Source: Clostridiaceae bacterium (lineage in GTDB: Bacteria; Bacillota; Clostridia; Saccharofermentanales; Saccharofermentanaceae). Taken from it: a DNA stretch of 64,000 bases. The notes beneath the pieces were generated by a model. It searched no databases and was not told the origin of the DNA. It saw only the letters and a list, made by a program, of their open reading frames with translations. Every line of letters begins with the position of its first letter. Positions within the stretch are counted from its first letter, which is position 1. Position numbers and translations under genes: made by a program. Shown in pieces: positions 1 to 64,000 of this stretch. The stretch spans positions 124,001 through 188,000 of the forward strand of contig JAAYCT010000024.1 of NCBI GenBank assembly GCA_012729635.1. Reading direction: 5' to 3'.

Positions 1-765
1 GTATTTTGCAAGCGCCGATCCGGTTGCGCACTCGCTTTGAGCAATCTCGTTTTCATGATGGGGGAACACCAAATCCTGTCCGCCGCCGTGAATATCGATC
101 GACTCCCCCAGATGTTTTCGGATCATTGCGGAACACTCGATGTGCCATCCCGGACGTCCCTCACCCCAAGGCGATGACCATGCGGGTTCTCCTTCTTTTT
201 TTCGTTTCCAGACGACGAAATCCCCCGGATTTCTTTTCCCGTCAAATTCTTTCTTGTTTTCCCTGTCTCCGGCTCCCTCCACCAGATCCCCCAGGCGAAA
301 ACGAGAAAGCTTCCCATATTCGGGGTCCTTGGATACATCAAAATATATGCCGTCCGGAAGCTCGTAGGTATAGCCCTTGTCGGAAAGCTCCGAAATAAAA
401 TCGATAATCTCGGAAATGGTTTCCGTCGCCTTCGGTTCATACGTCGGACGCAGAACATTTAACCGGTCCGCGTCTACATAGTATTCCTTGATATAACGTT
501 CGGAAATTTCTTGGATAGTCGTTTTTTCTTCCGCGGCCCGAAGAATAATCCGATCGTCGATATCGGTAAAGTTCTGGCAAAATTCGACATTGTATCCGAT
601 ATATTCAAGATACCGTCTCAGGCTATCAAACGTAACGAGCGGGCGGGCATTCCCCAGGTGAAAATAGTTATACACCGTCGGTCCGCAGACATACATCTTT
701 ACCTTGCCGGGTTCGCCGGGAACAAATTCCTCTTTGGTTCTGGACATCGTGTTATAAATCTTCAT
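1..765 (-). CDS. cysS: Cysteinyl-tRNA synthetase, N-terminal part (cut by window edge)
   Basis: Charges tRNA-Cys with cysteine in the cytoplasm. The 255 codons present hold the class I synthetase core: [17 protein letters not shown] with the HLGN version of the HIGH motif near residue 36, FTDIDDRI, the zinc/editing segment WHIECSAM, and [17 protein letters not shown]. The C-terminal half, including KMSKS, lies beyond position 1. The ATG at 765 is preceded by GGAGG, which fixes the start. The gene follows cysE on the same strand with a 93-base gap. A cysE-cysS order is usual in Bacillota and links cysteine synthesis with its use. Confidence 0.97.
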
Positions 766-858
766 ACTTCCTCCAAAGAAAGCGATGGATGATTCTTGCC
801 TTAAAATATATTAGCACCGATACGGGGAAATAAAAACGTGCATTGCCGAAAAATCGCA

Positions 859-1548
859 CTATAGGTTTTCTTTCTCGTATTTATCGGGGTCACATACGGT
901 TGGCATGTGCTGTTTCAATGGTTGGACGCCGGCATTTTTTTCCAGTGCCATGACCCGATGCATTAATTTGCAAAGCTCCTGCTCGAGCGGATCCGCAGTA
1001 ACCGCATGATCCAGCTCCGTTGCGTGCGTAATCGGACGACCGTCGATCCGGACTATTTTTCCGGGAACACCGACAACCGTGGCTTTGGAAGGAATATCCG
1101 TCAGCACGACCGAATTGGCACCGATTAATGCATTGTCTCCGACAACAAAGGACCCGAGAAGCTTGGCACCGGCACCGATCAAAACGTTGTTTCCGATTGT
1201 CGGATGCCTTTTCCCGTGATGATGACCGGTTCCTCCGAGCGTAACGTTGTGATAAATCGTGCAGTTGTCGCCGATTTCCGCCGTTTCGCCGATGACAATG
1301 CCCATCCCGTGGTCAAGAAACAGCCCCTTTCCGATCTTCGCTCCCGGATGAATTTCAATTCCCGTGAAAAAACGACCGGTTTGGGAAATCCACCGGGCGA
1401 TCGGATAAATGCGCAAACGATAAAAAAAATGGCCGATTCGATGATAAACCAGCGCATGAAAACCGGGATATAAAAGGATGACACTCAGAACACCCCGGGC
1501 AGCGGGGTCTCGTTCGGCTATAAGTTTCGCGTCTTTAAATAAGCCCAT
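859..1548 (-). CDS. cysE: Serine O-acetyltransferase
   Basis: Transfers acetyl from acetyl-CoA to L-serine, the first step of cysteine synthesis. The protein (229 aa) has the short N-terminal helical part of clostridial CysE followed by a left-handed beta-helix of hexapeptide repeats (GIEIHPGAKIGKGLFLDH, GIVIGETAEIGDNCTIY, GTGHHHGKRHPTIGNNV). The catalytic-region histidines in LDHGMG and in the GHHHGKRHP loop are present. I start at the ATG at 1548 (MGLFKDAK); an in-frame extension to 1611 would run into the structured RNA upstream. The gene lies downstream of that RNA, with no obvious terminator between them, so read-through transcription is possible. Confidence 0.93.
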   Translation of the reverse strand: MGLFKDAKLIAERDPAARGVLSVILLYPGFHALVYHRIGHFFYRLRIYPIARWISQTGRFFTGIEIHPGAKIGKGLFLDHGMGIVIGETAEIGDNCTIYHNVTLGGTGHHHGKRHPTIGNNVLIGAGAKLLGSFVVGDNALIGANSVVLTDIPSKATVVGVPGKIVRIDGRPITHATELDHAVTADPLEQELCKLMHRVMALEKNAGVQPLKQHMPTVCDPDKYEKENL

Positions 1549-1574
1549 CTCTCGCCGTCTCCGACAGTTACACA

Positions 1575-1757
1575 CCTGATATGCCGATTCCCACCTTTTG
1601 ACACCCAGCAATTCGCCAGGTGGGTACCCTGCGGCAGTCTAAGATCTTCCTCCCGGGAGCACTATAAATAGTGTCAAGGCCTGATCCGCTCTGCTCCGAC
1701 GCGGGTTCCCGTTTAAGTCATGAAGGTTCAAAAATGTGAGACTCGGTCATCTCAGGC
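1575..1757 (-). ncRNA. ssrS: Structured non-coding RNA, probably 6S RNA
   Basis: About 183 nt. The ends pair in a long closing stem: bases 1743-1756 (CCTGAGATGACCGA on the RNA strand) pair with 1575-1587 (TCGGCATATCAGG), with one mismatch and one bulge. Inside is an apical hairpin with a perfect CACTAT/ATAGTG stem and, on the 3' side, conserved-looking ACCCACC and GGTGGG strings. A near-consensus promoter places the transcript start at the first base of the closing stem. Length, closing stem at the very 5' end and large internal loops are what 6S RNA (SsrS, a mimic of open promoter DNA that binds sigma-A RNA polymerase) shows. The alternative is a cysE leader. It is not a T-box: the UGGA needed for tRNA-Cys is absent. 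Confidence 0.55.
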
Positions 1758-1763
1758 AATTTC

Positions 1764-1791
1764 ATTATACCATAGTAACGGGGTGTCACAA
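1764..1791 (-). promoter_or_regulatory. Sigma-A promoter of the 6S-like RNA
   Basis: TTGTGA at 1786-1791 (-35), a 16-base spacer and a perfect TATAAT at 1764-1769 (-10). The expected start is near 1757, which coincides with the 5' end of the closing stem of the RNA. Confidence 0.8.
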
Positions 1792-1820
1792 GTTTTCATT
1801 CGGACGGATTGTCATTCGTT

Positions 1821-2546
1821 TCACGGCTGATCTTTTCGCCCCGACGCCGCCGTAATCGCGGTCACCGATGCGGCTCCTGCGGAAAAAAGGGCGAGCGCGG
1901 CTTCATGCAAAGTATTTCCGGTCGTAAAAACATCGTCGACCAGAAGTATCCTCAATCCTTCTATTGAAACATCCTCCGGAACCATAAAGGCGCTGTCGAC
2001 ATTGACGGCCCGGCGAGCGGGGTCACGAAACCGACTTTGCTGCTTCGTATTTCTCCTTCGAAGCAGAAACCCTTTCAGACAAGGTGTATCCATTTTTTCC
2101 GCGATCGAATCCGCAAGAAGAGCCGCCTGATTATATCCTCGTTTTCGAAGACGCTGCGAGGAAAGGGGAACCGGAATCACGGCATCGAAGCACTCCGTGT
2201 GGTACAGCACGGAGTGCGCCATGAAGTACGATAATGTTTTTGCGATATAGGGCGCGTCATGAAATTTCATTGCCCTCAAGGCCGAAACAATGTCTTTCTC
2301 GTAACGAAAGGGCACTATTACTTTTAAATCGGGGATCGGATCACCGGGATACGGATTCGAAAGACAAGCGGTAAAATGCTCCTCAAACGGCTTGTACGGA
2401 AGATTCGCAAGACATGAGGAGCATACGGACGGCGTTCCGATTTGCTCATAAGAAAACCGATCCCGCTCATGTAAAAGGAGTCGTCTGCAAAAGATACACA
2501 CCGGCGGAAAAAGGAGCTCCTTGATTTTTCCGGCCGTACGAGTCAA
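1821..2546 (-). CDS. comFC: ComF family phosphoribosyltransferase-like protein
   Basis: ComFC/GntX-type protein (241 aa) needed for DNA uptake in competent bacteria and thought to act on incoming single-stranded DNA. An N-terminal zinc ribbon is visible (CIFCRR near residue 18 and CSSC about 25 residues later). The phosphoribosyltransferase domain follows, with the RGYNQAA segment and the PRPP loop ILLVDDVFTTGNT near residue 200. The start is a TTG whose TTGA overlaps the stop of recD2, so the two are translationally coupled. No comFA is present in the window, so a role in competence is inferred from family membership only. Confidence 0.88.
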   Translation of the reverse strand: MTRTAGKIKELLFPPVCIFCRRLLLHERDRFSYEQIGTPSVCSSCLANLPYKPFEEHFTACLSNPYPGDPIPDLKVIVPFRYEKDIVSALRAMKFHDAPYIAKTLSYFMAHSVLYHTECFDAVIPVPLSSQRLRKRGYNQAALLADSIAEKMDTPCLKGFLLRRRNTKQQSRFRDPARRAVNVDSAFMVPEDVSIEGLRILLVDDVFTTGNTLHEAALALFSAGAASVTAITAASGRKDQP

Positions 2547-5026
2547 TTCTGTACATCCTTGCGGGAAAAGTATATAAGAAAATCCTTTAAGGAGGTATCT
2601 CTTTGGGCTTGAGATCGGTTCCGGATCATCATTTGGAGCGTCCGCCGGTCCGATACGACAAACAGTCTTTGTCTGGCTCGGGTAATCGCCGTATAAAGAA
2701 GATTCCGGTTATAAAGCATAGGCGGTCCTCCCGGAATCGCAAGGATGACCACCGGAAACTCGCTTCCCTGACTTTTATGAACGGTGATCGCGTACGCGGG
2801 TTCCAAATCCTCAAGCCGTTCGGAATCGTACGTTACCATCCTTTTATCGTCGGTCTCCACTACCAATTCGATTGCCCGGGGATCCAATTCTCGAATCACA
2901 CCGAGTTCCCCGTTAAAAACACCCTGACCCCTTGTTCCGTCGGCGTTCACATAGGCAAGTTCATAATCGTTTCTGATTTGCATGACACGGTCACCGACAC
3001 AAAAACGAAATCCCCGGGATTTGATGTGTCGGTCGGACAATATTCCATAAGCTTCCTGAAGGATGAGGTTCAGGTTTGTTATTCCGGCGGCACCCTTTCG
3101 GGACGGGCACAAGACCATGGCTTCACGCAACGGGTTGATTCCGTAAATATCGGGGAGAACCTCGGCATAAAGGCGTTTGACCGCCTCCGCAATTTCTTCC
3201 GTGTTTCTCTTGGAAATAAACATGCAGTCGCTCTCAAAAGACGGATCAAAAATCATCTCTTTCCCGCTCAATACCGAGTGTGCACTCAATACGATGCGAC
3301 TTCTCTGTGCCTGTCTGTAGATCGTAACCAATCGGGTACAGGGTATGATGCCGGACGAAATGATGTCGGAAAGGACATTTCCGGCACTTACTGACGGAAG
3401 CTGATCCTTGTCCCCGATAAACACGATTCGACACCCCTTCGGCAAAGCCTTCAGAAGGGCGTCCAGAAGAATCGTATCCAGCATACTCGTCTCATCCACA
3501 ATTACGACATCTGCCTCGATCGGATTGTCCTCGTTGCGACCGAAGAAAGCCTCGCCCGACCCCGAGGAATCCGGTCGTCCCACCTCCAGAAGCCGATGTA
3601 TCGTTCCCGCCGCGTATCCGCATGCCTCGGAAAGCCTTTTTGCCGCCCGTCCGGTCGGAGCGCAAAGGACTACCTTTTCGTTTTTCTCGCCGAAGTAGCA
3701 GACCAAAACCGCGACAATCGTCGTCTTTCCTGTCCCGGGTCCGCCCGTGATTACACTGCGGGGCGATTGGACCGCCGATAAAAGCGCTTTATATTGCTCG
3801 TCGGACAAATCGATCGATAGCGATCGGGATATTTCTCTGATTTTGTCTCCGCAGTCCTTTTCATTCCCGACGGATGGCTCCGAAGACTTCGTTTCTTCGA
3901 TCATTTGCTCCCGGACCAGTGCGCCGCCTGCCGAAATTTCCGCCTCAAAAGTGCGCGGAAGCGCCACTTTCAGCCGATCATCCATTGAATCCGTTCGTTC
4001 GAATTCAACGATTCCATCCTTATCCGTCCGGTAAGCGATAATTCTTGCCGTCTGCAGCAAATAATTCAAACCATCGATGACCGTCTTTTCTGATATGAAG
4101 AAAGTTTCGTCCTTCTTCTTTTCCGGTTGTATGTTCCCGGTGTCGTTCCGATCGAAAAAGGATGAAATCATGTCCGTATGATCGAAGCGAACTTCCCGTT
4201 CGAAAATATGCTCTTTTTCGTCGGGAAAACGACGCGACTCTCCCGCCTCCAGGAGACGAACCGCTTCTTTTAACAATTGATCCGCGCGAACGAACGTATT
4301 CCCCTCATTTTCGGAAATAGACACCAAATACAAGATGGCGCTTCCGACCCTGAAGGGAGAAGCGGCGTCATACCCCATACTTCTCGCGAGGCGATCCGCG
4401 GTTAAAAAACCGATACCATGTATTTCCGAGACCAGCAAATACGGATTTTTCCGTAAAACGGACGTTGCGTTGGGGCCGAATCGCTTGTAGACGCTCATGA
4501 TTCGTGCGGCACCGAACCCATAGGAACTCAGAAGCAAAGAGAGTTCCTGAAATTCACCCTTCTGTCGAAACACACCGGAAATTTCGGCCGCTTTTCTGGC
4601 CGATATCCCCCGAATGGTCTGCAGTCGATCCGGATGATCCCGAAGAACATTCAGTGTTTCCTTGCCGAATCGTTCGACAATCTTGCGTGCCGTTTTCGGA
4701 CCGATCCACGGGATGGAGCCGGAAGAAAGATACCTGGTCAGTTCACTTTCCGACACCTCATGGTGCAAAGTAAACCTTTCGACGCGAAGCTGCCGCCCGT
4801 ATACGGGATGATCCGTCCATTTTCCGAAAAGGTCCACCGTCTCTCCCGCGGAAATGAAGGGCATAGCTCCGACCCCGGTGAATCGCCCGTTCCGGTTGCC
4901 CCGCGTTTTGAATTCGGCCACCGTATACCCGTTGGTGTCATTACGAAAAACGATTTCCTCGCAGATCGCAACGACTCTTTGATCCTCTTCTTTTCTATTT
5001 CTGTTCTCTTTTTCGGAAAGATTCAA
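2543..5026 (-). CDS. recD2: RecD-like ATP-dependent DNA helicase
   Basis: Superfamily 1B 5'-3' helicase of the RecD2 type (827 aa), acting in DNA repair outside a RecBCD complex. Visible in order: N-terminal OB-like part, helix-hairpin-helix segment around IGPKTARKI and IRGISARKAAEI, Walker A GGPGTGKTT in the middle, Walker B VVIVDETSMLD, motif III GDKDQLPSV, an SH3-like insertion, and motifs V/VI (VHKSQGSEFP, LLYTAITRAR) at the C-terminus. There is a non-conserved charged insertion of about 100 residues before the helicase core. The start codon is TTG at 5026, preceded by AAAAGGAG. It overlaps comFC by four bases. Confidence 0.95.
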   Translation of the reverse strand: MNLSEKENRNRKEEDQRVVAICEEIVFRNDTNGYTVAEFKTRGNRNGRFTGVGAMPFISAGETVDLFGKWTDHPVYGRQLRVERFTLHHEVSESELTRYLSSGSIPWIGPKTARKIVERFGKETLNVLRDHPDRLQTIRGISARKAAEISGVFRQKGEFQELSLLLSSYGFGAARIMSVYKRFGPNATSVLRKNPYLLVSEIHGIGFLTADRLARSMGYDAASPFRVGSAILYLVSISENEGNTFVRADQLLKEAVRLLEAGESRRFPDEKEHIFEREVRFDHTDMISSFFDRNDTGNIQPEKKKDETFFISEKTVIDGLNYLLQTARIIAYRTDKDGIVEFERTDSMDDRLKVALPRTFEAEISAGGALVREQMIEETKSSEPSVGNEKDCGDKIREISRSLSIDLSDEQYKALLSAVQSPRSVITGGPGTGKTTIVAVLVCYFGEKNEKVVLCAPTGRAAKRLSEACGYAAGTIHRLLEVGRPDSSGSGEAFFGRNEDNPIEADVVIVDETSMLDTILLDALLKALPKGCRIVFIGDKDQLPSVSAGNVLSDIISSGIIPCTRLVTIYRQAQRSRIVLSAHSVLSGKEMIFDPSFESDCMFISKRNTEEIAEAVKRLYAEVLPDIYGINPLREAMVLCPSRKGAAGITNLNLILQEAYGILSDRHIKSRGFRFCVGDRVMQIRNDYELAYVNADGTRGQGVFNGELGVIRELDPRAIELVVETDDKRMVTYDSERLEDLEPAYAITVHKSQGSEFPVVILAIPGGPPMLYNRNLLYTAITRARQRLFVVSDRRTLQMMIRNRSQAQRDTSLKDFLIYFSRKDVQN

Positions 5027-5115
5027 GCGTGGCTCCTTTTGAAATCAGGGGGTCATCCTTTGTCCGACATTATTCGGTCGTTCGGATCTCTCGTATTCCT
5101 TCCCGGTCTTCGCGA

Positions 5116-6318
5116 CTATATTCCGGCATCCTCCGCGAGCGCCTTCGCGCGATCCGTTTTCTCCCACGGAAAATCTGCGTCGCTTCTTCCGAAATGTCCG
5201 TAGGCGGCGGTTGCGCGGTAGATCGGTCGAAGAAGATCGAGATCCCGAATGATGGAGGCCGGACGAAGATCAAAATGCCTGCCGATCAGATCGGTGATTT
5301 TCGCGTCGGAAATTTTACCCGTCCCGAACGTATCGACCCGGACGGAAAGCGGATGAGCAACTCCGATGGCATACGCCAGTTGAATCTCACACTCCTTGGC
5401 GATACCGGAAGCAACTATATTTTTAGCGATATAGCGCGCGGCGTAAGCTGCGGAACGGTCGACCTTCGTCGGATCCTTCCCCGAAAAAGCGCCTCCGCCG
5501 TGCCGGGCGAACCCTCCGTAGGTATCCACAATGATCTTTCTTCCGGTCAGCCCGCTGTCTCCCTGCGGACCGCCGATTACAAACCGTCCGGTCGGATTGA
5601 TGAATATTTTGGTGTTTTCATCGATCCAGCCGGTCGGAAGAGCTTTATTGACCACCTCTTCACGGATCATTTTCTCGAGTGTCTCCCGATCCGTCCGCTC
5701 GTTATGCTGTGCGGAAACGACGATCGCTTCAATCCTCTTCGGGATCCTGCCTTGATATTCGACGGTAACCTGACTTTTACCGTCCGGCCTTAAAAAGGAT
5801 AACGTTCCGTTCTTTCTGACTTCCGCCAAACGCTTCGTCAATTGATGCGCAAGCGAGATCGGAAGCGGCATCCGTTCCGGCGTGTCGTCGCACGCGTACC
5901 CGAACATCATTCCCTGATCCCCCGCGCCGGTTTCGTGCAAAGCGGCAACATTTCCGGAGTTTCTTTCCTCGAACGACCGATCCACGCCCATTGCAATATC
6001 CGGGGACTGCTCATCAAGCGTAGTCAGTACCGCACAGGTTTTATAGTCAAACCCGAAGTCGGTTCCGTCATAGCCGATATCGCGGATTGTGTCGCGAACG
6101 ATGGAGGGGATGTCGACGTACGCACTCGTCGTCACTTCACCCATAACCAGAACCATTCCCGTGGTGCAGGCAACCTCACAGGCAACCCGGGACATCGGAT
6201 CCTGTTCAAGCATCGCGTCCAGAACCGCGTCTGAAATCTGATCACATACTTTGTCCGGATGTCCCTCGGTAACGGACTCGGATGTGAAAAAATGTCTTCC
6301 TTCTTGAGTATAGCTCAT
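5116..6318 (-). CDS. metK: S-adenosylmethionine synthetase
   Basis: Makes S-adenosylmethionine from ATP and methionine in the cytoplasm. The protein is 400 aa, the usual length. Signatures: [20 protein letters not shown] near the N-terminus, [12 protein letters not shown] (hexapeptide signature region), [21 protein letters not shown] and the [19 protein letters not shown] loop. The ATG at 6318 has a GGAGG seven bases upstream. The gene is preceded by a SAM-I riboswitch with its own terminator, so it is expected to be switched off when SAM is plentiful. An open frame of 254 codons on the opposite strand is a shadow. Confidence 0.98.
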
Positions 6319-6408
6319 AAAAAAACCTCCGTTCAAATTCTCCGGTTACTGACCGTTTCTTCTTTCGCCGCCTCCTGATTGTCGGAAGAATCCGTCGGCT
6401 TGGCCTTG

Positions 6409-6553
6409 AAAAAAGAGCCTCCCCCGAAAGGGAAGGCTCACAGTTACCGAACATATCGCCTCATCTTTCAGGTTTCCCTGCTGGAATTGGCACCGCTGCT
6501 TTCCGCGGTTGCCGGGCTTCGTCGGGCCAGATCCCTCCGCCTCTCTTGATAAG
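6409..6553 (-). promoter_or_regulatory. SAM-I (S-box) riboswitch with intrinsic terminator
   Basis: The minus strand carries the S-box core: CTTATCAAGAGAGG at the 5' side, GGAGGGATCTGGCCCGACGA followed by AGCCCGGCAACC, GGTGCCAATTCC, and AAAGATGAGG closing the junction. The 3' end is a GC-rich hairpin (GAGCCTTCCC/GGGGGAGGCTC, 6415-6439) followed by a run of six T. This is the standard arrangement in which SAM binding favours the terminator upstream of metK. Confidence 0.96.
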
Positions 6554-6580
6554 AAATGAATATCATTTTATCGTCTTTAA

Positions 6581-6609
6581 ATCATACCACTCGGAATTCT
6601 GAGGTGCAA
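6581..6609 (-). promoter_or_regulatory. Sigma-A promoter of metK
   Basis: TTGCAC at 6604-6609, a 17-base spacer, and TATGAT at 6581-6586. The start is expected near 6574, about 20 bases before the S-box. Confidence 0.75.
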
Positions 6610-6644
6610 TATAATATAAATGAAGATTTCTTACTTCATTTCTT

Positions 6645-6765
6645 TAAAAAAATTCGGGCCCGCCGATCCTCTCTGAACGCCTCCTCGCTCCCTGAATCGG
6701 CATATGAAGTTACATTAACCACTTAGCAACTGGGTGACTCCCCCGTTTTGACCAGGTCTTCACTC
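6645..6765 (-). ncRNA. Candidate small RNA ending in an intrinsic terminator
   Basis: Only a candidate. On the minus strand a stem of eight pairs with one G-U wobble (6694-6701 with 6662-6669) encloses a purine-rich loop containing GAGGAGG, followed by the palindrome CGGGCCCG and a run of seven T at 6646-6652. No gene on this strand ends here, because the pilus genes to the right are on the plus strand. A possible promoter is TTCTGT at 6795-6800, 17 bases, TATGAT at 6772-6777. The transcript would be about 120 nt. No known family was recognised. Confidence 0.3.
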
Positions 6766-6801
6766 TTTTGAATCATAACATCCGATGACTCATCACAGAA
6801 T

Positions 6802-7129
6802 ATTCGTAATGAAAAAATTCTTTTTCCGCCCTTGATTCGTCTTCAAAAATATAATCCATTCTTTTCTCACGATCTCAAGTTCAGGCAACGCAGGTTTTCA
6901 TTTTTCAAGAAGATTTGTCCGTCTGTCGCTGACGAACTTTTTCCCTGGAGCATCTCGGTCTTGCCCGATCTTTCATTATTTCCCCGCTCGAAAACAAATC
7001 ATTCTCAAAAAAGGAAAGAACTCCGTAAGAGAGGTTTCGACACAATCGGTGTTGTTTGTCGAAAAAGCGGAGAATCATTTTTTACGCATGACGTTAAAAT
7101 AGCCGTACATCAACGAAAGGAGCCGAATC
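6802..7129. other. Non-coding upstream region of the pilus locus with an inverted repeat
   Basis: No convincing gene was found in this stretch. It is AT-rich. It contains a perfect 8-base inverted repeat TTTCGACA/TGTCGAAA (7035-7042 and 7057-7064), about 70 bases before the first pilus gene. The repeat could be an operator or the stem of an RNA hairpin; the short A-rich tail is not a clear terminator. A ribosome binding site AAGGAG precedes the ATG at 7130. Confidence 0.4.
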
Positions 7130-8074
7130 ATGACCGTAAACAGTATCGCCATTGTCGACCCGGACACCCGTTATTCCAAGGCCTTGTCCGAGCGTCTCAG
7201 ACACTATCTTCCCGATGCGAGCATCACAAGGTATTCCCCCGAATCGTTCGAAGAGAGCGCCGATCGTGTCGGCGAAGAGATCATTCTATATGACAATCAA
7301 ACCCTCTCCCCGGAGTTTTTTGAAGACATTCGAACCGCAACCTTTATTCCGATTCTTATTCCGCTCCGTCCGGATAATGACGAGAACGGTCGAATGAACG
7401 GGAAGTTATTGTCGGAACAAATCCGATCATCGAAGGCGCCGGCGTCCGGTCCGACCGAGAAGATTTCCTCCGCTCTTGATCATTCGGGTACACTCCGGCT
7501 TTTCCTGTCGCTCGGATCCTCCTCCAGAGAGAACTACATTCGCTCGAACACCGCAACGATGCTTATATCGGGCCACCGGTTGATCCGGATGGATCTGATG
7601 CCGGGATTTTCGATTCCGGAACCGAAGTCCGCTCACAAAAAAAATATGCCCGGAGACAGGGTTTGTTTCGGTCTGTCCGATCTTCTACTGAAAATTGACG
7701 GATCGAAAATTCATCCCGAGACTCTTCTTGATTATCTGAAGTCGAACGGTTCCGGTTGGCTTTATTTCGGACGACCGTCGCGATCCGACGACATCATTAC
7801 ACTGGAATCGAATCATCTGATACAAATGGTCCGGCTGCTCCGTTCACTCGTTGACGATTCGAATCCGCAAACATCGGCCATCGTAGTTATGGAGGGATTA
7901 CCGTTTTCGAAGGTTCGTCCCATCATTCCTCTTGCTCACGAGATTCATGTCATTTTTCCGGACGAATCCGGGGGAAACGACCGTCTGATTAACTATGAAC
8001 TGGAACAACTTTTTTCCGCCGGAGCACCCGGACAGCTTCGATTTTTGAGCACTGCGTGCAAGGAGGCGATATGA
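7130..8074 (+). CDS. tadZ: TadZ/CpaE-like pilus assembly protein with degenerate ATPase site
   Basis: First gene of a Tad (Flp pilus) locus (314 aa). TadZ proteins localise the pilus machine at the cell membrane. Residues 1-90 look like a response-regulator fold (SIAIVDPD at the first strand). The rest resembles a MinD/ParA ATPase fold, but where the deviant Walker A lysines and threonines should be there is LGSSSRENY, followed by the strand LIRMDLMPG. The stop overlaps the start of cpaF by four bases. Recognition rests on fold-like pattern and position, since similarity of TadZ proteins is low. A function without nucleotide hydrolysis is inferred. Confidence 0.6.
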   Translation: MTVNSIAIVDPDTRYSKALSERLRHYLPDASITRYSPESFEESADRVGEEIILYDNQTLSPEFFEDIRTATFIPILIPLRPDNDENGRMNGKLLSEQIRSSKAPASGPTEKISSALDHSGTLRLFLSLGSSSRENYIRSNTATMLISGHRLIRMDLMPGFSIPEPKSAHKKNMPGDRVCFGLSDLLLKIDGSKIHPETLLDYLKSNGSGWLYFGRPSRSDDIITLESNHLIQMVRLLRSLVDDSNPQTSAIVVMEGLPFSKVRPIIPLAHEIHVIFPDESGGNDRLINYELEQLFSAGAPGQLRFLSTACKEAI

Positions 8075-9303
8075 GCGTATTCGTTCGTTCAAGAAACACA
8101 ACGGGTCGGACATCGGATCTGACTGAAGTCCCGAACACGAACCCGGGAGCGACAAATGAAATCGATCTTGCGGACAAACTGTCGCTATGTGTGCTTCGCA
8201 ATCTTCAAAACCACGAGGATACGAACGACGATGCCTTTCGGGAGGCAATATCCGAAGTGATTGCCGAAGAAACCGCAAAGCTTCCCATGACGCTTCATGA
8301 GAAACGAGAACTCGCACTCAAAATGTTCAATTCGATGCGACGTCTGGATGTACTTCAGCCGATGATGGATGACCCGGCTGTTACGGAGATCATGGTAAAC
8401 GGATTCGATCGGGTTTTTTATGAAAGGGACGGTTTCCTTTTTTCTTCGGAAATCCGCTTTAAGGATCCCGAAACACTGGAATCCGTGCTGACCCATTTCT
8501 TTTCCCGGGCCAATCGCCCTTTGAACGAAGCGTCTCCGATCGCGGATCTTCGTCTTCCGGACGGATCCCGTGCCAATGCGGTTCTTCCTCCGGTCGCACC
8601 CGACGGCCCGATCCTGACCATTCGAAAATTTACCGGTGTCCGTCCGGACTCGCAAACATTAATCCGACAGGAATTCATAAGTCGAGAAGCGTCTGATTTT
8701 CTATCCGACTCGGTAATCGGCAAAAAAACGATTTTCATCTGCGGCGGTACCGGCTCCGGAAAAACGACATTTTTAAATACCCTGTCTTCATTTATCCCGT
8801 CGGACGAACGCGTGGTGACCATAGAGGATTCCGCCGAGCTGTCCCTTCAGGGTATTCAAAACCTGGTTCGTCTGGAGGCAAGATTACCCGGCCCCGACGG
8901 ACACGGTGCGGTGACCATCGGACAGCTGATTCGCACCGCACTGAGAATGCGTCCTGACAGAATAATCGTCGGTGAAGTCCGCGGCAGTGAAGCGGCGGAT
9001 ATGCTCCACGCACTTCAAACCGGACATCCGGGCTCTCTTTGTACCGGACATGCGAGCTCATGTCTTGAGATGTTGAACCGGCTCACCACAATGGTTCTCG
9101 CGGGTTCCTCGCTTCCCTTTGAAGCGGTCGTGAGACAAATAGCGATGGGGATCAATATATTAGTACACATTATTCGGGATAAAACGGGAAAACGACGGGT
9201 AAATGAGATCGTATCGGTAGACCCGACTTCCAGTGGTTGCTTCCGGATTATCCCCAGATTTGTGTACAGGGAGGGTTTCGGCCTTGAAAAAGATACTGAG
9301 TAA
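8071..9303 (+). CDS. cpaF: Tad pilus assembly ATPase of the CpaF/TadA type
   Basis: Hexameric secretion ATPase that powers assembly of Flp pili at the inner face of the membrane (410 aa). The N-terminal half has the CpaF signature ITEIMVNGFDRVFYE-like segment near residue 110. The core has Walker A GGTGSGKTTFLN near residue 230, VTIEDSAEL (Asp box), VRLEAR, and RPDRIIVGEVRGSEA with Walker B. The His box GHPGSLCTGHASS follows. The start at 8071 is set by GGAGG six bases upstream and overlaps the tadZ stop. All catalytic motifs are intact. Confidence 0.95.
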   Translation: MSVFVRSRNTTGRTSDLTEVPNTNPGATNEIDLADKLSLCVLRNLQNHEDTNDDAFREAISEVIAEETAKLPMTLHEKRELALKMFNSMRRLDVLQPMMDDPAVTEIMVNGFDRVFYERDGFLFSSEIRFKDPETLESVLTHFFSRANRPLNEASPIADLRLPDGSRANAVLPPVAPDGPILTIRKFTGVRPDSQTLIRQEFISREASDFLSDSVIGKKTIFICGGTGSGKTTFLNTLSSFIPSDERVVTIEDSAELSLQGIQNLVRLEARLPGPDGHGAVTIGQLIRTALRMRPDRIIVGEVRGSEAADMLHALQTGHPGSLCTGHASSCLEMLNRLTTMVLAGSSLPFEAVVRQIAMGINILVHIIRDKTGKRRVNEIVSVDPTSSGCFRIIPRFVYREGFGLEKDTE

Positions 9304-10876
9304 AAGAAATGATCGGAATAGTCAAAATAAAAAAGTCGACAACGACGAAGATCGCCTTACCAGAGAAAAGGTTCGGGTCCGGTTTCTAATCAGCCGTCTG
9401 TTTATATATCCGTTCTGTTTTCTTGCGGTTTACTTTTTGTCCGATGCCTTTATTCCGATGAAAGGAATTCGACTCGTTCTTTCTCTGGGCTTGTCGATAT
9501 TCCCGTTTGTTTCGATTATCGGACTTTTATACACCAAAAGATTGTCCTTGCTTCGAGCCCAAAGCAAGGTACTGCTTCAATCTTTATGCACCTCCGTTTC
9601 CGCGGGTTATTCCCTTGAAAGCTCATTTTTGCTTGCCCGACCGACATTAGAAAAAGCATTCGGGAAAAGGAGCCTGATGGGAACCGCATTGAAACGTCTT
9701 GAAAAATCGCTTTCTGCCCATGAGTCTCTGCAGGAGGCCGCCGTCGATTTATGCAATCGGCTCGATTACATCGAATTGCTTCCGGTAATGCACGCATTAT
9801 CGATTACCCGGGTCGTCGGAACCGGCGTGATTTCAATCTTGAGGAACAGCTGTCAAATGATGTCCGAACTCATTGCCGTCAAGAGTGAGGTCGACGCGAA
9901 TAATGCCGGAAAAAATTCAGAAGCCTTTCTCCTTTGTCTGATGCCTTTCGGCATAACCTTTGCTCTCTCTTCATTTACCGGCGATTATCTGTCGGCTGCG
10001 GTTCGGGAGCCTCTCGGTGTCGCTCTGATGCTTCTTGCTTTTTGTATTGCGGTCATATCATGCGGCTTTCTTCTGTCTCTGGTCGGGGAAAAGAAAAAAA
10101 ACCGGGGAATCAGCCTTTATCAGGAAGATCTTCCGTTTCCCTCGGGACTGACCCGTTTTTCGAAAAAAGTGACGGAACCGATCTGTCGTTTCCTTCCGCA
10201 AGGCTACATCACCGGCGTATACGGTCTGTTAAGCGAGCTTTCTCGAACTCCGGACGTTCATTTTCGAATTTTTGTGATTAAGTCGCTTACGGCCGTCCTT
10301 ATCTTGATGCCGATTGTCCTGTTCATACTTATGCTGTTGTCCTATCCGATGTTGGTGGCGATCCCTCTTTTGATTATTCCGGTTTTTTTGGTTCATCAGG
10401 ATCTTCGAACACGCGTATTTCGGCGAAGAGAAGAAATTATGGAGGAGATTCCGCTTTTTCTTTCCATGCTCGTAACACTTATGCAGTCCGGTGTTCTGCT
10501 TCCGAAAGCAATCGAGACCTGTTCGTCCGCTTTTCCCGAAACCGGTGTGATGGGCTCAGAGCTTCGAATCATGAGGGCTCAAATGCTTTCCGGAATGTCT
10601 GCGGGGCAGGCGATTGAGCAGTTTTCGGAACGAACCCCGATTCCCGAAGCACAATCCGCGCTACTTCTTGCCTCTCGGTATGAGGTCACGGGCGGCTCGG
10701 AGGTGCTCGGTCTGCTATCGTTACAGGCTACGTCCTGCTGGTCATTGTGCCGAAACGCCTCCAGGAAAAAAAGAGAACGTGAAGCGCTCGCAATGATTCT
10801 TCCGATGATGCTCGACTTCATTTCAGTTCTCCTGGTAGCCACGACACCCGCTCTGATATCCCTGAAATTGTCATAA
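9284..10876 (+). CDS. TadB-TadC fusion: pilus platform protein with two T2SF domains
   Basis: Integral membrane platform of the Tad pilus. Standard Tad loci encode TadB and TadC as two proteins of about 300 aa; here one frame of 530 aa holds both. The N-terminal half (membrane pair at about 40-90, T2SF helices with the SAGYSLESSFLLA segment, membrane pair at about 215-270) corresponds to TadB. The C-terminal half (membrane pair at about 335-385, then MLVTLMQSGVLLPKAIE, and a final hydrophobic segment) corresponds to TadC. The start is chosen at TTG 9284 after AGGGAGGG, inside the end of cpaF. No frameshift or stop separates the halves. Confidence 0.8.
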   Translation: MKKILSKRNDRNSQNKKVDNDEDRLTREKVRVRFLISRLFIYPFCFLAVYFLSDAFIPMKGIRLVLSLGLSIFPFVSIIGLLYTKRLSLLRAQSKVLLQSLCTSVSAGYSLESSFLLARPTLEKAFGKRSLMGTALKRLEKSLSAHESLQEAAVDLCNRLDYIELLPVMHALSITRVVGTGVISILRNSCQMMSELIAVKSEVDANNAGKNSEAFLLCLMPFGITFALSSFTGDYLSAAVREPLGVALMLLAFCIAVISCGFLLSLVGEKKKNRGISLYQEDLPFPSGLTRFSKKVTEPICRFLPQGYITGVYGLLSELSRTPDVHFRIFVIKSLTAVLILMPIVLFILMLLSYPMLVAIPLLIIPVFLVHQDLRTRVFRRREEIMEEIPLFLSMLVTLMQSGVLLPKAIETCSSAFPETGVMGSELRIMRAQMLSGMSAGQAIEQFSERTPIPEAQSALLLASRYEVTGGSEVLGLLSLQATSCWSLCRNASRKKREREALAMILPMMLDFISVLLVATTPALISLKLS

Positions 10877-10897
10877 CCAAAAAAAGGAGGAAAAAAC

Positions 10898-11095
10898 ATG
10901 AAGGAAAAAAAACAAAAAGCAAACCGAACGTACAACGAAAACAGAAAAGGTATGGGAACGGTTGAAATCGTAATTATCATCGCTATTCTTGTCGCTTTGG
11001 CGCTCGTTTTTCGAGGTGCATTGACAGGTTACGCGGACAGTATTATGGATTACGTTTTTGACGACGGAAATGTAATCGGAGCACTCAGTAAATAA
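10898..11095 (+). CDS. flp: Flp-type pilin precursor
   Basis: Small class III signal-peptide pilin (65 aa). A basic leader (MKEKKQKANRTYNENRK) is followed by GMGTVEIVIIIAILVALALVF. The glutamate sits five residues after the likely cleavage glycine and is followed by a 15-residue hydrophobic helix, as expected for a processed pilin. GGAGG precedes the ATG at 10898. It is the only pilin in the locus and would be polymerised by the cpaF and TadBC products. No prepilin peptidase is encoded nearby, so one must act from elsewhere. Confidence 0.85.
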   Translation: MKEKKQKANRTYNENRKGMGTVEIVIIIAILVALALVFRGALTGYADSIMDYVFDDGNVIGALSK

Positions 11096-11110
11096 ACGAT
11101 TGGTGAGCAT

Positions 11111-12349
11111 ATGATAACAGAGCGAGGTCCGCACGGAACTGTTGCGGTTATGACAATCAAATCGGAGAAGGAGGTGGTTCCGCATGCCCTTTCGGCACTG
11201 CGGAGCCGATCTCTCCGAAATTGCCTTCCTATCTACCTCCGGGAGTTGTTCGGACAAACGCAACTCTGTGCGGATTGCACCGGTATGATTCCGATCAGCG
11301 ATCCGAAAGCACCCGATATTTTCGTGACGGAAACACAAAAAATCCATGAGATTGCAAACTGGCTTGAATCGGTCGTTGATGTTCTTGATTTGGCTCTTGA
11401 TCCCTCGGGACTAAGTCTTTTTGCGGAGGATGTTTGGATTGATTCGGGAAGCGGGCGTATTTTCTTTACTTATCTGCCGTTAAGAAACGAATTCGGAACC
11501 GGCTGTATTTTATCATCGATGGATTCGTTTTCGCTCGAGAAATTGCTGATGAGTCATTTTTTTCGGCCGACAATTCCGGATACGATTCGACACAAATTAA
11601 CCGATGCCGTTGAGAAAGGCGAGGAATCGCTTTTCCTAAAGGCCGTCTCGGAATTAAGGGAAACTCGTCCCGATGTCAAACAAAAAAGGCCATATGTATC
11701 TCCGCTGACCCAGGTTTTGCTCACGATTATTTTTACCATGCTGATTACTCTTGTTATGATCCGTGGTATCGCCCCGAACCGAAGCGATACGGGCGAAATA
11801 AGGAAATGGGCCGTCCCTTATGTTCTGATATTCGGAGGAATCACCGTTTCGGCACTCGTACGTTTTCGAAACATACCGGATCCAAAACCGGAAAAAGAGT
11901 GTGCCGTAAGCAAGAGAAAAACGGAAACAAGTCTGTTTTTTCCGAAATCGGACTCGATGGGTTCCGAAGGATCGACCCCATTCCACTTTCCGCTTCATCC
12001 CGGCTTTTTGTGCGAAGAAAACGAATACGGGAAAAAAACAGAATCGAAACGCCGGGGTGTGATTTGGACCGATGATTTTTTGATCGGGTCCGACCGGATC
12101 CTGTGTGATTTTGTTCTCGATCACCCGTCCGTGTCTCATAAACATGCCCGGATCGTTTTCCGACAAGGCATTTTTTACCTTACGGATCTCGGATCCGATT
12201 GCGGCAGTTTTATCGGACACCGGAAACTTTATACTTTTGAGGAAAACCCGCTTACGGACAATGATATCATCCGGATCGGCGAGATTCGTTTTCGCTTTTC
12301 TTGCGCCGATCCTTCCGACTCGAAAAGTAAAAACATCAACAGCCCATGA
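11111..12349 (+). CDS. DUF6382-like and FHA domain membrane protein of the Tad locus
   Basis: Last gene of the pilus locus (412 aa). The N-terminal 180 residues match the general form of the domain often found before FHA domains in Gram-positive Tad loci (DUF6382). Two adjoining hydrophobic segments at about 200-245 form a membrane hairpin. The C-terminal 90 residues are an FHA fold (FLIGSD, DFVLDHPSVSHKHARI, LTDLGSDCGSFI). The FHA arginine that normally follows IG is replaced by serine, so binding of phosphothreonine is doubtful. The gene follows flp by 15 bases. It converges on the ATP synthase operon with about 60 bases between and no clear terminator. Confidence 0.75.
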   Translation: MITERGPHGTVAVMTIKSEKEVVPHALSALRSRSLRNCLPIYLRELFGQTQLCADCTGMIPISDPKAPDIFVTETQKIHEIANWLESVVDVLDLALDPSGLSLFAEDVWIDSGSGRIFFTYLPLRNEFGTGCILSSMDSFSLEKLLMSHFFRPTIPDTIRHKLTDAVEKGEESLFLKAVSELRETRPDVKQKRPYVSPLTQVLLTIIFTMLITLVMIRGIAPNRSDTGEIRKWAVPYVLIFGGITVSALVRFRNIPDPKPEKECAVSKRKTETSLFFPKSDSMGSEGSTPFHFPLHPGFLCEENEYGKKTESKRRGVIWTDDFLIGSDRILCDFVLDHPSVSHKHARIVFRQGIFYLTDLGSDCGSFIGHRKLYTFEENPLTDNDIIRIGEIRFRFSCADPSDSKSKNINSP

Positions 12350-12410
12350 CCGAACGTCTATTCTTGCTCCCGGTCCGCATGCCCGATAACCATGGAGAAG
12401 GTATAATATT

Positions 12411-12902
12411 TTATTCGGCGGAATCTTCCGGTTTTGAAACGTCAGTAATTCGGACTAACAGATTCTTTTGCCGATCATCTCCGTAACGTCGTACCGCTTC
12501 GATCCGCTCCGAAGCTCTTTTCATCGAATTGAGCGAATACTTCCTGTCCTCCGAATCTCTTTGTGCCAACGCAACGCGTGCCGACGCACGATGATATGCT
12601 TCCACGGCACGTCGAACGTCGATTTCCTCCGGCCAATTCGCCGAATCACAAAGAATCAAGAGCAAGTGCTGACCGATTTCGGCGAAACCGTCGGTCAATA
12701 CCGCATAACGTGTGAAGCCCTGTGCCGTTATTTGAATCAGTCCGGGGGTTAACGCGATGACCATCGGGGCATGCCCGGGAAGGATCCCGACACGTCCTCC
12801 CGCCGAAGAAAGCGACACCGATTCCACCCTTCCTTCATAAAAATGACGGTACGGAGTCACGATTTCAAGCATCATCGTTTTCTGTTTATTCGCTTCGCTC
12901 AT
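12411..12902 (-). CDS. atpC: ATP synthase F1 epsilon subunit
   Basis: Central-stalk subunit that couples rotor and catalytic head and inhibits ATP hydrolysis (163 aa from ATG 12902). The beta-sandwich domain (MLEIVTPYRHFYEG, VGILPGHAPMVIALTPG, DGFAEI) is followed by the C-terminal two-helix domain rich in charged residues. The C-terminus is somewhat longer than usual. A TTG at 12944 is an alternative start that would add 14 residues; I prefer the ATG because it leaves the conventional N-terminus. Last gene of the atp operon, 45 bases after atpD. Confidence 0.93.
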   Translation of the reverse strand: MSEANKQKTMMLEIVTPYRHFYEGRVESVSLSSAGGRVGILPGHAPMVIALTPGLIQITAQGFTRYAVLTDGFAEIGQHLLLILCDSANWPEEIDVRRAVEAYHRASARVALAQRDSEDRKYSLNSMKRASERIEAVRRYGDDRQKNLLVRITDVSKPEDSAE

Positions 12903-12947
12903 CTCATCTTCTTTCGGTTCGATTTCGTACGAACGCCGGTGCAACGA

Positions 12948-15372
<2,425 letters not shown>

Positions 15373-15375
15373 TGA

Positions 15376-17310
15376 TCATTCCCTCTCCAAGTAACGGGTG
15401 TGTTCGGTAACAAAAGCTTCCTTGTGATCGATTTCATATTCGTCAAGCTGATGCTTGATCTTGTCATCCAGTTCTCCTGTGTTTTCGATTTCCCGCAGAA
15501 TATTCGGATGAAGAACGCGGATTCGTCTCAAATAATCAAACACATATTCCCGCACCTCTTCCTTATCGAGAAAAAGCAATTTGCCCGAGGTAGCCATATA
15601 GAGAATAATTACCTGCTCCGGGTTCGATAAGGGCTCAAATTGCGGTTGTTTAAGAATCTCTGCCAAAATGTCACCGCGTTTGATTTGAAGCTGTGTGCTT
15701 TCGTCCAAGTCGGAACCGAACTGGGCAAATGCCGCCATTTCCCTTGCCTGAGCGAGATTAATCCGTAAAGGACCGGACAACTTCTTCATCGCCTTTATCT
15801 GTGCCGCCCCGCCGACGCGTGAAACCGACAGACCTACATTAACCGCCGGACGCTGTCCGGAAAAAAACAACTCGGATTCGAGATAAATCTGTCCGTCCGT
15901 AATCGAAATTACGTTGGTCGGAATATATGCGGATATATCACCTCCCTGCGTTTCAATGATAGGAAGTGCGGTGATCGATCCGCCGCCGCAGGAGGGCGCC
16001 AGATTCGCAGCACGCTCCAAAAGACGAGAATGAATATAGAAGACATCTCCCGGATATGCCTCTCGTCCGGGTGGACGACGAAGAAGCAGAGACAGTGCCC
16101 GGTATGCCTGCGCGTGTTTTGTCAAATCATCGTATACGATTAGGACATCTGCATTTTTTTCAAGCATAAAATACTCTGCTATGGTGCATCCCGCGTAAGG
16201 AGCAAGATATTGCATCGAAGCCTGTTCCGCGGCGCCGGCCGCAACAACGACCGTGTAGGATAAGGCGTTATGCTTTTCAAGCGTATGGACCGTTTGCACG
16301 ATAGTCGACAACTTCTGTCCGATGGCAACATATACACAAATGACATTTTTGCCCCTTTGGTTGATGATCGTATCCAGAGCGACAGCGGTCTTACCGGTCT
16401 GTCGGTCGCCGATAATCAATTCACGTTGACCGCGACCGATCGGCGTCAATGCATCAATTACCGTAATCCCGGTCTGAAGAGGCGTGTTGACCGGACAGCG
16501 CTCAAGAATTCCCGGAGCCGGAGATTCAATCGGACGCGAATGCCGGGTCCGGACCATCCCCTTACCGTCGATCGGATTCCCCATCGAATCGATTACTCTG
16601 CCGAGCAGTCCTTTTCCGACGGGAATCTCTACGGTTTTTCCGGTTCGGCGACACATCATTTTGTCCACAACCTCCGTTACTTCCCCGAGAAGAACGATGC
16701 CCACTCGATCCTTTTCAAGATTCATCGCAATCCCGGAAGAGTTCGGACCGAAAAGGATGGTTTCTCCGAGCATGCAATTTTCGATTCCCTCAACAAAAGC
16801 AATGCCGTCACCGACGCTGATAACACGACCGATCTCCTCGACGGTCACGGTGTCCGAGAAGGATAATGCTTTCTCATCCGAATCCGTATCGGGCGTTTTT
16901 TTCCTTTTATCGGAATCTTCTTTGTCCCTTAGCGGCTCTTTCGTTCCCATCTCAAAAAGAGCGGTCGGGTCCTCATTAAACGAATCAATCACAAGCTTGA
17001 TCGATTCGCGGATTGCTTGAGCATCCACAGACGGATCCTCTAAAGAACCGGTTGCCGAAATCGGCTGATCCGGGTTTTTCATTTGCTTCAAAAGGCGATC
17101 CAACTGTCCCTTAACGCTGTAATCGTATCGGTATCCTCCGGAATATACGACAAATCCCCCGAGCAAATCCGGATCGACTTCACTTTCGACTGTATAACCC
17201 GAAATGGAGTACCGCTCCGCGAAGGCTTGAGCCAGAATTGAGATTTCTTCGCTCTTTTTCTCAAATGCGGTGACGATGACGATTCCGTGTAGAGAAGATG
17301 TATCGGTCAA
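15376..17310 (-). CDS. atpA: ATP synthase delta(C-terminal domain)-alpha fusion subunit
   Basis: Alpha subunits are about 500 aa; this one has 644. Residues 1-78 match the C-terminal domain of delta, with the family pattern DPDLLGGFVVYSGG...YDYSVKGQLDRLLKQM. Residues 95-112 (DAQAIRESIKLVIDSF) resemble the N-terminal helix of alpha. Residues 120-150 are a charged linker. From 158 on (IGRVISVGDGIAFVEG) it is a full alpha: P-loop GDRQTGKT at 301-308, DALTPIGRGQRELI, and the arginine-finger region. The frame is continuous and overlaps atpF by four bases, so a sequencing artefact is unlikely. No gene for the delta N-terminal domain lies in the operon. Confidence 0.93.
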   Translation of the reverse strand: MTDTSSLHGIVIVTAFEKKSEEISILAQAFAERYSISGYTVESEVDPDLLGGFVVYSGGYRYDYSVKGQLDRLLKQMKNPDQPISATGSLEDPSVDAQAIRESIKLVIDSFNEDPTALFEMGTKEPLRDKEDSDKRKKTPDTDSDEKALSFSDTVTVEEIGRVISVGDGIAFVEGIENCMLGETILFGPNSSGIAMNLEKDRVGIVLLGEVTEVVDKMMCRRTGKTVEIPVGKGLLGRVIDSMGNPIDGKGMVRTRHSRPIESPAPGILERCPVNTPLQTGITVIDALTPIGRGQRELIIGDRQTGKTAVALDTIINQRGKNVICVYVAIGQKLSTIVQTVHTLEKHNALSYTVVVAAGAAEQASMQYLAPYAGCTIAEYFMLEKNADVLIVYDDLTKHAQAYRALSLLLRRPPGREAYPGDVFYIHSRLLERAANLAPSCGGGSITALPIIETQGGDISAYIPTNVISITDGQIYLESELFFSGQRPAVNVGLSVSRVGGAAQIKAMKKLSGPLRINLAQAREMAAFAQFGSDLDESTQLQIKRGDILAEILKQPQFEPLSNPEQVIILYMATSGKLLFLDKEEVREYVFDYLRRIRVLHPNILREIENTGELDDKIKHQLDEYEIDHKEAFVTEHTRYLERE

Positions 17311-17924
17311 TCGTTACTCACCTCCGCACTTCCGGTTTTACTGTGCACTTCTCGGAGAGCATCGTCCTTTCGGGCATCTCGTATTTCGTTCCCGATCACT
17401 TTTTGAGCGATAGCCACCGCCAATTCGGCGACATCATCCCTCATATGTTCTGCTGCGAAAAGGCGAATCCGTTCGGCGTCCTTCTCGGCGCGGGCTCGAA
17501 GAGCCTCCGCTTCTTCCCGTGCGCTCTTTAAAATCATCATATTTTGTCTGTCCGCTTGTAACCGCGCATCGGTCAGTATTTCCGCCGCTTCAATCCGAGC
17601 TTCGACGATTGCTTTCTCCGCTTCTCTATGATGAATCACCGCTGCCGATTCATTTTCTTCCGCATTTTTCAGTTCCGTTTCAATGCTTTCGCGACGTTTT
17701 TCGAGAAGCTTGATGATCGGCTTGAAAACAAATCGCTTCAGAATCAAGTAGGCAACGGTCAGATTGATGATGACCCAAATCATGGTCATCGTGTATCCGG
17801 CCATCTGATCCGGCGAAAACGGGTTGGATCGGCTCTCGTCTTCGTTCCCGGATACAATCGTTTCCGAGAAGGTCCGCGCGTATTGCGCTTTGCCGAATAT
17901 TTCTTCTGTCCATAATAGTTTCAT
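17307..17924 (-). CDS. atpF: ATP synthase F0 b subunit
   Basis: Peripheral stalk (205 aa). A hydrophobic helix at about 44-64 (TMIWVIINLTVAYLILKRFV) is followed by a long charged coiled coil and ends in VAELAVAIAQKVIGNEI, the usual delta-contacting end. The N-terminus carries about 40 extra residues before the membrane helix, which most b subunits lack. The stop overlaps the start of the delta-alpha fusion gene. Because free delta is missing, this b subunit must contact the delta domain carried on alpha. Confidence 0.93.
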   Translation of the reverse strand: MKLLWTEEIFGKAQYARTFSETIVSGNEDESRSNPFSPDQMAGYTMTMIWVIINLTVAYLILKRFVFKPIIKLLEKRRESIETELKNAEENESAAVIHHREAEKAIVEARIEAAEILTDARLQADRQNMMILKSAREEAEALRARAEKDAERIRLFAAEHMRDDVAELAVAIAQKVIGNEIRDARKDDALREVHSKTGSAEVSND

Positions 17925-17993
17925 TCCAAAATCACCCCGTTAAAAGAGACTCGCAGCCGCATGGAACCCCGAAAAGGCTTTCTGTTTCGATAA

Positions 17994-18272
17994 TTAAAAC
18001 GTAAAAATCAACAGCAGAGCAACAACCAAAGCATAGATCGCTACGGATTCCATAAAAACAATCGCGGTCAGAAGCATGGTCTGCAGTTTACCGAATATTT
18101 CCGGTTGACGGGACGCCGATTCCAGCGCTTTTCCCGCGGCAATGCCCATTCCGATTGTCGCGCCGCATCCGGCAATACCGATCGCCAGGCCGGCACCGAT
18201 CGCGGCGAGTGCCTTCGGGTCGATCGACGCTGCCGCTTCCAATACCGCATGAACCTGAAAAAGTGTCATCAT
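17994..18272 (-). CDS. atpE: ATP synthase F0 c subunit
   Basis: Two-helix proteolipid of the rotor ring (92 aa; the second methionine may be the true start). Helix 1 has the glycine-rich [22 protein letters not shown], the loop is ESASRQPE, and helix 2 has the ion-binding glutamate at 75. Around it, Ser76 and Tyr80 match the sodium-type pattern of Ilyobacter, but the glutamine of helix 1 is Met42 and the threonine after the serine is valine. The coupling ion therefore cannot be read with certainty. Confidence 0.96.
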
Positions 18273-18332
18273 TTTGTTTTCCTCCGATATTCATAATCTC
18301 TTTCCTTAGAAAATTCAGATTGAGACCGAATC

Positions 18333-19202
18333 TTATGTGGTCTCAAGCATGCCGTTTTCCCGTTTGGCTATCGACTGACCCGGTTCAGCCCTGCCGGACG
18401 AAGAAGTTTCACTCGCTCCCTCCAATATTTCTCCGATGTAATTAATTGTAAGGTATGTGAATACGACCGCCTGAAGCAGACCGTCCGCAACATCAAACCA
18501 TAAAAGAAGCACTCCGGGCAAAAAGACCGGAACGACGATATAGATAAATTCCATCAGGATGAACGCTCCGAAAATATTCCCGAAAAGACGCAAGGCGAGC
18601 GACATCGGCTTGATGATGTATTCCAGGATACGAAACGGCAACATCGGTTTCATCGGGTATACAAGTGACGCCCAAAAGCCCTTCACTCCGACAAATCGAA
18701 TGGAAATATAAACAACATATACGATGGCGAAAATCGCCGTCGCAACCGGAAAAGCGACGTTTTTCGCGGGAGGAGCGATTCGAAAAAGCGATATCAAATT
18801 GTTGGAGATTAAAAAAATCGCAATACTGCCGACCATCGGCACGACCTGTGCCGCCTGTTTTCGAGTCATTCCGTTGGAAAGACACAATTCCGTAAGCAAG
18901 GATACGAGTGTCTCACATACCAATTGTCGGCCGGCGGGAATTCTATCTCTTTTCGAAGCCATCCAAATCCAGAACAGACAAGCGGGAATCAAAGTAATCC
19001 ACATGACAATAATCGCATCCGTAATTAAAACCTTAACGTCTCCGACCTGAAAGTAGATCTGAATCTGCATGATTGCATTTCCGATTTCCTCGCCGATATC
19101 ACCGATCCGCATCTCCTCGAGAAAACGATCAATGATTGCTTCCCAATACTCCCGAAGCCACTGCGATACGGATAACATCGCACCTTCTGTACGTGCGTAC
19201 AT
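18333..19202 (-). CDS. atpB: ATP synthase F0 a subunit
   Basis: Stator channel subunit (289 aa) with five to six membrane helices. The essential arginine lies in PMSLALRLFGNIFGAFILM, and the final helix pair contains LQAVVFTYLTINYIGE. The C-terminal tail of about 25 hydrophilic residues after the last helix is longer than usual. First gene of the atp set; no atpI is seen upstream. It follows upp by 115 bases. Confidence 0.96.
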   Translation of the reverse strand: MYARTEGAMLSVSQWLREYWEAIIDRFLEEMRIGDIGEEIGNAIMQIQIYFQVGDVKVLITDAIIVMWITLIPACLFWIWMASKRDRIPAGRQLVCETLVSLLTELCLSNGMTRKQAAQVVPMVGSIAIFLISNNLISLFRIAPPAKNVAFPVATAIFAIVYVVYISIRFVGVKGFWASLVYPMKPMLPFRILEYIIKPMSLALRLFGNIFGAFILMEFIYIVVPVFLPGVLLLWFDVADGLLQAVVFTYLTINYIGEILEGASETSSSGRAEPGQSIAKRENGMLETT

Positions 19203-19317
19203 GAACGCCCCCTCAAATAACGAAGCCCGGATATGATCCGGACCTCAAGATCGTATATATTACGAATTTTACGCTCTTTGCATGGATTGTGCAACCGTTT
19301 TGAGTTGTAATCGCGCA

Positions 19318-19950
19318 TTATTTGGTCCCGAAAAGTCGATCTCCGGCATCTCCGAGTCCGGGTACGATATAAGCGTGGTCATTGAGTCGCGGGTCCTTGG
19401 CCGCGCAAAAAATAGGGACGTCCGGATGATCCTTTTGAAGACGCTCGATTCCTTCGGGAGCCGCAATCAGACACATGAACTTGATTTGATTGATTCCCCG
19501 GTTCTTAAGAAAAGAGACGGCAGCGGATGCGGACCCGCCCGTCGCAAGCATCGGATCGAGTATGACGATTTCACGTTCCGTGACATCGTCGGGCAGCTTG
19601 CAGTAATATTCGACGGGCTCAAGGGATGTCGGATCTCTATACAGTCCGATATGTCCGACTTTTGCCATCGGAAGAAGATTTAGCATCCCGTCCACCATAC
19701 CGAGTCCCGCTCGGAGAATCGGGACAATGGCGAGTTTTTTACCCGCAAGAACCTTCGTTTTTGCGATTGCGATCGGAGTTTCGATTTCAACCTCTTTCAG
19801 CGGCAAATCACGAGTCACCTCATAGGCCATTAACATCGCCAATTCCCCGACAAGTTCACGGAACTCCTTCGTAGTCGTCCTTTTGTCGCGCAAAAGAGAG
19901 ATCTTGTGCTGAATCAGGGGATGATCGAAAATGAAAACGTTGTTTTGCAT
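19318..19950 (-). CDS. upp: Uracil phosphoribosyltransferase
   Basis: Salvages uracil to UMP with PRPP (210 aa, normal). Signatures: [16 protein letters not shown] at the N-terminus, [10 protein letters not shown], the PRPP loop [13 protein letters not shown], and the C-terminal uracil-binding [21 protein letters not shown] precedes the ATG. Placement between rpiB and the atp operon is also seen in Bacillus and many Clostridia, so this is conserved synteny. Confidence 0.98.
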
Positions 19951-19984
19951 GAGGGGGCCTCCTTATTGTGGGGTTGATTTTGAT

Positions 19985-20416
19985 TCACGATTCGATGTCA
20001 TCGACGCGCTCCTTATGTCTTCCTCCGTCAAATGTCGCGCTTAAAAAACTGTCCGTGATCGATTCCGCGAGAGAAACACCGACCACCCGAGCACCCATTG
20101 CAAGAATGTTTGCATCGTTGTGTCTTCGCGCCATTTTTGCCATGAATTCATTCAGGCATAATGCACAACGAATTCCGAGCCTTTTGTTGCAGGATATCGA
20201 AATTCCGATTCCGGTTCCGCATATGGCGATTCCCTTTTCGGCCGCACCCTCGGAAACATCCTTGGCAACCATTCGTCCCGCCTGAACATAGCTGTAGGGC
20301 TCCGAGGATGACGACGCGCCGCGATCAAGAACCTGATGACCTTTCTTCTGCAAATAATCCCGAAGCGCCGCACGGAGCATATAACCCGCATGATCCGAAC
20401 CGATTGAAATAATCAT
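19985..20416 (-). CDS. rpiB: Ribose-5-phosphate isomerase B
   Basis: Interconverts ribose 5-phosphate and ribulose 5-phosphate (143 aa). LacAB/RpiB signatures: IGSDHAGYMLRAAL at the N-terminus, GIAICGTGIGISISCNKRLGIRCALC with the catalytic cysteine, and HNDANILAMGARV. GGAGG lies before the ATG. It precedes upp by 34 bases, and its product can feed PRPP needed by Upp. Confidence 0.96.
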   Translation of the reverse strand: MIISIGSDHAGYMLRAALRDYLQKKGHQVLDRGASSSSEPYSYVQAGRMVAKDVSEGAAEKGIAICGTGIGISISCNKRLGIRCALCLNEFMAKMARRHNDANILAMGARVVGVSLAESITDSFLSATFDGGRHKERVDDIES

Positions 20417-20440
20417 TTTCCCTCCGATTGATCGATTGAT

Positions 20441-21733
20441 TTACGAGTGACCGAATGACTCGATCGGCCTGAACCGGAAGCTGCGCTTGCCTGACGCGTA
20501 ATCTTCCACAATCTGGCCTTTTCCGTATATTTTGTACTTATAGGTAATCAATCCTTCAAGCCCGACCGGTCCGCGTGCGTGAATCTTAGAGGTGCTGATG
20601 CCGACCTCCGCTCCGAAACCGTACTTGTACCCGTCTGAGAACCGTGTGGAACAATTCCAGAAAACATTGCCGGAATCGACCGCATTCATGAATGTTTCGG
20701 CCGATTCGCCGTTTTCCGTAACAATCGCGTCGGTATGTCCCGATCCGAAGTGATTGATGTGCTCGATCGCATCCGCCAGACCATCGACAATTTTTACAGA
20801 CATTTCATAGTCCAGATACTCTTTGTGCCAGTCATCCACCCGGTCGATGTCCAAAATTTTCGCCGACCGCTCGCAACCGTGCAAAGTGACTCCCGCCTCC
20901 GAAAGAGAACGAGCCAGCTCGGGAAGAAGCGGTTCGGCTATTTCCGAGTCGATTAACAGCGTTTCTGCGGCATTGCAGACCGCGACATATTGGGCCTTAC
21001 TGTCAACCACAATCCTCCGGGCCGTTTCGGGCTGAGCATCCTTATGGACATAAACATGACATACCCCGTCCGCATGACCGAGAACCGCAATTCTTGTGTT
21101 GTCCATGATGTAACGCACAAACTCGTTGTTTCCTCTGGGAATGATCAGGTCGATATACTCGTCAAGCTCCAGCATGTCCCGGACCTCTTCCCGGGATTGA
21201 AGAAGGGTAATCCACCCTTCGGGAATACCCGATACGACGGATGCGTCTCGGATAATCGTCGCTAGTATCCGGTTGGTATGTCTCGCCTCTGACCCGCCCT
21301 TCATCAATACCGCGTTACCGGCCTTAAGACAAAGCGATGCAATTTGTACCAATGCGTCCGGTCTGGATTCGAAAATAATGCCGATCACGCCAATCGGGCA
21401 GGAAATCCGGTATAGTGACAGCCCTTCGTCCAGTTGTCTTGCAAGAAGCGTTTTGCCTACGGGATCCTCTAAACCCGATAAACTCTTCAGTCCGTCCACG
21501 ACGCTGTTGAGTTTTTTCGCATCAAAAAGAAGTCGTTTCCGGAGAGGCATGGGAAGTCCGGTTTTCTTCGCTTCATCCAAGTCCTTCTGATTAGCGCCGA
21601 AAATCTCTTCCGCTCGCTCGGAAAGCACTCGGGCGATCTCAAGAAGCGCATTGTTCTTGACACCGGATGACAGCGAATACATACGAAGCGCTGCTTCTTT
21701 GGCATTTTTCGCCTGTCTGATGATATCCGTCAT
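20441..21733 (-). CDS. proA: Gamma-glutamyl phosphate reductase
   Basis: NADPH-dependent reduction of glutamyl 5-phosphate in proline synthesis (430 aa). Aldehyde dehydrogenase fold with the active cysteine in YVAVCNAAETLLID near residue 260, the cofactor region GIIFESRPDAL and the KGGSEA loop, and HGSGHTDAIVTE-type C-terminal signature (here FGSGHTDAIVTEN). SD AAGGAG precedes the ATG. No proB lies beside it, which is unusual since proBA are normally adjacent. First gene of the run proA-rpiB-upp-atp. Confidence 0.97.
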   Translation of the reverse strand: MTDIIRQAKNAKEAALRMYSLSSGVKNNALLEIARVLSERAEEIFGANQKDLDEAKKTGLPMPLRKRLLFDAKKLNSVVDGLKSLSGLEDPVGKTLLARQLDEGLSLYRISCPIGVIGIIFESRPDALVQIASLCLKAGNAVLMKGGSEARHTNRILATIIRDASVVSGIPEGWITLLQSREEVRDMLELDEYIDLIIPRGNNEFVRYIMDNTRIAVLGHADGVCHVYVHKDAQPETARRIVVDSKAQYVAVCNAAETLLIDSEIAEPLLPELARSLSEAGVTLHGCERSAKILDIDRVDDWHKEYLDYEMSVKIVDGLADAIEHINHFGSGHTDAIVTENGESAETFMNAVDSGNVFWNCSTRFSDGYKYGFGAEVGISTSKIHARGPVGLEGLITYKYKIYGKGQIVEDYASGKRSFRFRPIESFGHS

Positions 21734-21756
21734 GCCGATTCTCCTTCTTTGTTTTT

Positions 21757-21768
21757 CTCATTATATCA
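21757..21768 (-). promoter_or_regulatory. Extended -10 promoter of proA
   Basis: A TATAAT hexamer at 21760-21765 on the minus strand is preceded by TGA, giving the extended TGnTATAAT form. The -35 position has no good match, which such promoters tolerate. Start expected about 20 bases before the proA ATG. Confidence 0.55.
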
Positions 21769-21814
21769 AAAAAAACGATTCTCACCGCCTCCAAATATAA
21801 CTGTTCAATGATTC

Positions 21815-21873
21815 TTTTTCCACTTTTTTCCACCCGGAGGCCCTGTGGATAATGTGGAAAACTCTGTGCATAA
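21815..21873. promoter_or_regulatory. Cluster of DnaA boxes
   Basis: Perfect DnaA boxes TGTGGATAA (21844-21852) and TGTGCATAA (21865-21873), with TGTGGAAAA (one mismatch, 21853-21861) between them, all in one orientation. Two weaker reverse copies TTTTTCCAC and TTTTTTCCAC lie at 21815-21823 and 21824-21833. Such packing is typical of oriC or of a DnaA-binding regulatory cluster. No dnaA, dnaN or AT-rich unwinding element was found beside it, so it may be a DnaA-titrating or control site instead of the origin. Confidence 0.6.
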
Positions 21874-22081
21874 CTATGAAACAAAGCTTTGCGGACTTTC
21901 GTCCCCGAAAACTCTTGAAATCAGGGATTTTCTATTTCTTGTAATGGTGAAGTTCGAAACGTGTTAATTTTAAGTAAACGCTTGTATCTCCCGACATGAG
22001 GGTTTTTGCGGCATCGCCGTGAATGAATGTTCGGGAGACTGTCTTTTCCGGGCGGACATCATTGAAATGATATCAATCTCG
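21874..22081. other. Non-coding stretch with a strong hairpin
   Basis: No gene was found. At 21987-22038 the sequence folds into a hairpin: TCTCCCGACAT pairs with ATGTTCGGGAGA with one bulged base, and an inner stem CGGC/GCCG sits at the top. It lies downstream of the methyltransferase gene in its direction of transcription, but no T run follows at once, so it is not a standard terminator. Confidence 0.4.
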
Positions 22082-23287
22082 TTATCGGTCGGTCGCACGA
22101 CGAAAATAATGGCTCATTTCACAAAGTATTTCTCCGTTATAGAGCTTCCTTCGTTTATCGGCCGGACGCCCCGCCGCCGCCTCGAATTCACCGACCGGCG
22201 AAATGACGGATAACCGAATTCCGTCTCTGCAGAATCCGTTTTCGTCCAAATACAGTTTTGCCGTTCGCTCGAAAAGCGATTTTGTTTCCTCTTCCGTCCG
22301 CATTCTGTGTCCGTACGGAGGATTGGTGATAATCAACTGGCGATCTATGCCCGTCCACAAGGAAAGCGCATCGGTTGTTTGCCTAAACGCATCCTCCGTC
22401 TTGAAGCGTACAAAGGCGGAAACTCCGGCATTTCGGGCATTCATTGACGCAATCTCCACCGACTCCGAGTCGATGTCCGAACCAAAAAAGCACGGTTCCC
22501 CTAAAGGCTCGGAAATGCGCAAATCTCTGGCCTCTTCCCTCGCTCGTTCAAACGGGATTTTCCCGACGAACGGCCACCTTTCCGCCCGGAACGCTCGATT
22601 GAGACCGGGTGCGATCTTATGAGCAATCATCGCCGCTTCGATAACGATGGTTCCCGATCCGCAGAAAGGATCCACAAGCGCTTCTTTTTCGTAAGGATGA
22701 AATCGGGAAAGCGTCGTCATCCCGGCCGCAAGTGTCTCACGAAGCGGGGCAAGACCGGCAATCGGTCGATATCCGCGCTTGTGCAGTCCGTCGCCGGAGG
22801 TATCGATCATCACACGGACCCGGTCGGCAACGATACCAAACATGATTTTTACAATACCCAACGTTTCGTCCTCGTAGACTCGTCCGGTTTCCGGCCTGCC
22901 TTTTGCGCGAAGAAGCCTTTTTACCACCGCTTTTTTACAAATGCCCTGGCAAGCCGGGATTGCAAACAGTTTGGATTTGCGTGAATACCCGTCGACATGA
23001 AACGCAAAGGATTCGGGAATATACTCTTCCCAGCAAATGGAGTTAACTCCTTCATACAGCTCATCAAAAGAACCCGCGTCGAAATTACCGACGCAGAGAA
23101 GCACGCGCTCCCCCCTTCGGACCCACAAATTTGTACGCGCAATAGCGGCCGGAACATCCGGTTCCGGAACGGACAGAAGTACCGATCCGTCCCGCACGGT
23201 AATCCGGTCGCTCGGATACCCGACCGCTTCGAGATCTTCCCGAATCAAGCTCTCCAATCCGAACAAAGAGGATATGAAAAGTTCCAT
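22082..23287 (-). CDS. THUMP-domain RNA methyltransferase (RlmL/YpsC type)
   Basis: SAM-dependent N2-guanine methyltransferase for 23S rRNA, judged by family (401 aa). The N-terminal ferredoxin-like and THUMP region covers about 1-160. The Rossmann methyltransferase domain follows, with DPFCGSGTIVIEAAM (motif I), GSDIDSESV (motif II) and the catalytic NPPYGHR (motif IV). The ATG at 23287 has GGAGG five bases upstream. It ends a likely operon with the hydrolase and nagB genes upstream. The exact target nucleotide cannot be read from the sequence. Confidence 0.9.
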   Translation of the reverse strand: MELFISSLFGLESLIREDLEAVGYPSDRITVRDGSVLLSVPEPDVPAAIARTNLWVRRGERVLLCVGNFDAGSFDELYEGVNSICWEEYIPESFAFHVDGYSRKSKLFAIPACQGICKKAVVKRLLRAKGRPETGRVYEDETLGIVKIMFGIVADRVRVMIDTSGDGLHKRGYRPIAGLAPLRETLAAGMTTLSRFHPYEKEALVDPFCGSGTIVIEAAMIAHKIAPGLNRAFRAERWPFVGKIPFERAREEARDLRISEPLGEPCFFGSDIDSESVEIASMNARNAGVSAFVRFKTEDAFRQTTDALSLWTGIDRQLIITNPPYGHRMRTEEETKSLFERTAKLYLDENGFCRDGIRLSVISPVGEFEAAAGRPADKRRKLYNGEILCEMSHYFRRATDR

Positions 23288-23320
23288 GCTCACCTCCGGC
23301 TCCGCAGTCCGAACCGTCCT

Positions 23321-24205
23321 TTATTTTTCCCGTGCAGTCGATCCGGGTTTATTGAACGGCAGGGACTCGATCCATCGAAACATCACCTTCAGAGGATCGG
23401 ACTCTTCCGGATCTTCAAAAAAAACACCCATGACCAAGTTGGAGTGAAAAATGTCTTCATCGCGAATAATCATGGAGACAGCGGTTTTCGGCTTAAGAAG
23501 ATTCACGTGATCTACAAAAAGCTTCTCATTCTCGACCGCGCTGATCGGATCATTCTGTGCGTGAATGCATAAAACCTTGGTCGGCTCGCTGCCGTCCGCC
23601 AGTGAAATCGGTTCGGCGGTTTTCCGGTCGAAATTTTTCTCGAACAGCGCTTCGATCATCAATTGTGTGGTCGCCGGATATTCAACGCCGAAGGAGAGAA
23701 CCCCGCCGAGTGAGATGAGTCCTCGCAACATCCGGTTATCGAGACCGAATTCCTCCTGCAATTTTTTATCGTAGGTCAGGATGCCGCCGAGATGTCCCCC
23801 CGCGGAGGACCCGACGACTACAATGTTATCGGTGTTTACTCCTTTGGACTGAAGGAGCTTCAGCCCTTTGAAAAGACCCTTGAAAATATCCCGCGCCTGG
23901 GCCGGATACTTAAATATCGGGGCATGACGGTATCCTAATGACAGAGTATGATACCCCATATCCGAAAATTTTTTCCCGATGTATTTGTACCGGCTCGGAG
24001 ATCCGGACATCCAGCCTCCTCCGTGGATATATACAATCACGCGCTGTTTAATCGATCCGGTCGGTGCAAAATACAAATAATACTGTTTCGGATCCCTTCC
24101 GAATGAATGCTTTTCGGCTTTGACCTCGCTGTTTTTGATGGCTTGGTCCAGCCTCAATTTGGGTATTGTCAGCACTTCGCCCAAGGCGTTTTTCGGATCC
24201 TGCAT
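23321..24205 (-). CDS. Alpha/beta hydrolase of the HSL/acetyl-esterase type
   Basis: Predicted esterase (294 aa). It has the oxyanion motif YIHGGGWMSG near residue 80, the nucleophile elbow VVGSSAGGHLGG near residue 152, an acid in HAQNDPISAVE and a histidine in DIFHSNLV near the C-terminus. This makes a full Ser-Asp-His triad. No signal peptide is seen, so it acts in the cytoplasm. The substrate is unknown; the position between nagB and an RNA methyltransferase gives no clear hint, though removal of acyl groups from sugars would fit nagB. GGAG precedes the ATG. Confidence 0.85.
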   Translation of the reverse strand: MQDPKNALGEVLTIPKLRLDQAIKNSEVKAEKHSFGRDPKQYYLYFAPTGSIKQRVIVYIHGGGWMSGSPSRYKYIGKKFSDMGYHTLSLGYRHAPIFKYPAQARDIFKGLFKGLKLLQSKGVNTDNIVVVGSSAGGHLGGILTYDKKLQEEFGLDNRMLRGLISLGGVLSFGVEYPATTQLMIEALFEKNFDRKTAEPISLADGSEPTKVLCIHAQNDPISAVENEKLFVDHVNLLKPKTAVSMIIRDEDIFHSNLVMGVFFEDPEESDPLKVMFRWIESLPFNKPGSTAREK

Positions 24206-24292
24206 CGTTTTCTCCTTCGGGACATTCCTTCGGTCCTGCGATGCGTCGGTTTCGCGGACGATCGGTGATCGACAGATGACGAATAACCTGTG

Positions 24293-25099
24293 CTAGGACG
24301 CAATGACCTTTTCACAATGACGATAGTGGTCGATGTTTTTCAGTTCGGAGGCCGCTTCTTCGTCGAGAACGACCGTCGCTTTTCCGGCATAGAGTTGGAT
24401 TGCGGAAGCCGTAATCTGTGATGTTACGGGACCTTCAATCGCTTGCCTCACAACATTGGCCTTCTTTTTTCCGTTTGCAATCATCAGGATGCTTTTTGCC
24501 TCAAGAATCGTACCGATCCCCATCGTGATTGCAAAATGCGGCATGTCTTCCCGGAGAAATCCGGCGGCGCGATAAAACAATTCATAATTATCATCGAGCG
24601 TTTGCCGGGTCAGCGTTTCGATGCGGGTTCGTGACGCAAGAGATGATCCCGGCTCATTAAAAGCCCAGTGTCCGTCTCCGCCGATCCCGAGAAGTTGAAG
24701 ATCAATTCCGCCCGCTTCGCGAATGGCCTTCTCATAGTGTTTACAAAACTCTTCCGGATTGTCGGAAAGCCCGTCCGGAACCCGGGTATTCTCGGGTAGA
24801 ATATCAATGTGTCGAAAGAGTTCCTCATGCATGAAACGCGCATAGCTCTGATCCGCGGAATACGGTTGCTCCGGATTAAAACCGATGCCGAGATATTCGT
24901 CGAGATTAAAGGTTCTTACTTTCGAAAAACAAAGCCCCTCCTCCCGGTGCTTCCGAATCAACTCCCGGTAGGTTCCGATCGGTGTTCCTCCGGTTGCAAG
25001 ACCGAGAACGCAATCCGGCTTTTTGCGGACAAGTTCGGCAATCCGATTCGCTGTGTAAAGGCTCATTTGTTCATAGTCGGACCGGATAATAACATCCAT
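24293..25099 (-). CDS. nagB: Glucosamine-6-phosphate deaminase
   Basis: Converts glucosamine 6-phosphate to fructose 6-phosphate and ammonia (268 aa). Motifs: LGLATGGTPIGTYREL (phosphate loop), FNLDEYLGI with the catalytic aspartate, and LLGIGGDGHWAFNEPG with the catalytic histidine, followed by the SLASRTR loop. The family usually reads GHIGFNEP; here it is GHWAFNEP. GGAGG lies before the ATG. No nagA or amino-sugar transporter is beside it in the window. Confidence 0.96.
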   Translation of the reverse strand: MDVIIRSDYEQMSLYTANRIAELVRKKPDCVLGLATGGTPIGTYRELIRKHREEGLCFSKVRTFNLDEYLGIGFNPEQPYSADQSYARFMHEELFRHIDILPENTRVPDGLSDNPEEFCKHYEKAIREAGGIDLQLLGIGGDGHWAFNEPGSSLASRTRIETLTRQTLDDNYELFYRAAGFLREDMPHFAITMGIGTILEAKSILMIANGKKKANVVRQAIEGPVTSQITASAIQLYAGKATVVLDEEAASELKNIDHYRHCEKVIAS

Positions 25100-25182
25100 T
25101 TTCTTTTCCTCCGTTGAAAAAGTTGGTCGGAAGTTTCGTTTATCCGAAACCGCCGCAATCAGTTTGGACCGCTCCTCTTCGA

Positions 25183-26373
25183 TCAGTCCGTATAATTGTC
25201 GAAATAGCCCTGTATGAGAACGATCGGCGTTCCCTTGTCTCCGCTTCCCGATGTCAAGTCACTCAAGGATCCGATCAGATCGCTGATTCTCCTCGGGGTC
25301 GTTCCCTGAGAGACCATTTTGCCCGTAAGATCCGCATCCTTTTTCTTAATGTATTCGGATATCGCGTCCTCCAGTTCTTGGCCGTTCAAGTGGCTGAACT
25401 CATTGTCCGCAAGATACTTGAGTTTCACTTCGTTCGGTTGTCCGCTCAGTCCGGATGTAAAGGCGGGGGAAACGACCGGATCGGCTAACTCCCAAATCTT
25501 ACCGACCGGATCCTTAAAGGCACCATCGCCGTATATCATCACCTCGACGCGCTTCCCGGTCCGCTCCATAATCATCTTTTGAATGCCCTCTACAACCGGT
25601 TGACAATCCCTCGGGAAAAGTTTTATCGATTCCTCGGTCGCTTTATTGCTGCCGAGCAGACCGTATTTCTCGTTGAATCCGCTTCCGTCGGCCGGACGGA
25701 TCAATATTTCGTCCAAACCGTACACTTTCATTGCCCCGGCTTCCGTCAGTCTCCTTTTGGTTCTTTCTCTGGTATGGATATCGCAATGCAACACATAAGG
25801 CGTATACTCCAGAATGGTTTTACATTCGTTGGCAAGAATGACTTCCACTTCGCAGTTTTCGTTTCGGATAAGATCCTTGTAGTATTCAATATAGTCAACA
25901 CCGGTAAACGGATGTTTCTCGTAACCGAAGAGAAATCGAAACCGCTCTTCGCTTAAAACATCGGTCCAGGGATTCACGCCTTTTTCATCCAAGCGGTCAA
26001 GATCCACCAGATGATTTCCTACCTCGTCGGACGGATAACTGAGCATCAGGACGATTTTTCGGGCACCGCGGGCAATTCCCTTCAGACAGATGGCAAAGCG
26101 ATTCCGACTGAGGATCGGGAAAATAACTCCGACGGTTTTCCCGTCGAATTTGTCCCTGATATCACAGGCAATCTGATCAACCGTTGCGTAATTTCCCTGT
26201 GCACGCGCAACCACGGCTTCCGTGACGGAAATGACATCCCGGTCATGGAGCGAAAACCCTTCGCTCTCGGCCGCAGCAATGACGCTGTCGGAAACAATCT
26301 GAATAATATCGTCTCCTTTGCGCACAATCGGCGCTCTGATTCCTCTTGATATCGTTCCGACCAGACGTTCCAT
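25183..26373 (-). CDS. CofE-like coenzyme F420-0:glutamate ligase family protein
   Basis: 396 aa. The N-terminal half has the CofE-like start (VGTISRGIRAPIVRKGDDI) and the metal and GTP region AVVARAQGNYATVDQIACDIRDKF. In archaea and Actinobacteria CofE adds glutamate to F420-0. Clostridia generally make no F420, and no other F420 gene is seen here, so the substrate is unknown; the name describes the fold only. The C-terminal half (GDGAFKDPVGKIWELADP and following) is characteristic of this clostridial branch. ATG at 26373 is set by GGAGG. The neighbours are nagB and a membrane protein. Confidence 0.8.
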   Translation of the reverse strand: MERLVGTISRGIRAPIVRKGDDIIQIVSDSVIAAAESEGFSLHDRDVISVTEAVVARAQGNYATVDQIACDIRDKFDGKTVGVIFPILSRNRFAICLKGIARGARKIVLMLSYPSDEVGNHLVDLDRLDEKGVNPWTDVLSEERFRFLFGYEKHPFTGVDYIEYYKDLIRNENCEVEVILANECKTILEYTPYVLHCDIHTRERTKRRLTEAGAMKVYGLDEILIRPADGSGFNEKYGLLGSNKATEESIKLFPRDCQPVVEGIQKMIMERTGKRVEVMIYGDGAFKDPVGKIWELADPVVSPAFTSGLSGQPNEVKLKYLADNEFSHLNGQELEDAISEYIKKKDADLTGKMVSQGTTPRRISDLIGSLSDLTSGSGDKGTPIVLIQGYFDNYTD

Positions 26374-26517
26374 ATCGAATTCCTCCTTGCAACCCAATCA
26401 TTATAATGCGAAAAATCGACAGAATCAAAGGTTTTCCATCTCTTTTCGACATAATATTCAAATCCGCGATCAAAACAAATGTTTTCGACAGATCTGCGTT
26501 TTAAACGGATTCCCGGT

Positions 26518-27303
26518 TTACGGATATTGATTCGGAGTTTGAACGTGAACAAATCTCAGGTTCGGAAACTGCTGCTCCATATATTCATCCGGGAACCATC
26601 GATCCATGATGCGTTGGATTTCGAATCGCTGATCCGCACGAATTTGCCTTTCGGCCCACCTGCGAACCGCAAAAAAGGTTACGCCGAAATTGATAGCCAT
26701 GAAAATACACAAGATCGCCGTCACCGTCTTTCCGGCTTTTTTCGGAATTTTCAGAAGAATCAGCGAAATCGACGGAAGCATTATCTTAAGCCAAAAGACC
26801 GCAAGAATCCCCCAAAAGAAAGCATACTTCAAATTGGTTCTTCCCTGAATGTCCATCATATCGCTGTATTGCCATGAAACGGAGGAAAAAACAGATTCCT
26901 GAATGAGCGAACAGAAAAACTCAACCAAACAGCCGATCCCCATTCCCGCCGCAAGAACAGCCGGCAAAGGATGCTTCCGAAGGTAGTACAACACAACGGT
27001 CATCAGGACCCCGCCGACGCCGTAAACCATATTCAGGGGTGCCCAAACAAAGGTGGCGCGACTTTCAATTCTACCGGTCCGAATCAGCCAATATACGGTC
27101 TCGATTATTACCCCGAACGCTCCGGAAAAGAGAAAAATCCAAAAGAGCTTACAGGGACAAAGACCAATCGCAAAATGATTGCGATTGCGTTCGATGGCTT
27201 CGATGGCAGTGATGCTAAATGGATGCGGATATGATTTTTCCGGGCTGTTCTTCGCTATACATTTCATTTTCGAAAAGTGACCAAAGTCCCCCCTTATGAA
27301 CAT
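26518..27303 (-). CDS. CmpB-like (PF06541-type) membrane protein
   Basis: Integral membrane protein (up to 261 aa) of the family often labelled putative ABC transporter permease, with no transporter evidence. It has about five hydrophobic segments. Family marks are FLFSGAFGVIIETVYWL, the extracellular WAPLNMVYGVGGVLM, GCLVEFFCSLIQE and the WQYSDMMDIQGRTNLKYAFFWG segment. The start is unsure: neither the ATG at 27303 nor the one at 27267 has a good SD. A long hydrophilic C-terminus follows the last helix. The function is unknown. Confidence 0.7.
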   Translation of the reverse strand: MFIRGDFGHFSKMKCIAKNSPEKSYPHPFSITAIEAIERNRNHFAIGLCPCKLFWIFLFSGAFGVIIETVYWLIRTGRIESRATFVWAPLNMVYGVGGVLMTVVLYYLRKHPLPAVLAAGMGIGCLVEFFCSLIQESVFSSVSWQYSDMMDIQGRTNLKYAFFWGILAVFWLKIMLPSISLILLKIPKKAGKTVTAILCIFMAINFGVTFFAVRRWAERQIRADQRFEIQRIMDRWFPDEYMEQQFPNLRFVHVQTPNQYP

Positions 27304-27330
27304 CGGTACCCATTCGTCAACTCATTATAA

Positions 27331-27370
27331 TCGAAAAGCAAACGCCCGGCAAACGAAGTTATGCCGGGCG
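27331..27370 (-). terminator. Intrinsic terminator of the tRNA gene
   Basis: Perfect 8-base stem CGCCCGGC/GCCGGGCG (27343-27350 and 27363-27370) with a 12-base loop, followed on the minus strand by GTTTGCTTTTC. It lies directly after the tRNA. Confidence 0.85.
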
Positions 27371-27375
27371 TCTGG

Positions 27376-27449
27376 TATTCCCGAGCGGATTCGAACCGCT
27401 GGCCTACCGCTTAGGAGGCGGTCGCTCTATCCTTCTGAGCTACGGGAAC
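27376..27449 (-). tRNA. tRNA-Arg (anticodon CCU)
   Basis: Full cloverleaf on the minus strand. Acceptor GTTCCCG/CGGGAAT has a G-U first pair and discriminator A. The D stem is GCTC/GAGC. The anticodon stem is ACCGC/GCGGT with loop CTCCTAA, anticodon CCT. The T stem is AGCGG/CCGCT around TTCGAAT. CCA is not encoded. It reads AGG arginine codons. Confidence 0.97.
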
Positions 27450-27537
27450 ACGAACGCGGAAATTATACAATATTTGCGGTCTTCGAAACAACCCGATGAT
27501 CTGCGGAATATTCTTTGTCTTTGCGACCGCACCCCCA

Positions 27538-28683
27538 TTATAGCAATTTTTCCGCCACACAAGAAAAAGAAGACAATACAATCAACGCAATTGCAATCAT
27601 CAGAAATATGAACGGAAGACCGTCGACCGAATTCGGACGATTCCCGAAAATCAGTTTTCGATTGAAAACGCGAATAAAGGACACCAATCCCGTGAGAAAA
27701 ACCCAAAAGAGCAGGATCAGGACTGTATACCGGGCGACCGACAGCAGGATTCCGGACGACATTTCCGCTTGCGAAAAAAAATAACTCAGCAAATAGAGCA
27801 CGATCCCAACCTGAGCGGGAAAAAGAAACGATTTGGGTATATCCTCGATTCCTTTTTCGCTTTTTTTGCGAGAAAAAAGGAAAAAGACAGCGGCGAATAC
27901 GGTATGAATCAGTACGACTGTCGGCGGAATCAAAACCGCCGATTGTCCGAAAACCCATAATCCGTAAGCGGCGGCATAGGATAACAGCCCGAAAAAAAGG
28001 ATGAACAGGAACAAAGAAAGCAAATACCCGAAGAAAGCTCTTTCCCTGTGGATTTCCGGAAACGGAACCCGATTCGCCCGGTCTTTCCCGTCTTTGGCAT
28101 ACACATCAAAAATATCCCGGTTCTTTTTTCTTAATATCAATCGGAAAAGGATGATAAGAGCACTTAATCCAAGTGCGGCGGACGAATCATTTTCTAAATA
28201 CGGAATACTTCTCTCGACACCGAGCCCGGTGTGAATATCCGCCAGTGTTCCCGAAGAACATATTTCTCTGACTGCGGAAAATAGAAGAATCGTCACCGTG
28301 AAGCCAACAAAAAGAAGCGCAACGGGAAGGGACCCTCTTTCTTTTTTTCGGTCGATCCGCTCCGAAACCATCGGAACGAGAAGAAGCGCATAGAGCACCT
28401 CAATCCAAATGCTCCCGTACTCTTGAGGACCCGGCGGGAAGAGTCGGGCATAAAAAACAGAGACAACGATTGCGGATCCGATCGCAAAAAACTCCGCAAT
28501 CAGGACCCGTGTAAAAAGCTTATATCCGACGGAGGCGAAGGAGAATCGAAACAGCAGGAGCAAACCGACTACCGCCGTGGTACGAATCGCTTCGTGAACC
28601 GATCCCGATCGAAAAATAATGATCAGTCCGAGACATAACAGAGTGTAAAAAGAAAAGGGTCGGGAGGATTTACTGTCTGTCAT
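27538..28683 (-). CDS. RnfE-RnfA-like fused membrane protein lacking iron-sulfur cysteines
   Basis: 381 aa with about ten hydrophobic segments. Residues 55-155 resemble RnfE: a segment like the RnfE C-terminal GLGFTLAL..REILGSGTL appears as FVGFTVTILLFSAVREICSSGTL at 125-147. The C-terminal residues 339-375 resemble the end of RnfA (RxLxxxxxPxxxxGLPIxxxxA). A hydrophilic loop at 185-215 joins the halves. In true RnfA and RnfE the conserved LG(L/I)CP and NC cysteines bind a membrane 2Fe-2S cluster; LLLVPM stands where LIxxNC is expected. It follows rnfG by four bases. The assignment is inferred from pattern and position and is the least certain of the cluster. Confidence 0.55.
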   Translation of the reverse strand: MTDSKSSRPFSFYTLLCLGLIIIFRSGSVHEAIRTTAVVGLLLLFRFSFASVGYKLFTRVLIAEFFAIGSAIVVSVFYARLFPPGPQEYGSIWIEVLYALLLVPMVSERIDRKKERGSLPVALLFVGFTVTILLFSAVREICSSGTLADIHTGLGVERSIPYLENDSSAALGLSALIILFRLILRKKNRDIFDVYAKDGKDRANRVPFPEIHRERAFFGYLLSLFLFILFFGLLSYAAAYGLWVFGQSAVLIPPTVVLIHTVFAAVFFLFSRKKSEKGIEDIPKSFLFPAQVGIVLYLLSYFFSQAEMSSGILLSVARYTVLILLFWVFLTGLVSFIRVFNRKLIFGNRPNSVDGLPFIFLMIAIALIVLSSFSCVAEKLL

Positions 28684-28687
28684 TCTG

Positions 28688-29947
28688 TCACGTCCCCCAC
28701 TTCATGTATTCCCGAAGAAATTTATAGGCCGTATTCACCGAACGGACCATAAGTATCGATATTTGAGGCTGGTCGGGCAACCCTTCGATTTGTGTTCGTA
28801 TTTCCGAAACGGGAAGTCCGTCAATACTGTCGGATAGAACCGGGTTATGGCCCGAATCGACTACTCCGTCCTCATATCCGATAACGGCGCCACCCGGTGT
28901 CGGGGTCGGAGTCATGGAAGGTGTCGGCTCGTATAAAACGGTTTCCTCGGGTTCCGTCTGATATGTATCGTCAGAAGAAGAATCCGTTTCCTCGGATGCG
29001 CCCATCCCCGCGGTCGAAGAGTGAAGTGTTTCGGTCTCTTCCGTCTCTACCGGAGCGGGTGTCGGTATCAGCGGCTTCGTTATATTTCTTTTCGAGTTTT
29101 CTATGCACAGAACGACAAGGTCGTAGAACATGTGTACATCCATCTTGACATCGGGGACGATTTCCGTTGTCCCGTCCGATTTGATTGCCAGTCTGACCGG
29201 GTCTTGTACCTCCAAAAGCTTATTGCGGATTGAATGAGCCTGTGCCGCCCAAATCGGCTGATTGTCTCCAAGTGAGAAAGCCCCGGACACCGACGCTTCG
29301 GAACGCATAGGTTCGCCCTCGTCGCGATGTATCGCATCCCATGCTACCGAAATGATTCGACCGGAGGATACGCGGATCTCAACGAAATCCTTGTATCCGT
29401 TCCGGTCATAATCTTCGGCCTCGGCATAAAATACCCCATCAATAAGACCCGGTATCGAGGGATACTCGTTTTGAGTGAGCACGTCGATCGACATCTGGGA
29501 AGACAGTGCAACGGGAATACGAACATCTTTGAGTTGATCGCACAAAACAAGAATGTTCGGGTCCGGCTCGGACGGCTCCGTCCCGTCCTCATCAATCATT
29601 CGAATTCGAGTGATTTTCTCGCCGTCGGGCGAAAAACCCATTCGGAAACAAAAAATCGTCCCGGCATCGTTCATCCGTACATCCATGATGAATCCGATGA
29701 TCTTCCCGGATTCGCTTTTCGCGAGATAAAAAGCGGTCACATCCGGATGATTCGAAAAAGTGCTTAAATCCACGGGGTCATACCGGGCTGCCGACAGAAA
29801 TCCTGCAAGCCTTTCACTGAGTACCGCTTGCTGCTCCCGATCCTTTTCGGAACGAACAACCCGCCCTACCGAAAGCAGAAGAAAAAGTGATGCCAATATG
29901 AAAATTACCGCTCTGAGCGCATACGAACGAAGATCCGCAAGTGTCAT
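28688..29947 (-). CDS. rnfG: RnfG-like protein with two FMN-domain repeats and lost flavin motifs
   Basis: 419 aa: one N-terminal membrane helix (11-29), then an extracytoplasmic part. Residues 55-165 correspond to the RnfG FMN domain, and 170-285 to a second FMN-binding-like domain (GVFYAEAEDYDRNGYKDFVEI). A Ser/Thr/Pro/Glu-rich stretch (about 290-375) and a C-terminal amphipathic part follow. The (S/T)GAT motif to which FMN is attached is replaced by LTQNEYPS (157-164) in domain one and by DVKMDVHMF (266-274) in domain two. ATG at 29947 overlaps the rnfD stop and has GGAGG. The extended linker and the second domain make it twice the usual RnfG length. Confidence 0.75.
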   Translation of the reverse strand: MTLADLRSYALRAVIFILASLFLLLSVGRVVRSEKDREQQAVLSERLAGFLSAARYDPVDLSTFSNHPDVTAFYLAKSESGKIIGFIMDVRMNDAGTIFCFRMGFSPDGEKITRIRMIDEDGTEPSEPDPNILVLCDQLKDVRIPVALSSQMSIDVLTQNEYPSIPGLIDGVFYAEAEDYDRNGYKDFVEIRVSSGRIISVAWDAIHRDEGEPMRSEASVSGAFSLGDNQPIWAAQAHSIRNKLLEVQDPVRLAIKSDGTTEIVPDVKMDVHMFYDLVVLCIENSKRNITKPLIPTPAPVETEETETLHSSTAGMGASEETDSSSDDTYQTEPEETVLYEPTPSMTPTPTPGGAVIGYEDGVVDSGHNPVLSDSIDGLPVSEIRTQIEGLPDQPQISILMVRSVNTAYKFLREYMKWGT

Positions 29948-30948
29948 GTCCGCACCTCCGTTTCGCCCTTCGGAATCGTCGCGATCGAATCCGGCAAACC
30001 TTTTCGTGAATACCAGTTTCCTTTTGCGAAAACGCGCGGGCGAATGTAGAACTCCAGCAACGGGGTCACTCCGTTCATAAGAAGAACCGGAGAAACAACG
30101 GCGAGGATGGTATGCCCGCATGAGATCAAAATCATCGCAAGTACACCGGTGCCGATTCCGAACACAACACGTCCGGTCGCGGAAGAAGGAATGGTAGTAA
30201 AATCACCGAAAGCAAATGCGGCGCAAAAAATGATCCCGGATGTAGCAATAAGACTCAACAATCCGTTTATGGAAGCGTCCTTTAAAAAGAAGACCCAGTA
30301 CCCCGTAACGATTGTGCCGAAATACGCAAGAGGAGCCTGAAGTCTTAAAATGCCGCGGATTGTCAAATAAACGGCACCCGCCACGGCAAACAAGATTCCG
30401 GTCAGCCCCATGGCGCCCGGATAAATGCCCGATAGAATCTCTAACCATCCGGAAGTCTCAGGAGCAACGGAGATCATTTCTCCGGGACCGAAAAAAAGAG
30501 TGTTCCATCGAAAAATTCCGGTTAGGGGCTGCACCAAGGTTTCTGTCGTCCCCGCAAATGCGATGGCCATAAAAGCACGGCCGGCAAATGCCGGATTGAA
30601 CAAATTGCACCCGACCCCTCCGAAAAACTGCTTCACGATTACGGAAGAAAAAAGGATGCCTGCCGATACCGCCCAAACTGAAACCGTCGGAGGCAAAAGA
30701 AGAACCAATATAAGTCCGCTGACTCCCCCGCTGAGATCCAGATAAACCTGTTCTCTGCGAACGAACCGTGCAAAAAAATGGTCCGTTAAAATATGCAATA
30801 ACGGCCCCCATAAGAGCAGAATCAAGGCACGTAACCCATAGCAATAGACAGCCGCGACACAACAGGGTAACAAAGCGATCATTACGTCCATGTAAATTTT
30901 GGGCGCGTTTTTTTGAATTCGAACATGGGGTCCGCTTCTGTCACTCAT
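29944..30948 (-). CDS. rnfD: RnfD-like membrane subunit
   Basis: 334 aa, about nine membrane helices. Recognised by RIQKNAPKIYMDVMIALLP at the N-terminus, the conserved KQFFGGVGCNLFNPAFAGRAFM loop, PGAMGLTG, and the C-terminal NGVTPLLEFYIRPRVF. In flavinylated RnfD an SGAT-type threonine precedes the PGxxG loop; here the segment reads SVAPETSGW and no SGATPL is seen. The later TDPVT motif reads GDFTT. The ATG at 30948 has AAAGGA upstream and overlaps the end of rnfC by eight bases. Confidence 0.85.
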   Translation of the reverse strand: MSDRSGPHVRIQKNAPKIYMDVMIALLPCCVAAVYCYGLRALILLLWGPLLHILTDHFFARFVRREQVYLDLSGGVSGLILVLLLPPTVSVWAVSAGILFSSVIVKQFFGGVGCNLFNPAFAGRAFMAIAFAGTTETLVQPLTGIFRWNTLFFGPGEMISVAPETSGWLEILSGIYPGAMGLTGILFAVAGAVYLTIRGILRLQAPLAYFGTIVTGYWVFFLKDASINGLLSLIATSGIIFCAAFAFGDFTTIPSSATGRVVFGIGTGVLAMILISCGHTILAVVSPVLLMNGVTPLLEFYIRPRVFAKGNWYSRKGLPDSIATIPKGETEVRT

Positions 30949-32284
30949 TCTCTTGTTCCTTTCGCAGTCGGACGGCGGCGCTCCCGATTCGCGCGGACAA
31001 ATCGATTCCGGCCGGGCACACATACGAGCACGCTCCGCAGGAGATACAGCTTCCGATATGTTCGTGTTGAAGCGCTTCCTCTTGATTCATTTGAATCAGT
31101 CGGTCACAAATATACGGCAAGAGACCGACCGGACATGCCTCAACACATGCCCCGCAGTGAATGCAAGCGGTTTTCGGCGGATCAAAATATCGAACCATCA
31201 CGATGCCCGTGGTTGTCTTGATGACCGGTGTGTCCCGATTCTCAAGCGCAATCCCGGTAATCGGTCCGCCCATGACGATCCGTCTGGAGGATGCGGCCCC
31301 CGGAACTCTTTCCAGTATCTCGGAAACCTTTGTCCCGATGGGAACCAGAATATTGTGTCCTCCTGCCGAATCATTCGAAATCGATATGACTCGGGACGTA
31401 AGGGGCTGATTGCGATCAACCATGTTCCACACGGCGGCGCAGGTGGAAGCATTAAAAACCACCGCTCCTACGGTTTCCTCTCCGCTACTCCCGACCGGAA
31501 GCTCCGTATCGTAGATTGCCTTGATCAGTAATTTCTCGTAACCCTGCGGATATCGGGATCGAAAAACACGAAGTCCCAGATCCCGGTCCGGAAAAACCTC
31601 GCGCTGTTTTTTAAAATTCCGGCGCAGCGCGTCCAATTCCGCTTCCCATTTGTCCAAAATACAAAAAATCACTCTCTTGGCCCGACAAAGACCTGCAAGA
31701 ACAAACGCCCCGCGGATGACGCGATCCGTCTGTTCACGAACCAGATGGATGTCCGAGGACAGGAACGGCTCGCTTTGACAAGCATTGACGAGAAGCGTTT
31801 CAACACCGATCCTTTCGGCTTTTCTGCATTTAGCCGCAGTTGGAATCCCGTTTCGGCCCATACCGACAACTCCGGAATAATCCAGAAGTTTCCATAGTTC
31901 TTCCCGCGTAAGGCGGTCGGGGTTGGCTCTTTTACGAATCGACGGATGATACTCCCGCTTCAGATCGTTTTGAATGATGATCGCACGACACTCGCTTCCG
32001 TGCGGCAGAAGAATCGTCTCAATACCGGTCACCGAGCCGGAAACGGAAGCATGAACCGGTGCGCACATTGCCGATGAAGGTTTCCCGACAATCTGTCCGA
32101 TTTTCACTTTTTCTCCGGGCAGAACCGTAGGAATCGCGGGTGTTCCGCGATGTTGCAGCATGGGCAAGACAATTTGTTTGGGCGTAAAAAGCTCAAGCAC
32201 CGGTTCTCTGGGGAAATCAGTATCCCCGGAAAACGCAAGCCCGTCCGGCGGAATCCAGCCTTTTTTGAACGAGTATTTCTTCAT
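30941..32284 (-). CDS. rnfC: RnfC-like subunit with intact 4Fe-4S sites and altered FMN/NADH motifs
   Basis: 447 aa. In Rnf, RnfC is the peripheral NADH-oxidising subunit. The N-terminal barrel (PMLQHRGTPAIPTVLPGEKV, APVHASVSGSV) is well kept. Two 4Fe-4S sites are complete: Cys374/377/380/384 and Cys413/416/419/423. The NuoF-like signature GLGGAGFPT is GMGRNGIPT (141-149), and NGAECEP is NACQSEP (167-173), so FMN and NADH binding as in standard RnfC is doubtful. First gene of the cluster, 22 bases after sigA. Confidence 0.9.
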   Translation of the reverse strand: MKKYSFKKGWIPPDGLAFSGDTDFPREPVLELFTPKQIVLPMLQHRGTPAIPTVLPGEKVKIGQIVGKPSSAMCAPVHASVSGSVTGIETILLPHGSECRAIIIQNDLKREYHPSIRKRANPDRLTREELWKLLDYSGVVGMGRNGIPTAAKCRKAERIGVETLLVNACQSEPFLSSDIHLVREQTDRVIRGAFVLAGLCRAKRVIFCILDKWEAELDALRRNFKKQREVFPDRDLGLRVFRSRYPQGYEKLLIKAIYDTELPVGSSGEETVGAVVFNASTCAAVWNMVDRNQPLTSRVISISNDSAGGHNILVPIGTKVSEILERVPGAASSRRIVMGGPITGIALENRDTPVIKTTTGIVMVRYFDPPKTACIHCGACVEACPVGLLPYICDRLIQMNQEEALQHEHIGSCISCGACSYVCPAGIDLSARIGSAAVRLRKEQENE

Positions 32285-32306
32285 CCGATCTCCCGGAGGC
32301 GGGAAT

Positions 32307-33374
32307 TCAATCGATGTAATCCTTCAGTTTCTTACTGCGACTCGGATGACGGAGCTTCCGGAGAGCCTTGGCTTCAATCTGACGTATGCGCTCACGCGTG
32401 ACATTAAACTCACGGCCCACCTCTTCGAGCGTACGCTGTCTTCCGTCGTCCAAACCGAATCGCAGCCGCAGCACCTTTTCTTCTCTGGGTGTCAGTCCGC
32501 CCATCGCCTCAAGGAGTTGCTCCTTGAGCAAAGTATACGCGACTTGATCGGCCGGTGACAATGCGTCTTCGTCCGGAATAAAATCCCCCAAATGACTGTC
32601 TTCTTCTTCTCCGATCGGTTTTTCGAGAGAAACAGGCTCCTGAGATATCTTCTGGATCTCCCGGACCTTTTCGACCGGAAGACCCATCTCCTCGGCAATT
32701 TCCTCGACCTCAGGCTCCCTGCCGAGCTCCTGAATCAGCGAGCGCTGAACACGGACCAGACGATTAATCGTTTCCACCATATGAACCGGGATCCGGATGG
32801 TTCTTGCCTGATCCGCGATTGCACGCGTAATCGCCTGACGGATCCACCAGGTAGCATAGGTGCTGAACTTAAAGCCCTTCGAGTGATCAAATTTATCCAC
32901 TGCTTTTATGAGTCCGAGGTTTCCCTCTTGAATCAGATCCAAAAACTGCATTCCTCTCCCGAGGTATCTTTTTGCAATCGATACGACCAATCGAAGGTTT
33001 GCTTCGATCAGCATGTCCTTTGCATCCTGGTCTCCCTCAAGCATTCTTTTCGCAAGATCCTGCTCCTGCTCAGCAACCAGAAGAGGCACTTTCCCGATTT
33101 CCTTCAGGTACATCCGAACCGGATCATCCATGCCGATTCCCTCACCGATCGAATCGTTCAGATCGACTTCGGAAAGGTTCTCTTCCTCGACATTGGTCTC
33201 CGGGATGATTTCAACGCCCTTTGCTTCGAGCGTATCGAATATTTTCTCGGCAACGTCCGGATCGACGTCGTTTTTTTCAATAATCGACATCATATCCTTG
33301 TAGCTTATTCCGTTGTTGTTCGCCGCCGCTCTTTTCTCGATTTCCTGAAGAATGGAACGAAAGTCGTTTGCCAT
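32307..33374 (-). CDS. sigA: Primary RNA polymerase sigma factor
   Basis: Housekeeping sigma-70 (355 aa, the short Firmicutes form without the large non-conserved region). Region 1.1 remnant at the N-terminus, region 1.2 [16 protein letters not shown], region 2 with [40 protein letters not shown]-type core, region 3, and region 4.2 [33 protein letters not shown] at 33374 follows GGGAGG. dnaG is not beside it in the window. The Rnf-like genes follow closely and may share its transcript. Confidence 0.98.
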
Positions 33375-33436
33375 CAATAATCCTCCCATGCCATGCATGT
33401 GCGTCCCTAAAGCCCGGTACGTATTTTTTCGAAAAA

Positions 33437-34201
33437 CTATGCGACGGGCTCTGTGTACACTTGGCTGCTCATCTGTGTCTGTTCGGCTCCGTCCGCAGCA
33501 ATCACCGCGAATGTTCCGTTTCGAGCGATAATCTCCAGACGGAGACCTCCGTAATAAAGCCGGGTGTCCGAGGAATCATAGCCGTACTCATCGGCCCTGA
33601 TTTTCGCGAATCCCTCGTAGAGGTCGCCGAGCTTGTTTTCGTCGATTTCATCCGATGTTACCACAATTAAGTTGTTGTTGGTCTGACCCGATATGGAGTA
33701 GCCCATCGGGTATCCCTCTCTTTTCTCCGTGTTCACGGAAATACCCGCATCGGAAAACACGGTTTCGATCGATAGAGAAATATCCTTTTTGTGTCCCGTA
33801 CGGATTACATATAGAGGAAGAAATATCGTAAAAACCAAAAAAACAAAACCGAATGCAATCGCTGCGATTGCAAGAAGTGTTTTTTTCGGTGCCTTGATAT
33901 CGTCCGCGGAGACTTCGTAGGGGTTCTTCTCCTTCTTTTCAGCCTTTGCCAAGGACTCCGCCTGCTTAACCGCAACGGGTACCGGATCCGGGAATACCGG
34001 AACGGAGGTGTATCGTCTTGTCGAGTCCCGCTTCGGTTGCGGCTCGTTCGGGAACGTATAGTCCCGGGGATTTTTTGCAATCTCAACGGCTTCCATCGTA
34101 GGGAATACACAGTCGCAAAACAGACACTCACACATCGGATCTCGGTCGTCAGCCACAATCAAAGAACCGCAATTCTTGCAGATACCGTTTACAGAGGCCA
34201 T
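33437..34201 (-). CDS. Zinc-ribbon membrane protein of unknown function
   Basis: 254 aa. The N-terminus carries a zinc ribbon (CKNC at 8-11 and CECLFCDC about 17 residues later). A Pro- and Lys-rich linker follows, then one membrane helix near 105-130 ([26 protein letters not shown]) and an extracytoplasmic domain of about 115 residues. I know no family for that domain. The ATG at 34201 has AAAGGTGG upstream. It lies 62 bases before sigA on the same strand and diverges from tadA. Confidence 0.75.
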
Positions 34202-34353
34202 CAGGGGAACCACCTTTATCATAATTACCTACGATATCGGCAAAATTCCACACGTAGGCAGAGTAATTATATACGTTCACCCTCGAAAGTGCAAACAAAA
34301 TATCTGTCCTCGTTTATTCCTTTTTTCCCTCGCGCAAAAATCAATAATCGTGA

Positions 34354-34366
34354 TATAGTTTTTTTA
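34354..34366 (+). promoter_or_regulatory. Extended -10 promoter giving a leaderless tadA transcript
   Basis: TGATATAGT (extended -10, hexamer TATAGT at 34354-34359) ends six bases before the tadA ATG at 34366, so transcription should begin at or next to the start codon. No Shine-Dalgarno sequence is present between them. Confidence 0.5.
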
Positions 34367-34854
34367 TGAACCATTATAACCATCACGAAAAATATATGCG
34401 TCATGCGCTCATTCAGGCACACAAAGCCGGATCTCTCGGTGAGTGTCCCGTAGGATGCGTCATCGTCTGCGACGGAAAGATCATTGCACGCGCTCACAAT
34501 CTTCGGGAAACCGGTCAGGACGCCACACTGCACGCGGAGATGATTGCCATCCGGAAGGCCTGTCGCAAACTCGGATCCTGGCGACTTCAGGATTGTGACC
34601 TGTATGTAACCCTGGAGCCGTGCCCGATGTGTGCCGGAGCCATCATTCAGTCGCGCATCCGTCATGTTTATTTCGGAGCTGCGGATCCGAAAGCGGGAGC
34701 CGTCGTTTCCAAGGATCACCTTTTCGAGAAAGCACACAATCACACGGTAGGTGTCACACCGGGTATTCTGGAGCAACCCTGCGGAGATATTCTGAGCGAT
34801 TTTTTCCGGCTTCTCAGAGAAGAAAAGCGGTCGAATCCGGGATCAACCAAATGA
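34366..34854 (+). CDS. tadA: tRNA(adenine-34) deaminase
   Basis: Converts A34 to inosine in tRNA-Arg(ACG) (162 aa). Zinc-binding and catalytic motifs HAEMIAIRKA near residue 57 and PCPMCAGAI near 87, with the preceding LEPCP context and the FGAADPKAGAV segment. The start ATG has no SD and sits just after an extended -10, so the mRNA is probably leaderless. The 3' end overlaps the end of addA on the other strand by 41 bases. Confidence 0.95.
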   Translation: MNHYNHHEKYMRHALIQAHKAGSLGECPVGCVIVCDGKIIARAHNLRETGQDATLHAEMIAIRKACRKLGSWRLQDCDLYVTLEPCPMCAGAIIQSRIRHVYFGAADPKAGAVVSKDHLFEKAHNHTVGVTPGILEQPCGDILSDFFRLLREEKRSNPGSTK

Positions 34855-37800
34855 TTTTTTCTTTCACCGAAAGGCGGCCGGCCGCCTCGATTGCCCGCTT
34901 ATAATATTCCAGCTGAACGGAATATCGCTCCCGAAGAACCCGGTGCTGATGATTGCGGTCTCCGCGGATCTTGTCTGATTTATAGTCGATCAGAACAGCG
35001 CTTCCATTTTCAATAAACCAACAGTCGATCATTCCCTGAATCAATCGGAAATCATCCCGGGAAACCGGCTCGGTGATGGAAAAGGGTATTTCCCGAAACG
35101 GCCCGTGCCCGGAGATTTGCTCCGCTTTTTTCATCCGGGCACAAAGGTCCGAATTCGCAAAAAGAGCAATCGGACTCAGGTACGATTCCAGATCAGGAAG
35201 CATGTCGGAACGAATCATATTTCGTTCAACCAAACGCTTCAGTTCCTTACGGATATCCCCCTCCGAAGTATTTCCCGACAGGGAGGAAAAGTCGAGGTAT
35301 TGAAAGACATTGTGAAGCAATATGCCTGTCTCCGTGGGAGACAACTCTTTATGGTCGGTTCGGACGTTCCGTACGGGCCGGACACGAAGATTAATCGGTC
35401 TTTTATCAAAAGCATCTTCCGATTCGACCGAAGCATGATCATCGCCCGACTCATCCTTCCGTTCCGGCGGAGGAGGTCGGCGCTTCATCTCGGATACCGT
35501 CGTTTTCGCGGGCATACGGATCAAATTCTCGAAAGGATATTCTCCACGCATCTGAACATCGAACCATTTCTTCTCCCTCTCATTCATCATGTATTCTTCC
35601 GCATCCATTCCGAGCCCGGGAGAAGACGATGAATCGGAGAGCGGGTTTTCTTCGAGCGGTTCCGGTAAAGAGGCGCTCGCCAGGAGCGCATCGCCCGTGA
35701 TAACCTCAAAACATACTTCCCCGGTGCGCCCGGAGGCAACCTCCCGTTCGATCGAAGCGATGCTTTCCTTCCCGGGCATCAGAAGATCCCGAAGGGGAAC
35801 AAAGGGATTTCTTGATAACCCGAGCAACAGAAAGTCAAGAAAACTGTTCGCCCGGAGCACCAGTCGCGGAGGGAGCGTTTCCTCTTTATGACCTTCCGAC
35901 ACGGTGATAAAATCATCATGAATCCCGGGGCTCCCATCGGCTCTCCGGGAAAAACTGCCGATTAAATACAGTCTTTCTTCCGCTCGAGTCATCGCCACGT
36001 AGAAGAGACGAAGCTGCTCGGCAAGCTCCGCCCGACGTTCTCTTTCCGACAGGTACATCTTCGGAATCGTCGGATACTTATATCCCTTCTCGGCATTGAT
36101 ATAATCCGATGCCAGTCCGATCCGGTCATTGAGAATGACCGGACCTGCTTCGTCCTGATGCGAAAACGCCTTGGAGATTCCGCACAGAAAAACAATGCGA
36201 TACTCAAGCCCTTTGCTTTTATGGATGCTGTTACAGCGAACCGCATCACGAATCGGATCACCGACCTCAAAACCATCCGGACGATGTTCTCCCCGGTTGA
36301 TCTCTTCGATGTATCGGACAAAGGAGTACAATCCTCCTTTTCGTCCCTTTTCAAAATCACTCGCCCACTCGCGGAAGGTCAATAACGCACTGACGCGCGC
36401 GAACCCGTTCTCCTCCGAGCTGAGCCGATCCATAATTCCGGTCGACAGATAGATGCTTTCGATCAACTCGGAAATCGAAAGATACATCGAACGGGTCATC
36501 AGGCCGTCGATAAATTCGAAAAAGCGGCCGATTTTCGACTTCAACGGCTCCGGCCCGAATTGACGGCAATACATGACCTTCTCGTGAAAAAATCGGAGGT
36601 TCTCGCTTGATTTTCCGGCACAAAGACAAATCTCAAGAAGCTCTTCGGGAGAAAACGAAGCGGACGGAAGACAGGATCGCATGACCGCGCATAACGGCAC
36701 ATCCTGCCGAAGATTATCCAAAACACACATCAAATGGTACATCAAAAGCATTTCCCGATCCGCAAACATGGCGGCCTCCACCGGTCCGTGGGCGGGCACT
36801 CCCTCCGAAGAAAGAATGCCGGCGACGATCGCGGCATCCCGGTTCGTTCGGCACAACACCGCGAAATCCTCATAACGACATCCGTAACGATTTTGCATTT
36901 CACGAATTCTTTCGAGCACATACAGCGCTTCGTATTCGGTTGAACCGAAGTCCATTCGCTCGCGATCCCGGAGATCCTCCGTTTCATCCTCGAACTCATC
37001 TTGTTCACCGGGGGTACCCGACCGGTCAATCAGTGTAATGTTCACCACCCTTTTACGATCGTTTCCGAGCACGGGTCCTTCTTTTTTGGGTTGAAGACGC
37101 TGCGACTCATCATAGTCAATCTCCGCGGACTCCCGGGACATCAATTGCGAAAAAATGTCGTTCGCGAACAGAAGAATCCCGGCTTGACTGCGAAAATTTC
37201 CGGTTAGCTCCAGAAGCTTCCCCCCGTCTCCCGCACGGAAATGTTCACTTCGTTCAAGAAACATGTCCGGTCGGGCGTGACGAAAACGATAGATGCTTTG
37301 TTTCACATCGCCGACATAAAACACGTTATCCGAGGAAATCTCCCGGATGATTGCATCTTGAATCCTGCTGTTATCCTGATATTCATCGATATATATTTCG
37401 GTAAAAAGTGCCCGGTAGTACTGTGCGACCTCGGGGATTTTCAAAAGTGTAAGTGCCATATGCTCCTGATCGGAAAAATCCAGAGAATTCTCCGCTCTTT
37501 TTTGCTCCGAATACAGACGATCCGTCAGAATAATCGTTTCGAAAAGCCGGGAAAGAATCGGGTACATGTACCGGAGATCCGCCTCGATCCGATCGGTCGG
37601 TCGCGAGAAAACAGACGGCATCAATCCCTTGAACCTTTTTATATATTCCTTGTTGAGCGGATAACCTCCGGAAAGAACATAAATCATCTCAAACATCGGG
37701 AACAACGATTCGAAAAAGATTCCCTTCGGACCCGAGACCTCCGATGGTTTGACGGATCCCGGCCACTTGCCGTCGGGAACACGAGCGGCAATTCTCGAGA

Positions 37801-38776
37801 TATCATCCCAACGCGGATCGGTGCGCAGGATTTCGGACAGTTCCGAAACCGTCGCAAAGCATTCAAGATACTGATCCTTTTGTTTTTTATTCGTCTTTGG
37901 ATCCTTGACAAAGGAAAACTGATCCATCAGAGGGATTGCATCATGCACGGCCGTCTTTGCCCGATCGACGATTTCGCGAAGCTCCTCTATGTATGCCTTC
38001 GCGGTTGCACTCTCAGAGAATTGCTCCGCTTCCCGCCTCTTGTCCTCGATCAGGACGCGGATACGCTCCTCGTAGTCCGGCAAACTCCTCAGGGATGAAT
38101 GAAAATCGACCACCATGTCTTTAAGCGGCTGATCGTCTCTGGCGGAGCCGAAACAAAGGGACATGTTCATAAAACTTTCGCACCACTTTTCGATCGTCGG
38201 CGTTTCCTTACCGATCGAAAACGGCGCCGGATGATCCGGTGGTTCCTGTGGCCGATCCGGTACAGGCTGATCCTTAATCGGATCCGATTGATTGAGCACA
38301 CGATGACAAAGCGCGTACAAAGCATCCGTCACAAACACAACCGATTCACGTAAAAGAATTTTTGCCCGGGTCTCGTCCGCAATCGAAGTATCGGGCTCAA
38401 TCAAAACGCGATCCTTTGCGTCGGTTAACTCCTGCCTGAAGTTTTGGATTACGTCGCCGCAAAAGGAATGAATTGTCGAAATATGAGACAGCGGTATCAT
38501 GGATACCTGTTCGTTTATCCGAGCAACCTCCGCGGGATCGGAAATGGCGGCGGCTGCCTCGGACAGGGCTTTCTCCAGACGAGCGCTCATGCCAGCGGCT
38601 GCGGCCCGCGTAAAGGTCATCACAAGGACGTTCCGAACATCCAAATCTCCCGATATGATGCGTTTGGCGATACGCTCGACCAATACCCGGGTCTTTCCGG
38701 ATCCGGCGGCGGCACTGACCAGAATATTCGAGCGCCTTTCGTTTACGACGCGCTCCTGTTGTTCGGTCAAGCTCAT
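34814..38776 (-). CDS. addA: ATP-dependent helicase-nuclease subunit A
   Basis: Motor and nuclease subunit of AddAB, which processes double-strand breaks (1320 aa). Walker A SAAAGSGKTRVLVERI at the N-terminus, LVMTFTRAAA, IYIDEYQDNSRIQ, DVKQSIYRFRHARP, HKSKGLEY and LRLFYVAMTRAEERL complete the UvrD-type helicase. The C-terminal RecB-type nuclease has LIDYKSDKI. It overlaps addB by four bases. A 285-codon frame on the opposite strand at 37.2-38.1 kb is a shadow. Confidence 0.97.
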   Translation of the reverse strand: MSLTEQQERVVNERRSNILVSAAAGSGKTRVLVERIAKRIISGDLDVRNVLVMTFTRAAAAGMSARLEKALSEAAAAISDPAEVARINEQVSMIPLSHISTIHSFCGDVIQNFRQELTDAKDRVLIEPDTSIADETRAKILLRESVVFVTDALYALCHRVLNQSDPIKDQPVPDRPQEPPDHPAPFSIGKETPTIEKWCESFMNMSLCFGSARDDQPLKDMVVDFHSSLRSLPDYEERIRVLIEDKRREAEQFSESATAKAYIEELREIVDRAKTAVHDAIPLMDQFSFVKDPKTNKKQKDQYLECFATVSELSEILRTDPRWDDISRIAARVPDGKWPGSVKPSEVSGPKGIFFESLFPMFEMIYVLSGGYPLNKEYIKRFKGLMPSVFSRPTDRIEADLRYMYPILSRLFETIILTDRLYSEQKRAENSLDFSDQEHMALTLLKIPEVAQYYRALFTEIYIDEYQDNSRIQDAIIREISSDNVFYVGDVKQSIYRFRHARPDMFLERSEHFRAGDGGKLLELTGNFRSQAGILLFANDIFSQLMSRESAEIDYDESQRLQPKKEGPVLGNDRKRVVNITLIDRSGTPGEQDEFEDETEDLRDRERMDFGSTEYEALYVLERIREMQNRYGCRYEDFAVLCRTNRDAAIVAGILSSEGVPAHGPVEAAMFADREMLLMYHLMCVLDNLRQDVPLCAVMRSCLPSASFSPEELLEICLCAGKSSENLRFFHEKVMYCRQFGPEPLKSKIGRFFEFIDGLMTRSMYLSISELIESIYLSTGIMDRLSSEENGFARVSALLTFREWASDFEKGRKGGLYSFVRYIEEINRGEHRPDGFEVGDPIRDAVRCNSIHKSKGLEYRIVFLCGISKAFSHQDEAGPVILNDRIGLASDYINAEKGYKYPTIPKMYLSERERRAELAEQLRLFYVAMTRAEERLYLIGSFSRRADGSPGIHDDFITVSEGHKEETLPPRLVLRANSFLDFLLLGLSRNPFVPLRDLLMPGKESIASIEREVASGRTGEVCFEVITGDALLASASLPEPLEENPLSDSSSSPGLGMDAEEYMMNEREKKWFDVQMRGEYPFENLIRMPAKTTVSEMKRRPPPPERKDESGDDHASVESEDAFDKRPINLRVRPVRNVRTDHKELSPTETGILLHNVFQYLDFSSLSGNTSEGDIRKELKRLVERNMIRSDMLPDLESYLSPIALFANSDLCARMKKAEQISGHGPFREIPFSITEPVSRDDFRLIQGMIDCWFIENGSAVLIDYKSDKIRGDRNHQHRVLRERYSVQLEYYKRAIEAAGRLSVKEKIIWLIPDSTAFLL

Positions 38777-41700
38777 GTTGTTTCCTCCGTTTCCCCTTGG
38801 ATCGCCCGAAGAAATTTCTCTCGATCAGTCGGTTTTTTTCCGTCGGGCATAAGAAACCCGGGAAGCTCGGGTGCTTGAATGAACGGCGGACGTCGCGGAT
38901 CAATTCCGCAGATTCCCTTATAGTCGCAATAGGAACAGGTTGATTTTCCGCCTCCTCGTTTCTCGTACACGGGGCAGACATCGAAATGACCGCTGAATAT
39001 TTTCTCACAGGTCTGCCGGATTTTTTTCACCGCGTACTCCGAACAAAGACGCAACTCATCCGGGCTCAGGCTCATGCCCCGAACCGCAAATTCCTTTCTT
39101 TTGGTTTCCGATACGGTTTCCTGGATATCTGCGGATTTTGAAATATCCACACGAATCATCGGGTTTTTCAGGATAAAATATCCGGCATCGGTCGGCATCA
39201 AATCCGGGTTTGCCGCCCGATACGCATATAGATAAGCGGGGAGCTGAACCGACAACCCGGCATATAGTGATTTGAAATCCACCCGCCTGTCACCCGTTTT
39301 ATAGTCCAACACCCGAAAAAGACCTTTGGAAATATCCGTGTCCACCCGATCGATGATTCCGTTGAAACTCACTTTTCGGCCGGTCTGCGGCCATTCGAGC
39401 ACAATCGGCGGATTCTCTTCGCCCTCACCGTATGCCCACTCGGTTTCGGCGGGAGTCAGATCGTCCGAATCGATCGTCTCAAACACCGCCTTGAGGGATT
39501 CTCTTGCGATTCGAATCATTCGGGCTCCCGATCCCATAATCAGAGCAGGGTCCTTCGTAACGCGGTAACTGTCTCCGGAACAGGCGAGGATAAACAATTC
39601 CTCCGCCCACCGACCGAAATCCTTGCCTGCATATTCGCCGGAGATTCTCGTGCGCTCCGATTCATTTCTTGCGTTTCTGATTTCCCGGATATAATCATCA
39701 AGGGCAAGCTCCATGATCCTGTGCGCAACCGATCCGGTCTCCCGTACGTCCACCTCGAATCGTTCGCGTTCACAAAGCCGCAGAATGTAGCCCGCGAAAT
39801 GTCGAAACGGGCAGGATGCATACTGTTCAATCTGGGAGACGCTCATACGGACGCCGGAACCGTAACGCTCCCGGATGATATCCTCCGGAATCCTTACCGA
39901 AAAGAGATCTCGTCCGGCTGAAAATGAAGCCGGAAAATCGGGATTTTCACGAAGAAGCACTGCCGATATTTTCATTTTTTCGGTGTCCGATACAGATCGG
40001 GGTGATCCGAAAATCGATGCGGCATAGCGCAAAAGTGCTTCACGGGAAAAAAGCCGCGGGTCGTGAAAGTCCTTGTGCGGATTATCAAGAAACAACGCCT
40101 TGGGAAAGCACTGTCCGATGAGCCGGAACAGAGATGACGGTTCCTCCGAATCCACGGCCGATATAAAAAGCTGATCGGACGGGCAATCCAGGATCGCGTA
40201 CGCAGTAAAAAAATCCGCATATGCCCGCTCTTTGGATCGATTCGGAAACCGAACCGAAAGAGAAGAAGCTAACAGATCCCGCTCGGGTCCGCGCAGAAAT
40301 CCCTCGTTTACGGCCCGGTTCGGGAAATACTCTCGTGAAGCACCGACTAAAAACAAGACCTTGCATCGGGATCGAAACCCGCCGGTCACATCCGTAATTC
40401 GCACCTGATCGACAAAGGAAGGGATCGCTCCGGCCGGAGAGGCCTCCACAGAATAAAGGATTGCGTCTCTCATATCCCGCAATGAAATATCGGTTTCTCC
40501 GATCGGCCCCGCCAGGCGCTCAAGAATCCGCAGCAATTCGTTCCAGGATGCGACCAAAGCCAGAGCGGCTTCGTGATCACCCGCCTCGACCCACTCCTTC
40601 GCCAAAAGCTCGATTTGTCCCGCTCCGCTTTCCGTTTGTCTGTCGTCGACATAACTCTCCAGAAACGCCGAAAGAATTATCGCTTTCCGGTCGCATCGAG
40701 GCTCCGCGCTCAGTGAACGGACCGTATCCCGGATCGGAAACAAGGCGTGTCGTACCGATTGAAAAACAGCCGGACCTTCGCCATCCTTCCCTTCGTCGAA
40801 ATTTTTCTCGTCGAAAATTCGAAACGCTTTATTCAAACCGTGCTTCAGGCAATAATTTTCAAGTTTGTCCGATTCTGTCCGCGAGATATGACACAAGCCG
40901 GATTTTACACATCGCATCAGACTTTCAAATGACCAGCCGTTTACCCCCAAATCCAGAAGTGCAATGACAAAGCGCATCAGTGCGGTATCGGAAAGTCGTT
41001 TTCTTTTATCGAGAAAAGGATCCATCCCGTATTCCGAAAACACGGCATGTAACGTTGAAAGGTCATCTCTCGGATTGCACAAAACGACGGTCATATCTTT
41101 ATACCGGTACCCGTGCAGGAGCACGAGCTGTTTGATTTTTCCCGCGATAAAAGACAATTCCTCCGTCTTCGATGAAAAAAGCATCCTTGTTATTCCGGGT
41201 GCCGGAGATTCATAAACCGTTCTCTCTCTTTTTAAGAAACCCTCCGAAAGACATCGTAACTCGGAGGCGCCGTCCTTGGATGCGGGGACCTCCGTAAGCG
41301 TTGCTCCCGGAATGATTCCATGAAGGAGCCGGATTGCTTGTCCTCCGAAATAGAACCCTTCAAAATCCGGTCTTGCCGTCTCGTCACCGCCGATTTCGAA
41401 GAATCGCTCCGCGGTCTTTCGATCGGCGCAAACCGAAACCGTCACTTTGGCACACACACGAGAGAGGTGTTCGATGATCTCGGATTCTTCCGGAGTAAAA
41501 TTCCGTGTCTGACCGAATCCGGTCACCCAAACCGACGCGTCCGAAAGGTATTCCAACCGACGATACGGCCATGGAGGACGCCCTTTTTTGAAAAACGAGA
41601 CCATTTCATCAAGAACCGTACTCAGGCGCGCGAGCGGTCGAATTTTTTCGCAACATCCGATTTGATCGGTCAATCGGTCCAGCCGCTCCATCAAGATCGC

Positions 41701-42210
41701 AAGCTCATGCATCTTTTCCGCGAAATGCGGTCGGGTATCCTCGGCGGAAATACTTCGAAGCATATCGGGCGTCAGGCCGTATCGGTAAAAATCTTCAAGG
41801 ACACTCTCCACCTGTGAAGAGAATCCGATCCTTCGTCGAATGGGGGAAAGAATGCGGAAATCACCCGCATTTTCATTCAGCACTCTGTGAATCAGAAGGC
41901 TTCGGGTCGCAGAGTCCAACGCTTCTTCGGATAAGCCTCCGACTTCCGAAAGAATCCGGTGCGCAAAGCGGTGAAAGCTTATGACATCCACGAGCATCAG
42001 AGCTTCGCCGGAAGGCATCGCTTCGGAAGAAGCGGACATTCTTTGTTTCCGTACTTCAAGAAAGCGTCGTTCCATATCCGCTTTCGTTTGTTCGGGAACA
42101 ATCAAAAAGGCTCTCTTATACGGCCACGACTGCGAGTCGGCCCAAATTTCGTCCATGCAGGCATCGATAAGATCTCCCGGACGAGAGCCGTGCAGTATTC
42201 GAAAGGACAA
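38773..42210 (-). CDS. addB: ATP-dependent helicase-nuclease subunit B
   Basis: Partner of AddA (1145 aa). The C-terminal nuclease (VLDYKTGDRRVDF) and the four iron-sulfur cysteines (one in YASCPFRHF, three in CSYCDYKGIC) are intact. The N-terminal Walker A of Bacillus AddB (GRSGSGKT) reads HGSRPGDLID here and lacks the lysine, so ATP binding by this subunit is unlikely; RexB proteins of streptococci lack it as well. The gene starts 14 bases after the acyl-CoA ligase gene and may be transcribed with it. Confidence 0.94.
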   Translation of the reverse strand: MSFRILHGSRPGDLIDACMDEIWADSQSWPYKRAFLIVPEQTKADMERRFLEVRKQRMSASSEAMPSGEALMLVDVISFHRFAHRILSEVGGLSEEALDSATRSLLIHRVLNENAGDFRILSPIRRRIGFSSQVESVLEDFYRYGLTPDMLRSISAEDTRPHFAEKMHELAILMERLDRLTDQIGCCEKIRPLARLSTVLDEMVSFFKKGRPPWPYRRLEYLSDASVWVTGFGQTRNFTPEESEIIEHLSRVCAKVTVSVCADRKTAERFFEIGGDETARPDFEGFYFGGQAIRLLHGIIPGATLTEVPASKDGASELRCLSEGFLKRERTVYESPAPGITRMLFSSKTEELSFIAGKIKQLVLLHGYRYKDMTVVLCNPRDDLSTLHAVFSEYGMDPFLDKRKRLSDTALMRFVIALLDLGVNGWSFESLMRCVKSGLCHISRTESDKLENYCLKHGLNKAFRIFDEKNFDEGKDGEGPAVFQSVRHALFPIRDTVRSLSAEPRCDRKAIILSAFLESYVDDRQTESGAGQIELLAKEWVEAGDHEAALALVASWNELLRILERLAGPIGETDISLRDMRDAILYSVEASPAGAIPSFVDQVRITDVTGGFRSRCKVLFLVGASREYFPNRAVNEGFLRGPERDLLASSLSVRFPNRSKERAYADFFTAYAILDCPSDQLFISAVDSEEPSSLFRLIGQCFPKALFLDNPHKDFHDPRLFSREALLRYAASIFGSPRSVSDTEKMKISAVLLRENPDFPASFSAGRDLFSVRIPEDIIRERYGSGVRMSVSQIEQYASCPFRHFAGYILRLCERERFEVDVRETGSVAHRIMELALDDYIREIRNARNESERTRISGEYAGKDFGRWAEELFILACSGDSYRVTKDPALIMGSGARMIRIARESLKAVFETIDSDDLTPAETEWAYGEGEENPPIVLEWPQTGRKVSFNGIIDRVDTDISKGLFRVLDYKTGDRRVDFKSLYAGLSVQLPAYLYAYRAANPDLMPTDAGYFILKNPMIRVDISKSADIQETVSETKRKEFAVRGMSLSPDELRLCSEYAVKKIRQTCEKIFSGHFDVCPVYEKRGGGKSTCSYCDYKGICGIDPRRPPFIQAPELPGFLMPDGKKPTDREKFLRAIQGETEETT

Positions 42211-42224
42211 AGCCGAGCACCTCC

Positions 42225-44057
42225 TCAGAGGGTATCCAGATTCTGACCGTGCGCGGTTTTCATCGTCACACCCGCCTTCTCCAGTATAGCATGAACGGCT
42301 GCGAGCTCCTGCTTTCTTCTGACCTTCAGCGTGGTCGTCTTGACCATTTCACCTTCCGAAAAGACAAAATAGCGCACCGCTTTATACGACGGCATTTGAT
42401 GATTGATCTCCCGAATTCGTTCCCGAAAATATGTCTGGATGTTATTGTCCCCGGGAAGCTTGTCGGGTACGGGTAAATGTTTCCCGATTTCCGGGCGGTC
42501 GATAAGGATCTTTGCACAGATTGCAACGGATTCCTTCTCCGTTTCATCCCCCCAAACAAAAGCTTCACGGACACCGGGAATGACATTGATCAGCGATTCG
42601 ATCTCCTCGGGAAACGCCTTTTTTCCGTTCGTCAAAACGATCATCGACTTGACGCGTCCGGTAATAAAAAGGCATCCTTTCTTATCCAGATAACCCATAT
42701 CACCGGTTCGGAACCATCCGTCCCCGGTCATTACCTCCGCGGTTGCTTCGGGATTCTCATAGTAACCGAGCATGATGCAATCGCTTTTGGAAAGTATCTC
42801 TCCGATGGCGCCGGGCTTTGTCGATTCGGTGTCGATGCCGACGGAAACATCGGTAACCGGAAGGCCCACACTCCCGTAAACGTTACAGTCTTGCGTGGTG
42901 ACGCTGATTACGGGAGCGGTTTCCGTAAGTCCGTATCCCATCAGAAAATCGAGACCGAAGTCATTAAAATCACGAATATACTTCTTATCGATCCCGGCAC
43001 CGCCGATGACGACCATCCGCAGATGTCCGCCCAGCTTTTTGATGATATCCTTGAATATCTTTCGTCGGATATCCACTCCGATTTTTCGAAGGAATCTCGT
43101 GATCGGAATCATAATCGAAATCAGCGTTCCCTTTCCGGACTCCTCAATGCCGGCCATGATTTTCGCATGGACACTTTCGAAAAGCAACGGGACCGCAATA
43201 ACCACCTCGATATGCCATTCCTGAAAATTCTTCACAAGATATCGCAGTCCGTCCGAAAAACAGATGACGCAACCCCGGGAAAGTAAAAAGAAGTCGCAGG
43301 TGTTCTCAAAGGTGTGGTGAAGCGGAAGAATCGAGAAAGCGCGCTCTCCGGTCTCAACCAGCAGCGTCGTCGCAATGTAATACACGTTTTTGCAGATGTT
43401 TTTGTGCGACAGCATAACTCCCTTGCTCATGGATGTCGTGCCGGACGTAAAAAGGATGATCTTCATCTCGTCCGGATCAATCGGAGCGTCCAAAAACCGC
43501 CGATCGCCTTCCGCTTTCCGCTTTTTCCCTTTTTCGAGCAGGTCGGAAAAGGAAAGGAATTTTTTATTCTTCGGCCATTTCCCGGTAATCATTTCCTTGT
43601 CCATACAAATATAGTATTGAACCCGGAAATCGGGATCCTCTTTGTGCGTAGAAACGGAAAGCATCATCTCATGGTGCTTGGGATGATAGAATATCGCCCT
43701 AACCTTCCCTCTTTTTAAAAGATTGATGACCTCCGTTTCCGGGAGGAGCCGATCCAGAGGTACCCCGACACTTCCTCCTCCGACAATTGCCGCATAAGAG
43801 ACCATCCACTCGTATGAGTTTTCACCGACCACGGAGAGGTGTTCTCCGGAAACGCCGATTTCGGCAAGCGCCAGTCCGATAAATTCCACATCGTTTCCGA
43901 AATCATCGTACGTCTTGTGAATTTCCGCCTGTTCCGGCTTCTTTCGAAAAATAAACGCGTCTTTTCCGGCGTACCTTTCCCGAACGTCCAAAATCAGTTC
44001 TCGGAGTGTTTCGTATTGAATTCCGTCGCGTAGTGCTTTTCCGGTAACCTTCTGCAT
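42225..44057 (-). CDS. Long-chain acyl-CoA (or acyl-ACP) synthetase, AMP-binding
   Basis: Activates fatty acids with ATP (610 aa). ANL-family motifs: IILFTSGTTSMSKGVMLSHKN (P-loop), LMGYGLTETAPVISVT, GWFRTGDMGYLDKKG and ITGRVKSMIVLTNGK. Two short hydrophobic stretches around 275-330 may touch the membrane. GGAGG precedes the ATG. The gene is divergent from plsC with a shared control region. With the ACP gene in the same region, acyl-ACP could be the product, but the sequence cannot tell ACP from CoA as acceptor. Confidence 0.9.
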   Translation of the reverse strand: MQKVTGKALRDGIQYETLRELILDVRERYAGKDAFIFRKKPEQAEIHKTYDDFGNDVEFIGLALAEIGVSGEHLSVVGENSYEWMVSYAAIVGGGSVGVPLDRLLPETEVINLLKRGKVRAIFYHPKHHEMMLSVSTHKEDPDFRVQYYICMDKEMITGKWPKNKKFLSFSDLLEKGKKRKAEGDRRFLDAPIDPDEMKIILFTSGTTSMSKGVMLSHKNICKNVYYIATTLLVETGERAFSILPLHHTFENTCDFFLLSRGCVICFSDGLRYLVKNFQEWHIEVVIAVPLLFESVHAKIMAGIEESGKGTLISIMIPITRFLRKIGVDIRRKIFKDIIKKLGGHLRMVVIGGAGIDKKYIRDFNDFGLDFLMGYGLTETAPVISVTTQDCNVYGSVGLPVTDVSVGIDTESTKPGAIGEILSKSDCIMLGYYENPEATAEVMTGDGWFRTGDMGYLDKKGCLFITGRVKSMIVLTNGKKAFPEEIESLINVIPGVREAFVWGDETEKESVAICAKILIDRPEIGKHLPVPDKLPGDNNIQTYFRERIREINHQMPSYKAVRYFVFSEGEMVKTTTLKVRRKQELAAVHAILEKAGVTMKTAHGQNLDTL

Positions 44058-44136
44058 TCTTTTTCCCTCCGGATGTGTATGCCGAGCCGCGCGGCGTGCC
44101 GCCGTTTCCTTTAATGATCGATTATGATTATTTTCG

Positions 44137-44165
44137 ATGATACCATGAGAAATCGTACGCGTCTA
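44137..44165 (-). promoter_or_regulatory. Probable promoter of the acyl-CoA synthetase gene
   Basis: On the minus strand TAGACG, a 17-base spacer and TATCAT lie about 80 bases before the ATG at 44057. Both hexamers are moderate matches, and position is given to within a base or two. Confidence 0.4.
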
Positions 44166-44182
44166 CGAAAACGATAAAATGT

Positions 44183-44195
44183 TTTGATATTCAAA
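44183..44195. promoter_or_regulatory. FabT-like operator TTTGA-N3-TCAAA
   Basis: Perfect inverted repeat TTTGATATTCAAA between the divergent promoters of the acyl-CoA synthetase and plsC genes. Known FabT sites of streptococci and enterococci share the TTTGA-N3-TCAAA core. The MarR gene at 46323-46826 encodes the likely binding protein. Confidence 0.5.
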
Positions 44196-44212
44196 CTAAA
44201 CGCCTCAAAACA

Positions 44213-44241
44213 TTGACATTCCGGCCGGCGTGGAATAGCAT
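44213..44241 (+). promoter_or_regulatory. Promoter of plsC
   Basis: Consensus TTGACA at 44213-44218, 17-base spacer, TAGCAT at 44236-44241. The start near 44248 rules out plsC start codons upstream of that point. Confidence 0.7.
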
Positions 44242-44308
44242 GAGGGATATAATTCAACGGTTATGCTCTGTTTCCACGATGAATAAACGGCAAGGAGAAA
44301 GACAAAAA

Positions 44309-45061
44309 TTGAGTTCAGAACGTTTGGCCGAACCCAAGCTCGGCTGTAATTCGGGAAAAGCATTCGATCGTTATCCGGTCAAAAGGGGATTTATCGGTCA
44401 TTTTTTCTTTTGGGTCGGTGTATTTTCGTCCTATATTCTCCTTCGTTTCCGCTCGGATGGTCGGAAAAACATTCCCGAAAAGTCGCCGTATGTCATCGCC
44501 GCCAACCATCAGACCTTTGTGGACGGCATGTGGATCGCACGGTTTCTTCCCCGAAAACATTTTAAAAAATTATGCAGTCTGGCGGGTTCCGATCTGGAGA
44601 CCCATTACGGTCTTTTAGGACGACTGATTATGCGCGTCGGACGTTGTATCGCGGTAGACCGTTTCGGCAGTCCGATTCGCGGTTTAATAAAAGCAAAAAA
44701 AGAAGTAGAGAACGGAAATATCATTCTCGTACACCCCGAAGGGACACGAACGCATGACGGAAAGGTTGCGGAAATGAAGGACGGAGCATCTTATATCGCG
44801 GTAAAAGCGGATGTCCCGATTCTGCCGGTATATATTGACGGAGGATACGAGGTCTTTTCCCGGCATATGCGCAGACCACAGGCCTGGGACCGGAAAAACC
44901 GGCGCAGAAAAGAGGTGGTCGTCCGCTTCGGGGAGCCGCTGTTCCCCGCCGATTTCGAAAAAAAACCCAAACAAATGACAGCGGCACTGAGCCGATGGAT
45001 GAGTCAAATGGAGAAGAAAGCAAACGGAAGTGCTCCGGGAATGACCTCGAACCGGACCTGA
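44309..45061 (+). CDS. plsC: 1-acyl-sn-glycerol-3-phosphate acyltransferase
   Basis: Adds the second acyl chain in phosphatidic acid synthesis at the membrane (about 250 aa). One hydrophobic segment near 40-58 precedes the acyltransferase motifs ANHQTFVDG (NHX4D form), HPEGTRTHDGKV and VPILPVYIDGG. The TTG at 44309 is preceded by AAGGAG; an ATG at 44279 without SD is the alternative and would add ten residues. The 3' end overlaps the lipid kinase gene on the other strand by 58 bases. Confidence 0.9.
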   Translation: MSSERLAEPKLGCNSGKAFDRYPVKRGFIGHFFFWVGVFSSYILLRFRSDGRKNIPEKSPYVIAANHQTFVDGMWIARFLPRKHFKKLCSLAGSDLETHYGLLGRLIMRVGRCIAVDRFGSPIRGLIKAKKEVENGNIILVHPEGTRTHDGKVAEMKDGASYIAVKADVPILPVYIDGGYEVFSRHMRRPQAWDRKNRRRKEVVVRFGEPLFPADFEKKPKQMTAALSRWMSQMEKKANGSAPGMTSNRT

Positions 45062-45975
45062 TGCGCATAGAAATCTTCCCCGTCGTAGTTCCCGTGAATC
45101 CGGGAGCCCCGATCAGCCGAGGAGAAGATACCGCTGGTCACCGGATAATACATCACCTTCGGATGACCGAAGTGCTGACCTTTTTTGTATCGATTGACCA
45201 ACGGGATTGCTTGTCTTCTCGGAAGATCCTCGACAATGCAAACCTCTATAATTCCGTCGTCCGGTTTGGATGCGGGTGACGGTCGAAAACCGCCTCCGTA
45301 GTATTGTCCGTTACAAATACACGCGAGGCAATACTGAATTTTCCCCTCGGCCTTCTCTTTTCCGTGCTGGAGCTCCAGCGAATAATTCATATTAAATCTC
45401 CATCCCTTGATGAAGCATTTGAGGATTGCGAGCGTATATGCGTTCTTTCGTATAAACCCGTTGCGATTCGTTTTTCGAATCATTTCCTTAGCGCAGGCAT
45501 TCACCATCGTATCCAAACCAAACGAAGTGATGTTCACGCTGTATCGACTTGCTTCCGGGAGAAAAACCGAATCATCATCATAGCAATCCACTCGGATCAG
45601 ATCCAAATGACAGAGCTCGAAATTCTCGATTGCCGCGATGATTTTGGAAGGATGCCGGTAATACGTTTCGGGCAAAATAGACCGAGCAAAATCATTCCCG
45701 GTGCCCATCGGAAGAACGGACATGGGCGTTTGACCGAAGGCCAGCGCATTTGCTACCTCGTGGACGGTTCCGTCACCGCCGCAAGCGAAAATAATCGCGT
45801 CGGATTGATACTTGGCCGCCGACGCGGCGGCCAATTCGCCCGCATGCCCCGGGTATTCGGTACGATGAATCTCGACCTTCGCGCCCTTTGCGGCCTCAAA
45901 TTCACGAATCGCGCACTCCAACTCCAAGGCTTTTTTCTTATCGGCAAAATAATTCAGCAGAAAAACATATCTCAT
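45004..45975 (-). CDS. Diacylglycerol/lipid kinase (DagK/YegS family)
   Basis: Phosphorylates diacylglycerol or a similar lipid (323 aa). N-terminal NAD-kinase-like fold with the ATP loop IIFACGGDGTVHEVANAL near residue 65 and LPMGTGNDFAR near 93. The C-terminal domain holds GGGFRPSPASKPDDGIIEV. It is the last gene of a MarR-ACP-kinase operon (16 bases after the ACP gene). DgkB would recycle diacylglycerol to phosphatidic acid, which also is the PlsC product. Confidence 0.9.
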   Translation of the reverse strand: MRYVFLLNYFADKKKALELECAIREFEAAKGAKVEIHRTEYPGHAGELAAASAAKYQSDAIIFACGGDGTVHEVANALAFGQTPMSVLPMGTGNDFARSILPETYYRHPSKIIAAIENFELCHLDLIRVDCYDDDSVFLPEASRYSVNITSFGLDTMVNACAKEMIRKTNRNGFIRKNAYTLAILKCFIKGWRFNMNYSLELQHGKEKAEGKIQYCLACICNGQYYGGGFRPSPASKPDDGIIEVCIVEDLPRRQAIPLVNRYKKGQHFGHPKVMYYPVTSGIFSSADRGSRIHGNYDGEDFYAHQVRFEVIPGALPFAFFSI

Positions 45976-45990
45976 TGAACCCTCGCTCGG

Positions 45991-46326
45991 TTATTCCGCA
46001 GTAAGCTCGTAAATCATGTCAACTACATCCTGGACCGTTCCGACCCGCTCAAGCTCGTCATCCGAAATCCTTATGTCAAACATGCTTTCCAGATCAATGA
46101 CCAACTCATAAATTCTCAAAGAGTCCAGTCCGAGATCGTGAAATATTTCCGTTTCGGGTTTAATGTCGGTCGGCGAAAGTTCGTTTTGCTCCGTGACCTT
46201 AGTGATCAGATTGTCGTAGATTCGCTCCTTTTTCCTTAAGACGGGATCATCCGGCCCGACACGTTCTCGAGGCTCGCCCGGACTGTCCGGGTCGCCTCGC
46301 TGCATATCACTGGATAATTCGGTCAT
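45991..46326 (-). CDS. Acyl carrier protein with N-terminal extension
   Basis: 111 aa; typical ACPs have about 77. Residues 35-111 form the ACP with the phosphopantetheine serine in DLGLDSLRIYELVIDLE and the usual acidic helices. The first 30 residues are hydrophilic and rich in Pro, Glu and Arg. The gene overlaps the MarR gene by four bases and is not beside fab genes, so it probably is a second ACP with a special role, such as taking up exogenous fatty acids (compare AcpB of enterococci). Confidence 0.88.
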   Translation of the reverse strand: MTELSSDMQRGDPDSPGEPRERVGPDDPVLRKKERIYDNLITKVTEQNELSPTDIKPETEIFHDLGLDSLRIYELVIDLESMFDIRISDDELERVGTVQDVVDMIYELTAE

Positions 46327-46826
46327 TTTTCATTTCCCTCCGCTTTTTTCGATTCATTTCGGGCACGCTCCTCATCGCTGTATTTTTCGTATTGTTCCTT
46401 TATAAACTGATCGACCTCACGTACCAGGCGCGCCATACGATTGCGATCCTCTTCGGATAAAGGATCCATGATCCTTTTCACCAAAAGCTTATGGAATTTC
46501 GCATGCATCCGATATGCGAGCTTACCCTGCCTCGTCAGGCAAATGCGTACCACCCTTCGATCCTTGCTGTCGCGATATCTTTCTACATAGCCCTTTCGAA
46601 CCAGTCGATCGATTGCGACGGTCAGGGTTCCGGTCGTAATCCCCAGGCGCGCGGCGGTCTCGCTCATCGCACGCGCCTCATAAGGACCGATTGCCTCCAG
46701 AGTATGTAACTCCGCAATGGAAAGGTTCGAAAAATATCCCTTCGAAAGAGCCTTCTCTTCCGTAAGCAGTACATTGTCGAAAATCCGCAAAAGACCTTCC
46801 GCAAATTCATTCTCGGCAGAATACAA
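46323..46826 (-). CDS. MarR family regulator, FabT-like
   Basis: 167 aa with a winged helix: LSIAELHTLEAIG, the recognition helix TAARLGITTGTLTVAIDRLVRKGYVER and the wing RDSKDRRVVRICLT. Translation starts at a TTG after AAGGAGGGG. Co-translation with an ACP and proximity to phospholipid genes suggest a FabT-type repressor that senses acyl-ACP; the TTTGA-N3-TCAAA site 2.1 kb away fits this. The last 25 residues are highly charged. The family is certain; the FabT role is inferred. Confidence 0.88.
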   Translation of the reverse strand: MYSAENEFAEGLLRIFDNVLLTEEKALSKGYFSNLSIAELHTLEAIGPYEARAMSETAARLGITTGTLTVAIDRLVRKGYVERYRDSKDRRVVRICLTRQGKLAYRMHAKFHKLLVKRIMDPLSEEDRNRMARLVREVDQFIKEQYEKYSDEERARNESKKAEGNEK

Positions 46827-46885
46827 AATACGGCCCCTCCTTCGGATATAATGCGCGCGCCCAAAAACCGGCGCACACGTCTATT

Positions 46886-46914
46886 ATCTTAACTTTTTTA
46901 TACAAAAAAAACAA
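46886..46914 (-). promoter_or_regulatory. Promoter of the MarR-ACP-kinase operon
   Basis: TTGTTT at 46909-46914, 17-base spacer, TAAGAT at 46886-46891. The spacer is a T run followed by an A run that forms a loose palindrome. A GC-rich inverted repeat lies in the leader near 46856-46879. Confidence 0.55.
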
Positions 46915-46944
46915 TCTAACCCTTGTATCGAGCCTTCCATCTTT

Positions 46945-48147
46945 TCAACCGGAGGGTTTCCTAATCCTAAGAAAACTTCTTCCGATCCGAACCATGGCCC
47001 CGAACAAGGGCCCTTCGAAGGTTTTCCGGACTTTTTTCAGTTCCTGTCGGATCGCGATATGCTGAGGACAATGTGACTCGCAACGTCCGCACTGGGTACA
47101 CACGGAGGCATAGCCGGGCTTTTCGGAAAAAATCCCCAATGCCTGAAGGTATTTCATTCGGGTATGCTTCTGAGGAATCAGAAATTTTTCGTTGTATCGC
47201 GAAAAACAGCCGGGGATATCGACTCCGAAAGGACAAGGCATACAGTAGCCGCAACCGGTGCAGGGAACCTTTGTACGGGATGCAAGCTCTTTCTTCACCC
47301 GTTCATAAAGCATCCGTTCCTCGGCGGTCAGACTTTCCGGTTTCGCGTCTTGAGCAATCCGGATGTTTTCGGAAAGCTGCGCTTCGTCGCTCATTCCCGA
47401 AAGCACGACGGTCACTTCCTTGTGATCCCAAACCCAACGAAGCGCCCATTCGGCCATGCTCCTTTGTTTGCCCGATCGGTCGAAAATCCTTCGGATGGTT
47501 TCGGGAACCTGGTTTGCAAGCATACCTCCCCGGATCGGCTCCATAACAATGACCGGTATCCCCAGCGAGGCCGCTAACATCAGGCCTTCTTTTCCGGCCT
47601 GATTGTTTTCATCCAAATAATTATACTGAATCTGACAAAAATCCCAGGGGTAGGCCGTCAGTATCTCGCGGAACGCGTTTTTGGATCCGTGAAACGAAAA
47701 CCCGAGGTTTCGAATCACACCCTCTCTCTTTTTTTTCTCGAGCCATTCGATGACTCCGATCTCCTTCATTCGAAGAAACATGGGATAATCGGTCAGCATA
47801 TGCAAAAGATAGTAATCAATGGAATCGGTCATCAACCTCGTCAATTCGGATTCAAACATCTTCTTCGCAGTCTGCAGACGACCGACCATATAGACGGGTA
47901 ATTTCGTCGCGATATTTACGCGTTCCCTCCACGGTCCCTCCAGGGCTTTGCCGAGCAGGATTTCATTTTTGCCCGCATGGTATATGTACGCCGTGTCAAA
48001 GTAATTGACGCCATTTTCGATGGCTGTCCGGATCATATGAATACATCGCGACTCGTCGAAAATACCCGCTTTGTTTGGAAGTCGCATGCATCCGAAGCCC
48101 AAAATCGAGAGTTCCTGACCGTTTTTCACATTCGTGCGCGTCAGCAT
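46945..48147 (-). CDS. Aldo/keto reductase with C-terminal 4Fe-4S domain
   Basis: 400 aa. The N-terminal TIM barrel has the AKR residues (FGCMRLP, ENGVNYFDTAYIYHAGKNE, and FHGS in the barrel). The C-terminal 100 residues form a ferredoxin-like domain with CTGCGYCMPCPFG and CTQCGRCESHCPQH. This two-part form is common in anaerobic Bacillota. The substrate is unknown. GGAGG precedes the ATG at 48147. It stands alone, upstream of the MarR operon promoter. Confidence 0.93.
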   Translation of the reverse strand: MLTRTNVKNGQELSILGFGCMRLPNKAGIFDESRCIHMIRTAIENGVNYFDTAYIYHAGKNEILLGKALEGPWRERVNIATKLPVYMVGRLQTAKKMFESELTRLMTDSIDYYLLHMLTDYPMFLRMKEIGVIEWLEKKKREGVIRNLGFSFHGSKNAFREILTAYPWDFCQIQYNYLDENNQAGKEGLMLAASLGIPVIVMEPIRGGMLANQVPETIRRIFDRSGKQRSMAEWALRWVWDHKEVTVVLSGMSDEAQLSENIRIAQDAKPESLTAEERMLYERVKKELASRTKVPCTGCGYCMPCPFGVDIPGCFSRYNEKFLIPQKHTRMKYLQALGIFSEKPGYASVCTQCGRCESHCPQHIAIRQELKKVRKTFEGPLFGAMVRIGRSFLRIRKPSG

Positions 48148-48171
48148 ATACTTTCCTTTCCTCCGATCCGA

Positions 48172-48894
48172 CTAAAGCTCGCCCAACCGGGTCAAGTCGG
48201 GGTATTTTCCACCGAAAAGCCCCGTTCGTGTAACCTCTGTGTTTTGCGCCGTACGCTGATCCAGCAGCGAAAACTCAACACATGCGGACAAAAGCAAATC
48301 CGGTCGCAGATTGCCCGCCGAACCGGCCTTAACCAGAATTTCTACCGGTCCGTCCCGTCCTTCCGGAGTATCGGTTTCAAAAAGAAGCGGCCGAAGATCC
48401 GTTTGTGTCTCTTTTCCTTTCGCATGTTTTATTGCCGGTATTCGCTCAAGTTTTGCAATATTTCGGATTGCCTGTCCGATTCCGGGTCCTTCCAGCCGGT
48501 ATGAAGCCGCAGATACGAGCGACATGATGCTTGCTTTTTCACCGGTAACATCGCGCACAGAAATCGCCCGCAGACCGGGAGGACTTTTCAGGTTAAAAAG
48601 ACGAACGAGCTCATTTGTGTCAATGGGGTCGCGTAAAGAGACGTCTGCGTAGTCGTCCACGGTAGCGATTCCGACTCCGAGCGGCAAAGCGAAAACCATC
48701 AGCGGACGAGGATTGTATCCTCTGGAATACATAACGGGAATTTCTGCTCGTCGTAAGGTTCGCTCAAAAGCGCGCATGAGATCCAAATGTCCGGTATATA
48801 CAATCGCTCCCTTTCTCTCAAAACGGAGACGAAATGTGTATTCCTGTCTTTTTTCCTGCATCGTCATTCTTCTTTCGCGATCAGCCTGAAGCAT
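48172..48894 (-). CDS. DUF2344 radical SAM-linked protein
   Basis: 240 aa, TIGR03936/DUF2344 family. Signature YTGHLDLMRAFERTLRRAEIPVMYSRGYNPRPLM-type start, with conserved FALPLGVGI. The partner is always a radical SAM protein of the TIGR03960 type, here encoded upstream with a 14-base overlap. In many bacteria both are fused into one protein. The reaction is unknown, and the position upstream of ribosomal genes in other genomes is only a hint. A run GGGGGTG precedes the ATG at 48894. Confidence 0.88.
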   Translation of the reverse strand: MLQADRERRMTMQEKRQEYTFRLRFERKGAIVYTGHLDLMRAFERTLRRAEIPVMYSRGYNPRPLMVFALPLGVGIATVDDYADVSLRDPIDTNELVRLFNLKSPPGLRAISVRDVTGEKASIMSLVSAASYRLEGPGIGQAIRNIAKLERIPAIKHAKGKETQTDLRPLLFETDTPEGRDGPVEILVKAGSAGNLRPDLLLSACVEFSLLDQRTAQNTEVTRTGLFGGKYPDLTRLGEL

Positions 48895-50797
48895 GACACA
48901 CCCCCGATCCGAATTCCGAAGCGCCGCAAGCCCGACAGCCCGGACTGCAAGGAGGTGTCACAAGACCTCGGAGAGCCCGGTCGCGCTCACGCAGGAGATA
49001 CTCCCTTTTCACCCCGGCATCGATGTGATCCCACGGGAATACTTCGTCCTCCGCCCGCTCCCGGTACGAATAGAAGTCAACGGACAACCCGTGTCTGTCC
49101 AATATTTCAATCCAGCGACGGAGTGAAAAGCAATCGTCCCACGCATCAAAAAATAAACCTTCACGATATCCGTCCAGAATAACCGGCGTAAGGCGTCGAT
49201 CGCCCCGGGCCATCACGGTTTCCCATACGGAGGAGTCCGGATCGTGCCAAGAGTACTTGATATTCCGACTGCGAAGCCGGTCCGCGAGCACCTTTTGCTT
49301 GCTCATCAGAGATTCTCGAGTATCCTGTTTTTCCCACTGAAACGGAGTAAACGGTTTCGGAATAAACATCGATGTCGACACTCCGATTTCCAGGCGACGT
49401 TTTCTTTGTCCGGTTCTTGCGGCAACACGGAAATAGAGTTTTTCGATTTTCAGCGCCATGTCCGCGATTCCGATTACGTCCTCCATGGTTTCCGTCGGAA
49501 GACCCAGCATAAAATAGAGCTTAACCCGCGTCCAGCCTCCCTCGAACGCGAGCTCGAGCGCATCCATAATATCCTGCTCGGTAACCCCCTTATTGATAAC
49601 ATCGCGAAGTCTCTGTGTTCCCGCCTCCGGAGCGAAAGTCAGTCCCGACTTTCTGGTATCCGAAACACGTTCCATCAGATCAAGCGAAAAAGAATCGACG
49701 CGCATCGACGGCAAGGAGAGGCTGGTATGTGTTTCGCGAAACGGCTCGACCAATGCGTCTGCAAGCCGGGGAAGCCGGGAATAGTCTCCGGTGGAAAGGG
49801 AAAGCAGTCCCATCTCGTCATAACCCGTATTTTGTTCCAGTTCAAAGGCCTGTCTTGACAGTGTTTCCACATCCCTCTCCCGGACCGGACGATATAAAAA
49901 TCCGGCTTGGCAAAATCGGCACCCGCGCGAACAACCGCGGAAAAGCTCAAGATAGGAACGGTCATGAACAATCCGTGTATGCGGGACAATCGGATTCGTC
50001 GGGAAAAAACATGAACTCAGGTCATGAATGATTCGTTTTCGAATTTTTTCGGGAACATGCTCATTCACCGGAAGAACCGATCGGATTCTTCCGTCCGGTT
50101 CGTAGCAAGTCCGGTATAAAGACGGGACATACACTCCGTCTATTTCTGCGGCGGACAGCAAAAGCTCGCGACGTGACAAAGGAGCGTCGCTTTCTTTTGA
50201 ATGCTTATATTCTTTCAAGAGCTCCGTAATTTCAACGAGCACTTCCTCCGCCTCCCCGATCACAATCATGTCAAAAAGATCGGCGACCGGTTCGGAATTG
50301 AAGACCACCGGTCCGCCGGCAATGACGATCGGATGAGATTCGTCCCTTTCCGACGCAAGAAAGGGAACTCTTCCCAAATCGAGCATTTGAAGCACATTGG
50401 TGTAACACATTTCGTACTGAAGCGAGAATCCGAGCACATCAAATGCACAAAGAGGGGTCTGCGTTTCGAGTGAAAAAAGCGGAATATCACGCTCCCTGAG
50501 TATTTGATCCATATCCTTCCACGGGGAAAACGAACGCTCACAATAAACGCCGGGAAGACGGTTCAGCAGCCCGTAAAGAATAATCAACGCAAGATTACTC
50601 ATCCCGATCTCATAGATATCCGGAAAACAAAACACAAAGCGCAGGTAGTCGGTTCGACCGGTATTTTGAATATCGAGAAGCACCTCTTCCTTGATGACGC
50701 CCCCCCATTCTCCTCCGGTGTACCGGGCGGGATTTTCTACGCGCAAAAGATCCGCGCGTTCGACTCCTCCGTTGCCCGTCGGACGATCACATTTCAT
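48881..50797 (-). CDS. Radical SAM protein, TIGR03960 family
   Basis: 638 aa. A B12-binding-like N-terminal part (about 60-230) precedes the radical SAM core with FRGCSRGCRFCQAGF near residue 290. The later GLTFAPEAGTQRLRDVINKG segment is typical of this group. The C-terminus has CSPGCRACGA. It works with the following DUF2344 protein; the reaction is unknown. The ATG overlaps the trpF stop by four bases. Confidence 0.9.
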   Translation of the reverse strand: MKCDRPTGNGGVERADLLRVENPARYTGGEWGGVIKEEVLLDIQNTGRTDYLRFVFCFPDIYEIGMSNLALIILYGLLNRLPGVYCERSFSPWKDMDQILRERDIPLFSLETQTPLCAFDVLGFSLQYEMCYTNVLQMLDLGRVPFLASERDESHPIVIAGGPVVFNSEPVADLFDMIVIGEAEEVLVEITELLKEYKHSKESDAPLSRRELLLSAAEIDGVYVPSLYRTCYEPDGRIRSVLPVNEHVPEKIRKRIIHDLSSCFFPTNPIVPHTRIVHDRSYLELFRGCSRGCRFCQAGFLYRPVRERDVETLSRQAFELEQNTGYDEMGLLSLSTGDYSRLPRLADALVEPFRETHTSLSLPSMRVDSFSLDLMERVSDTRKSGLTFAPEAGTQRLRDVINKGVTEQDIMDALELAFEGGWTRVKLYFMLGLPTETMEDVIGIADMALKIEKLYFRVAARTGQRKRRLEIGVSTSMFIPKPFTPFQWEKQDTRESLMSKQKVLADRLRSRNIKYSWHDPDSSVWETVMARGDRRLTPVILDGYREGLFFDAWDDCFSLRRWIEILDRHGLSVDFYSYRERAEDEVFPWDHIDAGVKREYLLRERDRALRGLVTPPCSPGCRACGASEFGSGVCHASG

Positions 50798-51480
50798 GTC
50801 GAACCTCTCTTTTTTACTGTCATAATCAGTCTTTGCACCTTTTCCGCGTCCTTTTTTCCGTCAGTCTCGACGGAGCCCGAAACATCGATTGCAAACGGCC
50901 GGAAAATCTCGACGGCCTTTTGCGCATTCTCGGCGCTGATTCCTCCGGCGATGATGATTTTCGGATTCTTTTGTCGAAGAATTTCCGCCGCTTCGCACCC
51001 GATCGACCACGGAAACGGTACCCCCGATCCTCCGTTTGAACGATCGGTAATTACATCGAACAAGATCGCGTCATAAAAAGCGACCTCCGGGTAGGATCGG
51101 ATGCGGGAAAGGACCTCGGATACGTTCTTTGCGCCCAGCGGAACCGCAATCCTCTGCCAAATCGCGACTTGCTTCCCCGACGCTTTTTTCAGACCGTTTT
51201 TCAATTCGAAAAGATAATCGGGGGTCGTATCCGAATGAAGTTGAACAACATCCAAGTCGACCTCGGAAACCGTCTGCGCGATTACCTCCGCTTTCTCATT
51301 GACAAAAACACCGACACGAAGAATCGCTGCATTCAGTCGGCTCGAAATTTGAGCCGCGGTAATCCGGTCGACTTGTCTTTTGGAAGGAGCAAATACAAAT
51401 CCGACGAAATCCGGCCCGAATGCGTTCATGATTTCCGCGTCCGCCGTACTCTGAAGTCCGCATATCTTGATTTGAGTCAT
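50794..51480 (-). CDS. trpF: Phosphoribosylanthranilate isomerase
   Basis: TIM barrel (228 aa) with KICGLQS at the N-terminus and the catalytic cysteine in KICG. FVGFVFAPSKRQV, VVQLHSD, the general-base aspartate strand AILFDV and IIAGGISAENA complete the TrpF pattern. DGVR-type loops are slightly changed. No other trp gene lies in the window; it sits between pgi and a radical SAM gene. The isomerase may serve tryptophan synthesis encoded elsewhere. The start is the ATG at 51480. Confidence 0.88.
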   Translation of the reverse strand: MTQIKICGLQSTADAEIMNAFGPDFVGFVFAPSKRQVDRITAAQISSRLNAAILRVGVFVNEKAEVIAQTVSEVDLDVVQLHSDTTPDYLFELKNGLKKASGKQVAIWQRIAVPLGAKNVSEVLSRIRSYPEVAFYDAILFDVITDRSNGGSGVPFPWSIGCEAAEILRQKNPKIIIAGGISAENAQKAVEIFRPFAIDVSGSVETDGKKDAEKVQRLIMTVKKRGST

Positions 51481-51484
51481 TCGG

Positions 51485-52840
51485 TTACTGATCCTTCCCG
51501 TTGAGGCGGGCTTCCAGTTCCTGCTTTTCTTTTTCAAATCCGGGCTTTCCGAGCAAAGCAAACATATTTTTCTTATACTCCTCGACCCCGGGTTGATTAA
51601 ACGGGTTAACCGACAACAGGTATCCGGAAATCGCACAGGCCTTCTCGAAAAAGTACACGAGCTCACCCAGACAGTAAGCGCTCATTTCCGAGACGGACAA
51701 AATCATGTTCGGCACCCCTCCGTCAACATGCGCAAGCACGGTTCCCTGTAAAGCCTTATCATTGACTTCGTTCATATCCATTCCCGAAAGGAAATTCAAT
51801 CCGTCAAGATTTTCCGGATCATCCGGAATCATTACGGAATGCCTCGGGTTTTCAAAATGAACCACCGTCTCGAAAAGCATGCGTCGTCCGTCCTGAATAT
51901 ATTGCCCCATGGAGTGCAGGTCGGTCGTATTGTCCACGCCGGCCGGAAAAATCCCTCGTCCGTCTTTCCCCTCGGATTCGCCGAAGAGTTGCTTCCACCA
52001 TTCGGTCATAAAATGAAAGGCGGGCTCGTAATTCACCATAACCTCCGTCGTATACCCCCGAAGCAAAAGACAGTTTCGAACCGCCGCATAACGATAACAG
52101 TTGTTTTCGGAAAGAGAGGGAATCCGATATTCCTTTGCAGCTTCCTTGGCTCCGCGCATCATTTCGCGGATATCAATTCCGGCAACGGCTATGGGGAGAA
52201 GACCGACCGCAGTCAAGACCGAATAGCGGCCTCCGATATCATCCGGCACAACAAAGGTTTCGTAACCTTCCGTATCCGCAAGACTTTTTAGCACCCCTTT
52301 GTTTCGATCGGTGGTCGCGTAGATCCGTTTTCTTGCCTCTTCGCGTCCGTACTTCTTTTCCATGAAGGAGCGAATGATACGAAATGCGATGGCGGGTTCT
52401 GTCGTCGTTCCGGATTTCGAGATCATGTTAACCGAAACCTTTTTCCCTTCCAAAAGATCCATAAGATCGGAAAAATACGTCGCGCTGATCGAATTCCCGC
52501 AAAAAAGAATCATCGGCGATTTACGCGTTCTTTTCGAGACCGATGAAGAAAAGGAATGAGTCAGCAGTTCAATCATTGCGCGCGCTCCCAGATATGAGCC
52601 GCCGATACCGATAACCAGGAGCACGTCGGAATCCCGCCGTATCCGGGAGGCGGCCGCGCGAATCCGCTTGAATTCCTCCTTGTCGTATTGAAACGGAAGG
52701 TCCAGCCATCCGATATAATCATTTCCGGGACCGTTTTTCCCGTGCAGCATCCGGTGCGCCAAATCCACCTTCGGAGCCATTCGCTCGATTTCTTCGGGAC
52801 GAATAAAGGACATGAGATTTTCGGTATTCAGTGTAATCAT
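51485..52840 (-). CDS. pgi: Glucose-6-phosphate isomerase
   Basis: Interconverts glucose 6-phosphate and fructose 6-phosphate (451 aa, the Firmicutes length). Motifs: [33 protein letters not shown], the active glutamate region [21 protein letters not shown] and the lysine near the C-terminus. GGAG precedes the ATG at 52840. Divergent from the DUF4364 gene. Confidence 0.97.
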
Positions 52841-52869
52841 ATGTGTCTCCGTTCGTAATAATGTATTGG

Positions 52870-52908
52870 TTACCGGTAAGTATAGCATCAGCGGACGCGT
52901 TCTGTGAA
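52870..52908 (-). promoter_or_regulatory. pgi promoter with a palindrome at the transcription start
   Basis: TTCACA at 52903-52908, 18-base spacer, TATACT at 52879-52884. The perfect palindrome TTACCGGTAA (52870-52879) covers the expected start and is a possible operator. Confidence 0.55.
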
Positions 52909-52947
52909 TAGACCCCGCGGCTTGTCCGGATGAATCCGGAGAATGAA

Positions 52948-52977
52948 TTGTCGGCGGTAATCAAAATCGGATATAAT
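52948..52977 (+). promoter_or_regulatory. Promoter of the DUF4364 gene
   Basis: TTGTCG at 52948-52953, 18-base spacer, TATAAT at 52972-52977. Confidence 0.65.
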
Positions 52978-53014
52978 AAACCGAACAACGCAATCGGAGG
53001 AGAAGCGATCTGAC

Positions 53015-53590
53015 GTGGCTGAATCGGACATAACCAACGCAAAACTTATCATCCTGTATATTATAAAGGCTTTCCCGGGCATTCCGATTTCGGAATTAAC
53101 GGAGCATGCCCTGTCCTCGCTGTATATGGACTATTTTTCTTTTGTCCAGGCACTGGAAGAATTGAAGCGGGATCGATTGGTCATGAGATCCGTGCGCAAA
53201 AATGAGCATCATCTCGACGGGATGAAAAAACCGATTGAGCGTTGCGATGTCACACCCGAAGGGGAAGCGGTTCTCTCTTTCCTGATTCCGAAAATGCCGG
53301 CCGGAATCCGTTCATATCTGACCGCCGCCACATCATCCCGTCGCGCAGAGGCAAAGAAAGCGTCCTTTGTAACCGCCGATGATTCGCTCGAAGCGGACGG
53401 CACATACCGGGTCCGGTTGACCTTATCCGACGGTATCCGGCAAATCGCAAAGCTTGATTTGCACGCTCCGGACGAAAAAACAGCAAACACTATGTGTCAG
53501 CGATGGAAAACTTCAACAACAGATCTTTACGGAAACCTGATTCGATCCCTTTCTGACCTTACGAAAGAAGACGATCCCCCAGAAGTCTGA
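53015..53590 (+). CDS. DUF4364 family winged-helix protein
   Basis: 191 aa. The N-terminal 75 residues (TNAKLIILYIIKAFPGIPISEL, SFVQALEELKRDRLV) form a winged helix like PadR/ArsR regulators. The rest is the DUF4364 C-terminal part with TPEGEAVLSFL. The start is GTG at 53015; GGAGGAG lies 12 bases upstream. The last 32 bases overlap the 3' end of the flavodiiron gene on the other strand. Function is unknown, probably gene regulation. Confidence 0.82.
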   Translation: MAESDITNAKLIILYIIKAFPGIPISELTEHALSSLYMDYFSFVQALEELKRDRLVMRSVRKNEHHLDGMKKPIERCDVTPEGEAVLSFLIPKMPAGIRSYLTAATSSRRAEAKKASFVTADDSLEADGTYRVRLTLSDGIRQIAKLDLHAPDEKTANTMCQRWKTSTTDLYGNLIRSLSDLTKEDDPPEV

Positions 53591-54773
53591 TTTTTTCCGC
53601 CAGGACATCCGCGTATTGATCGATTTTCTCCAGCTGACCGGAATCGGGTAATCCCTCGAAAAGAACCGGTTCGATGCGCTCGGCTTTTCGAAGGTTGGAA
53701 GTGAGATTATCCATCACTTCCGTAACCTTCGTGGCCCACCCGTACGAGCCCAGCAACCCGATTATCGGTGTCCGGGGACGAAGGGCATTGACCAGCATGG
53801 CACAGTACGCAACCGCAGGATGCGGACCGCCGAGCACGGTCGGAGTAACGAAAACCAAGGCCGCTGCGGTAACCAAATCATACATGACGTTTCCGGTTTC
53901 AATTGCAAGGCTTTCCGGGCTTTTCCCGAGATCACGCGTCAGAACCGAAATCCCGTGGCGCGCCAGCCGCAGACAGAGCCGCTCCGCAATGATTCCACAG
54001 CTTCCGTGCATGCTCACATAGGGGATCACCACCGTCTTGTCCACCTTATCGGAAGTCCATTTCATGTATTTTTCCAAAATGAGTCCCGGATTATTCCAGA
54101 CCGGACCGTGTGCCGACGCAATCATGGACGGATTCAGGGCTTTAACTTTTTCTGTATAATCGCGGACCTTTGTCGAAAACGGCATCATAATCTCCGCAAA
54201 ATATGCTCTGGCAGCCCCCTTAATCTCATGGCTGTTTGTAGCGAAGATCCGATCCGAAGAATAGTGTGAGCCAAAAAGATCGCTCGAAAAGAGCACTGCG
54301 GATTGATCGTCGAACACCATGGTGTTATCCGGCCAATGCGCAAAGGGGATTTTCATAAAGCGCAGGGAACGACCCCCGAGGTCCAGCGCATCCCCCTCGC
54401 TCATCCGTTCAAAGCGCTCACCGGGTATACCCAAATGCGTCTGTACCAGCTTCACGACCTCGTCCGTTGCCACCAGGCGCACATCCGGATACAATTTCAA
54501 CAGGTCGGGAAGCGATCCGGAATGATCCTGTTCCGTATGAAGAATAACGACATAATCCGGAGCCCCGAAGTCCGATCCGGACAGCGTTTCGAGGAAAGAC
54601 GCCGTAAATTCGGAATCCGAGGTATCGATCAACGCCGTTTTTTCTGCACCGCGGACGATGTACGCATTGTAAGTCGTTCCGTGCGGGGTCGGCATCAGAC
54701 AGTCGAACATTTCGCGATCCGGATGATTGACATTGATACAAAAGACACCGTTATTGATAGTCTGCATGCTCAT
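53559..54773 (-). CDS. Flavodiiron protein (oxygen or NO reductase)
   Basis: Reduces O2 to water or NO to N2O and protects anaerobes (404 aa). The metallo-beta-lactamase domain has the full set of diiron ligands: HTEQDH, FAHWPDNT, FSSDLFG and SAHGPVW. The flavodoxin domain starts near 255 (YVSMHGSCGIIAERL) and holds FVTPTVLGGPHPA. ATG at 54773 is set by GGAGG; upstream in-frame codons run through the promoter. The electron donor is probably the rubredoxin encoded just upstream. The promoter holds a TTTGA-N3-TCAAA box in its spacer. Confidence 0.95.
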   Translation of the reverse strand: MSMQTINNGVFCINVNHPDREMFDCLMPTPHGTTYNAYIVRGAEKTALIDTSDSEFTASFLETLSGSDFGAPDYVVILHTEQDHSGSLPDLLKLYPDVRLVATDEVVKLVQTHLGIPGERFERMSEGDALDLGGRSLRFMKIPFAHWPDNTMVFDDQSAVLFSSDLFGSHYSSDRIFATNSHEIKGAARAYFAEIMMPFSTKVRDYTEKVKALNPSMIASAHGPVWNNPGLILEKYMKWTSDKVDKTVVIPYVSMHGSCGIIAERLCLRLARHGISVLTRDLGKSPESLAIETGNVMYDLVTAAALVFVTPTVLGGPHPAVAYCAMLVNALRPRTPIIGLLGSYGWATKVTEVMDNLTSNLRKAERIEPVLFEGLPDSGQLEKIDQYADVLAEKIRLLGDRLLS

Positions 54774-54801
54774 GATTGCCTCCGATAAATGAATTAGTTC
54801 C

Positions 54802-54830
54802 ATTGTACTGTTTTGAAAATCAAAGGGCAA
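54802..54830 (-). promoter_or_regulatory. Promoter of the flavodiiron gene with a palindromic operator in the spacer
   Basis: TTGCCC at 54825-54830, 17-base spacer, TACAAT at 54802-54807. The spacer contains the inverted repeat TTTGATTTTCAAA (54812-54824), the same TTTGA-N3-TCAAA form as in the lipid gene region. Confidence 0.55.
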
Positions 54831-54885
54831 CGACCGTTCTTCCGAACTCCTTGTTTTATCCGCTTCAGGAATCGTTTCCGTTACG

Positions 54886-54924
54886 AAAAAGAGACCGAAT
54901 CCCTTTGCGATTCGGTCTCTTTTC
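54886..54924. terminator. Bidirectional intrinsic terminator after rubredoxin
   Basis: Perfect 10-base stem GAGACCGAAT/ATTCGGTCTC (54891-54900 and 54910-54919), with A-rich and T-rich flanks on both sides. It separates the rubredoxin gene from the flavodiiron promoter. Confidence 0.88.
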
Positions 54925-54985
54925 TGATCCTTTTAACTTTCTTTGCACGAAATCCCCTGCCGATACAGGAGGAATATCCGCGAGG

Positions 54986-55144
54986 TTACATCGGGCTGAA
55001 AGCGTCTTTTGTCGCACCGCATACGGGACAGGTCCAGTCGTCCGGTATGTCCTCGAACGCTGTTCCGGGGGCAATCCCACTATCCGGATCTCCAAGCTCG
55101 GGATCATATTCATATCCACACAGGTCACATACATACTTTTGCAT
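54986..55144 (-). CDS. Rubredoxin
   Basis: 52-residue one-iron electron carrier. The Fe(Cys)4 ligands are in [11 protein letters not shown] and [11 protein letters not shown], with the conserved [20 protein letters not shown] between. GGAGG lies eight bases before the ATG. It lies upstream of the flavodiiron gene on the same strand but has its own terminator. It is the likely electron donor in oxygen detoxification. Confidence 0.97.
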
Positions 55145-55246
55145 AGAACATTACCTCCGTTCCATCATAAGTTGATTATATACGTTATGCCCACTATTTT
55201 CGTGTCAGGTTTGTTACGAAAATAAAAGCAAATCAAATACATTTTT

Positions 55247-56515
55247 CTAATCCATATATTCAAATTCGACATCGTACATCCGAACGGTATCTCCCTCTTG
55301 AATGCCTTCCGCCTTTAACGTACTGATGATTCCCTTCTTCCGAATGATTCGCTGAAAATACGAAAGCGATTCCGTATCATCAAAATTGATCGATGAGGAT
55401 AAAGATCGAACCCAATCTCCCTCGACGATAAAAATGTTCTCTTCCTTTCGGATTGAAAACGGCGCCTGCTCGGTAAAGGTGTACAGTCGCTCTTCGCGAA
55501 CCGGTTGAACGGCGATCGGTTTCGGGATCAACGGAAGCATCCGGGCAACCTCCCGGAGCAATTCGTCCGTTCCCTGCTTTGTTGCGGCACTGATCGGAAA
55601 AACCTCAAAACCGCGGTCCCGCACCTCGGAGATGAAGCGTTTCAACTGATCGGGATCCGCACGATCGGTCTTATTCGCGGCGATGATCCGGGGCCGCGAA
55701 AGTAAATTTTCGTTGTATTGACTCAGCTCGTTTCCGATTCGATCAAAATCGAGTATCGGATCTGATTCGTCCTCTCCCGAAACATCAACAACATGAATCA
55801 AAAGACGTGTTCTTTCGATGTGGCGCAAAAAATCCAATCCAAGTCCGGCTCCACCGCTCGCGCCCTCGATAATGCCCGGTATATCCGCTACGACAAACGT
55901 CGAGTCGTCGACCGAAACAACACCGAGTACGGGCTCAAGCGTCGTAAACGGATAATCGGCGATTTTGGGTTTTGCAGCGGAAATCACGGAAAGAAGCGTT
56001 GACTTCCCGGCGTTGGGAAGCCCAACCAGCCCGACGTCCGCTATCAATTTTAACTCGACATTCAACTCAAATTCTTCTCCGGGTATTCCGGTACGCGCGA
56101 ATCGCGGAGCCTGACGGACGGAATGAACAAAATGGATATTTCCCCGACCTCCTTTTCCGCCCTTTGCGATGACAATCTCTTCTTTGTTATTCACAATATC
56201 GGCAATCAACTCATTGGTTTTTGCGTCGTAGATGACCGTTCCGATCGGGACCTCGATCCGAAGATCGGGTCCGGCTCTGCCGGCTCTCTTGCGGTTTTTC
56301 CCGTCTTCACCGTTTGGCGCCTGAAACTTCCTCTTGAAACGAAACGGCTGAAGACTAGAAAGCCGGTCGGTCGCCGCAAAGATCACATCTCCGCCCTTGC
56401 CGCCGTCTCCTCCGTCCGGCCCGCCGTTCGGCACATTCTTTTCGGTATGAAAAGAAACGATCCCGTTTCCTCCGTCTCCGGCCTTAACGGTTATTTTCGC
56501 CCGATCAATAAACAT
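55247..56515 (-). CDS. obgE: GTPase Obg
   Basis: Ribosome assembly and stringent-response GTPase (422 aa). The glycine-rich Obg fold (DRAKITVKAGDGGNGIVSF, NGGPDGGDGGKGGD) is followed by the G domain: GLPNAGKSTLLS, switch II VADIPGI, and NKTDRAD. The C-terminal OCT domain (about 345-422) is kept. It follows rpmA in the conserved rplU-prp-rpmA-obg cluster, with a hairpin terminator between. Confidence 0.98.
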   Translation of the reverse strand: MFIDRAKITVKAGDGGNGIVSFHTEKNVPNGGPDGGDGGKGGDVIFAATDRLSSLQPFRFKRKFQAPNGEDGKNRKRAGRAGPDLRIEVPIGTVIYDAKTNELIADIVNNKEEIVIAKGGKGGRGNIHFVHSVRQAPRFARTGIPGEEFELNVELKLIADVGLVGLPNAGKSTLLSVISAAKPKIADYPFTTLEPVLGVVSVDDSTFVVADIPGIIEGASGGAGLGLDFLRHIERTRLLIHVVDVSGEDESDPILDFDRIGNELSQYNENLLSRPRIIAANKTDRADPDQLKRFISEVRDRGFEVFPISAATKQGTDELLREVARMLPLIPKPIAVQPVREERLYTFTEQAPFSIRKEENIFIVEGDWVRSLSSSINFDDTESLSYFQRIIRKKGIISTLKAEGIQEGDTVRMYDVEFEYMD

Positions 56516-56532
56516 TCCGTTCTCCTCATCCT

Positions 56533-56582
56533 GATAATAAAAGAGGCCTTTCCGATTATGTCATCATCGGATTAAGCCTCTT
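56533..56582 (-). terminator. Terminator or attenuator between rpmA and obgE
   Basis: Two-tier hairpin on the minus strand: GAGGC/GCCTC outside and CCGATGA/TAATCGG-like pairing inside, then TTTTATTA. It would lower but need not abolish read-through into obgE. Confidence 0.7.
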
Positions 56583-56605
56583 CATTGGCACTCTTTCGTT
56601 TGAAA

Positions 56606-56887
56606 TTACTCCGCGGGGTAAACGCTGACCTTTTTCCGATCCTTGCCCATGCGCTCGAATTTTACGATACCGTCAATCAAAGTATACAACGTATCGTCCG
56701 ATCCGATGCCGACATTGGTTCCGGGATGGATTTTGGTCCCTCTCTGACGAACCAAAATATTGCCGGCGATGACGGGCTGGCCGTCGCCCTTCTTGGTACC
56801 CAATCTTTTCGAGGCAGAGTCACGACCGTTCTTGGTCGAACCCATTCCCTTCTTATGCGCAAAAAGCTGCAAATTCATTCTAAGCAT
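56606..56887 (-). CDS. rpmA: Ribosomal protein L27 (with cleavable N-terminus)
   Basis: 93 aa. The N-terminus [14 protein letters not shown] carries the Firmicutes extension that the Prp protease removes between F and A. The body [15 protein letters not shown] is standard. GGAGG precedes the first ATG. The gene for the protease lies directly upstream. Confidence 0.97.
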
Positions 56888-56905
56888 TTAAACACCTCCA
56901 ACGTG

Positions 56906-57277
56906 TTATCCTTGCTGTTGCATCACCTTGATATGATTTCCGCCGTAATCGTCGCGATCCGCTTTCTCCAGAAGAAGGAATCCCTTGCGAATCGACATCA
57001 TGATCCATTGTGTCGGGCCTTCGGCTCCTTTTTGAAGCTCCTGGTCCGGAATCGTCACCCTCGCCTCGGGAAGATTCGATCGACGGGATGTTTCGCTTAA
57101 TCGATAAAAATCCGTAAGGCCGCAAAGCTCCTCGAGCGAACCAATCGCGGTATAGAGCAGCGTCGATGCGGACGCACAGATGATATCGTTTCCGCTGTCC
57201 GCGTAGCCCGAATGTCCTTTAAGACTCATCCCTTTGATCAGTCCTTCGGACGATACCCGAAAATTTACGGTAATCAT
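56906..57277 (-). CDS. prp: Ribosomal-processing cysteine protease Prp
   Basis: Cleaves the N-terminal extension of L27 (123 aa). The catalytic histidine is in LKGHSGYA and the catalytic cysteine in DIICASAS. It lies between rplU and rpmA, the conserved place. The L27 cleavage motif is present in the same operon. Confidence 0.95.
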   Translation of the reverse strand: MITVNFRVSSEGLIKGMSLKGHSGYADSGNDIICASASTLLYTAIGSLEELCGLTDFYRLSETSRRSNLPEARVTIPDQELQKGAEGPTQWIMMSIRKGFLLLEKADRDDYGGNHIKVMQQQG

Positions 57278-57297
57278 TTCAACGTTCCCGGCTCGAA

Positions 57298-57606
57298 TCA
57301 GGCATGAATCGCCGTGATGCGAACCTTGGTGTAGGGCTGTCTGTGTCCGGCCTTCCGGCGGTATCCCTTCTTGGCCTTGTACGTAACAATGTCAATCTTC
57401 TTGTTCTTGCCATGCTTGACGATCTGTCCGGCCACACGTGCCTTTGCGGCATCCTGTCCGGCACGAATACCGGAATCATCGCCGATCGCAAGTACGCGGT
57501 CAAACTCAATGTCCTGTCCGGCTTCCGTGTCTAACTTCTCGATAAATATTTCGTCATCAACAGAAACCTTGTACTGTTTTCCGCCTGTTAAAATCACTGC
57601 ATACAT
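57298..57606 (-). CDS. rplU: Ribosomal protein L21
   Basis: 102 aa; MYAVILTGGKQYKVSVDDEI at the N-terminus and the C-terminal KKGYRRKAGHRQPYTKVRI. GGAGG before the ATG. First gene of the operon. Confidence 0.98.
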   Translation of the reverse strand: MYAVILTGGKQYKVSVDDEIFIEKLDTEAGQDIEFDRVLAIGDDSGIRAGQDAAKARVAGQIVKHGKNKKIDIVTYKAKKGYRRKAGHRQPYTKVRITAIHA

Positions 57607-57694
57607 CTCTCGTTTCCCTCCTGTTCATCCAGTCTCGCTGCTCGGCTCAGGCATCCGGTAAGACACGGAATTTAGGCCCGGCGCATGCGGTCAC
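57607..57694 (-). promoter_or_regulatory. Probable L21 leader
   Basis: Untranslated leader of about 85 bases before rplU with pairing segments (for example TCCG...CGGA around TGTCTTA) and CCGAGCAGCGAGAC close to the SD. Position and size agree with the L21 leader known in Bacillota, which allows autoregulation. Covariation was not tested. Confidence 0.5.
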
Positions 57695-57700
57695 CCGAAA

Positions 57701-57729
57701 AGGATACCATGCGATCAATACTCTGTCAA
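57701..57729 (-). promoter_or_regulatory. Promoter of the rplU operon
   Basis: Perfect TTGACA at 57724-57729, 17-base spacer and TATCCT at 57701-57706. Confidence 0.85.
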
Positions 57730-57743
57730 CGAAAAAACAAGCC

Positions 57744-57767
57744 GTTAGGTAGATCGTTAGGTAGATC
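57744..57767. repeat. Tandem 12-base direct repeat
   Basis: Two exact copies of GTTAGGTAGATC. An A-rich stretch with repeated CGAAAAA units follows up to the stop of the lacI-type gene. GCCG/CGGC around the repeat with a T run on the minus strand may make a weak terminator for that gene. Confidence 0.6.
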
Positions 57768-57801
57768 GGCGAAAATCGAAAAATTACGAAAAATCGAAAA
57801 A

Positions 57802-58806
57802 CTAGACGGGTAATACCGATGCGCCGATTTCAAGAGATGCCTTCAGACGAATGTCACGCGCTTCTTTCGTGTATTCTCCGACCATCCTTTCGACTAAAAA
57901 CTCGGCGGCGGTCCTTCCGATCTCCATGATCGGCTGTAATCCGATGGTCAGCTTCGGATGATAAATACGGGCAATCGACTGCGTTTCAAAACCGACAAAG
58001 GATATATCCTCGGGTATTCTCTTTCCTTCTTCGTTCAAAAAACGCAACGCTCCGAGCGTCAGGTCGTGTCCGGCGGTAAAAACGGCGGTTGGCGCTTCGG
58101 GCATCCGAGCCAGTGAACGCATCCCCTCATATCCGCTCTCCTCGGAGATATCAATCATCCGGATCAATTCGGGATTCGGTTTTATCCCGGCAACGGCCAA
58201 GGCCTTTCGATATCCCGCCACTCGGTCATCGGTGGTGCGCACTCCCGGCACACCGACAATTAATCCGATTCTTTTATGACCATTGGCAATCAGATGTTCC
58301 GTCACTTCGTATGTTATTCCTTCATTGTCTATCGTCACACTGTCGTGTCCGCTCCCCTCGACACCGACGTCGATAAAAACAATCGGGGTCTTTTCCGATT
58401 CCAGGCGAGTCAGATCCTTTTTTTGGACGTTAATCGGCTGCATAATAATCCCGTCAACCTGCTTGTTCATCAGGAAGTCGAGCTTCATGCGCGCACCCTC
58501 CGGATCCGTTTCCGAATAGTCACAGATAATCGTACTGTATCCGCGTCGATAGAGCTCACGGTCAATGGAAGAAAGGACGGAAACGCCGTAATAATCGGCA
58601 AGGCTCGGAATCAGGACGCCGACGGTCATCGACCTTCTTGTTTTCATTCCGCGCGCAACCGTGTTTACGCGATAATTGAGTTCTTCGATTGCCTGTTCGA
58701 TCGCAACGCGATTATCCTCAAGCACATTTCCGCCGTTAATCATCTTCGAGACGGTAGCTATCGAAACTCCGGCTCTCTTTGCAACATCTTTTATCGTCGC
58801 CGGCAT
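57802..58806 (-). CDS. LacI family transcriptional regulator
   Basis: 334 aa. N-terminal helix-turn-helix ATIKDVAKRAGVSIATVSKMIN with a hinge near 50-60, then the periplasmic-binding-protein-like effector domain (VGVLIPSLADYYGVSVL, GIIMQPIN, VGVPGVRTTDDRVAGY, ISFVGFE). The ATG at 58806 has GGAG upstream. The gene stands alone and no sugar genes are near, so ligand and targets are unknown. CcpA, the global member, is possible, but a CcpA role cannot be claimed. Confidence 0.92.
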   Translation of the reverse strand: MPATIKDVAKRAGVSIATVSKMINGGNVLEDNRVAIEQAIEELNYRVNTVARGMKTRRSMTVGVLIPSLADYYGVSVLSSIDRELYRRGYSTIICDYSETDPEGARMKLDFLMNKQVDGIIMQPINVQKKDLTRLESEKTPIVFIDVGVEGSGHDSVTIDNEGITYEVTEHLIANGHKRIGLIVGVPGVRTTDDRVAGYRKALAVAGIKPNPELIRMIDISEESGYEGMRSLARMPEAPTAVFTAGHDLTLGALRFLNEEGKRIPEDISFVGFETQSIARIYHPKLTIGLQPIMEIGRTAAEFLVERMVGEYTKEARDIRLKASLEIGASVLPV

Positions 58807-58946
58807 AATTCTTCTCCGTTTCATTTTATGTCCGTCCGAGTATTTCGCTCTTGAAAATCGAAAATTTTCGGATCGCAAAACCGGATTCTATAATATCTTT
58901 TCCCGCCCGATCACGCAAGTGCAAACGATTCCCGGCCATTCCGACG

Positions 58947-60494
58947 TCAGACGAACGCGAGAATCACATACAGCAGTGACGCCATAATCGACGGAAGAAA
59001 AAGGGTCCCGCTCATTCTTTTCACCCTCTGGCGAAACCAGTCCGAAGCAATCATAAGAAGACAGGAATAAAGCGAAAGATAGAGCAACCAACCCTTCAGT
59101 GTCAAGACGGACGTAATCAGCATCGCAATAAAGGGCAGAAGCAGAATCCCGCGAAATCGCCAGGCGGAAAGAAATCCCATTCTGTGCTCCGCCGTTTTTT
59201 CATAATCGGTATAAAACATATCCATTTTCTGACAGGCCGCCAGCGACAAACTCAGCAATACAACGGGTACGAGAAACAATAAAATCCGCGGAAAGGACAG
59301 AATGTACCGCACGGAGGAAACATGGAGCAATACGACAAACAAAATCCCGATGACAAAGAGCCCCGACACCAAAAGAGTAATCATCAGACGGGCGCGGTTC
59401 GCCTTCATCGGTGAAGCCATTTTTTTGAGGTGCTTTATGTAGAAAAGAGCGGCGATACTCAGTGCGAGAACGGGCCATAATGCGGAAAAAATCGCGGCGT
59501 AACGAGGCACGGCAATCAGTAGCACACAAAGGATGACGCCGTACGCGATCGAAAGCGGCAACAGCAGAGCAAGCAGATATTTTTCGGATCGGGCAATCTT
59601 GCTTCGCAAGGATAATTCCTTCGGCACCGAGGATTCGCGAACCACCTCTTTCGGAGCGACACCTTTGACGGAGCGGGGACCCGCAATCGTCGAAAGAAAG
59701 AAAAACAGCCCCGAGATCAGGAGAGCGACCGGAATAATCCGAAGTGCTTGATTAAGAAAAATCATACCGCGCACCCCGGATGAATTTTCTTCATTTTGCA
59801 AAGTGTATTTTGCAATATAGTCGGCAACTCCTCTTTGGACATCCGGCAATCCGGGATAAATCATCGCATCCAAAACGGAGTCTCCGAAGAGCTTTTTCAG
59901 GCTCATAAACGTCTTTGCATCCGGAGAGATGTACACCAGTGAAGCGAAAATGCCGGGAGACTTGAGGGGACTTGTCAAGGTCGTATCCTCTCCGGACAGT
60001 TTCTCAAAAAGCTGTTTCGTGCTCAGGCGCTCCGAATCAAAAATCGCAACGGGAAATCCCGGAAGTTGTTCCGGTGTAACCTCGGAACCGAAAGAGGTTT
60101 CGATCCTCGGCATGATTAGGATCAATCCGGCTACCGACGATTCCGATTCGGACACTTTCATCGCGACAGCGGCCGCATCCTCATAGGCAACCAACACGAT
60201 TCTTTCCACGTCCTGTCTTCTGGAAAAGGATTGAATCCTTCTTGCGAGTCTTTCTTCATCGGAAACGTCCGTTCCGATGAAATCGGACTTCAGCCCGAGC
60301 CCGGAAAAAACACCCCGGTATTCCGCTTCGGGAAATCTCGCTTCCGTTGATGACACAAAAAGAACGCCCACCTTGCTTCCGGAATTCGGTCGACCGCCGG
60401 AGTACATCGAAAAAAGCATCGAAAAGACCAAAAGCAGATTGGCAACAATGAGTAATACAACGCCTGTCGTACGTATGGTTGTCTTCTGAATCAT
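58947..60494 (-). CDS. Membrane protein with degenerate alpha/beta-hydrolase-like domain
   Basis: 515 aa, no family recognised. One membrane helix at 11-30, an extracytoplasmic part of about 220 residues, then about seven helices (from residue 245 to the end). In the first part the string VERIVLVAYEDAAAVAMKV, followed by VAGLILIMP, resembles the nucleophile elbow region of alpha/beta hydrolases, but the serine motif is YED, so catalysis is unlikely. GGAGGG precedes the ATG. It follows spoVG with a terminator between. Confidence 0.75.
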   Translation of the reverse strand: MIQKTTIRTTGVVLLIVANLLLVFSMLFSMYSGGRPNSGSKVGVLFVSSTEARFPEAEYRGVFSGLGLKSDFIGTDVSDEERLARRIQSFSRRQDVERIVLVAYEDAAAVAMKVSESESSVAGLILIMPRIETSFGSEVTPEQLPGFPVAIFDSERLSTKQLFEKLSGEDTTLTSPLKSPGIFASLVYISPDAKTFMSLKKLFGDSVLDAMIYPGLPDVQRGVADYIAKYTLQNEENSSGVRGMIFLNQALRIIPVALLISGLFFFLSTIAGPRSVKGVAPKEVVRESSVPKELSLRSKIARSEKYLLALLLPLSIAYGVILCVLLIAVPRYAAIFSALWPVLALSIAALFYIKHLKKMASPMKANRARLMITLLVSGLFVIGILFVVLLHVSSVRYILSFPRILLFLVPVVLLSLSLAACQKMDMFYTDYEKTAEHRMGFLSAWRFRGILLLPFIAMLITSVLTLKGWLLYLSLYSCLLMIASDWFRQRVKRMSGTLFLPSIMASLLYVILAFV

Positions 60495-60535
60495 TCCGTT
60501 CCCTCCGATTTCTCCGACTATTATAGCACGTCCGC

Positions 60536-60565
60536 ATAAAAAGGAACCGCGTTACGCAGTTCCTT
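60536..60565 (-). terminator. Intrinsic terminator of spoVG
   Basis: Stem GGAACTGCG/CGCGGTTCC with a three-base loop, extended by AA/TT, followed by TTTTT on the minus strand. Confidence 0.85.
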
Positions 60566-60615
60566 GCATCGGGTTTAGAAAGGATTACAGACCTTGTATA
60601 AACGGTTCGAATCAA

Positions 60616-61026
60616 TCAGGAATAGGATGATGAAAACGAAAGCCGCTCATCGGAAACGACGTGCTTCTCCCGTTCATCGGATTCGGAGGACACGGTCTCC
60701 CTGTTCCTCTCGGGGGACACCGCCCGTTCTTCAACCCTCTCATCCGGATGTGGATTGGTTTCCCTATAACGTTCTAATGCCTCATAATACTTACTCAGAA
60801 CGGCGCGCGACAATTCCTCGCGAAATCCGGAATGAATCGGATGAACAATATCCTTGAATTCCCCGTCCTGGATCCGTCGACTCGGCATAGCGATAAATAA
60901 ACCGTTCGCTCCATCAATAATCTTGACGTCGTGAACCACAAATGCATCTTCAAAAGTAATCGATACAATCGCCTTCATTTTGTTTTCGGGCGTGAGTTTC
61001 CGAATGATTATACTGGTAATGTTCAT
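60616..61026 (-). CDS. spoVG: Septation regulator SpoVG
   Basis: DNA/RNA-binding regulator of sporulation and septation (136 aa). Residues 1-88 follow the family closely (MKAIVSITFEDAFVVHDVKIIDGANGLFIAMPSRR-type core, GEFKDIVHPI). The last 48 residues are a charged, Ser-rich tail with no counterpart in short SpoVG proteins. GGAGG before the ATG. Confidence 0.96.
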   Translation of the reverse strand: MNITSIIIRKLTPENKMKAIVSITFEDAFVVHDVKIIDGANGLFIAMPSRRIQDGEFKDIVHPIHSGFREELSRAVLSKYYEALERYRETNPHPDERVEERAVSPERNRETVSSESDEREKHVVSDERLSFSSSYS

Positions 61027-61100
61027 GTATTAACCTCCGCGTCAAGTCAAAACGTCTTTCCGGAACCATCAAGAGGACAAAAACTCCGGATTAATTATTC

Positions 61101-61129
61101 ATTCTATCGCAAAATTCAGTAATTGTAAA
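61101..61129 (-). promoter_or_regulatory. Promoter of spoVG
   Basis: TTTACA at 61124-61129, 17-base spacer, TAGAAT at 61101-61106. Confidence 0.7.
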
Positions 61130-61248
61130 TGTTTTCTTAGTTTTTCGGACAGACCGTTCACCGCGCTTTTTCCCGTCATGCCGGATTCTTTTTTGAAGAA
61201 ATGTGCATCGGCACGCGAAGCTCTCTCGGCTCGCAATCGCTTTTCCCC

Positions 61249-61276
61249 TTGCATTTTTCTATTGAAAAAGCATAAT
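61249..61276 (+). promoter_or_regulatory. Possible promoter of murC
   Basis: TTGCAT at 61249-61254, 16-base spacer, CATAAT at 61271-61276, some 85 bases before the start codon. Confidence 0.45.
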
Positions 61277-61362
61277 GGAATCGGTGCGATGCGTAACCAT
61301 CCATTACGCTTCCGCCCGATGAAATAAAGAATACAGACTGCCGAAATCGGCCGCGAGGTTTT

Positions 61363-62877
61363 ATGAAGGAGAACATAGAAGACCCCACATTCCTGTCTTC
61401 CGCCAAAAAAAGATGCAAAGAAAAACACGAAAACGAATACGCACTTCACTCCATTATGAAAAAAGGAGCGCGGATTTTCTTTGTCGGAATCGGCGGAGTC
61501 AGCATGAGTGGACTTTCGGAACTTTCGGGCGGTTTTGGATATACGGTCGGCGGATCGGACATGCATGATTTTCACCGTTCGCGGATGCTCCGTGAAAAGG
61601 GAATCCAAGTGTTCATCGGACACGATAGGAATAACATCGATCTTTTCTTGCCGGATCTATTAGTATATACCGCCGCAATCATGTCCGGGAATCCGGAAAT
61701 CGATTATGCCCTCGAAAAAGGAATCCCGGTCGTATCCCGGGGCGACTTTCTGGGGTTTTTAACGGAACGATTCGATCGCGTCATTAATATCTCGGGCACA
61801 CACGGAAAAACTACGACCACTTCCATGCTTTCCCAAATCTTAATCGAATCGGGCAGGGATCCGACCGTTCATCTCGGAGCTGAGTATGAGCCATTCGGCG
61901 GTGCAGTCCGTTCCGGTTCAGGCAATTCCCTTCTGGTTTCCGAGGCTTGTGAATACCGCAGATCTTTTTTGAATTTTCGTTCGACCACAGCAGCGATTAC
62001 CAACATTGATTTTGATCATGCGGATTGTTTTCGGGACATCGACGAGATTATTGATGTCTTCGCCGAGTTTTCCGATCGAATGGAGGATTCGGGATTCCTG
62101 ATTATTCCCGTCGGAGATGAGAACGTTAAAAAATGTGTGAAAAAAATCCGCTCTCGGAGACTTCTCTCGGGTCGGTCGATGCCCGTTCTTATCACAACCG
62201 GCTTGATCGATACCCCATCGGAAAACATATCCGAGTTCGCGGATTATTCGGCGCGAAACATTGAATATCGTAACGGATATCCTTCTTTTGACGTGTGGGG
62301 TCCGAACGGACTATACACGCATGTTGACCTTCAGGTTCCGGGAAGACACAACATCGAGAATGCTCTGACGGCGATCGCATGTGCGGCTCAAAACGGCGGA
62401 AGTCCGGACGGAGCGCGAACGGCACTCCGTGCGTTTCGCGGTGCCGAGGGACGGTTTTCGGTTAAAGGGGTATTTCACGGAGCAAAGGTTGTTACCGATT
62501 ACGCTCATCATCCGGCCGAGATCCGCGCAACGCTTCAAGCCGCGTCACAAATTCCGCACAAGAAAATGTGGGTCGTGTTTCAGCCGCTTACGTTCAACCG
62601 GGTCAAGATATTCGGCGAGGCTTTTATCAACGTTTTTTTGCCTTGTGCACATGTCATATTTGCGGATATCTTTTCAGACCGGGAAGTCGATACGGGAGAA
62701 TTCTCATCATCTCAAATCGCGGATCAAATCAACCGTCTCGGAGGAAATGCGGAATATTATGCCGACAAGGAAGAGATCCTTCACAGGCTGAATTCACTGG
62801 TCGGCATGAATGATCTCGTACTAATCATCGGTCCGGAAGATATTCGCAGTATTACGGAACGTCTCTCCTTCGACTGA
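61363..62877 (+). CDS. murC: UDP-N-acetylmuramate-L-alanine ligase
   Basis: Adds L-alanine to UDP-MurNAc in peptidoglycan synthesis (504 aa). N-terminal FFVGIGGVSMSGLSEL, the ATP loop ISGTHGKTTTTSML near residue 147, NIDFDHADCF, and VTDYAHHPAEIRAT in the C-terminal domain. The first 30 residues before IFFVGIGG exceed the usual length; the ATG at 61363 has a weak GAGG, and an inner ATG has none. The gene stands alone, away from a dcw cluster, and converges on ftsH. Confidence 0.95.
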   Translation: MKENIEDPTFLSSAKKRCKEKHENEYALHSIMKKGARIFFVGIGGVSMSGLSELSGGFGYTVGGSDMHDFHRSRMLREKGIQVFIGHDRNNIDLFLPDLLVYTAAIMSGNPEIDYALEKGIPVVSRGDFLGFLTERFDRVINISGTHGKTTTTSMLSQILIESGRDPTVHLGAEYEPFGGAVRSGSGNSLLVSEACEYRRSFLNFRSTTAAITNIDFDHADCFRDIDEIIDVFAEFSDRMEDSGFLIIPVGDENVKKCVKKIRSRRLLSGRSMPVLITTGLIDTPSENISEFADYSARNIEYRNGYPSFDVWGPNGLYTHVDLQVPGRHNIENALTAIACAAQNGGSPDGARTALRAFRGAEGRFSVKGVFHGAKVVTDYAHHPAEIRATLQAASQIPHKKMWVVFQPLTFNRVKIFGEAFINVFLPCAHVIFADIFSDREVDTGEFSSSQIADQINRLGGNAEYYADKEEILHRLNSLVGMNDLVLIIGPEDIRSITERLSFD

Positions 62878-62917
62878 ATCTTTCCGGGATTACGTCATCA
62901 TTTTCGTTTCGGGCGAA

Positions 62918-64000
62918 TCACTGCCCGATATCCTTATAGGTCGACGCTTCCCCGGAGGAATCGTCCGTTTTCCGCTCTTCCGAAGCCGATACCGAAACAT
63001 CCTCATCCGACTTGTCGTCGGGAGCGTTTGCATCCGCGGCGTCGGAAGCTTCCTTTGCATCCTCCATACCACCGGATATGTAAATCCTTTCAAACTCGTC
63101 GCCTTCGATTTTCTCTATTTCGAGCAACCGTTTTGCGACCGCATTCAGCAGAAGAATCTTTTCATTCAGGAGTTTCAACACCTGATCATACGCTTCTCCG
63201 ATAATCAGTTGAACCTCCTGGTCAATCTGAGCGGATACGTTTTCACTGTATGCACGGATATGACCGTAGTCTCTTCCGAGAAACACCTCGTCATCGCTGC
63301 CGAAAACAAGGTTCTTCAATTTTTCGCTCATTCCGTACTTCGTAATCATATTTCGGGCAATGGTGTTGCACTGCTGCAAATCCGAAGATGCGCCCGTGCT
63401 GATTTCGCCGAAAGTCAACTCTTCGGCTGCTCTGCCGCCGAGAGAAACCATGATCTTATCAATCAGCTGTTTTCTCGTCGCGTAATAGAGATCCTCGTCC
63501 GATTTATGAGCGGTATATCCTCCGGCACCGCCTGCGGGAATAATCGAGACGCGCTCCACGCGATCGGTTTCGGATGTCGCGCGAAGAACGATTGCATGTC
63601 CCGCTTCATGGTATGCGGTCAATCGCTTTTCCTTGTCGTTAATGACCCGGCTTTTCTTCTCGGGACCGATCATTACTTTAAAAATCGCTTCCGTTATCGT
63701 TTTATAGTCAATTTCCTTCAGATTATACCGCGCGGCAAGAAGTGCGGCTTCGTTGAGAACGTTGGCTAGATCCGCTCCGGTAAAGCCCGGCGTATTCTTG
63801 GCAACCTCTTTAAGGTCGACACTTTTTGCAATCGGCTTCCCTTTGATGTGAACCTTCAAAATTTCCTCGCGACCGCGAATATCCGGAAGCATGACATACA
63901 CACGCCGGTCAAAACGTCCGGGTCTCAATAATGCAGGATCCAGAATATCGATTCGGTTGGTTGCCGCGATAATAATGACGCCTTCGTTCGGACCAAATCC
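62918..64000 (-). CDS. ftsH: ATP-dependent zinc metalloprotease FtsH, C-terminal part (cut by window edge)
   Basis: Membrane-bound AAA+ protease. Present are the end of the AAA module ([25 protein letters not shown] with the arginine fingers) and the M41 peptidase with the zinc site [10 protein letters not shown] and the third ligand downstream (SDLQQ region). The N-terminus with the membrane helices lies beyond position 64000. The last 40 residues are acidic and not conserved. Confidence 0.97.

Follow-up and report, generated by a model that had tools for sequence, protein, structure and literature searches.

An Rnf-like operon behind a primary sigma factor gene that keeps the RnfC iron-sulfur sites and apparently lacks the transmembrane electron path of Rnf

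The locus raises the question of what an Rnf-like membrane complex does once its electron path across the membrane has apparently been removed. On the minus strand of the window, the whole 64,000-nt stretch of DNA analysed, the gene order is sigA-rnfC2-rnfD2-rnfG2-rnf(E-A)2. The leading gene sigA (rpoD; 32307..33398, minus strand) encodes the primary sigma factor (NCBIfam NF006666, E 1e-173), and its start codon may lie further downstream. The open reading frames that an earlier, sequence-only reading had drawn here are real at its coordinates.

The operon was followed across the family in 58 loci, three of them cut at contig ends, from five genera; RnfC2 was tallied over 57. The sigA-C2-D2-G2-E-A2 synteny is found in all 58 loci, with overlapping stop and start codons. 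The dN/dS values of the four rnf genes range from 0.02 to 0.19, which indicates purifying selection. The earlier claim of an operon under selection and not in decay is thus borne out by these values and by the constant gene order. Sequencing errors in all four genes, which had been named as a possible explanation, are excluded by the recurrence of the variant in 57-58 genomes.

RnfC2 (30941..32284, minus strand) is an RnfC homologue that matches TIGR01945 above the cut-off (E 1e-95), and it is the most constrained of the four subunits, with dN/dS mostly between 0.02 and 0.05. Both [4Fe-4S] sites are intact in the window (C374/377/380/384 and C413/416/419/423), as the sequence-only reading had it, and the eight cysteines are invariant in 57 of 57 genomes. 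The NAD(H) contacts, in turn, are replaced. The GLGGA[AG]FPT motif of canonical RnfC reads GMG[GR][EDN]G in the C2 family (GMGRNGIPT in the window), the NAD(H)-contact Phe is replaced in 56/57 genomes, by Ile or Val in most of them, and ECEP has become QSEP-like, with the Glu (Glu95-type) lost in 57/57 and Gln present in 56/57. The FMN-loop glycines are conserved, and so are a Lys and an Asn of RnfC2. The protein may still bind FMN non-covalently, and with these residues kept it could act as an oxidoreductase with another partner. In the RnfC tree, the C2 proteins form a single clade separate from canonical RnfC (support 100/99).

RnfD2 (29944..30957, minus strand; start codon uncertain) matches PF03116 (E 2e-59) and no other Pfam domain, PF00175 included. 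The ATP motif of its SGAT-type FMN-attachment site is lost in all 58 homologues. Riboflavin is bound in NqrB by N200, N203 and D346 (PMC9325719; PMC10643135), and N123 and D249 are essential in RnfD of A. woodii (PMC11889175). The window RnfD2 retains the corresponding GxNxxNPA and the Asp of the FATD region. Across the family, the two Asn are found in 50/58 and 53/58 genomes and the Asp in 55/58; all three occur together in 47/58, the window included. With these ligands kept in most genomes, not every redox site is lost. The triad is incomplete in the other 11, where the operon is still present, so that universal conservation is limited to the Fe-S sites. Ammonium/urea transporters are relatives of RnfD (PMC12174285), and RnfD2 aligns to NqrB over the transmembrane core only.

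The products of the last two genes, rnfG2 and rnf(E-A)2, have no Pfam or NCBIfam match over the cut-off. RnfG2 (28688..29947, minus strand; start taken as MTLADL) is RnfG-like by profile comparison (hhalign 99.8%). Its architecture comprises a transmembrane helix, an RnfG-like domain, an inserted 2KZX-type domain (E 4e-27), a Pro/Thr linker and a C-terminal motif. This motif, DS(I/V)DG(L/I)P, stands where DxxSGAT would be. A Dxx[ST]xA[ST] flavinylation motif is found in the RnfG2 domains of none of the 58 homologues; one TSGAT occurs, in a linker. A GVT in the inserted domain, kept in most species, was considered as a site of covalent FMN and judged unlikely, because its Thr is kept in genus g2, where ApbE is mostly missing, but not in genera g1 and g5, where ApbE is present. 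The single-sequence AlphaFold model of RnfG2 is poor (pLDDT 40).

The last gene, rnf(E-A)2 (27538..28683, minus strand), encodes a fused RnfE-RnfA-like membrane protein of 381 aa. Searches of Pfam, NCBIfam and PDB sequences gave nothing useful for this protein; profile-profile comparison with decoys worked. In hhalign, the N-terminal half aligns to RnfE only and the C-terminal half to RnfA only (scores 45 and 38; reversed decoys ≤20). About 11 transmembrane helices are predicted, apparently without TM1 of RnfA. No conserved Cys is found: the best column reaches 21 of the 58 homologues, whereas RnfA/RnfE have four columns with Cys in 95% or more. The single-sequence AlphaFold model is again poor (pLDDT 49), and since the protein is so diverged, the alternating-access fold is assumed.

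Tallied over 57-58 genomes, the altered flavin and NADH signatures of RnfC, FMN motifs of RnfG, SGATPL of RnfD and membrane cysteines that the sequence-only reading had listed are all recovered. Its description of a complex stripped of most redox sites holds for the membrane sites and the NAD(H) contacts and had missed the riboflavin ligands of RnfD; the domain inserted in RnfG2 had also escaped it. The final gene, entered there as (E/A), is indeed RnfE/RnfA-like and now appears as one fused gene.

RnfB is absent from the variant block, as had been noted. Elsewhere, the window genome also encodes ApbE and a full canonical set, rnfCDGEAB, and the variant operon is therefore a paralogue. It is an old copy of the rnfCDGEA core. 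Canonical Rnf and ApbE are likewise found in most family genomes outside g2, with matches to the RnfB N-terminal domain at the canonical locus. In g2, canonical RnfA/E is found in 0/28 sampled genomes and ApbE in 1/28, and the RnfB matches listed cover the ferredoxin-like part only. The variant operon persists in all 28 of these genomes, and RnfC is present in 58/58 family genomes. The variant is therefore independent of canonical Rnf and of FMN transfer. A separate rnfA/rnfE/rnfB set that completes the complex, which the sequence-only reading had allowed for, exists in the window genome but does not complete the variant, which persists in the sampled g2 genomes, none of them with a canonical RnfA/E match. 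For FMN-binding homologues, also allowed for, attachment by ApbE to RnfG2 or RnfD2 is unlikely, given the loss of the motif throughout and the scarcity of ApbE in g2. A single-protein search of genome contigs returned one canonical Rnf-like locus, in a Pseudomonadota genome.

Compared with Rnf (A. woodii, 9ERI-9ERL; C. tetanomorphum, 7ZC6), the variant has homologous C, D and G subunits and a fused E/A homologue in one operon, the order rnfCDGEA, two [4Fe-4S] sites in RnfC and, mostly, the riboflavin ligands of RnfD. It differs in lacking RnfB, the four membrane [2Fe-2S] cysteines and the Thr for covalent FMN on both D and G, in the fusion of rnfE and rnfA without an apparent RnfA TM1, in the replaced NAD(H) contacts of RnfC and in the extra domain of RnfG. 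Judged from its predicted cofactor sites, the variant would not work as a standard Rnf-type ferredoxin:NAD+ oxidoreductase, in agreement with the earlier claim. Na+-NQR is proposed to have arisen from a duplicated rnf operon that lost rnfB and, in one subunit, redox sites (PMC4014512), a route that resembles the one proposed here for the variant. NQR, however, lost the clusters of RnfC/NqrA and kept its membrane cofactors, whereas the variant mostly did the opposite: RnfC2 has both clusters while NqrA is Fe-S-free, and the variant block contains no NqrF-like gene. Two-gene Nqr/Rnf-like systems, found through their link to ApbE, have a fusion to the NAD-binding domain PF00175 and an RnfG-like partner that is flavinylated (Meheust 2021; PMC10979944). 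Their NqrB/RnfD-like subunit also lacks its own flavinylation Thr; the variant differs in having RnfC, in an RnfG2 without attachment motif and in an RnfD2 without PF00175. The same gene order is seen in an apbE-rnfC'-D'-G'-E'-A' cluster of genus g261 in family f3 (L172, L173). There, RnfC' keeps the Fe-S sites and has lost the FMN-loop motif; the RnfC tree places it with C2, though on a long branch. RnfG' has inserted 2KZX-type domains. Unlike in the variant, apbE is adjacent, SGAT is kept at the RnfG' C terminus, and E' and A' are separate. With these features, the g261 cluster resembles a partial stage. Searches of the literature turned up no account of a sigA-rnfC2-rnfD2-rnfG2-rnf(E-A)2 operon.

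The reading favoured here, with a little less than even confidence, is that the complex is a redox-responsive membrane assembly in which the state of the clusters and riboflavin gates flux or signals. Duplication of rnf, loss of rnfB and stripping of redox sites would have reduced the complex to a membrane core that bears a cytoplasmic branch of Fe-S and riboflavin sites. Electrons would enter this branch only, from the RnfC2 clusters to the riboflavin of RnfD2, with no known route across the membrane. Soluble reductants such as ferredoxin would set the redox state of the clusters and, where present, of riboflavin; this state would shift RnfD2, with its ammonium/urea-transporter fold, together with the fused E-A alternating-access unit. 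We infer that the shift may gate flux or signal to the enlarged extracellular RnfG2. Neither NAD+ reduction nor ion pumping through an Rnf cycle would be expected. More tentatively, the Rnf lineage could have given rise, besides Rnf itself and Nqr, to a third kind of complex, encoded directly behind the primary sigma factor and without transmembrane electron transfer, in which the redox state of cytoplasmic Fe-S clusters, and in most species also of riboflavin, gates a transporter-fold core or signals to an extracellular receptor-like subunit.

Other readings fit parts of the same evidence, among them the transport, scaffold and short-path functions that the sequence-only reading had offered. 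Rather unlikely is a short-path oxidoreductase, in which a soluble carrier exchanges electrons with the riboflavin of RnfD2, via FMN on RnfC2 or the clusters directly, and a lipid-soluble or soluble acceptor on the cytoplasmic side receives them, RnfG2 and E-A2 being mainly structural. The invariant Fe-S sites, the mostly kept riboflavin ligands and the conserved FMN-loop Gly, Lys and Asn residues of RnfC2 agree with it, and NqrB, where riboflavin is the last donor, to quinone, offers a precedent (PMC12174285). The quinone-pocket helices of NqrB are, however, described as absent from RnfD (PMC12174285), and the alignment of RnfD2 to NqrB is limited to the core; the riboflavin residues, but not the operon, are lost in some species, and the enlarged, well-conserved RnfG2 would remain unexplained. 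Also unlikely is a redox-free transporter or scaffold, in which the clusters are only structural and either RnfD2, with its ammonium/urea-transporter fold, conducts a solute or ion or the complex as a whole anchors an extracellular domain. The loss of all transmembrane electron sites and the kinship of the RnfD fold speak for it, and NqrA is an example of an RnfC-type subunit that has lost its cofactors (PMC4014512). But NqrA dropped clusters it did not need, whereas RnfC2, the most constrained subunit, keeps all eight cysteines, and most species still have the riboflavin ligands. That the complex is still a working Rnf, with FMN on non-standard sites or as a hybrid borrowing canonical RnfA/E/B, is highly improbable: canonical Rnf and ApbE in most non-g2 genomes and the widespread GVT would suit it, but g2 keeps the variant with no canonical RnfA/E found and ApbE in a single sampled genome, the inserted-domain Thr is absent in ApbE-bearing g1 and g5 and present in g2, and the Phe and Glu that contact NAD(H) are replaced in almost every genome. 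A decaying or mis-assembled copy might be suspected from the many lost motifs and from the last two genes, which resemble Rnf only weakly, but this explanation has negligible probability in view of intact open reading frames in 57-58 genomes of five genera, constant order and low dN/dS.

The loss of nearly all transmembrane electron sites from a complex whose frame and RnfC clusters are kept suggests that an energy-conserving pump was turned into something else. Rnf and Nqr are being dissected for the cofactor steps that drive ion movement. In the variant, the transmembrane electron path is apparently removed while the frame is selected for in many species, some without canonical Rnf, which offers a natural test of the role of the Rnf frame without electrons. 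The variant may also be a counterpart to the duplication of an rnf operon from which Nqr is proposed to have arisen. Annotation of RnfC or RnfD should not be equated with energy conservation by ferredoxin:NAD+ oxidoreduction; for g2, that conclusion is probably wrong.

Upstream of sigA, in a position conserved in the family, lies h261 (33437..34222, minus strand), whose product has a six-Cys zinc-ribbon-like N terminus and one transmembrane helix. A functional link to the operon was considered and dropped: homologues in family f4 are not close to sigA (one lies near tadA/addA), and h261 is therefore probably only a neighbour. At the other end, a tRNA-Arg (CCT) gene (27373..27449, minus strand) is encoded directly downstream of the rnf(E-A)2 operon.

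The variant rnf genes behind sigA form a compact block on the minus strand of the window. Its order is h261, which encodes a zinc-ribbon-like membrane protein (33437-34222), sigA (32307-33398), rnfC2 (30941-32284), rnfD2 (29944-30957), rnfG2 (28688-29947), the gene for a 381-aa membrane protein termed E-A2 (27538-28683) and, last, a tRNA-Arg gene. From sigA to the E-A2 gene the genes overlap or nearly abut, and the HMM search of the window ORFs identifies clear RnfC and RnfD proteins, both as described in the sequence-only reading; rnfG2 and the E-A2 gene have no family match over the cut-off. Just past the tRNA, a further membrane protein is encoded (26518-27303), with a counterpart of about 60% identity in the same place in locus L035.

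The variant operon is a paralogue and exists beside a canonical Rnf in the same genome. The genome-wide search proposed earlier for a normal rnfCDGEAB and for apbE found both, the former complete, with normal motifs, on a contig named C2. In each of the 58 sampled genomes of the family (f1), RnfC is matched above its family cut-off. All 58 loci that were read contain the block from sigA to the E-A2 gene; contig ends cut three of these loci. In an order-wide search, full-length RnfG2 turned up in nearly all members of this family, and the other families gave none; outside the family, none was found in the class sample. Among close relatives, dN/dS is 0.02-0.08 for RnfC2, 0.03-0.15 for RnfD2, 0.06-0.13 for RnfG2 and 0.07-0.19 for E-A2. 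These low values (0.02-0.19 overall), together with the conserved block, bear out the view that the genes are under selection and not decaying. One assembly (G053) carries the cluster twice, on contigs C28 and C145, and perhaps represents mixed strains. Among the 28 genomes sampled from genus g2, many of them at least 97% complete, canonical RnfA/E was found in none and ApbE in one; no RnfB N-terminal domain of this genus is among the matches listed. The one apbE found in the genus (genome G014, L210:3765-6307) adjoins a NapH-like membrane protein gene, away from the variant cluster.

The NAD end is altered in RnfC2 (57 genomes tallied). The Phe of GGAxFPT, whose complex I counterpart stacks the NADH adenine, is Ile or Val in most, and the Glu of ECEP, equivalent by motif to NuoF E95, is Gln in 56/57 and Ser in the remaining one. 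All eight Cys of the clusters are retained, as are the Lys, the Asn and the greater part of the Gly loop. RnfD2 has lost its ATP attachment motif in 58/58 homologues, and an invariant Glu close by, at position 209, is missing from almost all of them. At the positions matching N200, N203 and D346 of NqrB (N123 and D249 of A. woodii RnfD), it retains Asn in 50/58, Asn in 53/58 and Asp in 55/58; all three riboflavin ligands occur together in 47/58, including the window. The N-terminal part of RnfG2 is RnfG-like (hhalign, 99.8% against canonical RnfG). An inserted domain matches PDB 2KZX (E 4e-27), with 3O6U a weaker hit. It is followed by a linker rich in Pro and Thr, and the protein ends in a conserved motif, DS(V/I)DG(I/L)P, styled like the canonical DxxSGAT. 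The attachment motif was not found in the RnfG2 domains of 58 homologues; TSGAT occurs in the linker of one genome.

E-A2 was assigned by comparing a profile of 58 homologues with RnfE and RnfA profiles and reversed decoys. The N half matches RnfE (score 45) and the C half RnfA (score 38), each specific to its own partner, with decoys at about 20 or less. In the window, 11 TM helices are predicted, with positive charges on the N-terminus side. The alignment of the C half to RnfA starts at RnfA residue 26, so gene fusion may have removed the first helix of RnfA, the one that leads into a cluster Cys. The 58 homologues share no conserved Cys, whereas RnfA/RnfE have at least 95% Cys in four columns. 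The earlier list of lost sites thus holds for the RnfC NADH signatures, the RnfG and RnfD attachment motifs and the membrane Cys, and has to be amended for RnfD, whose riboflavin site largely survives. The family's canonical RnfE ends in a Cys-rich tail, CSSCGACSIC or CSSCGACP (L033:8295-9137; L050:1688-2485), which seems unusual for RnfE.

In Rnf, electrons pass from RnfB via the membrane [2Fe-2S] cluster, FMN-G, FMN-D, riboflavin, two RnfC [4Fe-4S] clusters and FMN-C to NAD+ (PMC9588780; PMC11889175). The variant complex lacks every step from RnfB to FMN-D and is altered at its NAD end, which leaves clusters and riboflavin on the cytoplasmic side. In A. woodii, activity was abolished by mutating the residues that hold FMN-G, the membrane cluster or riboflavin (PMC11889175), so Rnf activity is not expected here. 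The loss of these sites is shown by the sequences, whereas the function is inferred. We tentatively favor a redox-responsive membrane assembly, which would be built on the remaining cytoplasmic clusters and riboflavin. Its less likely rivals are an oxidoreductase with a short electron path and, at nearly the same probability, a transporter or scaffold free of redox function.

By subunit homology the operon belongs to the Rnf/Nqr lineage, but by its cofactors it is not an Rnf; nor is it Nqr or the two-gene Nqr/Rnf-like type. For Nqr, the proposed origin is a duplicated rnf operon that lost rnfB and whose RnfC/NqrA subunit gave up its clusters (PMC4014512); the variant lost a different set of sites. 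No description of the operon was found in the literature searched. In the midpoint-rooted RnfC tree, all RnfC2 form one clade (100/99), from which the order's canonical RnfC proteins and a single Pseudomonadota sequence are separate. Two RnfC' of genus g261 (family f3) join the RnfC2 side on a long branch, their exact place being unsure given long branches and midpoint root. They belong to another degenerate, Rnf-like cluster, apbE-rnfC'-D'-G'-E'-A' (L172:4044-10562 and L173:189-4356), in which RnfC' keeps the Fe-S sites and has lost the FMN-loop motif, RnfG' keeps SGAT, and E' and A' are separate and without the usual Cys motifs. RnfG' also carries inserted 2KZX-type domains of the same kind as RnfG2, two of them in L172. 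This cluster appears to have gone part of the way through the same process. In one genome of family f4, a homologue of h261 (L209:4328-5119) lies near tadA and addA without sigA; sigA and the variant rnf genes therefore seem to have come to lie next to a neighborhood that is older.
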